From Albula goreensis (Eukaryota; Chordata; Actinopteri; Albuliformes; Albulidae): a stretch of 64,000 nt of DNA. Positions 1 through 64,000 of the stretch are shown here, one piece after another. Where the stretch lies: the NCBI GenBank assembly GCA_022829145.1, contig CM040765.1:9220292-9284291 (forward strand). Reading direction: 5' to 3'. Position 1 is the first letter of the stretch. Each line of letters begins with the position of its first letter. The translations under genes and the position numbers were made by a program. A model generated the notes under the pieces. The model was not told where the DNA came from. It saw only the letters and a list, made by a program, of their open reading frames with translations, and did no database searches.

Positions 1-2989
1 TGCGGAGCTGCTGTACGGACCCAGTGACTCGCAGTGTGATTACGTGTGTGTGCGTGTTTGAGAGAGAGAGCGAGAGAGAAATACGCGCAGACGAATGTGC
101 ACCGCCCACAACCCACAACAACGCCGTGACACGACGTGCTGGCTCCGCTGGAGAGATACACTTCCACCATCAGTGCTGTATAATCTAAGAGAAGCTGAAT
201 CGCTTTTCGCAACATTTCCAATCATTTCTCCAAATGAAAATGAAGTATAGAGTTAAGGACCAAGATTAAGACAGATATTTTGTTTCTTATTCGATAACAT
301 TAGACATCGCTATTAATCAATACAATTCACCACTCGCTGATATAATCAAAAAGTACAAAAAAAAAAACCAAAAAAAAAAACCGAAGAACTAAAAGCTAAG
401 CGAAGACTTTAAGGCTGACGATTGAGGATGAAGGTTGAGGATGAAAAGTAAGCTGACAAGCGTAAGAAACCAGACGGCAAACCGGAGTTTTAGAGGTTGT
501 GTTGGACAGGCATGTCACAGAACGTTATACATAGTAGAAGAACAAAGTTACACTTTTGCAGACACTGCTAGGGCAAGTGGCAGACACCACTTCAAGCATG
601 GTTCAGGTATATGCTGCAAAGCTGACACGTCTGGCCACCAAGTGCATACGGGATGAGTGCTTTAACAGTATAGGGGCGTTGTTCTCCTTACTGAACTATT
701 ACATTTCCTATACATATCAGTGAATCTTGAAACACCATGGGTTTTGGCAGTAAAGGTTGGGGTAACTACATACTGTGTTTTTCATAGGGCAAAGGAAGGG
801 GAGAACTATACGCTTGCTGTCACAGAAACCCATTGAAAAGTCCTTTCTCTCAAGATTACCTTCTCTGCTTTTGATCACTGTTCTGCTTGGAACCACTTAA
901 GTAGGATAAAATAACTACTCTGAGATTTGCATACCATTAAAGAGTTAGCCCACCCCTTGCCCTAATACAGTAAGCTGTTGAATGTAGGGCAAAGATTCCA
1001 CTTTACATCCCCAAAAGAAACAATAGAAGGACAGCAGGATTCATTAGAAATCAGAATTTGGCTTCGCATATTGAAAGATTTCTGCTTATTTATGTATATA
1101 TATTATTTAAAACAACTTGGAACCACTATTTCATGCTCTAATTTGCATGGCTTAATGTTTATCAACAAAGCAAAAATCACAATTTAAAATGGCGTTAATT
1201 ACCATTTTTTGAAAATTGGAGATGGGTTGATAGGGAAATAGATTCAAAAGATGATTATACTCATCTTTTTATTCAGCTTCACCACATATCTGTACTATAG
1301 GATATACTGGTTTTTGCTGCTACTCAGCTCTTAGTGACCAGTTAAGAGAGTTGATTACATATTTAACTCTTCCTTCCCTTTTTATTCAGCCTGAACATTG
1401 GCGTTGAAGTCTGTGTGAAAACTTTACAGTTCCTGAGGACCATGACTGAGGACCATTTGTTGTTGGAAAAACAACTTGTCGTTGTGAAGTGTTATGTCTG
1501 ATATATAGGAAATGTCACTCTAATTAAGAAATGTTGGTATTTAGGTTGTGTTTATGATTGATATAACCTTAACCACGTCTTTCCCTTTGATACACTTTTT
1601 AAAGGTTTTCAGACATGGATAAATTAATGACATAAATGACAACCAATGAGTCCATTTAAACTCAGAATCTGATTAATTGACCATTTCATATAACTCATTG
1701 ACAGACATTAATCATGAATGTGACTTCATCCACTTTGAGCTTCTCTTTCCCATCATTATTTGGTTCCTGGGTTTAAACTTGGATACCATGCTTTCCCAAA
1801 GTTCCTCCTCCTTACCCTTTTTGAATAAATTTACATAATTTGTCCCAGATTATCTTTAATTTATGCAGGACTCTGATCCTCACTTGTTGGAATGCATGTT
1901 TTCATTCAAAGACGTCCTCTTTTGTACACAGAAAAAAGGCATATGGGTCTGTATATGTCTGAATATTTGGGCCAGCCTTCTGTTCTACAAGTACCTAATA
2001 TATTGTGTGTTACTATTGTGTTGAAATTGTTAATGAAACTCAACTGGTCAAAAAAAGACTCTTCTACAAAATAGATTTTTAGACTGATCGGAAAATGTTT
2101 TCTTCAGCTCAGCAGGACAGAGGAATGCGTAGGGTTCAAAACACATGCTCTGTTTCCTAGGAGGAGATATTTCATTGGCAAAACTGAGAGACAATGCAAG
2201 CACACTACGATCCCACACCATCACCAGGAAGCAGAGTGAGGAGGATGGAAGGGAAAAAGACAGCTGCCTGAAATAGCCAATACTGATAAGTGAATAGAAT
2301 TTATTCCCAGGATAACCACAGACAGCCACATGGATGGTAACAGAAATAAAGACATACATAAATTGTACAACTGCAATCACTCATTTACGTGGTGAGAAAA
2401 AGGCTAACTGAAAGATCTTATCCAATGTACAGTATAGTAATCTAAAATGCATAAGTAGCAGTGGAAACCCATTAAAAATCTGATTGAGGGATATTGGTAT
2501 AGTACAGAGTATTAGTGTACCAAGCTTTGGAGCAGTTGAGTGGAATTGTTTGCAGGAGGAAAATCAATCAAATGAGCATTAAATCAATCTATTTGATGGC
2601 ACAAAGGATACATCACCAAGCGCTTCAATTTTTGTCAGATGTGAATTTAAATTAGAAATGAAGTTTACAAGCCAAATATATTCATTGTGGAAAGTGTAAA
2701 ACAAGACTTTCTGTGCCTCATTCAAAATATTTGCCTTTTATTGTCTTGAAAAATAAGGAGCAATGCATTATGCAGGTGTACATTAACACATGTAGTGCCT
2801 GCTTGATAAGGCCCAGTACTCATTATAATGGGCATCATCTGAAAAGAAGGGAAACGATGATTCAGAAAAAGAAATAATTAGAAAATTTCATCAATGTCTT
2901 ATCAGTCAATACAGGTAAGTAGTCTGTATAGTATCATTATTATGCTCTACCCTTTATCACAAGAGAAGGAGGGGGTTGGTTGGGGTTTT

Positions 2990-2991
<2 letters not shown>

Positions 2992-3031
<40 letters not shown>
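2992..3031. repeat. (TG)n microsatellite
   Basis: An uninterrupted run of about 20 TG dinucleotides. Open frames crossing it on either strand are translation artefacts of the repeat. Confidence 0.95.
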
Positions 3032-3033
<2 letters not shown>

Positions 3034-5329
3034 CCCAGTTGTGGGTTCAGTGGTTCTGATCTCAGATACAGCAGGTTTTGTGACCCAGAGGAACCAGACT
3101 GGTTCTGGTTCTGTAGAAGCAGCCATCAACAGCATTTCAATCATACATTTTCCCACTGAACATCTAATTCTGCACTTGGTTTCTTCATGTCTTGTCGGTG
3201 TGCGACAGCCAGGAAATAAATCAAGTCACAGTGCCCGCTCTATGTGGATGGGTCCCCCACTTCCCTGGCACATTTACAGGGCTCTGTTATTGTAGCTGTT
3301 CTTGGCTTCTGGTCAATTGACTAACTAGTTCAGAACCACATCGATACTGAACTTGTTTGTTGCTCTGCTGTTCTGTGCAGTACATTGGTGGAGTGCAGGT
3401 TTGGTGATTTTGCTTTTTGTTTCTTTGTTGTTTTTGTTTTGCTTTGTTCTTTGTCATTCAGATCTATGTTTTCATTACACCAAACAAACAGTCCAGAACC
3501 AGACTGAGTTTAGATGAACCCAGAGAGACTTCCCTTTTACACTAAGAATAATGAAACTTAGTGTTTCTTTTTGCTTTAGAAACACCTAGATACTGTTGAA
3601 TAAAAAGGTACTCTAATTACATCACTTAAATTCAGGGACAATGTGTGTTGTGATTACTCCAAATATTGGTTGTATTAAAAACTTATGTAGACTCAGAGAT
3701 ACATTTAATTCACTTCTTGTTATTTCCCTCAGCAAAACAGTGGAAACATCAAATAAAATATATTATAAGGCTGCAAAAATATTTGGGCAGGAGTATAATG
3801 TGTTGGTAAGAGGCATAGACTGGACAGAAATGTGCCCTTTCAACCCAAAGCTTCTCCAGGTAATTAATGAATGCAGTAATTGGGAATATGCAAAGTAAAT
3901 AAGTAATATTAATAATGCAATTTTGAGCATGCAAGTGTTTGCTTTACTGGTTATTGTCTCAGGAATGCAATACTGTAACAGTAATTGCATGCAATAGCCT
4001 GATCATATTCTATCCATATCACTCACTACAGCATCACCTACATGCACCACAACTTTCCATGTCCTCAAGCTTAGTATTATCACAACTGACTGGACTAAAA
4101 CAGGAATGCTTGTATGTGTCATGGCCTCATAACCTCAATGACAGCATTGAACCTCCCTGTATGTTCTCCCTTAACTGGATCAATGTGTAGGCCCAGCTGC
4201 CACCAGGCTTTTCCACTCAATATCAGCGTAATTGGCTTGGGGGACTGATACCTGTCAATTAAAGCCAGTCACGGTGTACATTGTTGTCAAGCCTTCTTAC
4301 TACAGAGCTTTCATGGTGGTCAGTGGGGCACTCTGTTGCTGTAGTACTGTATTACCACGATGTGTCTGCATGTATCTCCCCAATTCAGGATTCACACTTG
4401 CTAGCTCCTGGTTACAGTTTTATTTCACCCCACAGTGCCTTAAGAGGGAACACATTCTCTAGAGTATTTAACAAGTCATTCAAACCTATTCTCTAAATTC
4501 ATCTCAGACAGAAGATACATTTCTGTTGTCTTAATGTCCTTGTAAGTATATGCCATCAAATCAATTTATCTTCTTTCTCATTGTTTCTTTTGAACTTAGG
4601 TGATCATTTAGCGTATTTGAATTTTCAGCCTCACCAAGAACACAACAAATCAATATCTCCGGTGCTGTAATAAGCAGCTGGAAATGTAGGCTAAAAGTAT
4701 TGACCCAGAACTGCCATTAAAACAGTCACACAAACACAAAACAAAGGCCAAGTATCATTTGCCCTGCAAAAATGAGAGCACATCAGATTAGATTCTGGTT
4801 TCAGTAAGAGTAATAATTTAATCGAATTGCAAAATTGTTTGTGCAAAGTTTTGTGCAAAAAATGAATGGCTCACTTGACAGCAAAGAGGCATTAAACCAC
4901 TGCTAAAAGTGCAAGGAATAACAGAAAATTGGACTTGAAGTGGCCGCACACCCCATCTCAGCTTGTCATTGTACGTGCAGTCTGGAGAGTATCAAGCACT
5001 GTGTCAAACCTGATCATGGCATGCCACACATCGCTGCTTCCACAGTATTTCGGCAGACTATGGGCTGCTGCGTTTCCACTCTTGCTCTCTGCAGGGCTGT
5101 GTTTTCCTTTTTCTGTGCCCGTTTTCTGAGGGACTTGAAGTAGAGGCCGCCGCAGCGCACCACCGACAAAACAAACCTCTCCTTCAGAGCCCCGAGTCTT
5201 GGCGCTAAATCACAGGCCTTTTCTGTGACATCAGGCTCCCCGATTCCAGAGACAAGAGAGAGGGGGGCTCTGAAGAAGGCTTTCATCTGGGCCCCAGTGA
5301 CAGACCCAATGCCCCAACCCCCTTCCCAG

Positions 5330-5433
<104 letters not shown>

Positions 5434-8400
5434 CAGAATTGGGCCAAGCTGCTGATCTTTATAATAAATAGGAAAGGAATGTACCGAGACTCTTCTTCTA
5501 ATGAGCTGCCATTTGAGTTCATTCAAGTCCACGTTCACCCTGGCACTCTTCAAGAGCTTCCGTCACAATACATGAAGTCAGTGTGTACAGGAGGACCCTC
5601 AGTCAGAAAATGGCAATAATTTATAATAACCTACAAAAGTGATTTACTGCTTTTCAACCAACTTGGATGCAGGATTCAGAATTAATTCACACTGCAAATG
5701 AGTATCTGAAATACAAATGAGAATCATTTAGGAAAGCAATTCCCTCAGTAAATTTACTAAAACCATTGAAAAAAGCTGTTGCATTTTTCATAAGAGCACC
5801 AAGACATGTTGTTCTCATAATAAGCCCTGGCACCCGTTGTTGAATGCATCTGAAATCATTTTTCTATCATCAATCTGTAGCACAATACCTGAAAATTAAA
5901 CCATTGATATCAGTATTTTACTCGTAGTAGTTTTGAAATGGTGTAATAAGGTCTTGGTGTTACAAATAGATGACAAAACTGTGTCAGGGTTCAAGCCAGT
6001 GCACGGTTGTGAATTATAATGGATGATTTATTTCAGGCTGGTTGTACCTCCTGGGCAAACGTGTGGAACCAGCAACACCGTTTGCTTGACAAACAGATAT
6101 TGATTCCTATGTACTGCTGATGATGTGCTTCAGTTAATTAGAGCCATGTACTGTTTATGCCAAGAGTACAGTGTACTGGTCTGCAGTGAGACAAGGTCTG
6201 CATTATCAGATATTGTCGTGAAATGAAATCAGAGAACGTGCCAATGCATATTAATCTGTAAGTGTGTGTATGTATATGTGTGTATGCACTGGCTTGTGCT
6301 CGTGTGTGAAGGGGAGGGAGTACATCAGGGGCAGAGGTAAATGTAAGTATCAGCAACTATATTGTCATACTAAATGATACTGTAGGCCACAAGTTTCTGA
6401 CCCTTTTATCTCCAGCATGATAAAAGAACCACCTGCACAGCGTGCCAGAACACGGCGATGCCAGGGCAGGCTCGGAGACACGCATTCAGGAGAGCGGATT
6501 GAGCGTTTTTATGGACAAAGCTTCCTCTAATTACGGGAAATGTTGTGAGCGACTACTCCGCACAAAATGCGCGATTCAGCCAGCGTGCCCGGGTCTCCTA
6601 GCAACAAGCAAGCCGTGGGGAGAAAGGCAGAGCAAAGGTATGGTACACCACACACAGTTGGAGGAACAAAGAACTACAGTTTTCCTAATAGTAATTCTGA
6701 GAGAAACAGAGATCCTAGAGTTTCAAATAAGCTTGTTTAAAAGGAACCCTTTACTTAGTTCCTTCCGCCTCGGGGGCCTCCTTAATTTACTGTCAGCCAC
6801 ACACATAGACATGCACACATATACACAAAGTGCACACATGTGCACGCCCAAGGCCTCCACTCAATGAACGAAAACAGCATTCAGCACTGTTATGCTGTGG
6901 AAACATTGTTCATTAGGCTGAGCCTTCAAACTCATTCGGTCAAAACTGACAGTAATGTAAAGAACCGAAGCGGCACACATGCAGAGGACAAATGATACAG
7001 TTGGGAGCTCAGCCATTTTTTTTTGTGTGTGTGTCAGTCATAAGGCCTTTGGTTTAAGAGATCAGTTCTGTAGAGGTATTGTTGCTGGATCCTTATTTGC
7101 AGTGGCATTCATCTATTCTCCACACTGGGTTTCTGCAGAAGAGCCTGCGACACCTGTTCAGAGTGGTCTTTGTAAAGTTGCCTGCCCATACAATGGACTT
7201 CCTTGATGATCACACAAAGGGCTATGCGCAGAGAGTCCGTATTGAATGGGATTCTTTTGCATGATAAACCACTGGATATACCATGTCTTTTCTGTGCTGG
7301 CAGCACCTATTTTACTTTATTGCTATCAACTGCAGTGGACTCCTCCACCCACCCCCCCCCCCCATTCCAGCATCAAGATGTCACATCCAGGATGGGACTC
7401 ACAGAGGGGCGGGGCTACATCCTTGGGCGGAGCTGTCGAGAGCCTCATTGTCATGCCAAACAACTACTCCTATAGGCATCTATGTGGACTAACACTATGG
7501 GCTTCCCCCACTTTGACAGGCAAACGGGGTGTGGGCAAAGCAGGGGGTGGGGGGGTGGGTGTAAAAAGGGTGTAATCAGAGAAAAACAGATTGGCTGTAC
7601 AAAACTAAGGAGACTGCCTAATCCCTTAACGCTCTTTCATCTGTGCTGGATGTTGTACACCACAAATCAGGAAGCATTTTCCTAATCACAGGCCTTTTTT
7701 ATCATTCCACTGCTTGATTCCATAGAATGAAGATGAAGGTGTATTTTTTAAAATGTCTATAAAAAATGTGAGCATTCAGTACATAGGACTGATAGACACA
7801 TTGTCCTCAGTGTCAATGCATGGCTGGTTTTGTTTTATGATTTGACACAAAACAAAATGTCTTTCTGGGCATGCAAATGTGATTTGTGAAAGCTCAAGGA
7901 GGTTCACAATTTGACCCTAAAATATCCATCGATCAATTGGTTTTGCCTTTTCTAAGGAACTTGTTTCTATCAATTAACCATAGGAATGCAAACTAAAGAC
8001 AAGTTAAACTGGTTTCCCAAAAGACATCAATTTTATGGGCAGTCGTAAGTCTGTCTTCAAGGATTCTTAGCTGTGAGCATAATCTTGTTAGGACTGGCCC
8101 AGGAAACAATTTCTTTGGAGACATGATGTTTAAAGATGACCATGAGGCCCAGTGTGTAATTTAGGCCTGCTATCCTTAAATTTATTCTACATCTCTCTGA
8201 AATATTATTGACATCCATTTATGCAGTTATCAGTTCCCTAACATCACTTCAGACTGCTTTTCACTGTCCCTTGGTTTCAAGTCTGTTCCGATCTAGTCAC
8301 ATGTTATATTCCCTTGCTAAAACCACTGTTTCACACGGCTGTCCCCATAGCAACCTTGCGTGAATTTATTTGCGCCCCACTGAAGCGTCATGCTTACTAA

Positions 8401-9404
8401 ACAAACTGAACGTACCCCCATTCAGTTTCCATCCTCTGTTGTGCTAAATGACAAGCCCAGCAGTATGAATTTAACCTTAAACTTCCATAAGTGGAGTTCC
8501 ACAGGGTGCCCATAAACCAGTCCCCACTACAAAACAACCATTAAACATAAACAGGACAAAATTAAGTCGTGTGATGGGAACAAAGACACTCTAGGAAAAC
8601 GTCAGCTCTGCAAGGAATTTTGAAGTAAAATCAAAATCTAAACTGATGTCATTGCTTCAATGATTTCATAGAGCAAGAAAGACAGTATAGGTTTAAATCG
8701 GCTGATTCCATTAAAGTTCTTCAAAGAGAAGAGGACAGAAACATTTTGTGGACCCCAAGCAACCCCCATTCTTTCTGCTGCCACTGAGTTCCCAGGTATT
8801 TTATCTCGCCAATATGATAGCACGCATTTTACGACGACAAATGAATAGCACCATCTAGTGTATGTGAGGGCATAACATATAAACTGAAGTTGCAGTCAGC
8901 ACAAGTACAGTACAGTACTCATTTTTTCTTACTCAGTACTCATCACCCTCCTCTTTTCAAGCTATCCATTCCCCCTGACACCAGCCTCACCTATTCTTTT
9001 ACACTTGGTGAGATTGTATATGAATCATTTGTTGAGTTTGCTCCCTGCTCACTTTATGATCTGTGTTCTCCAGAATGTTAAAAGAAAAGGTCCTCAGCTG
9101 CATCAGGATCAGTAAGTATATTGATAACAAATTTATTAAAAACATTTTAAACATCAATGTGACTCATAGTGTTATTTGTATAGCCAAAACTGATTCGAGA
9201 CTTTGCACAATTAGGTTTTATTTTAATTGGATAGTTTGGCCCCTTTTGAACATTTCGGACAAGGTTCACACTAAATCTCTAAGAACTATTTCCAATGTGA
9301 ACCCATTTCAACACAATTCCTCTGTTACGATACTCACCTCCTTCTCTGGTGTTTCTTTATCTCCCATTGTCCAGTGACTGCTTTGATTCATGGTAAATCA
9401 CTTT

Positions 9405-9737
9405 ACCATCTGAGCGAGGAAACTTTTACAGTAGCGTCTCGTTGCTTGTAGGGAGAGGGTGTTGAACTGGGAATTTTTCATGCTTTACTTTTGAGGGAGA
9501 GGAGTTGAACTGGGATGTTTTGCCAACTGCACACGGGCGGCTTTCTTGTCTCGTTCACGGTACCATTTGAGCGAGGAAACTCGGAAGCTTTGCCCGTTGC
9601 AGTAGCGTCTCGTTGCTTGTAGGGAGAGGGTAGTTTTTCATGCTTTACTTTTGAGAGAGAGGGGGTTTTTCGCTTACTGCACACGGGCGGCTTTCTTGTC
9701 TCGTTCACGGTACCATTTGAGCGAAACTCGGAAGCTT
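9405..9737. repeat. GC-rich minisatellite, block 1
   Basis: A complete 150-bp unit (9551-9700) is preceded by a diverged unit and followed by a truncated one. Each unit contains the core ACGGTACCATTTGAGCGAGG, then a stretch around TAGCGTCTCGTTGC, then an ACTGCACACGGGCGG segment. The last unit breaks off at about 9737, directly against the ORF-bearing repeat. The same family forms a longer block at 11053-11705. Confidence 0.9.
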
Positions 9738-10866
9738 GATATTGCCCTCATTGCCGTGCTTCTAATCAGAATCATACTCAAAATTCTGTTTTAAAAGATC
9801 CAAACATGAGATTAGCTAACGCAGTCAAATTGACTAAAGCAATGAAAACAAGAGTAGCACCTGTTATTACCCAAGGGGTTCATGCAAGTGGAACAGGTTA
9901 TCCAGTCAGAGATGCAACCACTGATGATTATGAGGACCAGCAGGTAAATCATAACCTAACTCTGTCTGAACTAACAGCCTTACTACAGCAGCAGCAGCTC
10001 CCTACATGGGATGGCATAGGTGACCCAAGTGCGGTAGTTGACAAAGTGCAAGCACTGCAACGGCTACATGCCCTAACAGATAAAGACGGCTGTAAATTAC
10101 TGCAATCAGTACTCCCAACTTCAGGAGCAATACCAGTTGAATTCTTACAGGGTCCGGGGGATCCAGCTGTCTTTCCTGACCATGAAACCAATGGAAGGAA
10201 GAGGACCAAAGTGGTCAAGGGGACATCAGACACAAGCAGCTCAGCAGCATTGTAAAAATAACCCAAGGCCACCTACATACTCAGAACTATTGACAATGAT
10301 GCAAGCACTCACTGACTGTGGCCAGGAAAATCCAGGAGGCTCAGAGACCTCATTTTTGGACACTGGGGATGTTCAGTCAGCCCTGATGTTCAATTCAGCA
10401 GTGTTATTGACCACATTCCTGTTAATGTCCCTGATTGAACCAGTTTACTGTCTGCAGTTGAATGTAGACAGGAAGCACCTGTATTTAACACACTCAATCA
10501 AATAGCACTATTATAAATCTGATATTGTCTTAACTCTGTTGAGTAACATCCCATGCTTCTCGTCTCCAAACTAGTTTGGAGTTAAATGTTACAAACTAAT
10601 GAATTATGAGTGTTCTGCCCCTGTAGTTTGTTCATGTTGCTTCTTGTTACAGTAACAGAGTACGGGCTCTCTGATCTTGAAAGAAGCCCTTTTCAAACTG
10701 TTTTCGTTTGAATTAGTGCCTTGTGTTATGCATATTCCTGTTGTTCTGGCATTAATGACTGTCAGCCACTGCTAGCCAACTCTGAGTAGTTAGTAGCATC
10801 AAGCTAGCTATTTTCTTTAGGCTGTAATGTATTTGTTTTGTAAGAGCATAGTGTTATAGTCTGCAC
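9738..10866 (+). repeat. ORF-bearing repeat, copy 1 (5'-truncated)
   Basis: This 1.13 kb stretch matches 12542-13670 almost base for base at a constant offset of 2804. It carries an open frame (from the ATG at 9806 to 10255) that lacks the upstream part present in copy 2, because it starts abruptly after a broken minisatellite unit. A second frame follows (10137-10505) and includes an Asp-Thr-Gly sequence that could be a decayed aspartic-protease motif. No reverse transcriptase, integrase or clear long terminal repeat was found. A retroelement origin is only a guess. Confidence 0.7.
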
Positions 10867-11052
10867 TTACATTGTTCAGTAGCAGACATGCTAATCTCAT
10901 GCAATCACTCGTTGAAGCTGTAGTATCAATCGAATCAAATCAATCAAATAGGACTACTATATATTAAAAAGATAGAATTGTTAGGTACATATATGGAACG
11001 TTCAATCAGCTTATCTATCTACCAGCACCTTAAAAAAAAGTAAAACTTTTTG

Positions 11053-11705
11053 TCGTTCACGGTACCATTTGAGCGAGGAAACTCGGAAGCTTTGCCCGTT
11101 GCAGTAGCGTCTCGTTGCTTGTAGGGAGAGGGTGTTGAACTGGGAATTTTTCATGCTTTACTTTTGAGGGAGAGGGGATGTTTTGCCAACTGCACACGGG
11201 CGGCTTTCTTGTCTCGTTCACGGTACCATTTGAGCGAGGAAACTCGGAAGCTTTGCCCGTTGCAGTAGCGTCTCGTTGCTTGTAGGGAGAGGGTAGTTTT
11301 TCATGCTTTACTTTTGAGAGAGAGGGGGTTTTTCGCTTACTGCACACGGGCGGCTTTCTTGTCTCGTTCACGGTACCATTTGAGCGAGGAAACTCGGAAG
11401 CTTTGCCCGTTGCAGTAGCGTCTCGTTGCTTGTGGGGAGAGGGTAGTTTCTTTTGAGAGAGAGGGGGTTTTTCGCTTACTGCACACGGGCGGCTTTCTTG
11501 TCTCGTTCGCGTGCCTCGTTCTTGTCTCGTTCACGGTACCATTTGAGTGAGGAAACTCGGAAGCTTTGCCCGTCATTGCAGTAGCGTCTCGTTGCTTGTA
11601 GGGAGAGGGTGTTGAACTGGGAGTTTTTCATGCTTTACTTTTGAGGGAGAGGGGGTTGAACAGGGAGTTTTTCGCTTACTGCACACGGGCGGCTTTCTTG
11701 TCTCG
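11053..11705. repeat. GC-rich minisatellite, block 2
   Basis: Four units begin at 11053, 11214, 11364 and 11527, giving periods of 161, 150 and 163 bp. The differences come from small insertions such as an extra TTGAACTGGG segment. The family is the same as at 9405-9737. The array ends in the tRNA-like stretch at 11716-11795. Confidence 0.92.
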
Positions 11706-11715
11706 CTCACCGCTG

Positions 11716-11795
11716 TGGTCGCCGGGGGCCGGATTCGAGCCGAGGAGGTGTGGCTTACAGCACCAGCGTCGTTACCCGCTGAGCTATGTGGCCGC
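11716..11795 (-). tRNA. tRNA-like sequence, probably a SINE head or pseudo-tRNA
   Basis: On the minus strand there is an A-box-like TAGCTCAGCGGG and a B-box-like GGCTCGAATCC about 40 bases apart, as in tRNA genes and tRNA-derived SINEs. The candidate anticodon loop is CTGTAAG. The acceptor and anticodon stems pair only in part, so a working tRNA is unlikely. It abuts the minisatellite, so it may be the pol III head of a SINE-type element. Confidence 0.4.
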
Positions 11796-12033
11796 TGACG
11801 AATGTGGTGGAACTTTTTGCCCCAAGGGTCTGTCACGCCAAACCCCATTGGTCGACTACCTCTACGTGGGCTGGGCATCAAGTCTCCTGACGTCATGTGA
11901 CGTAGCCAAACTGAAGACTTATCGGTGCGCTAGAAAGAAGAAATGAATCAGGAACTAAATAACCGAAGACAAACTAACACCGCTCTTTCCACTCATATTT
12001 GAAAAGTATGTTTTCTGACTCTTTGTGATGTAT

Positions 12034-13895
12034 TTTTCTTAGGCTGGAATGTATTTGTTTTCTAACAGCATAGTGTTATAGTCTGCATTTACTTTGTAAG
12101 AGTGTAGGTATTCCAGATGGCCTGTACACTTGTTTTGGATACTGGGGATGTTCAGTCAGCCCTGATGGTCAATTCAGCAGTGCTTATAACCCCATTCCTG
12201 TTAATGTCAAGGAGTTCCATGAAGCCCTTTTAAAATCAGTTCAATGTATGTTTTTGTTTGAATTAACGGCAGGGCCTTGTGTTGTGTATATTCCTGTTGT
12301 TCTGGCATTAATGACTGTAAACATAAGATAAAGCAACATGGAATGGAAAATGAAACATTGAAAAGACAGGTGGAAGCACTGGGCCTAGGTGGATTTAAGG
12401 AGGCAATTGAGTCAGAGCACAGTTCTGGTGATGAGAGTGAGATTAGACAAGCTGTTGTGGCTCACCTCTCAGATGTTTCTGATGAGTTTACTGGTGATGA
12501 AATGGCAAGTTTAAATGGTAGAGAGACAAGTGAGGGACAAAGATATTGCCCTCATTGCCGTGCTTCTAATCAGAATCATACTCAAAATTCTGTTTTAAAA
12601 GATCCAAACATGAGATTAGCTAACGCAGTCAAATTGACTAAAGCAATGAAAACAAGAGTAGCACCTGTTATTACCCAAGGGGTTCATGCAAGTGGAACAG
12701 GTTATCCAGTCAGAGATGCAACCACTGATGATTATGAGGACCAGCAGGTAAATCATAACCTAACTCTGTCTGAACTAACAGCCTTACTACAGCAGCAGCA
12801 GCTCCCTACATGGGATGGCATAGGTGACCCAAGTGCGGTAGTTGACAAAGTGCAAGCACTGCAACGGCTACATGCCCTAACAGATAAAGACGGCTGTAAA
12901 TTACTGCAATCAGTACTCCCAACTTCAGGAGCAATACCAGTTGAATTCTTACAGGGTCCGGGGGATCCAGCTGTCTTTCCTGACCATGAAACCAATGGAA
13001 GGAAGAGGACCAAAGTGGTCAAGGGGACATCAGACACAAGCAGCTCAGCAGCATTGTAAAAATAACCCAAGGCCACCTACATACTCAGAACTATTGACAA
13101 TGATGCAAGCACTCACTGACTGTGGCCAGGAAAATCCAGGAGGCTCAGAGACCTCATTTTTGGACACTGGGGATGTTCAGTCAGCCCTGATGTTCAATTC
13201 AGCAGTGTTATTGACCACATTCCTGTTAATGTCCCTGATTGAACCAGTTTACTGTCTGCAGTTGAATGTAGACAGGAAGCACCTGTATTTAACACACTCA
13301 ATCAAATAGCACTATTATAAATCTGATATTGTCTTAACTCTGTTGAGTAACATCCCATGCTTCTCGTCTCCAAACTAGTTTGGAGTTAAATGTTACAAAC
13401 TAATGAATTATGAGTGTTCTGCCCCTGTAGTTTGTTCATGTTGCTTCTTGTTACAGTAACAGAGTACGGGCTCTCTGATCTTGAAAGAAGCCCTTTTCAA
13501 ACTGTTTTCGTTTGAATTAGTGCCTTGTGTTATGCATATTCCTGTTGTTCTGGCATTAATGACTGTCAGCCACTGCTAGCCAACTCTGAGTAGTTAGTAG
13601 CATCAAGCTAGCTATTTTCTTTAGGCTGTAATGTATTTGTTTTGTAAGAGCATAGTGTTATAGTCTGCATTTACGTTGTAAGAGTGTAGGGGATACTGGG
13701 GATGTTCAGTCAGCCCTGATGTTCAATTCAGCAGTGCTAATAACCCCATTCAATACAGATTCTGTCCTCTGTGTTGATGGGGGTCTTGTGGGAACAGGAA
13801 AGATATTCAAGGTGTCAACAACCCACTATGTGGTCACAGCCATTTTCCCACAATTCAGAGCTGGGGTGTTGGGTTTAAATGTCTGTGTGACAAGG
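12034..13895 (+). mobile_element. ORF-bearing repeat, copy 2 (longer), possible degenerate retroelement
   Basis: The longest frame runs from 12277 to 13059 (260 codons). Its N-terminal part looks coiled-coil-like (about residues 20-50), followed by an acidic stretch, a Cys-x-x-Cys pair near residue 92, and a Gln-rich segment. This order resembles some Gag-type proteins, but I do not recognise the family. Similar blocks of about 70-150 bp occur at 12034-12200 and 13620-13760 (both include GGGGATGTTCAGTCAGCCC), so short direct repeats flank the ORF. A further coding-like fragment reaches 13895. No polymerase was found. Confidence 0.45.
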
Positions 13896-14944
13896 TAGTT
13901 GGTGTCTTTTTTGTCTCTGTACTTGGAGAGGAGACCCACGGGTTTCTCTATGATAATAAATATATGTTTCGTCACCAAAACAAAGACTTACACTCACAGT
14001 AATCAACTCTAGCCACTTGTATTTTAAAACATTACAGAATTTTCAACACAATTCCCCTATCATAACATATCATTCATAAATTACACTCACAGATGTATGT
14101 GGTCCGATTCCGTGCCTTCAAGTTGGTTGCCTCACTTTGGATCAGCAAAAATTCAGGCACTTTACTTTTGAAAGGCATGAACATGGCATCAGAAGTTGCA
14201 AACATACCCTTTCTTCACTGATTTTCATAAAGTGCAGCTTTGACAGGCCAAAAGTTGGATTAAAAGATGTTTTTGCAAATTTCAAGCTCATTATTAAACA
14301 ATTAATGAAAACTAGCAAACACACAAAGAACATCCTGTAAATAGCTCATGGCAATTGATAGATTTAAGTGGGAAATAAAATTTGATACATTTAAAACATA
14401 ACATGTCCAGATATTTTTCCAAGATTGTCAGGGCTCATTAGTAAAGAAAGATGTTCAGGAAACATTGAAAACATCCTACAATGTAAAAACGTACATCCTG
14501 CACCCTGTAAAAAAAAAAAAAAATCAACTCTGTAAAGCCACTTGTGCTTTTGCCATGGATAACTTTCTTCAATCATGGGGAAGTGGGGCACTGTGATTAA
14601 CATAACTGGTGTTGCTACACCTACAACATTTCTGTCTACAATCACTAGCTTTACAGTTGTAAATGCATGGTGATTCTTATAGCTTAGCGAATAATTAATA
14701 GTGTTCATTTTAATTTATGCAAGCACTTTGCACATGTTTATTTTATCCCCATATCCCCTATTCATATAAACATAGTTTATTGCGAACAAATTGCAACAAT
14801 CGACAGTTAGCAGCTCGCACTTTCGTCGACTTAATGAAATTGCACAGTTTGTGCTGTCGACATGTATAACAAGTGTAATACACTTTTTAAAATTTTTTAT
14901 AAGATACCCAACCACCCACCTACCTTGCTTGACTGAGTGACGGG

Positions 14945-14975
14945 CTTCCGCCTAGCTGCATAATGCGCATGCGCA
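14945..14975. promoter_or_regulatory. dld promoter: ETS-type site and NRF1 palindrome
   Basis: TGCGCATGCGCA at 14964-14975 is a perfect palindrome fitting the NRF1 consensus YGCGCAYGCGCR. It lies about 100 bases upstream of the dld start codon. CTTCCG at 14945-14950 is a reverse ETS/GABPA core. No TATA box is seen. NRF1 and GABPA are the usual activators of nuclear genes for mitochondrial proteins, which fits the gene downstream. Binding is inferred. Confidence 0.75.
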
Positions 14976-15072
14976 TACGCGGAGTCCTTGGATGCACCCT
15001 CTCTGTATGTTGATAGTAAGGTTAATACAGCAGGCTGTCAAAAAGGGACGTTGGTAGTCACAAACAGGCAAG

Positions 15073-21027
<5,955 letters not shown>

Positions 21028-21284
21028 AGCACAGTAACCCTACACGATATGCCAACATCCCAGTTCCTCAATTCTGGAACCCACCTTTTTGGGGTACAGA
21101 CCCCCCTGGATGGACTGGGGCGGGATGTACTCTGATTAGTCCTGTTACATTTTACTGCTGTTACTAAGTTATTACAGTGTTCTTAATGTGCTGAGGATGA
21201 GTGAAGTGGGCTAACCTTAAAGCTGGGATCCAGGTCTGACACAGACAGTTCATTTATGTAACTGTATTGAGAAATACCTTCTTT

Positions 21285-21320
21285 GACCAGAAGGTTTGCA
21301 GGTTCCAAACCATGTTTTGG
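21285..21320 (+). repeat. SINE B-box fragment downstream of dld
   Basis: ACCAGAAGGTTTGCAGGTTCC followed by AAACC resembles the B-box side of the SINE at 16405-16570. It lies in the dld 3' untranslated region and is very short. Confidence 0.3.
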
Positions 21321-21454
21321 GATTTATAGGGGTTGTTATACACTTTCTTTCTGTAAGTATCCAATCATACAAAATCATATGTAAAATCTATGTCTGAGTA
21401 TTTTCAATTAAAAAATAGCACTTATTTCCTTTTGTCATTTAAATGATTTTTGTA

Positions 21455-21460
21455 AATAAA
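21455..21460 (+). terminator. dld polyadenylation signal
   Basis: AATAAA lies about 430 bases after the dld stop codon, in AT-rich sequence, followed by GT-rich sequence (CAGTTTGTGAGTGTG). It is the best poly(A) signal between dld and the next gene. Confidence 0.6.
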
Positions 21461-23479
21461 CAGTTTGTGAGTGTGCATGTACACATTTACACAGAGCTTC
21501 ACAGTTTAACAAACTCTGACCCTAAGCTTTCATTAATCATTTTTACTGAAATATACAGCTTGGTAAAACAAGATTATACATATTGCAGAAACATCATATT
21601 TTGAAGTTGGTGATTGCATATGAAGGAGCCAGGGAAAATACCTTCATGTAATAACTAGCCTGAACCTGTGCTTGACAGTTACATAGCAGTTTCAATGGCA
21701 CAGGATTACCAGCTCAGAACTTTTTTATTCAGCTGAATGTGATGTAGACCTACCTTTATGCACTTCATATAAAACCTCAGCACATTCAGGCTGCCTGTGC
21801 TGAGAGAATCTCTAAAGAATCAAGTTGTGTGGTGTGTTGATATACAGTCCATGGTCATACATACCAAAGGACTGAGTTAAGAGGCAGGCCATGGTAACCC
21901 ATGGTAACCCTGGCAGCGCGACATCCTCGCTGCAGACACTACAGAGGTTTAATACAGAGACATACAAATCACATATGGTATATGGTACTGATTAAAACTG
22001 GGAACAATTTTACAAAAACACTTCCCAGTCTATGTGCAAAAACAGTTCAAAGTCAATATAAATACTTGTGCAAGTAAGATTCCAGAGAAGACCAATGTCA
22101 GGGTTCTCCCCTAACTTTTGCCTCAGTTAGCATGTATGTAACCTGTAAACCTACTATTGCAGATGATAATGACTCCAAAGTGGACTGAGTGACCGCCTAT
22201 CAGACCCTGAACGTGTGTACACTACTCCGTCTTAACAGATAATGTGTGACTACTTCACCAACCCTACCTTCATTTTCTCAGAGGATGTGGCCTTTAGAGT
22301 GCCCTAAGGCTTATCTCTTAGGTAGTTTTCAGAACAAAAGGTGCCCAAGACTCAGGACAAGCAGGCGGCTTGAACAGTTTTGAGTGCCTCTGTTTACAGA
22401 AAGAAAGCATTCTGGTCCCTGACAAAGAAAATATGTCTCTCTCGTAAGTCGTACAGTAATATTTTCTTTTGTGAGTGCAAAACTAAGCACATAAGTGCAA
22501 GGCAAATACGAAGTGCACAAAGGTACTATAACACTGCTAAGACACAGTTAACCAAAAAGGACCAGCTCTTGAGTCCACTGAGAGGACAAGACTCAACAAG
22601 GTTCAGCAGCTTTATCATTTTAAAGGAGCACCAAATAGGGCTAGCAAGAAAATGACCTTTCAGACTGTTTTTACCTACCAAGGACAGAAAAGATGCTTCT
22701 CTGAAAATATAGCACCTCCTGTTACAGTGCAGGCTGTAAGTCTGTCACACTGATCTTTGGTGGCGTTTGCAATTGTTGAGGTCATCAGTGTGTTCTTGCT
22801 TCCTAACAATGAACCAAATGGTTGATTTCGACACCTGATATTTTGTCTATGTCTCTGCTTTACTCTGAATTTCAGTCTCGACATGGCGAGCTATACTGGC
22901 ACTGACTCCTCTTTGATGAAATGTCACACTTGGAATCAACTCTAGACCTTTTGCTGAAGTATTTGTGAATGACACAATATTACAAAAAACCCACCTGCCC
23001 AAGAAATATTTGAGCAGCCAGCTGGTCAATTACATTTGGCTAACTGCCTAAAAATGGGACGGAGGTTGTGTATAAAATGGCTACTATTTCTACACTGTCA
23101 ACACTTAAACCTCATCGTCATTTCATTTCAAATTCAACATGATTAACAACACAGCCAACAATACAAACTGTCACTGTTCAAATACTACTGTATTACTGTG
23201 CTGTAATTTACACTGTAACATGTATTGCAGTGTTTTGAGCTTTTTTACTGAAGCAAGCCCTGAAAACAGTACTCTTTCTTGGGCCTGTTGTATCCCCCTT
23301 TTGCCTTTTTATGAACGGACTCCTAGCCATCATGTGACTGAGTGTGTTTCAGTATTAGTGACTATTATCCTTGTCTATCGCTTATACTTATCAGGTGATT
23401 GATTAAATGACTACTCGGTGCTACATTTTCTGTAGCTTAGAGGCCACTGTGGATGTTGGCACAAATATCACAGTCATTA
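21461..23479. other. Intergenic region between dld and the ACOT/BAAT array
   Basis: No exon or domain was recognised. The two flanking genes converge here: dld from the left, ACOT/BAAT copy A from the right. Composition is AT-rich with short open frames only. Confidence 0.6.
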
Positions 23480-23968
23480 GCCTCTTTTCCACTGCAGGGC
23501 TGAACGGTTACCATGCCCATATCGCGCCGTTCCATGCTGACCCAGACTTGTAGGGTTACCGTTTCTTTTTCCACCTGTGGTGGTGCTAAAAATCATGACT
23601 AGGAAGTACCTAAGAAAAACTACAGTGACGACAGCAAATGACACAGTGCGCCAGCGACGGCGTGCTTTGTATTTAAAAAATTGCTGGCAGTTGAACGACA
23701 ATATGGAGGGTTTTGAGTCATTTGTAGGACCGTTTTTCATTTTAGCTGTTTTGTGTGCAGACACCGTCCCACGCATTCCTATTTTTCGTTATTTTTTTCC
23801 AAAATACCTGTACTGATTGTATGCAAAGGAAGAGGATGTAAGAGCCTGGATGGGGCATTCTGGGCACAGTTTGTAAGCATTCTGTTCCAGATCATGTTCA
23901 GTGGAAATGCCATTGGAACAGTTACTCTCTGTGCTCAGAACCATTTGGCCCTGCAGTGGAAAAGAGGC
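23480..23968. mobile_element. Non-autonomous DNA transposon with perfect 21-bp TIRs
   Basis: The first 21 bases (23480-23500, beginning GCCTCTTTTCCACTGCAG) are the exact reverse complement of the last 21 (23948-23968). The element is 489 bp and has no transposase frame. It is flanked by TA on both sides, consistent with a TA target duplication, though only two bases can be matched. It sits just past the last exon of ACOT/BAAT copy A. The superfamily is not assigned. Confidence 0.85.
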
Positions 23969-24023
23969 TACTGTATGCAATGCAGTCACATGACTGTGCT
24001 TACTGGTCTAAAGAAAAGTGACA

Positions 24024-25437
24024 TCACAGTTTGGACAGTATGGCTGTGCTGTGGCCTTGATAAAGATGGTGCTGTAGAAAATCTAGAATCTTCTTCCATG
24101 AGTCCTCTTGTGCATCTGAGTGTGGCTTTGGCTGGCCTCCCCAAAGCAGTACCACTAAGGGGGATAAAAAAAACAATGAAATGTATGAGTAATGGGATTT
24201 TGGTGACTCTGCTATTTTTCTTTGAGCAATGCAAAAGCAGTTAAAGAATTGTCTTTTGGGCGATGAGAGGGGCCGATGTAGGCTATGCTATTGCTAATGA
24301 CACAATGCCCCGCAAGACTGTTAGCCACAGTTGCAGATGATATCGTTACGATTCAATCTAAGACACCCCTACTCAAAACACAAGCCACTCAGGAGGTCTC
24401 TGTTAGTCAGTGTGATCTTGCTGAGAGTACCTTTCTCCCGAGTGTGCTGCACAATGAAGTTACTGGCACGGAAGTGCGGCGAGTACGGTGGCTCAATCAG
24501 GTGACCTGTCTCAGGGTACGCGAGCGTGGTGAGCAGGTGACTGTTCCCAGCCTCTTTCATCATCTTCTCAATCTGGAAGATGATGCATGTCATACGATTA
24601 TTATGCAAGTGTGTTACTCACTGTCGCTCAGTGATGTCACAGGAACCAGGTGTGTGGTACTCACGTCTTCAGCAGACTCCGCCACGGCCCAGTTCTGATC
24701 GTCCAGTCCAACGATGAACAGCACCGGACACTTTATTTTCCCAACCTGTTAACACCATTCACCTCCATGTGAGGTTACTTACTGTCCAAATATGGTAATG
24801 TCACATGTTTGCCCTGTCCTGAGTATCCACTCTCCATCATCCACAATACAATCCATGTCACTGATGTCATCAGTGTGACCTTAAGTCGTTTCAGAAAACA
24901 GACTCGTGCTTTTCTTTTGTAAAGACAAAATGCATTTTTCAACTTCCTTGCCACTCTTCATTTCATATTGATTTTTATCCCATCACATTGCCTGATTTTA
25001 GTCACTTTTATTACCATGTAACTTATCGTGTAACTTATTACTCCAATCATTCTGTAAGCTTCAGCCCTGCGAGGTGAGGCAGGATGAACACACACTGGCC
25101 AGCCCAGCTGTGCTTCAGGGCTGGGATCACACATCCCTCCACTACTCATAAACAATGCAAGTAACTCATCAACAGCAACTATAAACTTACATGTATTTTC
25201 CTGCTAATGTCATCTGGAATTGGCAATATAAGGTCCCTCCAGATTAAATGATTGTTCTCATCGACGCGTATCTTGTGGGCTTGCCTGGAAATAAATCAAT
25301 GATCAATTAAGTTTTCGAGGCTTCAATAGTTTCAAGGCTAATACAGCACTACTACAGAAAATATCAGATAATACTTTCAAATTCCACAACGCCTAAATAT
25401 CCCTCCCCCTGCAAAACACAAACCCGCATACGCACTG

Positions 25438-25469
<32 letters not shown>

Positions 25470-28400
25470 TCACTGCTGTGTGCACCACACCTGGGTCAAA
25501 CAACCCTGTACCTCTTTAGAGTCAAATCTGTTAACAGTCCTTCATATCCATGAATTTTCAATGGACCATTATGTTACACTCAAAGAATTTTGCTTGGAAT
25601 ATTGGCAAAAATATATGTTTCTTTTACAAGAGCTGGTAATAGCAGGACCTTGTCTGAATGGTTAGAGAAGTTAAAATAACTCTACTTTGACACAAACGGT
25701 GGAGCTCTTACTTGTCAAACTCTTTAAAAACGGAGTGAAGGGGCATGTTGGTAGACTGGGCGTGGCTTCCACTGATACACACACAACACTTTGGCTGGAG
25801 GAGTACAGACAGATAATTAACCAACAGTGGCTATCATTTACACATCACTTCACTGCACCTCTCAATGACTTAAGAGTGATTTTGATCTTTATGTGAATCT
25901 GTGTTGGAGCTGTGTAAATACATGCATTCTAACATGTATCAAAACATATTTCAATTTGGTAGAGAATGAGATTAGCAAACTAGTAATATAAATTAATATA
26001 TGAATCAATATAAATTGCAACCCCCTCCACCTTTACCCACATAATCCAGTTTAAAGAAATCATACAGTTCATATTTTTAGACACCGATTCTCAAAATAGC
26101 CCCTGTAGTACCAGCCAAAATTTAAATCATGGTCAATTTGTCAAGAAGGCTTCTTGACACAAAGTAGGTCTGTAAACTGTACAAACCACTAAAACCCATA
26201 GAACACTCTCAGATAACATTTCAGTGCAACAGGAGAGATAAACTGAGCTGATAAGATGAATTGTTCAGCACAGACTCACATGTGCGACTTTGGAGTGTGC
26301 TGCCAAGGAAAGGGACACTGCGGTGCCAAATGACAGGCCAAACACTGCTACTCGGTCAGTGGCCACCAGGGGGTGCTCCTGCACAATTCTGAAGGCAGTC
26401 TACGTTAGTGTAAAGAAGAAAAAAAAACAACAGTCTTAAACAGTGTAAACAACACAGCAAACATTTTTTCTCCATTCTCTGTGAAAGTATGTCTCACACT
26501 GAATTCGGCTACCAAAGTATAGTTGCATTAATAAATCAAGGTATTGTTTAGAACATGTTACCCATCCTTTATACAATGTTATGCAAATACATCCACCCAC
26601 AAACGCTAATGTAACTACAGCACACGTGAGAAGTGTTTAACCTCTGCCCTAGTGAGTGTGGGTGAAAGGTAATGGCACGGACTCTGTTACAGGCCTGTGT
26701 ACATTCCACAGATCCGCACATCCGGTGAAGCGTAAAAGATCATGTTTTGATTCAGCAGAAAGAACAATACGGTGACATTTACCTCAAAATAAGTAGCCTC
26801 AATGGCATGGGTTCTGAATTCATCATGAGATAGGTATTCAAGCGCCATGGAGACAAAGCCATGTGATGCCAGGAGGGCGGAACGATACTCCACCAGGCCC
26901 CCACCCCCACCCCACATGTCCAGAATACCAGGAAAGGGTCCAGGACCTATGATGAAACGACACCTTTACCTGTCTAACACACACACAATGGAACTAATCT
27001 TTTATTATGATATTTAAACAGGACATATTTGAGATGTCAAATCTATGGGTAATAATATATTACCTGTTATATCTGAACTATCACACAGAGGTTAATATTG
27101 TAACAGTAATGGTGGATGACATTGCCAAACCAAAACATGGTGGACGACAAATCACCCATCCCAAAAGTTACACTGCTTACAAAATAGTATTAGAAAAGTA
27201 GGTTACACTGCCATATGGGTGCAAAGTACATCATTTCAATGCCAGAAATTCAGCTAGCCACAAAAGGGAGGATCACTCTTTTAAGTACAAAGGCAACAAT
27301 GTTGAACTCTTGACATCTTCACCTATCTAACTCAAAGGTTAAGGGAAAATCACCCACATTTGGACATTACCTGCTCGGCTTATGACTCACCTGTTCTGAT
27401 AAGGTATTAGGCATCACCCTCACAGTAACTAACCTGTCTAATTTTCACAAGGAATTGAGCTTGCCTGACTCACTTGCTAAGGTGAAACTTGCACGTTTTG
27501 AGACATATGTTTTGGAAGGTGAAGTACCTGGAGGTATGAAGAGGGTCCCTCTGATGCCGCTCTCACTGATGTCCACCCTGCGAACGCCAGGCGCCATGTA
27601 CCAACGCTCTGTGATGGCACACGCCAAAGCCGCCGCCTCCCTGAAACCCTGGCTAATGTGTCCTCTGTACACAGAGATTTGCACCACCATCGGAGTGCAG
27701 ACATCCATCTTCCGTAACCTGAAAGAGGCAGAGCGTTTGAGGTGACCTGGAAGCCAGGGAACAGCACATTTTGAATGGGTGTGTGTGTGTGATTGGATGA
27801 CACAAACATTTGTGGAAACATCTATTAATCGCTATTGATTGCCAACATTTTTTAAATTCTTTTCTGGATGCAATACATTAATACAGTGTAGCTCAGCATC
27901 ACACACAGATAATGAAGGACTGAAAAAAAAAATCAAGCCTTAATGTTATGCACAGGTAACGCTGACACACGGCTGCAGGTGCCACTGGGAGAAGGTTCAG
28001 GAAGGGAAAAGCAAGAGAACCTGGAGGTCAAGTCCAAAGTGCAAACACTTCTCTGACTCCCAGCTACAACATATGATGTTGGATGACACAGTAACTTTAA
28101 AAGATTGAGGACAACACAGACCTGAGCCCTGTTCTGTGTTACAGGTGAGGGTGTTTACCTGAGCCCTGTTCTGTGTTACAGGTGAGGGTGTTTACCTGAG
28201 CCCTGTTCTGCTGAGCCCTGTTCCAGGCACTGGTTCTCTTACATGAGCCCTGTTCCACAGTGAGGGTCCCATGGGCTCTGCCCTGTTCCCTGAGGGTGTT
28301 TACCTGAGCCCTCTGTGTTACAGGTGAGGGTGTTTACCAGCCCTGTTCTCTGTTACATGAGCCCTGTTCTGCTTCCAGGCACTGGCAACAGCAGTCCCAT

Positions 28401-29134
28401 GGGCTCTGTGCCCTGATATGAGCCTCCCACACTCACATCCTCTGCAACTGCAAACACAGTTCAAGCTGAGTTAACCATCACTGCTACTGCAGGTGTTCTC
28501 CTGGCTGATTCACTGAGGCATTTCACTGCGGGCTCGCATTACTGTGTGACATAACACAGCAGCTGTTAAGATTAGTTACATTGTCACTCTTATGCCAGGA
28601 CCAGTTACATTGTCACAATCAGCTACCCTCCTTGTTAAACATGCTTCCACTACATCTCGTTCCATACACAGCCCATGACAGAAAAAAAAACTATTTAAGC
28701 ACTGAATTGTGCTTGCTGAATACACATTTTAACACAGTTTTAGGTATCATAAATTGCCATTACTATATAATTATACTACAAACTGTTAATATACTATACA
28801 ATTGTATTACTATATAAGCAAACTCTATGATACAGTTATACCATCTAGTGCCATTACAAGTGAACAGAACACAAGAGGAAAAAAAAAAAGTTTCATGTGT
28901 TATAAAAAAAAATATTTAATTTGGCAGCTCCAAACCTGAAACTGTTCCTTTCGTGTCGCTTACATAGTGCCCAAAAGCCTCCCAGAAATCGTTGTCCTCA
29001 GACTGATGCAGAGAATGCAGAGTAACCTTTAGCCCCGGAGGTAAATTCTTCACCACAACCTGAAACTTTTCATCAACCAGTCCCCTACAGGGCCTGACTG
29101 TGAGCATTGGACAAGGAATGGTGCCAGACATCAT
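24024..29134 (-). CDS. ACOT/BAAT-family acyl-CoA thioesterase, copy A (peroxisomal)
   Basis: Type-I acyl-CoA thioesterase / bile-acid-CoA N-acyltransferase family; hydrolyses or transfers CoA-activated acyl or bile-acyl groups. Ten coding exons (5' to 3'): 29134-28936, 28441-28357, 27718-27528, 26946-26783, 26399-26280, 25794-25712, 25284-25191, 24745-24665, 24572-24431, 24154-24024; 1290 nt, 429 aa, no stop. The N-terminal beta domain fills exons 1-3. The alpha/beta-hydrolase domain follows with nucleophile elbow GLSFG (Ser236), Asp327/328 in LDDQNW, and His363 in GHLIEPP. The serine favours thioesterase over BAAT-type (Cys) chemistry. The last residues, ILSKL, are a canonical PTS1, so I infer a peroxisomal enzyme. 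Exon 2 lacks nine bases that encode Trp-Ser-Met-Lys in copies B and C. The start is ATGATG just after an acceptor; a 5' untranslated exon ends at 30112. Confidence 0.9.
25441..25468. repeat. (CA)n microsatellite in copy A intron 6
   Basis: About 14 CA units within the intron between exons 6 and 7 of ACOT/BAAT copy A. Confidence 0.9.
28121..28372 (-). repeat. Scrambled 37-bp splice-site repeat, copy A
   Basis: Two intact 37-bp units (28126-28162 and 28163-28199) are followed by rearranged pieces of the unit mixed with duplicated bits of exon 2. The same unit forms clean arrays in copies B and C. Here the exon 2 donor has become CTCAT|GTAACA instead of CTCAG|GTAAAC, so a donor remains but is weaker. 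Confidence 0.85.
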
Positions 29135-30111
29135 TCTGCAGTCCTGCAAAGAACAAAGTCAGAGATCGTTTTGTGCTGGTTTAAGGGTTTATATGCTATA
29201 GCTACAATGAAAATGCAAGGACACGCAACAATCAACCAGGAAAAAGAGATAAACAATGCGTTCTAACCTTGGAAAACAGACGTCAGATGGAGTGATGCAA
29301 GCATAGTACAGAGTAGAGATCCTTTCACTATTATCAAATTACTGCTATCATTTAAAAACAGTGGTAAGACCACATATGAGCTAATAACTGTGGCATTTAT
29401 GGGAAAAAAATATATAGCATATCTTGGGAAGGTGCAAAATGCATTAAAATTACTATAACCAAACATTTCAAACAGTTAATCCTGCAATTAACTGCACATT
29501 GTTGCCATCCATTTGTTAGATATTTTAAAGAATATCGATTTGTGCTAAGCTAAAACAAACTTTTTTTTTCTTGCGTAGGTCTGGGTCAAATGTAGCCATA
29601 ACACTCTGCCGCAGACTGAAAATAAAGACAAGCATGAGGACAAGTCCAATTTTATCTTTGTTTTTTCTTGGTTAATGTTCTGGAGAAAACTCTCGCTGTG
29701 CAATCTGGTGTGCCTGCTTATGCCTTTCCTCTCTTGGTGAACTTAAAGAACTTAAAAGAAAAGTGCACTGCGTAGATAACGCTATGTGCGTACATGGTAA
29801 CGACATGTTTAACTAAGCTAGACCGATGAAGGACATTTAGAAGCCTGGCTTATTAATGCTAACTGGTTATGTAGCCAACTACTCGCCAGCTAGTTAGTGT
29901 ACAAATTCTCAAGTGCAATCGAGAAACCCGTTGCGCTCCATTCACAAATTTTAAGAATCCTGAAATACACATTATGCGTCCAGTCTTATGGTGGTACATT
30001 CATATACACAGTAGAATTTACAGCTGAAAACACCAATGACTAAAATATGTCCAGCAAGCTCTGCTAAAATTGCTGCTTTTTAAATGAATACGATCTCATT
30101 AAGCTGCTTAC

Positions 30112-30185
30112 CTTCCTGTCCACAGTTCACAGCATAGTTTATGTTCAAGCTCATGAGCGAACTATGACCAGAAAGACCACGTGAC
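30112..30185 (-). promoter_or_regulatory. 5' untranslated exon and E-box of copy A
   Basis: On the minus strand GGACAGGAAG|GTAAGC gives a good splice donor at 30112, upstream of the coding exon whose acceptor sits just before ATGATG. A CACGTG E-box (30178-30183) lies about 70 bases upstream of that donor. No TATA box is visible. The transcription start is not defined. Confidence 0.5.
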
Positions 30186-33100
30186 CAGCCCTACCGCTTG
30201 AGTAATCACAGCTCCTAACTACACTGCGCCATCTACCGGAAAGAACTGGAAATTACATTCAGCCGGGCCACTTGGCATGCTTTTACGTTGAAATATTTGA
30301 CTGAATAAGAAATCATTTATACGATTATCCTCGCAAGTTAAAGAACACAAATTGTGTACCAGAGGTGTACTCGTACCGCAAATGCAGGGAGGCGTTTTAT
30401 ATGTTTTTTTATTATTATTATTTTTATTTGTTTTAGGCATACTTGTAAATGTTCTCAAGAAATTCCAGTCACAGAACGCACCAGAGAAAGAAAACATCCG
30501 GGACATTCATGTGTATAGCTATTTAAGTAATTGCCCTAAACGCAAAGCACCGCCTCGCACAGAGTCAAGGTATTACAGGATCCAAAGAGAAAGTGCTACA
30601 TAAGATACCCAGACAGAGTTTTAAACAAGTTAATATCTTACTGGTTGCGTAATTATAAGATAAGCCTAAGTACAATAGTAATCATTAAATAAAGAAGCCA
30701 GTGGGGATGGTCGGGGATATGCAAAACACACAAAAAAGTTACACATAACCAAATGATATCCATACTTATGTATTTCATAAATGCCAAAGAGGTAGTAAAG
30801 ACTTGTAGTTGTATATCTACATTGTAGCTTCAGACACGTGCCAGAAAACGCGACAAAAGCTATTGACAGTCATTAACACAGTTTTAAAAATAATAAAACC
30901 GCATTTTCTCGCATTATCTAACAAACGCTTGATCTTTGCTTCACCGAGCGGCAATGTGAAGCTGAGTTTTTTGTCTTACTTGCAAATTCAGACGACAGAG
31001 GCCGCTGCGGCACTAATTATAGTAAGAGAGTGCATAACAATTTACGTGGAAATCTGAATGTGATGCAGTTGTCGCTGGAATTAGATTATATTCAAAAACC
31101 TTAAAACATTAGTCGCTATTTTGTTTCATTTCCTATTTGTGGCAGAAGTATTATTATTTATCATCATTGTTGTATTTGTGCTTAGATTGCTGTTTTTGTT
31201 ATTTTTTCAACAGATTATTCTACAGGGTCTTGGTCCTTGTTTTATCTTGTCACTTCTGATGCTGCAAGTCACTCTGGATAAGATTGTCTCCTGCATAATC
31301 AGAATGTTTAGTGCAGCATATGTAAACTGGCTTTCATTTTCTCTTTACTGAAACAGGTATAGGCGGATAGGCCTCTCCTGTATGCTGGAATGATATTTTC
31401 TTCATTTAATAATGTCATTCATGGTCAAGTATTAACTGCATGGTAACTTATGCTTTGCTTCCTTTGCATATTCGTTACTTTACCCTTATGGTTTTGAATA
31501 TATAAATGATTTGCAGAATGTATTTTGCAAGATTACACAAGGCCAGTAACTGCACAAAACAACTCTGAACAGTTTTGCTATTTTTATTTCAGTTTTTTTT
31601 TTTTTTTTTTTTTTTACATTTTTTGTTTCTTTTGGACAATGTTGCTTCCAAAATTTGGGAAGTTTTATCAGCAGATTCCCATATCTGCTGAACCAAGCAA
31701 TGCAGAAAACCAGAAATGGTCCCTCCACAGCTCATTCCAAGAATGAAATGGCTGGAGAGGGGCCAAGGTTGTGGCAATTCTGTATCTGTTAGCATGGTTT
31801 GGTTTATTGTGAGATGCTTTCACTTTGGTGTTACATTCACATCAAAAATTGGTACAAATTTCTGTTAAACATTTAGTCTCTTCCTTTCTGTTGTTTCTTC
31901 AGTTTGCCGTTTAAGTGCGCAAAATAAGTTCCATAAGTTTCAGTCATGAGTTTCAAAGTGGCTATGAAGTACAAAATGCAAGGTAGACAAGTCCTAATTT
32001 CAGGGTTTGGCACACAGTTCTTTCACTGTTGAGTGGTGGCTCAGGGGTGTTCATTCTTCAAAAGGTCCAGAAGTTACTTTGCTCAAGGTTGTCCATTGTA
32101 AACAGCAGCGTAAGTTACGCGGTAAGACGCTTGCAGGTGCAGTGCATTCGTGCAGAGGGTGTTACTCGCCGTAGCACTGGCTCTGCCCACAGCTGTCCCA
32201 GCCTCCCTGGACAGGAGAGGGCCCGACAGCACCCTCTACAGTCCAGGCATATCAGGGACACCGTGTCCTGCCCTTGGGAGCAGGTCCTGTTCCTTCCTCC
32301 TCCTGTACAAAACAAATAATTCCTGTCATTACATTATTTCATGCAGAGAAAAGGCCTGCCAGCCTGTCTAGGCTTGTCATCTTGCTTGTAGTCTGGACTT
32401 TGTCCTGGTGAGCTGAAGGAAGTGCTTTTGTTACACTGCAATTAAATGATCAAGTGAAGCAGCTGATTATACGGTTAACTCACCCCAACTTGTTTTTTAG
32501 GTATACATCTTTTGTCGATTATAAGAACTATACAGACCCCGGGACTCTCCAAAACCAGGATTGTGGAACCCCAGGTCAAGAGAGTATGCAGAGGGCCTAA
32601 ACCTCAGTACCCCAAAAGTCTCTTCCTGCTGTCCTCTAAGGCGGTGGTTCTCAGCCTCGGTCCTGAGGACCCACTGCGTGTGTTGGTTTTCATGCCCATC
32701 ACAATCATACATTTTAAGCTGTGAATTTTCTGAATTGGGTGCTTTTCATGTTTATAGGGATTATTTACCCTTTTGAACCATGTTATGTCAGAAATGCTTT
32801 CATTTAATTGTAGTGGAAAATATAATAGTCATTAACAGTAATTTCTTAAATGTTTTCATTTTTAAAAAATATTTATGAGGTCTGATTATGGCTTAAAACT
32901 ACAAAGAGAAAAATTACAAGCAGATGAAACAGACTGATTAAACTGAATGGCAAGTGTAAACATTACAGTGTCCATACGAGTGATTCTTTTTAATATATTA
33001 TGTCCTGTGTAAGCAGAAATATGATCCAAAATTAAATGCAATGCTCTCCCATCTACATAATTATTCACATTTATATATTCAACAAGACTGTTATATCTAC

Positions 33101-33199
33101 TTCAAGCACAAATAGAAAGCTTTTACAAATCATTCTCTTGAATTAACATTATGTTGTGTAATTTGGAATGAGTTATTTGATGTTTTGTAGGCAGCTTAC
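30186..33199. other. Intergenic region upstream of copy A
   Basis: AT-rich with a T-run near 31593-31616. A GC-richer patch (32100-32310) has short Cys-containing frames on the minus strand that I do not recognise. At about 32510-32720 there is a sequence with GGTTCTCAGCCTCGGTCCTG, which looks like an interspersed repeat seen in fish genomes, though I cannot name the family. No supported gene. Confidence 0.5.
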
Positions 33200-33271
33200 C
33201 TCCGTGATCCTTCAGATGTTGACTCTGTAGGATAGAAAAGGAAAGATCAGCTGACATTCTCGCATTTTATA
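33200..33271 (-). promoter_or_regulatory. Orphan TATA promoter and first exon, family X (33 kb)
   Basis: On the minus strand a TATAAAA box (33265-33271), with an upstream inverted CCAAT (CCTATTGGG), is followed by a short exon ending CATCTGAAGGATCACGGAG|GTAAGC (donor after 33200). The exon end closely matches the first exon at 57528. No downstream X coding exon was found to its left, so it looks orphaned. Confidence 0.6.
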
Positions 33272-35900
33272 GCCTCACCCAATAGGCTCAACCCCCTCCA
33301 GAAGTTTCTGTGCTGCTTGGAAAGTCCCTTCATGTGCATACAGTATAAACAAGCTGATAAAATAACTGCCTAGTTACCGCCGTTTTTACTTTCGCTTCTC
33401 CGACAATAATCCCTGCTTTCTGTTCTTCCCCCTGCTTTTCATCAACAAAGGCTCTTAATCTGTTATGTGGGACCAGGGTAGAAACTCCACCTATACAGCA
33501 CATAATTTGACAGGCTGATTCACAGTATACAGAAACTGTATTACAGCATTTGTTTGGAAATTTGTAGGGGAAATATATATATTCCAGAAAGCATGAAGTT
33601 GCAACATCTCGCCATGTTTGTGCATTTTTACCCACAGTCCTCTCATGGGTAATATTCTACTTGTAGTGTTTCCTGCTTTGTATAGGGCAATAAAATGACT
33701 GCACCATCTCACATGTTAACCTTCGCTTCTGTTTTCCTGTTTATTCCCCTTTATTCTCCCACCCATATTTGGCTAACATACATCCACCCTACTGAGGTAA
33801 CTGTCTGCGAAACAGATTCTGAAGGAGGGGACCATACATATGCAAGTCTTTCGATTCTTGAGTCAACCATCCCTTTCTTCTAATCCAGATACTTTACTAG
33901 TTGGGAAAAACAATGTAGTGTTTCCTGCTCCACTCTCGCACAATGAAAAATTATCTCAGTTTGTGTCCGTGTTATTCACCAATCACAGCAATTGTCCTTA
34001 ACTTGTAAGAAATTAATTTCCTAATAAATTCATGTTGCTGTTACCAAAACAAACTACAGTTGCGTCTGTATCCATGGAGTATATAAACATGGTCCTGTTC
34101 TTTGCAGAGATTGTTTAAGCAGCCTAGGTAATACTGTCACCGAGCTATTTACATAATATAATAATTCACATATCTTTCAAACCTCCATGAGTTTCCCGGT
34201 ATGTCCATACGTTATGGACCATAACCCTGGGATCCAGATACAGGTTGTTTAGACTCCCAAGTGACATAGTTGTAAAGGTATTGCCATTATAATGTGTAAA
34301 CACTGATCTTTAATTGGTATTGCAGTGCTATATTTATATGGTGAAAGCATTTCATCCCTAAACATTTCCTACTTAATTCATCAGAGGTAAAAGGTTGTGC
34401 CCCTATCAAGGCAGTCTCCTTGTTAATATGCAGGTGGTTTGGAGTTGGTAAGTAGTGTCATATAGAATCTACTGACCTCATGATATAAATAAGTGTGATG
34501 TCATCAAGAAAAAAAAACCCATTTAAATTCAATGACTGTGCCTTGGAACCCCCATCAAAATTGCACATTTAGTTTGGGTAGCACTATTTTTAGGGTCACT
34601 GAGTTATTGAAGCAATAATATAATACAAACCACATTAGTAGATGTCACATTTAAATGGTGTGTATGAATGAATTATCATTAAATTCATTTAATTCTGTGT
34701 ATGAGTTACTTTCAATTCTCACACTACTTGGAACACATACTTGACAGGTAAGAGGCTCAACACTGTTATGGTCTAGGGTGTAGCTCTAGTTCCACAGAAG
34801 CTTCTAATTTGAGATTTAGAGAATTTTTTTCATAGCATAAAAACCACAGAAGATACTGTAATTATTGTTTGTAAACTTTATTTTTTTCAATTTTCAGTAT
34901 TTTTTTACAGGTAGGCACTGATACCCACCAAACCAAGCTACGGCGGCCTTCATGGCCCATTCCAGCACTAAAGACGGCACATAAAGAGTTCAGCTTTCTT
35001 CTTTTTGTAGCCACTCTGCTTGTTCCATGTTTCAGCAGGTTTCCGTAAGTCCTGTCGTCCTCAACACGGCAGCGAGGGCCAGAAGGTAACAAAAGAAGAA
35101 TTCAGCTGTCTGAGTCAACTCAGTGTCCCCCCGTTCAGGAACGTCTGCGTGCGCTCTTCGTGTGCCATCGCACGCAGTCTGAAGCGGGTGAAACTCTCTT
35201 GCCCCGATTCAGGCATCAGAGAGCTGAGCGGCCGAGCAACACATCGCTCAAAAGAGCCTTTGGGCTCTAATGCGATGTGGCAGCAAGCTCATAGGCATCT
35301 CGAGCACCCTGAGTTGGAGGTGCGTCCCCCATTCATATCCGTAACACCTCCTGCTGTTCGGAGAAGGGAGAGTGCCTGGGTGTGGCCGTCTCTGTCACGC
35401 GTCTTGCGGTCGCGCTGTAGCTGGTGGGTCGGGAGGGTCACTGTCATCCGCAGCTCCGTCAGTTTGGTCCACTGGGAAGCTGGCACGCAGTTTCAGTTTC
35501 AATGCCACTACGTGGCACTGAGCTCACTTGCAGCGCAGGTAACCTGTGTCAGATCCCTGCACCCCTCCCCCTCGCTACAATTCGTTGAGATGAGTGTGGT
35601 TCTCATCTCCACTGTCATCTGCTCCACCGAACCAGTCTTTGGGTCAGTGGCAGAGGTTGTTCTTTAGGCGCTGGTTTTGCCCTCTGATGTCCCTGTTAGT
35701 CAGGTCAGAAGCCTAACTATCCCAGACCTTCACTGGCTGCTTAGGTACATCAGGTCTGCCCCTGGGAGCAGTATTTCCTACTCGTCCCTGCAAAAAAAGG
35801 TAACAATTCTGTTTTCAGACCCAAAATGAGCCATCATGAACTTGGATGTTTATTGGAATTTGTTGATGATGTCATAAGAGCATCAAGGACGGAAATGATC
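33272..35900. other. Region with an unexplained GC-rich island (34.9-35.8 kb)
   Basis: Most of it is AT-rich and featureless. Between about 34900 and 35800 the composition becomes GC-rich and both strands carry partly open frames; the longest, on the plus strand, is 35020-35667. Codons are not convincing and no domain was recognised. It may be a decayed gene, a CpG island or a recent insertion. Confidence 0.4.
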
Positions 35901-36677
35901 AGATAAGACATAGACCACACTGCCGTCAAAGCAGTCAGCAAAAATAAAGGTGTAGCTAAAAGTGCTGCAGCCAAACCAACCACAAACATTTTATTCCAGA
36001 CCCTTCACACAAGCCAAGTCATGAAGACACCCATCAAAACAAGATGCCCCGCCCATCTAACTGCCATTACACTAACCACAGAATTCCAAAAGAGAGACCC
36101 CATAGCTTGAGCTTAACCAAAGAGCCATTAAAGGAAGCAAGTTGAACAGTATTGACATAGGGTGTAGTTGTAAGGCTGCGACTGTGAAATTGCTTTGCAT
36201 CTTTGTCCATTATCTCACCAGTTATCACAATTGTACATTGAACCGAAGTGAAGGAAATGGAGCTGTATTTGCATAAAGTATGCAGGCCAGTTACAAAAGA
36301 CAAAGGAATTCAGTCTCTGCCAGAAGTTCTACACTTTTCTCTGATCACTTTGAACATATAGAAAAGTCAAAGCATATTGGATCAATGTGCAGCTAGGACT
36401 CGACACGCAATAAACCACAAACTGCATAAGTATATAACCCAGGTAGTTAACTTCGAAACAGAATAAATTTGTAACACCCCTTCATTTCAAATATGTTCTT
36501 TAAAAACAAAATCAGTTGACAACTGAATTTGATACATGGCTCACAATATCTTTTCAGAGCAATGCAAAAGCTTACAAGAAATATATACATATAGATATGT
36601 ATCTTCAGTAATGATGCTAACGTAAGCGTATGCTATTATTGCGTTGTAAAAGGTAGTATACTGCTGGTGAAACTTAC

Positions 36678-36832
36678 CTCAGTCATCCTTCTGCAAATGA
36701 AAGAGAGTAAAGAGAAAGAGACAGGAAGAGTGAGAAAGAGAGAGAAAGTAAAGAGAAAGACATAGGTGCCCTTCTACTCTTTTGTGAGCAGGAGAGAAAG
36801 GGAAAGATTGCTTGCTGGTTGCTAGCTTTATA
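36678..36832 (-). promoter_or_regulatory. Orphan first exon with ATG and TATA box, family X (36.7 kb)
   Basis: On the minus strand a TATAAAG box (36826-36832) is followed by a pyrimidine-rich stretch and an exon ending GAAGGATGACTGAG|GTAAGT. The ATG (36686-36684) opens Met-Thr-Glu in phase 0 just before the donor. It is related to the first exons at 33200, 45233, 56219 and 57528. No body exons were found to its left. Confidence 0.6.
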
Positions 36833-38464
36833 TCTTTGATTTATGTCACACAGACTCCACCTCCAACTGTGCTGTGAAATCCCCGTTACAGGAAGAGGTT
36901 AATGCACAGTGCTCAGACATTTTTAAAAATTCCCCTGCTTGAACCATTCTGTTCAGCTCAGACATCCGGTAATAACAACTCCAAAATCAAACGCACACAA
37001 ACACATGACCTAACATATACACAAACTCACAGGTATAGTTAAAACCCATTAAATAATACCCGCCTCAACATGACTATGAACATATCAAGTATATGAACTA
37101 CAGTACCTACTTGCAGCTTGAGCTAAGCATTTCTGCATAAATATAACCTACATTGAATACTACAGGAGGAAAGGTGTTATCACATCATATGTTTATACAG
37201 TACTTTTCAGTGTTTATTTTGCTCTGTTCATTTATATTTTGATTGCTTTGTCATTTCATCAGAAGAATACAGAGTGGGAAAAATCAAGAGTCAAAATCAA
37301 AAATCAAGTTTGCATTCTTTTTATTTTGCTGCATGAATAGAAGCTATTTTACAAGAAACCAGTCAAGCTAATATTTCAAACCTTAGAATCATGTCCTCCC
37401 CACTCATGCAATAAAACAATATTGCACATTTAATACATATCAAAGGCAGTTATCTCTCAATTACAATAATAAATTATTAATAGTGATGCATATTTCCATT
37501 AATATAACCAAATGAGACAAATTTGCATTGTTGTTCCACCGGTAGATCCACTCTCAGAATTTTCAGTGTAATTTTATCACTGAAGAAATGTAATGTTCTT
37601 CAAACAGGCATAATTTTGCTTGTTTTGAGTCTATATTTTGAGAATATAGCTGACTTATATTCAGAAATGGAGTGAATAGGTACAGAATCTGAATTCATAC
37701 AGAGGATAAATTCTCAGAAAATCATGGACCTCTCTTCTTTTGAATATTTAATCAAACCTTCAAGCTTGAACAGTTTGATCCTTAATCTCTCTCTGTGGCA
37801 TATGTGAAGTCAATAGTGTTGACCAACTCACTTTTTCCCCATTACTCAATTTCGCACTTCCTGTATTCCATTCAGTGCGAATTGCACCAGAACTTTCTTT
37901 TGGAGGTCTGTGGTTACAAGAATTTCCCACTTCCCTCCTAGCAAGGTGTATTTAAAAACTTTTTAAAAATCATTTTGGAAAGTAAGCTCTTTATCTAATT
38001 ATGGATATTCCCACCTGCCAAGCTAGTCATAAAATCTTAAACTGTACTTAAAAGGACACTATTCATGCCATGGAAGGGATTATTTCCCCTCATAAGTCCA
38101 TATTAGTTAAAGGCAGATACATATTCTGAATTTATTAAATATGCCATATCCTATCCCATATGCCAGGGAATTTTTAACCTATCACAACAGTTGTCAGACA
38201 GTTAAGCTCTCATAGATTTTATTTTCTGTACTGTGCTGTGGAAAATTATTCTTGTAGAAAGAGTTAACAGTTTCAATGGAGTCATTTACAAATTGACCAA
38301 CACAAAAGGAGTAAACCGTTCTTAAGAGATTGGCTAGAACATTTAACTGAGTACCTAAAATGTATATTGCAGATAATTATGAAAGCCAAGCAGCTGTGTA
38401 GTAAACTTGATAAAATACAGTTATGAAAGTGGTAAATACATAGTAGAAAGGTTCTTAAAACAGG

Positions 38465-38603
38465 GGCTGCGTTCCAATACTCAAATTTGTCTCCTCCTTT
38501 CCTCCTTTCCTCCACTCCTTTCCTCCACGTATTTCCGTCATACTTCCGGGGTAGGAAAAGAGAGGAGGAAAGGAGGAGACGAGAAAAAGTATCGGACGCA
38601 GCC
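38465..38603. mobile_element. 139-bp MITE with AGG target duplication
   Basis: The ends GGCTGCGTTCCAATACT and (reverse complement of the right end) GGCTGCGTCCGATACT form near-perfect inverted repeats. Internal TCCTCC/GGAGGA tracts extend the hairpin. Flanking AGG occurs at 38462-38464 and 38604-38606. The paralogous position downstream of copy C (about 46630-46640) reads CAGGGTAAAG with no insert, which is the expected empty site. Confidence 0.88.
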
Positions 38604-39051
38604 AGGGTAAAGATAGATGGTGACAAAGGGGCAGAGGCATGGGTGGGGCCACAGGGGATTAGCCCCATCTGAAATCTGATTGGACCCCTCAGTGCCCCTC
38701 TCCTGTCACTCAAAAGCACTTTACCAGCTCTAATGAAATCCCATTTTATTGTTTGTACATTTTGGCCAGAGAAAGAAAAAGAGAACGAGAGAAACTATTT
38801 TTTTTTAATGAGTCGATACATTAAAAGGTAAATCAAAATGTAACCAGTTAAAACAAAAATAAAGCATGCACAAAACTGATCACAAGTGGAGTTTGACACT
38901 CCTTGCCTAAAAGTTAAAGGTTGGGGTGTGTTCTGTCTGAAGTAGTAATTAAGTAATGGTTTGGATAAAAACTGTAGTGAAAACAATAGACCTCCAGCAT
39001 GGATTGGCATGGCAACGATTTGGCAGCTAAGCGATAATCTTTTTTCGTTCC

Positions 39052-42000
39052 TCAGCGGCTCCCACTGATCTCCAGCTGGGCTCTGAGAAGCATACCTTCT
39101 CCACTCGAGTGCAGGTGCTGCTCCAGGAAAGACAGGATTTTCCGCCATGAGTCCTGCTGTGCGTGTGCGTGCGCGTCGGTCTCACCCCCCCACAGCACGT
39201 GCGCTGCAACACAGCGAGAGATCCAAATCAGCACTGCTCCACCTTAGGAGAACATGCCTGGGGCTGGAGGCCCAAAACACTGTGTGTTCAGTGAGCTATT
39301 TCACAGTTTGCTGATCAATTGAGTAATACTGGATGTTGGATGCTTGTGATTTGGAACATAACCACATACTGTCTCAGACACACCAGCATTTTGTTCAGTG
39401 GCCAACAACAGTGGGTGTTTTTCTTCTGGGAGAAATGTTCACATGTATCTGTCTATGGGCTTTGGAAGGCAGGTTGCCTTATGTAGGCATGGCCTAGTGA
39501 GTCGGCCACTTTCCCTTATTATCAAAACTAAAACCATAAGCAGTCCAGAAGGTGATTCTATTATTATATTATATTATATAAAAGAATGTTCAACATATGC
39601 ATATTAGCTGTTCACAGTTTTGTTTAAGGAGTACAGGCACTACAGTGTGTGGGACTGGGTGGCAGAGCCATGACTCAAGAGGTACAGTTGGTGATACCAT
39701 ATTTATTGTAGAAAAGATTATCAGTTTTTAAAAACTTAATAATTGTAGAAAGATTGGCAGTGGTTTTCCAGCTGCATCCATGCAGCACTGTACTGTACCT
39801 TCTTTTCTATTCTGTCCGATGAAGATGCTGGTGCGACAGAGTGGCGCAAACGGAGGTTCAAAAAGGTGACCCGCCATTGGGTATGAGAAGGTGGTCAACA
39901 GGTGACTGTTCCCAGCATCCTTCATCACCTTCTCAATCTGCAGGTGGTCAAACATCAACAGGAAAGCTCTGGTCTTACACAGCAAAGGTCAAATCGACTC
40001 AAAGTTAACAGATTTGCTTAATTGCTTGTTTTATTGGAAAGATTATGGTTATTATTGAATGACAATGTTATTGCTTGTGTGTTTGTGTGTGAGGGGGTGT
40101 ACATGTTTCTCAGGTGTGTTGAGGGGCTGCATTTAGGATTCATTTTAAATGCAAGATGGACAGATGGACAGAGGGACTCACGTCCACAGCTGACTCAGGG
40201 GCTGGCCAATTCTGATCATCTCCTCCCACAATTAATGCCAGAGGACATTTGATCTGACCCACCTGGAGACCAGAAAGGAGCAGGACAGTTAAGCTCTGTG
40301 ATGCAATACACAAAAGCCAATCAGAACATCAGAAACAGTAACACAGAAATGATGTCATTCAAGAGTGTGCAATACCAATAATATGTCAAAGCACTCAAAG
40401 TCAAAATCTCACTTTAACATGAGATTAAAAATAAGGTTTCCTGCAGTACTGTCACTCCATTGGAACATTAGCTTTCTCACCAGTGAAAAGGTTGCCCCCT
40501 ACTGGCCCAAATCTGCAGTGGAACACAATTGATATAGTGGATAAAGTTAGCCAGGTCCCTCTGTGCAGATTCGACTCAGTTCCACCCTACGATGTCCCAG
40601 AGTTAACATTAGGCCACTGGTTCACTCAAATGCATTGCTTTTCCCACAGATGTGGAAACCACAGAATCAAGGGCCACATCTGGCTACTCCAATAACAGAG
40701 CAAGGGAGGAACTAGAGCCACAGACAGCAAATTTACTCACATCGATCTTCTTTTTGGGGTCAGACGGTATAGGCAAGATGAGATCCCTCCATATCACTTG
40801 CTTCTCCTCATTGTATCGGGTCTTATGGACATTTCTCATGTAATAAAGAATAAGAAACAAGATGAAAGAGATGATGCCGTATTATGAAGCACTTATCTTT
40901 CTATGGGCATTTCCTGTTGAACTTTGCTGAAGAATGCCAATAGATGAATACACAAGATTCTTTTGTCACCCATTACAAGTACAACTGCAGACAAATAGAC
41001 CTGGGTTAGGCCAATTATTGTAAAGAAATCTATTTTCACCAATATTTTTTTAGAATGGGGCAAAGCAGCAGTGAAATTCACAGTGACACTCACTTGGCAA
41101 TCTCTGCCATAACTTCAGCCAGGGAATCCCGAATAGAGATGATGTGAGTTCCACTCACACACACCAAACACTGGGGCTGAAAGACCCAAAGACAATTCAT
41201 GAATTTAAAAAGTATTTTATTTATCCTTAATATATTGTTATTTTTTGGAAAAAAATGAACTGGTAAAGAAATAAAGCATTATATGAGGATGTGGAGAAAT
41301 GCTTCTCATACCTTCAAAAATGAAATTTCAGTATTTGTGTATTTGACCAAAATGTAGTTGCTGAATCAGAAAAACAATTCATGTGTGACATCAGAATACA
41401 ATAACACAGATAAGTGGTTTATGAGAGACTCACATGTGCAACTTTGGAGTAGACTGCCATCGACAGAGACACAGAGACACCCAGTGACAGACCAAACAAC
41501 GCAATTCTGTCAGGAGTCACAAGAGGATGCTGTTGCAGAAGTCTGAAGGCAGTCTACAACATCAAATAAAAGAGAGAAAACAAAAATTAAACATTAAAAA
41601 CTATATATAAATACATCATTTTTGTCTTCTGTGTCAAAAAACAGAGAAGAAATTTACCTCAAAGTAGCTCAATCCAATGTCAGACGGTACAGATTCACCG
41701 AGGGGAAGGTATTTAACTACCATGGAAACAAACCCATGTGATGCGAGGAGGGCGGAGCGATACTCAACCAGGCCTCCACTCCCACCCCACAGGTCCAGAA
41801 TACCAGGGAAGGGTCCAGGACCTCAGAACAAAGAAGTCCCTGCGTTACGCTAAGACATTCACAGCTTTGGCCGTTCTCTTTACCTGCCTAACACCCTGGG
41901 ACCTGTCAGTGCACAGCTTTGACCTTCATCTCAATCTGTACAACAAAGATAAGAGGTGAGAAAAAAACCTTGTAAAAATCTTTGGTAATATATAATCACA

Positions 42001-43624
42001 GAAATGGGAATCCTTCTTTGAATTTAAACCTGGAAAAGTGGGTGGACTGGCTTTCTCACTCCTGTAGGCATCGTAGTGGAGCTGAAGGTTTGAATGGGTC
42101 ATAAAACCAACACGAATTAGAAAGAGCTTGTTAAAATATTTGCCGTTCTGAGCCAGTCTATTTCCCTCATTCCTAATGCACAGCTGAGGATGACTGGTAA
42201 TCAGCACAGCTATTGCTTATTGCCTTCACCGGGCCTGTTATAAAAGCACAGCCTACTAAAACTCAGGCACTGCTAGGGGAAACTTTATTTTAGAATGGTA
42301 CTAATTAGGTTCCCTCTCTGTTTTCCTTGTTTTTGTCTTTTCATTGAAGGGGAATAAACCAGAATTATCTTATTTTCTTTTACCCAGTCACTACCCTGTC
42401 ATGCACTGCTGTGCAAGTGTCTGTAGTGTTTTACTAATCACCTGGTGGTATGAAGAGGGTCCCTTTGACATCGCTCTCTCTGATGTCCACCCTGCGAACG
42501 CCGGGCACCATGTACCAGCGCTCAACGTCGGCGAACGCCAAGGCCGCCATCTCTCTGAACCCCTGGCTGACATGTCCTCCGTACACAGAGATTCGCACCA
42601 CCATCGGAGTGCGGACATCTACCTTCTGTAATCTGGGAGACCCAGAACATTATAACTGCTACTAAACTCATTTTCTTCTCATATGTGCTGTTTGTCATTT
42701 CCCCCTTACAGACAGAATGCACCTCTTCCCCTCAGCACCTGAGGAGCTGTACAGGTGAGGGTGTTTACCTGAGCCCTGTTCTGTGTTACAGGTGAGGGTG
42801 TTTACCTGAGCCCTGTTCTGTGTTACAGGTGAGGGTGTTTACCTGAGCCCTGTTCTGCGTTACAGGTGAGGGTGTTTACCTGAGCCCTGTTCTGTGTTAC
42901 AGGTGAGGGTGTTTACCTGAGCCCTGTTCTGTGTTACAGGTGAGGGTGTTTACCTGAGCCCTGTTCTGCTTCCAGGCACTGGCTTCATGCTCCACAGCAG
43001 TCCCATGGGCTCTGTGCCCTGATATGAGCCTCCCACACTCACATCCTCTGCAACTGCAAACACAGTTCAAGCTGAGTTAACCATCACTGCTACTGCAAGC
43101 ATTTACATTTGGCTTGTATTATATTCTTCATTTGGGCACCTGGTTATCTAGCAGATGGCACACCTGCCACTCCAGTGTAATTTATTTATCATACAGAATA
43201 ATGCTCTCATGATGTTTATGGGAATTACATTGTTTATGGTTTTATATGAGGATATAAAAATAAAATAGACTCTTCCTGTTTAGGTGAATCATTTACAAAT
43301 TTCCCTGAAACTTCAATGCATTAAAAACCCAGCATCACTGCATTAATGACAGTTTTACATAACAGGAGTTGTTGGAAAACATCTGTACAAGATACATGAT
43401 GCAAGTTTTTAAAACTTCTCCAAACCTGAAACTGTTCCTTTCGTGTCGCTTACGTAGTGCCCAAAAGCCTCCCAGAAATCGTTGTCCTCAGACTGATGCA
43501 GAGAATGCAGAGTAACCTTTAGCCCCGGAGGTAAATTCTTCACCACAACCTGAAACTTTTCATCAACCAGTCCCCTACAGGGCCTGACTGTGAGCATTGG
43601 ACAGGGAATGGTGCCAGACATCAT
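39052..43624 (-). CDS. ACOT/BAAT-family acyl-CoA thioesterase, copy B
   Basis: Same family and exon plan as copy A. Exons: 43624-43426, 43047-42954, 42632-42442, 41821-41658, 41553-41434, 41176-41094, 40834-40741, 40262-40182, 39937-39799, 39203-39052; 1317 nt, 438 aa, no internal stop. The N-terminal domain includes GTEPMGLLWSMKPVPG, shared with known ACOT/BAAT proteins. The hydrolase domain has nucleophile GLSLG (Ser239), Asp330/331 in GGDDQNW and His366 in GHLFEPP. Unlike copy A the tail ends Ser-Gly-Ser-Arg with no peroxisomal signal; relative to copy C a small indel shifts the frame near the end and brings an early stop. It may therefore be cytosolic. The start is the ATGATG pair after an acceptor; a 5' untranslated exon ends at 43956. 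AATAAA on the minus strand (38746-38751) is a likely poly(A) signal. Confidence 0.9.
42751..42957 (-). repeat. 37-bp tandem repeat over the exon 2/intron 2 junction, copy B
   Basis: Five complete units begin at 42773, 42810, 42847, 42884 and 42921, plus a 22-bp partial unit. On the minus strand each holds the last 12 bases of exon 2 (AACAGGGCTCAG), the donor GTAAAC and a TGTAACACAG acceptor-like end. The exon's own donor is the rightmost one (exon end 42954). Confidence 0.95.
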
Positions 43625-43770
43625 TCTGCAGTCCTGCAAGGCATTATGGGTATTGTAGGAGGTTGCAATTTTGGTTTAATCCTTACTTTGAGAACTAAAA
43701 TAAAGTTTGTGAGAAAGCTATGCAAGTAATCATTTGGAAATTCTTGTAGTTCCATAGCCGTTGTAAAATT

Positions 43771-43789
43771 AAAAAAAAAAAAAAAAAAA
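43771..43789. repeat. A-run in copy B 5' intron
   Basis: About 19 consecutive A bases between the 5' untranslated exon and coding exon 1 of copy B. Probably length-variable. Confidence 0.85.
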
Positions 43790-43955
43790 CTGGCTTCATC
43801 TAACCTGAATTATATGCATTTTACCTTGGTGCGAAAATATAACTATGACTTTAAGGCTTTTGTAATGAAAAGATGTCTCAATCTCTTACCTATCAATTGT
43901 CAGTAATATATATATACATATATAATAGAGTAGATATAAGTTACCATGTGCTTAC

Positions 43956-44110
43956 CAAAGTAATCTTTTGTTTCACAAAGGCTCCAGAAAACCACAATAG
44001 ACACAGCCCTAAAGACGACGCTAAAAAGGAATGCCTCTGTCCTTTTGCCTCTGGAATGAGAGACCAATGTAACAGACATGTAAACGTTATAACATTTAAA
44101 CCCCCATTCC
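43956..44110 (-). promoter_or_regulatory. 5' untranslated exon of copy B
   Basis: On the minus strand GATTACTTTG|GTAAGC gives a donor at 43956. The corresponding donor for copy C is at 51492 with closely related upstream sequence. The 5' limit is unknown and the end given here is a guess. No TATA box is clear. Confidence 0.4.
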
Positions 44111-45232
44111 TGTCGTCCAAACCTGGGATGCAGGATGGGAACATTTCATGTGAAATGCAATCGCACAAACACATTCTTTCCATTTCTCTGCTCTGTCTTT
44201 GTAGGGCATAAAATGAACCAATTCAATGCAGTCAGTAACATTGCGTAATTTCTGAAAGGTCCTGCTGCCAAACAAACCACAAACATTCTATTCCAGACCC
44301 TTCATACAAGCCAAGGCATGGAGACACCCATCAAAACAAGATACCCTGTCCATCCAACAGCCATAAAATTAACCACAGAATTTTGTTAATTTTAAAAGCT
44401 GGACTCAATAGCTTCAGCTTAACCAAAGAGCCATAAAAGGATACAAGTTGAACATTATTGACATACGGTTTGGAGTTGTAATGCTGTGACTGTGAAATTG
44501 CTTTGTCCATTGTCTCACCAGTTATAACAGCTGAACACAGGGCAGCAGACAGGATTTTTTAAAACACTGAGGTCATGAGTCCCAGCCACTCTAAATAAAG
44601 CCTATGATGACATTATAAAAACGAATTTATCACTGTTATGCTTGGTGGCCACAGGGGCCGTAAGCAGGTGTTTAGTTCACCTGACGTAGGGCTGGCACTG
44701 GGCAGCATAACTCTCGAGCTCATCATCTTTATCTCCTGCCACTCCTGCCACTCACGTGTTTCTATGCGATGTTCAGAAACTTCTTGTCAGGATTGTGGTC
44801 ATTAGAGTTATCTTGAGCATTGAGAAAACTCTATTGAGTAGGTTGTGCATGTATCAAAAGCTCCATTTTTAAATACATACCCTTTAGGCTAATTCTTACC
44901 AATGTCTGCCCACTCAGCACTATTAACAATTAATATGTCTTACATTAAAAAAATTTTAAAAACCCCAAAAATACTGAGGACACGACCTCGGTGTCCTCAA
45001 TGGTGGTAACTTCAAAGCACAATGTATTTGTTATACCCCTTCATTTCAAATGTGCTGTCTTAAAGCAAACAAAATCATTTGATATCCGAATTGTATAAAT
45101 GGCTCACAATAACTTTTCAGAGCAAAGCAAAAGCTAACAAGGAACATAGACCTGTATATTCAGCAATGCTAATCACTAAAGCACATGTTATGATTGTATT
45201 GCATAAAGTCGTATACTGTTAATTAAACTTAC

Positions 45233-45320
45233 CTCAGCCATCCACCTCAGTTAATCTTCTGCAGGAGAGAAAAGGAAAGATCACTTGCTGGCTGTTCTAT
45301 TGTTTCATATCTCTGAATCT
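45233..45320 (-). promoter_or_regulatory. Orphan first exon with ATG, family X (45 kb)
   Basis: On the minus strand the exon ends GGATGGCTGAG|GTAAGT (donor after 45233). The ATG (45241-45239) opens Met-Ala-Glu in phase 0. The sequence at the TATA position reads GATATGAAAC, a degraded form of the box seen in the 36.7 kb copy. No X coding exon was found to its left before copy B. Confidence 0.5.
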
Positions 45321-46958
45321 GCCCCCCCACCAACAGGTATTCACACAAACACATGAACTCATAAGATCTACAAAACAAAACACTACCTGCCGCAACATGA
45401 CATTTGTTGCACTTTGCACATTACCATCGTTCAGCTTGAGCTTTCTCAGGAATATAACCTGCTTGAATGCTGAAGGGGAAAAGGTGGCATCACTTATGCC
45501 ATATTCTCCTTTTCTTCAGTTAAAAATGACAAGATTTTTAAAGAAACCAAATAAAGGTAATATTTCAAACCTTAGAGTCATGTCATCCCCACCCATGTCA
45601 TAAAACAATATTGCATATTTAATACATATTAAAGGCATCTATCTCTCACTTACGATAATAAATAAATAATAGTGATGCATACATCCATGGATATAACCAA
45701 ATGAGACACATTTGCCACTGGTAGATCCATTATCTGATGTTCCCATGTGAGTAACTTTATCACTGAAGAAATTGAATACTCCTAGAACAGGAGTAATTTT
45801 GCTTGTTTTGAGCCTGCACCTGGAGTATGGCTAACTCATATTCAGAAATGGAGTGAATAGGTACAGAATCTGAATTCATACAGAGGATAAGCTCTCAGAA
45901 AATCATGGACCTCTCTTCTTTTGAATATTTAATCAAAACCTTCAAGCTTGAACAGTTTGATCCTAAATCTCTCTCTGGGGCATATGTGAAGTCAATAGTG
46001 TTGACCAACTCACTTTTTCCCCATTACTCAATTTCACACTTCCTGTATTCCATTCAGTGCGAATGCACCAGAACTTTCTTTTGAAGGTCTGTGGTTACAA
46101 GAATTCCCCACTTCCCTCTTCGCAAAGTGTATTTTAAACTTTTTTATCATGTTGGAAACATAACTCTTCATGTAATTATGGGTATTCCCATTTCACAAGC
46201 AGGAAAATAATAGTCATACAATCTGAATGATGTTGCTCTTAAAAGGATGCTTTGATGTAAGCCCACATTAGTTGCAGCTGATATGTATGCTTATTTATTA
46301 AATATGCCATATCCTACCCCATATGCCAGGGATTTTAACCTATCACAACAGCTGATTAACTTCTCAGATTTTATTTTCTGTAATGTGCTGTGGAAAATAA
46401 TTCCTGTAGAAAGAGTTAACAGTTTCAATGGAGTCCTTTACAAATTGATAATCACAAACAGTTAACAGTTTTCAGTAATCTTAAGAGATTGGCTAGACCA
46501 TTTTTCACAGACAACCTATAAAATGTATATTGCAAATAATTATGAAAGCCAAGCAGCTATGTGGTAAAGATTGATAAAATATAGTTATGAAAACGGCATG
46601 GTAAAAACATACAGGGAAGGTTCCTAAAGCAGGGTAAAGATACATGGTGACACAGGGGCAGAGCCATGGGCAGGGGATCTGAAATCTGATTGGACCCCTC
46701 AGTGCCCCTGTCCTGTCACTCAAAAGCACTTCATTTGCTCTCTTGGGGAAATCCCACATTATTGTTTGTACATTTTGGCCAGAAAGAGACAGAAACTGAA
46801 CTGGTTTTTGAATGGGTCAATACATTCAATGATAATTTAAAAATTAACTAGGTAGAACAAAAACAGAGCATGCACAAAATTGATCATCAGAAGTGGCTGA
46901 AAAGTTAAAGGTTCCAGGTGTGTTCTTTCTTAAGTAGTAATTAAGTCATTAGGCTCGT

Positions 46959-49900
46959 TCAAAGCCTCGTCTTCACCGATGTGACGGTGGCTTTCCTCGG
47001 CGGCTCCGCTGAAAGCTGAGCTACGAGAAGTGTACTTTCTCCGCTCGAGTGCAGGTGCTGCTCCAGGAAAGACAGGATTTTCCACCATGAGTGCTGCTGT
47101 GCGTGTGCGTGCGCTTCGGTCTCACCCCCCCACAGCACGTGCGCTGCAACACAGCGAGAGATCCACATCAGCACTGCTCCACCTTAGGAGAACATGCCTG
47201 GGGCTGGAGGCCCAAAACACTGTGTGTTCAGTGAGCTGTTTTACAGTTTGCTGATCAATTGGGTAATAATGGATGTTGGATGCTTGTGATTTTGAACATA
47301 AACAGCTACACTACCCCTTGTGTTTAAGGAGGAGTACAGACACTACAGTGTGTGGGACAGTGTGGCAGAGCCATGACTCAAGAGGTACAGTTGGTGATAT
47401 CAAATTGAATACAGAAAAGAGGAGCAATCCGTTTTAAAAAAACTGTTGTATATGACTGTTTTCTGCGTAGAAAAGCAGCATTACATTTAAACAGTTCTGA
47501 TTTGAGGCATGACATCAAATGACATATCTTTGGAGGAGAATGATTAAGTACATTTGATGAAGGTTATTGCATAAACATTGGCAGTGGTTCCTCAACTACA
47601 TGCATGATGCGCTGTACTGTACCTTCTTCTTTATCCTTTCCAATAAAGATGCTGGTGCGACAGAGTGGCGCAAACGGAGGTTCAAAAAGGTGACCCGCCA
47701 TCGGGTATGAGAGGGTGGTCAGCAGGTGACTGTTCCCAGCATCCTTCATCACTTTCTCAATCTGCAGGTGGTCAAACATCAACAGGAAAGCTCTGGTCTT
47801 ACACAGCAGAGGTCAAATCGACTCAAAGTCAACAGATTTGCTTAATTGCTTGTTTTATTGAAGAGATGATGCTTATTGTTGAATTACAATATTATTGCTT
47901 GTGTGTTTGTGTGTGTGAGGGGTGTACATGTTTCTCAGGTGTGTTGAGGGGCTGCATTTAGGATTCATTTTAAATGCAAGATGGACAGATGGACAGAGGG
48001 ACTCACGTCCACAGCTGACTCAGGGGCTGGCCAGTTCTGATCATCTCCTCCCACAATTAATGCCAGAGGACATTTGATCTGACCCACCTGGAGACCAGAC
48101 AGGAGCAAGGCAGTTATGCTCTGTGATGCAAAACACAGAAGCCAATCAGAATGTCAGAAGCAGAGGAATAGAAATGATGTCATTCCAGAGTGTGCAATAC
48201 CAATAAAAAAGTCAAAATCTCAGTTTAACATGAGATTAAAAATATTGTTTCCTGCAGTACTGTCACTCCATTGAAGCAATAGCTTTCTCACCAGTGAAAA
48301 GACTGCCCCCTACTGGCCCAAAGATGACATTTCTAAACCTTGGCTATGTTATTGCCATCTATCAATGGGAGTCTGCAGTGGAACACAATTGATATAGTGG
48401 GTATAGCTAGCCAGGGCCCCCTGTTCTGCAGATGTGTAACCACAGCTTTGAGGCAACTTCTGGCTACTCCAATAACAGAGAAAGGGAGAAACTAGAGCCA
48501 CAGACAGCAAATGAACTCACATCGATCTTCTTTTTGGGGTCAGACGGTATAGGCAAGATGAGATCCCTCCATATCACTTGCTTCTCCTCGTTGTATCGGG
48601 TCTTATGGACATTTCTCATGTAATAAAGAATAAGAAACAAGATGAAAGAGATGATGCCGTATTATGAAGCACTTATCTTTCTATGGGCATTTCCCATTGA
48701 ATTGAATGCCAATAGATGAATTGACACCAGATTCTTATGTCACTCGTTACAAGTACAACTGCAGACAAATAGACCTGGGCCATTTTCACCAATACTCATT
48801 ACCAAATACTTATTTGATTGGATTGTATGTTCTAGATAGCAAATTGTTTTGCTAAAATTGTTTTTTAATTTTTTTGTAATTGTGCAAGCATTTAAAGATT
48901 TAAAGATTTTAAGATTTTAAATGTGCATTTGACCCTGAAAGTAACACCCATTTTTCTGGGTCGAAAATTTTATGCTGTGAATGATACCAAGGAAATTAGA
49001 CAAATGAATACAGACAGCACATGCATCAATGTAGATATAGTCTATATAGATACATATAGATGTTTTTCAGAATGGAGCAAAGCAGCAGTGAAATTCACAG
49101 TGACACTCACTTGGCAATCTGAGTCATAACTTCAGCCAGGGAATCCCGAACAGGGAGGACGTGAGTTCCACTCACACACACCAAACACCTGGGCTGAAAG
49201 ACCAAAAGAAAACTCATGAATTTAAAAAATATTTTATTAATCCCTAATGTACTGTTATTTTATTGGAAAAAGTATTTAGCTGGTAAAGAAATAATGCACA
49301 ATATGTGGGTGTGTCTCTCGCACATTAAAAAAAAAAACATTTTCAATATTTGTGTACTTCACCAAAATAATTGGTATATCAGAAAAACAATCCATGTGTG
49401 ACCTCAGAATACAATAACACAGGTAAGAAGTTTATGACTGACTCACATGTGCAACTTTGGAGTAGGCTGCTATTGACAGGGACACAGAGACACCGAGTGA
49501 CAGACCAAACAATGCAATTCTGTCAGGAGCCACCAGGGGATGCTGCTGTAAAAGTCTGAAGGCAGTCTACAACAGAGCAGTATGTAAATGTAATAGGGAG
49601 CAGTACAAGCAATCAAATTTCCCATGAATGCTATTTTCTCTACATTTTTTGTTTGTTTTTGTTTTCTGTGTCACAAAAAAACTGAGAAGAAATTTACCTC
49701 AAAGTAACTTAACCCAATGTCAGAGGGTACAGATTCACCAAGGGGAAGGTACTCCATTACCATGGAAACAAACCCATGTGATGCGAGGAGGGCGGAGCGA
49801 TACTCAACCAGGCCTCCACTCCCACCCCACAGGTCCAGAATACCAGGGAAGGGTCCAGGACCTCAGAACAAAGAAGTCCCTGGTTAGGCAAAGACATGCA

Positions 49901-51203
49901 CTTTGACATTAAAGTTTTTTTTTAGAATATTACTTTTAGGTTCCCTTGCTGTTTCCCTTATTTGTGTTTTTTCATTGAAGGGGTATAAACCAGAATTATC
50001 TTATTTTCTTTTACCCAGTCACTACCCTGTCATGTACTGCTGTGCAAGTGTCTGTAGTGTTTTTCTAATCACCTGGCGGTATGAAGAGGGTCCCTTTGAC
50101 ATCGCTCTCTCTGATGTCCACCCTGCGAACACCGGGCACCATGTACCAGCGCTCAACGTCGGCGAACGCCAAGGCCGCCATCTTTCTGAACCCCTGGCTG
50201 ACATGTCCTCCGTACACAGAGATTCGCACCACCATCGGAGTGTGGACATCTACCTTCTGCAACCTGAGAGACCCAGAACATTATAACTGCTACTAAAATC
50301 ATTTTCTTCTCATATGTGCTGTTTGTCATTTCCCCCTTAGTGACAAAACACACCTGTTCCCCTCAGCTGCTAAAGAGCTGTAGAAGCAGAAGATTTGTGC
50401 TTTACAGATGAAGGTGTTTACCTGAGCCCTGTTCTGTGTTACAGGTGAGGGTGTTTACCTGAGCCCTGTTCTGTGTTACAGGTGAGGGTGTTTACCTGAG
50501 CCCTGTTCTGTGTTACAGGTGAGGGTGTTTACCTGAGCCCTGTTCTGCTTCCAGGCACTGGCTTCATGCTCCACAGCAGTCCCATGGGCTCTGTGCCCTG
50601 ATATGAGCCTCCCACACTCACATCCTCTGCAACTGCAAACACAGTTCAAGCTGAGTTAACCATCACTGCTACTGCAAGCATTTACATTTGGCTTGTATTA
50701 TATTCTTCATTTGGGCACCTGGTTATCTAGCAGATGGCACACCTGCCACTCTAGTGTAATTTATTTATCATACAGAATAATGCTCCCATGATGTTTTTGG
50801 GAATTACATTGTTTATGGTTTTATATGAAGATATAAAAATAAAATAGACTCTTCCTGTTTAGGTGAATCATTTACGAATTTCCCTGAAACTTCAATGCAT
50901 TAAAAACCCAGCATCACTGCATTAATGACAGTTTTACATAACAGGAGTCGTTGGAAAACATCTGTACAGGATACATGATGCAAGTTTTTAAAACTTCTCC
51001 AAACCTGAAACTGTTCCTTTCGTGTCGCTTACGTAGTGCCCAAAAGCCTCCCAGAAATCGTTGTCCTCAGACTGATGCAGAGAATGCAGAGTAACCTTTA
51101 GCCCCGGAGGTAAATTCTTCACCACAACCTGAAACTTTTCATCAACCAGTCCCCTACAGGGCCTGACTGTGAGCATTGGACAGGGAATGGTGCCAGACAT
51201 CAT
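46959..51203 (-). CDS. ACOT/BAAT-family acyl-CoA thioesterase, copy C
   Basis: Closest to copy B. Exons: 51203-51005, 50626-50533, 50263-50073, 49861-49698, 49566-49447, 49193-49111, 48614-48521, 48087-48007, 47761-47623, 47143-46959; 1350 nt, 449 aa, no internal stop. The catalytic set matches copy B (Ser239 in GLSLG, Asp330/331, His366 in GHLFEPP). The C-terminal tail is longer than in B and ends Lys-Thr-Arg-Leu; TRL is at best a weak variant of the [SAC][KRH][LM] peroxisomal signal. Because every exon phase closes and no stop occurs, I treat it as a working gene. The start is the ATGATG pair as in A and B; a 5' untranslated exon ends at 51492. Confidence 0.9.
50401..50536 (-). repeat. 37-bp tandem repeat over the exon 2/intron 2 junction, copy C
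   Basis: Three complete units begin at 50426, 50463 and 50500, plus a diverged partial unit at 50401-50425. The unit is the same as in copy B. The exon's own donor ends the exon at 50533. Confidence 0.95.
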
Positions 51204-51491
51204 TCTGCAGTCCTGCAAGGCATTATGGGTATTGTAGGAGGTTGCAGTTGTTGTTTTAATCCTCACTTGTAAAGTTTGTGAGAAAGCTCTTCAAGTCATC
51301 ATTTAGAAATTCCTGTAGTACCATCAGCATTGTAAAATAAAATAACTAAATAAATCTAATATTTAATACATGCATCTTATGTTGGTACAAAAATATAACC
51401 ATGACTTTAAGGCTTGTCTAAATCCCTTATCTATCAGTTGTCAGTAACATACTATATATAATACAGTAGATGTAAGTTGCCTTGTGCTTAC

Positions 51492-51560
51492 CAAAGTAGT
51501 CTGAGCCTTCTGTTCCAATAGCTGTTTCACAAAGGCTCCAGAAAAGTACAATAGACACAG
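51492..51560 (-). promoter_or_regulatory. 5' untranslated exon of copy C
   Basis: The donor ACTACTTTG|GTAAGC lies at 51492 on the minus strand, matching copy B at 43956. The upstream limit is not defined. Confidence 0.4.
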
Positions 51561-52307
51561 CCCTAAAGAAATATGGCTTTCCTCAAATTTGTTCTCAGTT
51601 TTTATGTAGTAGGCCAAACCCACAAAAAGGCATGCCTCTATCTTTTTGTCTCTGCAATGAGAGACTAATGTAACAGACTAATGTAAATGTTGTAACATTT
51701 AAACCCCCATTCCTGTCTCCCAACCTTGGGTGGCAGGATGGGAACATTTCATGCGAAATGCAATCGCACAAACACATTCTTTTCATTTGTCTGAACTGTT
51801 ACTGGGAGTTAAAAGAAACTTTCACTGATGTCTCTGTAGGACATAAAATGAATGATCTGCTGTTGGTATTTTGTACTTCTGATAATTGCAACATGTGTTT
51901 TGTCCAGCACTTTGTCTGGGATAAAATTAGTGCACTTTTTCAAATGTTGACTATAAAATGAATTTTATTACATTGTATACTGTTGTGTTCATATGAGTTC
52001 CTAATAAATCCCTTATGCTGTTATCAAAAGAAACTATAATTATGCTGATATCCACCAACTTCCAGCAGTAGAGACAGCTGTGTAGCCATTTTTTTAGTAA
52101 GCACTTGTCTTGATTGAGCAGAATGTATTTCACAGGCATGTATGGGTGAGACTAACTCTCATGGGGTAATTTGCATGCATGTATTTTGTTGTTTTTATTT
52201 CCAAGCTATATCACCAATACTGTGCCTCAACACTACTGACCTACTGATATCCATAGGTATAATATCATCTAGAAAAAAAACATCTAAATGAATCAATGAA
52301 TACAATT

Positions 52308-52535
52308 TTAAACATTCACATGCTCCTCTGAGTTGGTTTGAGAAGTGTGACTGATACAGTTGCTGATATAGCCTTGATTATCCAATGAGGGGCCAAGCAT
52401 GGGCATAAGGTTAATGCTGTGAACATTCAGCTGAGTGCCTGACTGCACAGGACACTGCTGTGGGGGCCGCAGACAGGGGAAGGCCATCTTGGTCTCCTCC
52501 CACAGTGATGTTCCTGATCGGAATGTGTTGATATC
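52308..52535 (-). pseudogene. Possible orphan coding exon (75 codons), unrecognised
   Basis: On the minus strand a good acceptor (CTCTGCCCAG) is followed by an open phase-0 frame of 75 codons that starts Asp-Ile-Asn-Thr-Phe-Arg-Ser-Gly and ends at a stop at 52308. Composition is more GC-rich than the surroundings. No partner exon or family was recognised. It could be the last exon of a decayed neighbour or chance. Confidence 0.25.
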
Positions 52536-52799
52536 CTGGGCAGAGAAACAAGAGTAAACTCAGAAGACATTTGCTTCCAGTGCCTTTTTTTCTCTGTCTG
52601 TTGTCTGAGTCTGTCCAATTCACTCTTGATAATGAGACTGGATAAGAGCATCTGCTACATTCATACAAAATGTAGTCTGATATGTGTCAAAATAGCGTGA
52701 CGTCTCACTATGATGGTTCATCTATTATGTACCTCAAGGGGCCTGGTGTAGATGGACAGTAAACATTAAAAATATGAAGATAGTGGCTTGTCCTAAAGT

Positions 52800-53420
52800 T
52801 AAACACTTTTGATGTCAAAAGAGGGATTCTTTTCCCTCATAAAGCCACATTATTTGAGGCAGGTACACATGCTACATTTAATAAATATCCCTTATCATAT
52901 CCCATGTGCCAGGGATTTTAACCAATCACAACAGCTGATTAACTTCTCAGATTTTATTTTCTGTAATGTGCAGTGGAACGTTATTCCTGTGCAAAGAGTT
53001 AAGAGTTTCAATGGATTTATTTATAGATTGTCCAGTAAAATTGCATTGGTCCATAGTTTTTATTAATCATAATTGATTAAGAGATTAGCTGAAACTTTAT
53101 TCACTGACTACCTAAAATGTATATAACAAAAAAACATGAACGCCATACAACAGTGTGAGGAAGCTTGAGGCAACACTTTCATGCAAATGTAAGTTAAAAT
53201 GTAGATGGAGGGTTATTAAAATGGGGTAACAATAGATTGTGATATTTTATACTGGAGCCAGAACTTAAGTAATTTTACCATGCAAACATATACAGCAACT
53301 TCATTTCACTCCAATAAGTGGGAAACATTACATCACAGACTTGAACCCTCTTTATTAACCCAAAGAAGACAAAATCAGGCAGGCCCCTTCATTTGCTCTG
53401 ACGGAAGTTAGATCTGTTTC
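52800..53420. repeat. Third copy of the array's downstream spacer block
   Basis: About 52830-53100 resembles 38090-38300 and 46260-46480 (shared CAGGGATTTTAACC and ATCACAACAGCTGATTAAC). It marks the start of a third, partial array unit. No gene in it. Confidence 0.7.
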
Positions 53421-54499
53421 TGTAGAGATTATAAGCAATATTTTAATAGTAGTGACTCAGTGTCATGTTATCATGCTGCTGTTGAACAACTGTTATTGTT
53501 CATCTCTGACATCTCTGACATGGTGTCATGGTAAAGATCTGGTCATTGAGCAGGTCATTCAATATCCGTTGTCTGATTCATAGTGTAAATTAAATGTATG
53601 ACAACACTTTAGTTTCCTGTGTAATAAAACAAGAATAATACTTTAATATTTGTTCAAAATTATGAAAATTACCAACCTGGTCTCATTAAATACTACATAT
53701 GTGTGACAGGATGAGGCTGAGGCTGTGACAACCGAGTGTGGCTGTATCTGTGTGACCCTCCCGAGTATGCATTAAGATAAAGGACATGAAGATAAAGGAT
53801 AGTCCTGCAGATGAGTCATATGTGGTTGAAGGCAAATTTTCTTTTTGCATGTGAGACAACAGCAGTGCAATACTTTGTTTACCCTTGTTTGTGTAACATG
53901 ACTCTATCAGGCCACTCACGAACCTTCAGGACACTGTAAGGAAATCTCAAATAACTTTATTATAATTCATGAGGACAGTATTACAATTACACCAAACCCA
54001 GTAGTCTACTGTTTCTCATCACTTTCTACCACCTCAGCACCACCACCAGCCATTGCATGCCATAAGCACAGCATGGCATGAACACACAGCCAACACAAGA
54101 TAAGGATATGAAATAAATGTACATGCATTTATACATATTCAGCATGCAATTACTTGGTAATTTCATTATAAATCACAATAAAGTCCATCTACATATAAAG
54201 CCTAACCCTCGTCTTCTAAATGATTTTATATTACACCATTTCATGTTACATATTTCATTTACATTTACAGAGTAAATGTCTGAATTGGATCTGATGGGAT
54301 GAAGTAGGAAAAATCAAGAGAAAAACATATCAGTATCTTTTATAGTTCATTTGTCTTCGATTGATTGCATACACAGAAGTCATTACAAGCTTTTTGAAGA
54401 AGCTAATATTTCAAAAGTAATCATTGCATCCCCCACCAATCTGATTAAGGATAAAATTGTACATACATATGATGTACAATAATCATGTAATACATTCAG
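53421..54499. repeat. 1.08-kb direct repeat, copy 1 (3' flank of X1)
   Basis: Matches 56296-57375 at an offset of 2875-2876 with few differences. It starts 35 bases past the X1 stop codon and so represents the X 3' untranslated and downstream region. AATAAA on the minus strand lies at about 53956-53961. Confidence 0.95.
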
Positions 54500-54533
54500 T
54501 CCTTAGACACCAGCAGCTTGTGATTAAAATTTC

Positions 54534-55946
54534 CTACACCACTCCTATCGACTCTTTGAATGTATTTACTTCCCTTTCAGCATTTTCGAGCCCAATGTCA
54601 TAACCTAATTTTGGCTCTATCATAGCACAAGCAGAGAGACTTCTGATTAGTTGCTTTTTCTCAAACTGCAGCACTTTGCCTGGACCAACATGGAATGCAA
54701 GGGCCACGTTGTCCCAGAGGTAATATTCTGTTCCAGCTCCACTCAGTTCCTCAGTTGTGAATATTTGTCTGTCTGTGTCCATGTACAGCCTGTGATCGAT
54801 GGTATCACACATCGCTTCTGGACTCCAAATGATTTTGTTCTGCTCTTCATCAAGCCAAACAATTCCTCTGTTGTCCACAGGACTTCCTTTGGTTTTGAGG
54901 CTCAAGGAATCATCACCGAAGTCCTGTACATCAGGACTGTGTACAACCACAGTGTACAGGATTTCCTGCCTATAAAGGACAGTTTCATACACTTTGAGCT
55001 TGGGTTGGGCCCCTCCACAGAACTGATGGCTGTACTGCCTCAGGAGGTCCCCTAGACTGAAGGTGAATTTGAAGTTACCATAACGAGAACCCTTCTGGAA
55101 GGCAGGAGATTTGGTGAACGTTGACAGGAAAGGCTCCTGTATTGGCTGCGCATCAGGTGTTCTCTCAGGAAACTGGGCCTGAAGAAACTGTTGCTCGGCA
55201 AAACTAATGTCGTCATCTTCAACATCAAGGCTCCACCACGAAAAATGTCTTCCATTACAAGGTTCAGATCTAAATCCGCATTCATCCGAGTTAATTATTC
55301 TATCTAGTCTGCTTTTGGTAGTGACATGTTTCACCTTGGAAAGGTGAAATTCCACACGTTTTGGGTAATGGGGTACTATGTTGAATTTGGAAAGATATCT
55401 ATTGCTAACCTCACCATACGTTCCACCGAAAATATCCTGTATTTTTGCATGTTCCCTCTCAAGGAATCGTTCTGAAAAACCTCTCCTATTTTCACGAGAC
55501 TCAAACATTTCCTGGCAGATTCAACAGCTGATATGAAAGGCCCAAAATTCTCCTTTGAAAATAATAACACAAACAAACCAGTTAAATTCAATTAGGTTTA
55601 AATGATTGTGCTTTTGTGTGCATATGATAGAATTTATATATAAATTTGTTATTGTTGTTTTTCCCAACACAGCATAATTTATACAAAAGTAAAAGAAAAG
55701 TGGGGGTTTAAATCTGGCACTTACATTGTTTTAATTTAATTTGGAATTAAACACGTTAGTATTTCATAAATAAAACCTTACCCAAATGATCCTTTGGTCT
55801 CCGTGGGACAGATCGGCTGGAGTGATTTTATACCTACTGGGACAAGAGGTCCCTGTGAGCCTCAATCCACTATAGAAATTTCCCATCACTACTGAACGAG
55901 TTACAATGAAAATGCATTCCAAAAGGTTTGCTTTGAAGCCAAACAT
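54534..55946 (-). CDS. Unrecognised family X protein, copy X1
   Basis: I do not recognise this protein. Two coding exons: 55946-55782 (55 codons, donor ATTTGG|GTAAGG) and 55511-54534 (acceptor CTGCCAG), together 380 aa with the frame closed across the junction. The main exon has no signal peptide or membrane span, one Trp pair (FSWWS) and a segment with many aromatic and acidic residues after residue 190. An alternative acceptor (TTTTCAAAG, exon start about 55563) keeps a different frame that stops after about 60 codons, so I prefer the downstream one. The first ATG follows the acceptor directly; a second ATG at codon 21 gives MGNFYS, a good N-myristoylation signal in a stronger Kozak context. 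A 5' untranslated exon ends at 56219. It looks like a real protein gene, but splicing is unproven. Confidence 0.55.
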
Positions 55947-56218
55947 CTGAGTTTTCTCCTTTCTGTATTATAATGAATGACTGTACTGTCTCACTGTCTC
56001 ATATACAGAGTACGTTGCTAGGTTTACCCACAGGTATATATTGTCACATAACTATACTCCTGTTGTACTGTTTACATCATGTCCCTTCCTGGTACCATCT
56101 GCAGCAGATTATGTGCTGTTTTGAAAATCCCCTTCATATTTTTAAATCAGGCCCTTTTTTTGTCATGATATTTAATCTGAAATTAAGCCATCTAATATTT
56201 GATGAAGCGGAAACTTAC

Positions 56219-56270
56219 CTCAAGAACGTATTCCAAACCTTTGAATGATGTGTCTCTAGGATGTGAAATA
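56219..56270 (-). promoter_or_regulatory. X1 5' untranslated exon, TATA region missing
   Basis: Donor TTCTTGAG|GTAAGT ends the exon at 56219. Its sequence is related to the first exon of X2 (57528 upward) as far as about 56270, where homology stops. The part that would hold the TATA box is absent and the 1.08-kb repeat begins at 56296. Confidence 0.55.
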
Positions 56271-56295
56271 AAAAATGAACAGGAAGAACAGTAAT

Positions 56296-57375
56296 TGTAG
56301 AGATTATAAGCAGTATTTTAATAGTAGTGACTCAGTGTCATGTTATCATGCTGCTGTTGAACAACTGTTATTGTTCATCTCTGACATCTCTGACATGGTG
56401 TCATGGTAAAGATCTGGTCATTGAGCAGGTCATTCAATATCCGTTGTCTGATTCATAGTGTAAATTAAATGTATGACAACACTTTAGTTTCCTGTGTAAT
56501 AAAACAAGAATAATACTTTAATATTTGTTCAAAATTATGAAAATTACCAACCTGGTCTCATGAAATACTACATATGTGTGACAGGATGAAGCTGAGGCTG
56601 TGACAACCGGGTGTGGCTGTATCTGTGTGACCCTCCCGAGTATGCGTTAAGATAAAGGACATAAAGAGAAAGGATAGTCCTGCAGATGAGTCATATGTGG
56701 TTGAAGGCAAATTTTCTTTTTGCATGTGAGACAACAGCAGTGCAATACTTTGTTTACCCTTGTTTGTGTAACATGACTCTATCAGGCCACTCACGAACCT
56801 TCAGGACACTGTAAGGAAATCTCAAATAACTTTATTATAATTCATGAGGACAGTATTACAGTTACACCAAACCCAGTAATCTACTGTTTTCTCATCACTT
56901 TCTACCACCTCAGCACCACCACCAGCCATTGCATGCCATAAGCACAGCATGGCATAAACACACAGCCAACACAAGATGAGGATATGAAATAAATGTACAT
57001 GCATTTATACATATTCAGCATGCAATTACTTGGTAATTTCATTATAAATCACAATAAAGTCCATCTACATATAAAGCCTAACCCTCGTCTTCTAAATGAT
57101 TTTATATTACACCATTTCATGTTACATATTTCATTTACATTTACAGAGTAAATGTCTGAATTGGATCTGATGGGATGAAGTAGGAAAAATCAAGAGAAAA
57201 ACATATCAGTATCTTTAATAGTTCATTTGTCTTCGATTGATTGCATACACAGAAGTCATTACAAGCTTTTTGAAGAAGCTAATATTTCAAAAGTAATCAT
57301 TGCATCCCCCACCAATCTGATTAAGGATAAAATTGTACATACATATGATGTACAATAATCATGTAATACATTCAG
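56296..57375. repeat. 1.08-kb direct repeat, copy 2 (3' flank of X2)
   Basis: Second copy of 53421-54499. Its right end at 57375 lies about 150 bases from the X2 first exon, with no coding sequence between. X2 is therefore a gene whose coding body has been deleted, leaving promoter plus 3' region. Confidence 0.93.
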
Positions 57376-57527
57376 ATACATGGGACTCCATGCCCTTTGG
57401 GTATGACAATATTTCATATGTATACAAAATTAAACAACAAAATGTATTGTAAAGTTTGTACATATTACATTGACATGCCATTTCATTTGGGATGAAACCA
57501 TGTATATTTGATGAAGGAAGACCTTAC

Positions 57528-57602
57528 CTCGGTGATCCTTTGGATGATGTCTCAGTAGGATATGAAATGGACCATCAGCTGCAGGTACAGTGTGTTTATA
57601 CC
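57528..57602 (-). promoter_or_regulatory. X2 TATA promoter and first exon
   Basis: On the minus strand GGTATAAAC (57602-57594), with CCACGCCC just upstream, precedes a short exon ending CATCCAAAGGATCACCGAG|GTAAGG at 57528. This is the best-preserved X promoter in the window. Confidence 0.65.
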
Positions 57603-58091
57603 TTCTGGGCGTGGTGTTTATTGTGTAAACCACACACCTATGTGCAAATCATAAAACGTCACTGAGAATGAACTATTCAAGTAGACAACTGAAAAATGAT
57701 AACTAATATTATAGCTGCAAAAAGTGAAATTAATATTTGTTTGAATATCTTTTTACAGAGGTTAATGCAGCGAATGCAGTCTCTACTGAAACCACTAAAT
57801 GTGACCGAGGACAAAGATAACCATCAAATATTTGATCATTAATAAAATAGTGGAATAATTACATGATAATTACCAATAATGTTGCAAATATCGAATCCCT
57901 GAACATGGAAGTATAGATAAACATTGAATAATAATGGCAACTTACTGTCACCTGAGAGAGAGAACTAGTAGTACAGTATGCAAATGTGAATGGAGTTTGA
58001 TCCCCTTGGCCTAAAAAATGAATATTAAATATTGTGGTGTTTACTGTCTGAAGTTATAATTACGTGATAAGACTTGTCTGAAGCTACGTCT

Positions 58092-58868
58092 TCAAAGCTG
58101 TGATAGTGGCTTTCTTTGATTGCCCAAAAGGTCTCCGCTTGAGTACAGGTGCTGATCCAGGAAAGACAGGATTTTCCGCCATGAGTGCTGCTGTGCCTGT
58201 GCACGCACTTTGGTCTCACCACACACCCAACGCCACCCACCCCCAATCCCCCGAGAGCATGCGCACTGCAACACAGCGAGAGATCCACAACAGCACTGCT
58301 CCACATTAGGAGAACATGCCTGGGCCCAAAGACACCATGTGTTCAGGGAGTGATTTTACACTTTGATCCATTGAGTAATAGTGGATGTTTGTTGGATGTG
58401 TGTGATAGGGAACATAAAGACCTACTGTCTCAGACACAACATCATTGTGATTAGTGATCATTAGAAATTTAATGTGCTTCTGGGAGGACAGTTCATTTGA
58501 AACTGTCTGCAAGAGCATTGGAAGGCAGGTTGCCTTTTATAGGCATGGCTTCTTCTCAATCTGCAGGAGGCCAACGTCAACAGGAAAGCTCTATCCATAT
58601 GCAGCCAAGTGTAAATTGACAAATTAGGTCAACAGATTTAATAAGAGATGATGCTTATTGCTGAATTACAATGTTATTGCTTGTGTGTTTGTGTGTGAGG
58701 GGGTGTACATGTTTCTCAGGTGTGTTGAGGGACTGCATTTAGGATTCATTTTAAATGCAAGATGGACAGATGGACAGAGGAACTCACGTGCTCAGCTGAC
58801 TCAGGGGCTGGCCAGTTCTGATCATCTCCTCCCTCAATTAATGCCAGAGGACATTTGATCTGACCCAC
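58092..58868 (-). pseudogene. Truncated ACOT/BAAT copy D
   Basis: Remains of exon 8 (58868-58788, still open, with GGDDQNW), a stub of exon 9 near 58550-58575 that keeps only its acceptor and first codons, and exon 10 (58265-58092). The His-bearing part of exon 9 is deleted. Exon 10 carries an insertion near its start that breaks the ancestral phase. No exons 1-7 were found to the right. The final frame of exon 10 ends Ser-Gln-Leu, a peroxisomal signal known from BAAT. It is a non-functional fragment. Confidence 0.85.
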
Positions 58869-58899
58869 CTGGAAACCAAACAGGAGCAAGACAGTTATG

Positions 58900-59840
58900 C
58901 TCTGTGATGCAAAACACACAAGCCAATCAGAATGTCAGAAACAGAGAAATAGAAATAGAAATGAAGACAGGGTGATGTCATTCCAGAGTGAAAATACTAA
59001 TAACGTGTTAACCAGCACAGAGAACGAATCTCAAAGTCAAGATGCACTTCTTCTATTAACAGTAAGTAGTACATCAGGTACACACAGAATTCAAAAGACC
59101 TATTTTAGATTTCAAATGACACTAAAGTACTGTTTCGTTCAGTACTCTCTCCATTATTTCTCTACCAAAGGTAAGACTGCCCCCTTCTGGCTCAACACAG
59201 TTTTGCCATTGCACCTGTGCTATAACTAACATAAATGAAATGAAATATCCCAGGAATAGAGTTACCATGCCCTCTAGTGCCCTCCTGTGCTAATATACCT
59301 TACAATGTCAGGAGCAGAATTTCCCAGCTGATGAGCAGAGCGTGATCTGTGAGCAGCAGCACTGTTTAAATGCTGTCTGACTTAAGCTTTTGACAGGCTG
59401 AAAACAGACATTTAATCACAACCAAAGTATTTCACAACAATAGATTGGGCTTAACATAAAGATATGGTTCCCTATGTTGTTTTATGTGTGAGAGATTAAT
59501 CAGAACTCATTTAGTTTACGTGTTTATTAAATAGCAAAATCTCACCGTCCTACAATACAGAAAATTTAAATGAATAAGTAGTATGTGAAGACGGGCATCA
59601 TGTAAAGGAAGGGGACGAGGAACTGCTAGCCATCAGGTACCATAATTTGGCATTAATAAATTAAACAATACATCCCTTCTTGAGTAGGGGTATAACGGGA
59701 GGGGGGGGGTCAGTCTCTCCTTTTTTCCCTTTCAGAAATTAAACGTGTACAGATGAGAACACTGTCATATCTCACGGGAGGGGAGGCGTGTTTCCACTTT
59801 TGAAAGTGTCTGTGTTTTTGTGACTTGAAAAATTGAATAA
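58900..59840. other. Intergenic region between copy D and samm50
   Basis: No gene recognised. A G-run lies at about 59700-59709. The stretch separates the minus-strand array from samm50 on the plus strand. Confidence 0.6.
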
Positions 59841-59933
59841 CTTTTTCCGGATTGCCTGCATATTGTCATACCAGACCACTCCCTCTAATGAGTGACAGCA
59901 TTGAAGTCCAATCATAAATAGGAAGGGCGGGGC
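59841..59933 (+). promoter_or_regulatory. samm50 promoter elements
   Basis: A GC box (GGGCGGGGC, 59925-59933), a CCAAT box (59908-59912) and a reverse ETS-type TTCCGG (59845-59850) lie 140-230 bases upstream of the samm50 start codon. No TATA box. The arrangement is typical of a housekeeping promoter. Factor binding is inferred. Confidence 0.5.
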
Positions 59934-60072
59934 ATATGGTGTCATGGCGTTTTACACTTGTATGGTTTGACTGACTGGGTGCTAACTCAGAGAGCGAATT
60001 ATTTGGTGTCCGGCTAGACAGTATCGCGGGTTATCTTCCAAGGACCGTTTTACTCCAAGTCGACAAACCAGC

Positions 60073-63000
60073 ATGGGTACAGTCCACGCCAGGGTAAAGA
60101 CATGACACAAAATGAAAGGGCAGAAAACATTGTGCATGACCTAACAATACGTTTTTGCCCAGTCGCTGTAGGCCTTGCATAGCGTAGTAGGATGTTGATC
60201 AAACAAAGCCCATTTAGCGAGACTGTCAAGGACAACAATAAGGACATATTGTACTAGATATTCAAGTCAATTAAAATTTGAGTAATGAAACGGTGCCGTT
60301 CTTGCAGGCAATGTCATCTATTTTCAATTAAAACGTCCACGTTTGGAAATGATGTATGTAATAGACGATAGATAATTATTCAGTAATGTTAGCTAGCTGG
60401 CTACTGTACCATCACTGTAATGAGCAAGATACTTAGCAAGGCAGTATTAACTCGTAGCAACACAAATATTACGAGTCTACATGATAATCTTATGGAACTA
60501 CTTCGTCCTGCAGTTGCTTTAGCAAGAATGAAGAAAAGGGGTGTGACCACCAACGGCCGACCACGCAGGAATTATCTTTTGTGGCAATTTGCTAGCTACA
60601 TATCATCCATTGTCACATCAACATCTGTAACCTTTTGTACTTGAGAATGTATTGGCTTGATCACTGATTTTATCCTGTTGTTCAGAGTCTAGATCCCCTC
60701 CCGATGCAAGGTCCCGAGCTCGGGGTTCACACCGACGAGGTGGAGCTAGTGGAAGTGGAACCGCAGACAAAACAAGAAATACTTGAAAACAAAGACGTAA
60801 GAATTATTGGTAGATTTTGTGTGTGTGTGTGTGTGTGTGTCTGTCTGTCTGTCTGTCTGCATGTTAAATGCGGTATTTATTTGTTACAATATTTGTTTGT
60901 TGTTGCGTAACTTACAGTATTTGTAACAGTGGTCTGTTACGCACGAGGGGGTGTCTTGAAGCATGTTTAAGTTGATTTATTTCAATATGTTGATTTTGGG
61001 GGGAGGGACAAAATTCTAAATATTTAGCACAGGTAAGATCTAAGTTGCTTAAATTTAAGTTTCTTTTGTAGGTTGTTGTTCAACATGTACATGTAGATGG
61101 CTTGGGAAGAACTAAAGAAGACTTCTTGACGTATGAAATTGCGGATGTTTTTCATGCAAAAAATCTCATTGATGTAAGTATCCATCTGTTTAGCACAGAG
61201 AAATTTCATCCGTAAATATAACATATCAGCAACTGAAATTTGAGAAAGGCTTAACTTATGATTTAAGCCGATTCCCCATAACATAATAAACACATTGTGC
61301 CTTGCTGTTGTGATACATTATATCCATGGCAGGCTGTGTAAATAAACTCACAGCTGTTGTGTCCTGGCTCTTTTAGGATGCATAGTGGACTGTTGTCATT
61401 AGCATGTGGAAAAACTCAATATTGCTGTGTTCCCTGTTGGCTTGTAGGTCATGAAAAAGTCCCACGAAGCTAGGCAGAAACTGCTTCGCCTGGGAATCTT
61501 CAGACAGGTGGAAGTCGTCATTGACACCGCACAAGGTACCCCACTATTCTGTAGCCAAAGGTGTAGTCGGTATAAACGCCTGCAAGCTTGGATAGTGGAT
61601 CTGTCTTATTGGAGTGAGCTTGAAGCAGCAGTGTAGTAGTGGTCATCTAAGGATTGTTCATGTAGGATGGAGAAAGCAAGTTTCCTGCTTGCCTCCAAGA
61701 AGGCTGGCGTGCTCTTGAGAAAGGCACTTTAACCTGCACACTGCTATAGGTAACATCCAGCCAGCAGGGTGAAGGGTTAAGTAAACTTTTCAGTGAGTCA
61801 CCTGGTGATACTGGTGGTCCCTGCAACCCTCTTCCTGTAAATCTGCCACCCAGTGTTTTTACACATCACCTGGAAATGACCTGAAACATTAGTTAAACAA
61901 GCAACCACTTAAATATGTAGACAGATAATCTTACTCTGCCAGCTCTTGTAAGCTATGCCAGCACCTGAATGTGAGTGTCCGCCAATCAACTAAATAACGA
62001 ACTGTGACATTGATATACCTTTCCTGAAGCATTGTTGCTCTTACTTACCCTTTTAACATGCATTTATATGCATGGTGCTTGAGATCTAAAGGGACATTTT
62101 TGATAGTCTGGAACAATGGGGTGGTGATGTCATGCAGGTAAGGCGGAGCTGATGAAGGTGGTACCTGAGGTGACTGGAACTGTAGTGTGAATGCCAGTGT
62201 AGTGACTGAAACTGCCTAACCCATCAATAGATGGACTGTCCAACCCTTTCCAGGATATGTGATGGCATCATCACTGTTTGGGCTCATGTCGTCTTTCCTC
62301 TGCAGGAGAAGATGCTCTCCCCAACGGCCTTGACATTACATTTGAAGTTACTGAACTAAGGAGGATGACCGGAAGCTACAACACTATGGTTGGGAACAAC
62401 GAAGGGAGCATGGTGAGATTTTGGGCCCCGTAATGTGTCCCCTCAGCTGGTCATAGTCTGCGCGTGACTGATGGGTGTGTTTTACGTCTTGGTGCAGGTC
62501 TTGGGCATCAAGCTTCCCAACTTCCTTGGCCGTGCAGAGAAGCTCACCTTCCAGTTCTCCTACGGCACCAAAGAAACCTCCTACGGTCTCTCCTTCTTTA
62601 AGCCACAGGCCGGAAACTTCGACCGCAAGTATGCTGAATGCCGTGGTTAAAGAGATGAAATCACCATGAATGTTGTGGAGGCTCTTCTGTTATATATCCA
62701 GTTACTTTATTAAATCAGTTTCTCAAGATTAAATAGAAACCAATATGCCCCAGCAAAAATGAATGACAGTTGCTGAGAATGGTAGCTCCTTTTCCACTTT
62801 TGATTGAGTGAGACACACATGATGTTGTATTCATGATCTGTGCCTTTGACTCTTTCCAGCTTTTCTGTCAACCTGTACAAAGTGACAGGACAGTTCCCCT
62901 GGAGCTCACTGAGAGAGACAGATCGCGGTGTGTCCACAGAGTTTAATGTAAGAAATACTCTAGTTTTTATTATTGAATATCCATAGCCTCCTAAATAGTA

Positions 63001-63873
63001 TATATTTTCACATATCATCCACTCATAAAGCTGAAATTAATGTGAGTTGTTGATGCCGCCCCACCCCCCTCTTCCAGTTTCCAATCTGGAAGACCAATCA
63101 CACGCTGAAGTGGGAGGGAGTGTGGAGAGAACTGGGCTGCCTGGCTCGCACCGCCTCTTTCGCCGTCCGCGAGGAAAGTGGACACTCCCTCAAGTCCTCC
63201 CTCTCGGTAACCCTCCCTTCTCTGAGGGATTTACGTTCTTCCTCAGAGATGCAGCCTTATTTTGTGCCCATGACCATTGTTTTATATTTTATCCCACCAG
63301 CATGCCATGGTCATTGATACTAGGAACTCAGCCATCCTGCCCAAGAGAGGTGCCATGCTGAAGATAAACCAGGTATGTGTGAGAATTTCATCACTTCAGA
63401 TAATGGAGTGTATAGGAACATGGGGCTGCCATGTGGCCTGTTCAGTGTTAGACACGTTTGTAGTGTTTGGAATCTAGACCCGCACGAGTGCGGATTTTGG
63501 CCAATAGAAATGTAGGGCAGTACATGTGGGATGCAGTGTCTCCCGGGCAGGGAGGGCTCAAGTGAACTAGTTCAATCTGTGTCTCTTCACACACAAGGGG
63601 TCTGTGGGAAATGTAGTCTTTCCACTCAAGCTGAGCATGTAGTGTATTCCTCCAATGCAGTGACTGCACAGGTGATGCGATGACTGAGACCAGCACAACC
63701 TTCAGAGAAGAAGAGAAGAGGGTGTGTAACTGTGTGTGAGAATCTATCCTGCAGATTGTATTCACCTGATGTGTTTCGGTGTATCAGGAACTGGCCGGCT
63801 ACACAGGGGGAGATGCCAGCTTTCTGAAGGAGGACTTGAGCTGCAGCTAAACAAGCGTCTCTTCTGGGATTCA
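60073..63873 (+). CDS. samm50: SAM50, mitochondrial sorting and assembly machinery (partial)
   Basis: Omp85-type barrel protein of the outer mitochondrial membrane that inserts beta-barrel precursors and joins the MICOS bridge. Exons seen: 60073-60093, 60686-60796, 61072-61173, 61448-61535, 62306-62412, 62498-62628, 62860-62947, 63078-63206, 63301-63372 and 63788-63873, about 312 of the roughly 469 residues of the family; the rest lies beyond the window. The start MGTVHAR matches the known N-terminus. A POTRA domain covers about residues 45-125, and the barrel begins near 140 with conserved [14 protein letters not shown] and [14 protein letters not shown]. The donor after exon 10 (TTCA|GTGAGT) is good. 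Exon 10 lacks one base in GAGGACTTGAGCTG, which shifts the frame before the conserved LQLNK. Fish can have two samm50 genes; I cannot say which this is. Confidence 0.96.
60818..60859. repeat. (GT)n and (CTGT)n microsatellite in samm50 intron 2
   Basis: About 12 GT units run into four CTGT units. An open frame starting in exon 2 reads through it but is intronic. Confidence 0.9.
61670..61860 (+). repeat. SINE-like remnant in samm50 intron 4
   Basis: Contains TTGAGAAAGGCACTTTAACC and a CACCTGGTGATACTGG tail resembling the body of fish tRNA-derived SINEs, like the one at 16405. No clear A and B boxes remain. Family not named. Confidence 0.4.
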
Positions 63874-64000
63874 GTGAGTTTTTCCCTGTTTAAATGTAAA
63901 ATGATTGATCATTATGTTGGGAGACAGTTCTGAAGAGCGGCACAGTGTATGAGAATGTATATTAGAATAATAAAGGGATGGCGCCGCATCCGACCAGAGC

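Follow-up and report, generated by a model that had tools for sequence, protein, structure and literature searches.

Tandem repeats that carry splice signals have been described in several settings, which are summarized here as far as excerpts of the cited papers set them out. In amphioxus, minisatellite-like tandem duplications of exon-intron boundaries, termed mirages, occur in Adh3, troponin C, the globins BflGb6 and BflGb9, and PGBD5; they are reported not to disturb regular splicing and may be a general cephalochordate feature (PMC3087553, PMC3902484). The vertebrate cases that we found in the literature are two single human loci. One is a 25-bp VNTR in intron 18 of ABCA7 that includes the exon 18 donor, where splicing one unit further leads to a premature stop and to truncation or NMD (PMC5954066). 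The other is IFI6 (6-16, also G1P3), in which two downstream minisatellite units are cited as serving as donors and giving rise to three mRNAs (PMC4526556). Tandem copies of an AG|GT segment are also at the center of the Rogers model of intron gain (ATP2A1, fission yeast, potato RdRp; PMC4974935). Among the papers listed by a limited literature search, none described donor-repeating arrays in fish or genome-wide, judged by title or the start of the abstract; one of them, on fish myostatin-2, mentions minisatellites (PMC3045353).

Here we describe a 37-bp array that sits on the true exon 2/intron 2 border of ACOT/BAAT-family genes and multiplies its donor. As in the amphioxus mirages, a minisatellite-like unit spans the exon-intron boundary and the units keep their splice signals, as many mirage units keep AG/GT. 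Mirages are also described as unstable in length; for the ACOT arrays, the comparison is one among paralogues, which differ in unit number. The ACOT arrays differ in their vertebrate family, in their 37-bp unit, in duplicating the donor side only, and in being present in three tandem paralogues. Like the ABCA7 repeat, they include an exon's donor. The ABCA7 array starts at the donor GT, whereas the ACOT unit also holds exon bases, and ABCA7, as excerpted, differs further in its range of about 12 to 427 units, its link to disease, and its having been tested at the RNA level. Extra donors yield alternative isoforms in the IFI6 excerpt, whereas in ACOT a stop follows from every downstream donor. 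The ACOT array shares tandem AG|GT segment copies with the excerpted Rogers cases, but no new intron is seen: the array occupies one that was already there, together with its border. A donor-straddling repeat is thus a kind of structure already described, and what this analysis adds is its recurrence across unrelated genes in this genome.

Three Tandem ACOT/BAAT Paralogues Share a Repeated Exon 2 Donor

The window, a stretch of 64,000 nucleotides of vertebrate, presumably teleost, DNA (C25:9220292-9284291) from the 932-Mb assembly that we searched, contains three ACOT/BAAT-family genes, tandem paralogues on the minus strand that we call copies A (24432..29134), B (39799..43624), and C (47623..51203). 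Exons 1-9 as modelled give frames of 388, 390, and 390 residues, respectively, open in B and C and open in A only with a weak CAT|GTAACA donor. The Pfam scan, which covered copies A and B, found in both the domain pair expected of this family of type I acyl-CoA thioesterases, Bile_Hydr_Trans (PF04775; 3.6e-35 in A, 4.3e-41 in B) and BAAT_C (PF08840; 2.3e-40 in A, 2e-34 in B), and copy B matches human ACOT2 (3hlk) with an E value of 5.6e-59. The nucleophile site reads Gly-Leu-Ser, and its serine aligns with the ACOT2 serine, so the three genes look more like thioesterases than like cysteine-type BAAT; a serine nucleophile is also found in some mammalian BAATs, according to the excerpted part of one report (PMC6934887). 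Fragments at 58028-58934 resemble late exons of a fourth ACOT-like copy. Elsewhere in the window, + strand entries of the ORF list at 18717-20957 are presumably dihydrolipoamide dehydrogenase-like exons. Two sets of 300-nt direct-repeat stretches, 98-100% identical, are spaced about 2.9 kb (53410-54311 / 56285-57187) and about 2.8 kb (9738-10037 / 12542-12841) apart and look like recent duplications or mobile-element ends.

The anatomy is clearest in copy B, in which exon 2 (42954..43053; 100 nt, starting in phase 1 and ending in phase 2) encodes part of the ACOT/BAAT N-terminal domain and is separated from exon 3 (42442..42632) by 321 nt when counted from its own donor and by 136 nt when counted from the last donor of the array. 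TRF places the array at 42750-42968 (unit of 37 bp, 5.9 copies, 98% matches, score 431), and in register it comprises six units (42750..42971), namely the exon 2 end and five further donors. Donors reading CAG|GTAAAC follow bases 42954 (the exon's own), 42917, 42880, 42843, 42806, and 42769, each preceded by AACAGGGCTCAG, the last 12 bases of the exon; the unit junctions read TGTAACACAG in four of five cases and TGTAACGCAG in the fifth. Copy C, whose exon 2 (50533..50632) is the same as that of copy B (0/100 differences), carries four in-register units at 50403..50550 (TRF, 50402-50547, 3.9 copies), with its own donor after 50533 and three more; the last unit diverges from the others. All six donors in B and all four in C are identical, scoring 7.5 of 12.75 bits and pairing with the U1 5′ end at -8.3 kcal/mol, values that depend on donor and acceptor matrices and a U1 sequence not drawn from a database. 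Joining exons at the own donor yields an uninterrupted Bile_Hydr_Trans domain (profile positions 1-126 of 126), which identifies the border as that of ACOT/BAAT exon 2. The open frame of the exon ends ...SRTGLR and then meets a stop, AGG TAA, directly past the border. An earlier sequence-only reading of this DNA had named the exon, counted five full 37-bp units on the copy B border, each with the last 12 exon bases and a full donor, and read an immediate stop from any donor but the exon's own, and in these respects the analysis bears it out. It had assigned the array to copy B, where the array indeed lies, although the same border is affected in all three paralogues, with a unit number that differs among A, B, and C in the one haplotype assembled.

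The Array Border Is Damaged in Copy A

In copy A, exon 2 (28357..28447) lacks 9 nt relative to its counterparts, and the perfect units, 2.5 copies by TRF at 28120..28210 with intact donors after 28196 and 28159, are separated from it by a scrambled stretch (28211..28357). This stretch is a mosaic of exon 2 and unit pieces with one intact donor after 28304: 99 of the 142 bases from 28357 to 28216 fall in 10-mers found in copy B exon 2 plus unit, whereas 200 single-base shuffles averaged 0.26 such bases and never exceeded 11. At 28357, all that is left of the own donor is CAT|GTAACA (2.98 bits vs. 7.5), which is followed by an in-frame TAA, and the stronger intact donors lie past that stop. Either the weak donor is used or the gene is non-productive; an assembly error is possible.

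The state of copy A raises the question of whether the array is a gene-breaking lesion that has rendered at least this copy, and perhaps all three, non-productive. Its weakened donor and the stop beyond it are what such a lesion would look like, but in B and C the own donor is intact and exons 1-9 stay open, and in copy A itself the remaining exons are also open and both Pfam domains are kept. We regard a lesion as unlikely, although it is a prospect to be taken seriously. There is little chance, in our judgment, that the unit number and the scrambled stretch are products of mis-assembled repeats. Array lengths are hard to assemble, the copy A mosaic is odd, and a homopolymer frame offset in an exon of RXYLT1, discussed below, suggests some base errors; against this, the three copies have different flanks, and the same architecture is found at unrelated loci.

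Origin and Sharing of the Array

The array looks derived and local, because the one array-free ACOT paralogue compared (C25:12.13 Mb, 2.9 Mb away) has the same exon end followed by just one donor, GTATGT, and an intron 2 that is 105 nt long and lacks an array, and because within this genome a 185-bp array probe had no matches beyond A, B, and C. The presence of the intron at the same place in this paralogue also argues against a gain of the intron through duplicated AGGT segments. No copy of the 37-bp unit turned up in a search of viral contigs. We propose that a 37-bp segment, with 18 bases from the end of the exon and 19 from the start of the intron, would have been tandemly duplicated, possibly seeded by AAGCA microhomology, and that unequal exchange or slippage would then have enlarged the array. 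The exon-end unit of copy C starts with AAGCA; the word returns, still in register, immediately past the fourth unit, 148 bp (4 x 37) downstream, and the inner units open with ACACAG. This is the pattern to be expected if one 37-bp segment flanked by AAGCA words was duplicated at those words, and we take it as a hint in the sequence of such an event. Counting against microhomology seeding, the AAGCA match is only five bases.

The distribution of differences along the genes suggests how the array may have come to be shared. Between A and B, exons 1 and 2 differ at 2 of 199 and 2 of 91 positions (plus the 9-nt gap), and exons 3 and 4 at 31 of 191 and 36 of 164 (4/290 vs. 67/355; Fisher p 1.7e-14), and the introns are unalignable. 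Exons 1 and 2 of copy A (28936-29134 and 28357-28447) are about 99% and 98% identical to those of B and C. Between B and C, exons 1 and 2 show 0 differences in 299 positions and exons 3, 4, 5, 8, and 9 show 38 in 694. Near-identical exons 1 and 2 together with diverged exons 3 and 4 and unalignable introns are what gene conversion would be expected to produce, and homogenization of exons 1 and 2 among the paralogues by this process would fit the comparison best. The array itself may thus have been shared or homogenized among the three tandem paralogues, in part by gene conversion.

Consequences of the Extra Donors for Splicing

Since exon recognition is expected to fix the border, most transcripts would splice at the exon's own donor, and a minority would leak to a downstream donor, gain the stop, and be degraded. 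Such leakage to non-productive mRNA is likely by analogy with ABCA7. Identical competing donors could favor the intron-proximal one, which counts against the expectation of own-donor use. We consider it probable that the arrays are tolerated by-products, namely length-unstable minisatellites that straddle a donor, with the own donor normally used, and not a regulated switch. The anatomy, the paralogue comparison, the domain continuity, and the further cases in the same genome are direct observations, and the lack of regulation, like the proposed origin, the gene conversion, the donor choice, and the leakage, is inferred. The damaged donor of copy A counts against a tolerated array, since there the gene may be broken by changes in the array region.

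The sequence-only reading had raised the possibility that the array acts as a switch to non-productive mRNA. In its regulated form, controlled choice among the tandem donors would adjust the output of ACOT by diverting transcripts into stop-containing mRNA, the number of units serving as the rheostat. The identical donors (six in B, four in C) and the stop after every downstream donor would suit such a device, and the length of the ABCA7 VNTR affects nearby splicing in people, according to the excerpted report (PMC5954066). The stop, however, is automatic, and we do not take it as evidence of design. Any phase-2 exon with a GTRA donor gives an AG|G TRA stop past a downstream donor. RNA structure does not point to a switch either, with the array folding no better than shuffles (z 0.26 and -0.31), and similar arrays occur at unrelated genes of this genome and, elsewhere, as the amphioxus mirages and at ABCA7 and IFI6. 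Nor do the conservation ratios of the decoy donors give a clear signal of constraint: the donor-to-rest ratios of two exon arrays (0.19 and 0.69) lie within the range of 0 to 9.6 covered by ten others, which are finds of the same pattern including non-exon controls and are of unclear exon status in two cases; one more array gave no ratio, and L065 and L071 were left out. In an earlier comparison, from which RXYLT1 was dropped (its 39/40-bp unit was misaligned), the donor rate was lower than the rest rate in the SH3RF-like, contactin, and zinc-finger arrays, and these lower rates are biased because the arrays were found through donor words. We consider a regulated switch very unlikely and the proposal unsupported; the ACOT array is a caution against reading an in-frame stop as a designed switch.

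The same units could in principle generate a microexon, by splicing in at the TGTAACACAG of a unit and out at its donor so as to insert Thr-Gly-Leu-Arg into a loop of the N-terminal domain. The claim that the 12-base insert would be in frame stands. Insertion of TGLR lowers the PF04775 score from 143.1 to 140.4, a cost of 2.7 bits that is small enough that a rare insert might be tolerated, the insertion site adjoins a gap in the ACOT2 alignment, and the first intron would reach 62 nt or more from the third unit onward. The splice signals fit less well: the nearest unit would require a 25-nt intron, and the unit acceptors reach 2.45-2.98 bits, whereas of 17 acceptors modelled in A, B, and C (those of exons 2, 3, 4, 5, 8, and 9 in the three genes, minus copy A exon 5; 1.4-12.5 bits), 16 lie above 2.45, which argues against a meaningful acceptor. 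A microexon generator is, in our estimation, extremely improbable. What remains preferred is the tolerated, donor-straddling minisatellite.

Donor Arrays Recur at Unrelated Genes

A genome scan with the pattern CAGGTGAGGN{2,9}TTACCTG returned 108 matches, compared with 6 for the reversed control. Among the matches listed (about 100 of the 108) are five independent tandem clusters, each at an apparent exon end, a five-of-five rate that is unfair because the pattern selects donor-like words. The ACOT arrays form one cluster. In RXYLT1 (C23:1750092), 23 copies of about 40 bp start at a donor, and the Pfam domain RXYLT1_N runs across the array border. A PHD/bromodomain gene that we take to be TIF1-like carries seven copies of 45 bp (C23:1480482-1480794) that split its PHD finger: the part preceding the array matches profile positions 1-33 of 47, and the match extends to 1-47 when the following exon is added; a bromodomain is encoded further along. 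The fourth cluster (C5:14528205-14528492; 40 bp, 7.2 copies) belongs to a presumably SH3RF1-like gene, in which an exon close by encodes an SH3 domain, and the fifth (C18:28067336-28068256; about 65 bp) follows an unnamed open frame for which the Pfam search returned no match; in both, the exon border is assigned by reading frame only. Pfam domains are therefore unbroken across the own donor in the ACOT, RXYLT1, and PHD genes. The RXYLT1 exon ending at C23:1750094 has a one-base frame offset at a run of C, either an assembly error or a broken allele. The units of RXYLT1 (C23:1750092-1750316) and ACOT (42752-42964) have a common core, CAGGTGAGGGTGT(CT)TTACCTG, that provides a donor on either strand, and the two genes use opposite strands of it; common descent or convergence could account for it. 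Near the C18 donor array are two further 31-bp arrays with CAGGTAAAC (C18:28064100-28064596 and 28066019-28066234).

A broader pattern, CAGGTAAGN{17,47}CAGGTAAG, gave 1159 matches vs. 344 for its reversed control, and the single donor word gave 34503 vs. 24337; the excess of about 10,000 single words, about 29%, presumably represents real donors. Allowing for the single-word counts, tandem CAGGTAAG pairs occur 2.4 times as often as in the reversed-word control, a figure in which matches within one array are not independent, so that its Fisher value is too small. This excess counts against a purely neutral view of the arrays, unless composition or match clustering explains it. We sampled every cluster of at least three donors in C1-C3 among the matches listed (about 100 of the 1159), a total of 15 arrays; among clusters with a single listed pair, seven were examined and eight left out. 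Loci L036, L044, and L064 stayed ambiguous. Three of the 15 sampled arrays lie at coding-exon ends: a zinc-finger exon identified by Pfam, a contactin exon (PDB match to contactin-5, 1.7e-26), and an exon that we take to be TTC38-like, for which the Pfam search gave no match. Since 3 of 15 does not exceed the base rate, estimated roughly at up to 29%, the sample gives no indication that the arrays favor true donors, and a preference of donor-bearing arrays for exon ends is not supported. Further arrays of this kind are thus present at RXYLT1, PHD/bromodomain, contactin, and zinc-finger genes and, less certainly, at three more.

Because several unrelated genes contain a repeated donor, a single species offers many natural arrays in which to measure how the number of donor copies affects splicing. 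It is conceivable, though we think it improbable, that donor-straddling minisatellites constitute a recurrent, genome-wide class in this teleost, one that supplies splicing rheostats of variable length as well as the raw material of microexons and new introns. If this were true, more units would mean more non-productive mRNA, and the ACOT arrays, passed among paralogues by gene conversion, would be one case.

The Opposite Strand of the ACOT Arrays

We know of no + strand gene at the arrays. On that strand, full units within 42750-42971, 50403-50550, and 28120-28345 read GTTCTGTGTTACAG|GTGAGG, in which a strong acceptor of 8.8 bits is joined directly to a near-perfect donor of 12.2 of 12.75 bits (by the matrices used above), a junction that resembles a recursive-splicing site in its sequence. 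Single-base shuffling of the unit attains the joint score in 2 of 5000 trials, and among the best 16 of the 509 AGGT sites in the window, 11 lie inside the arrays.
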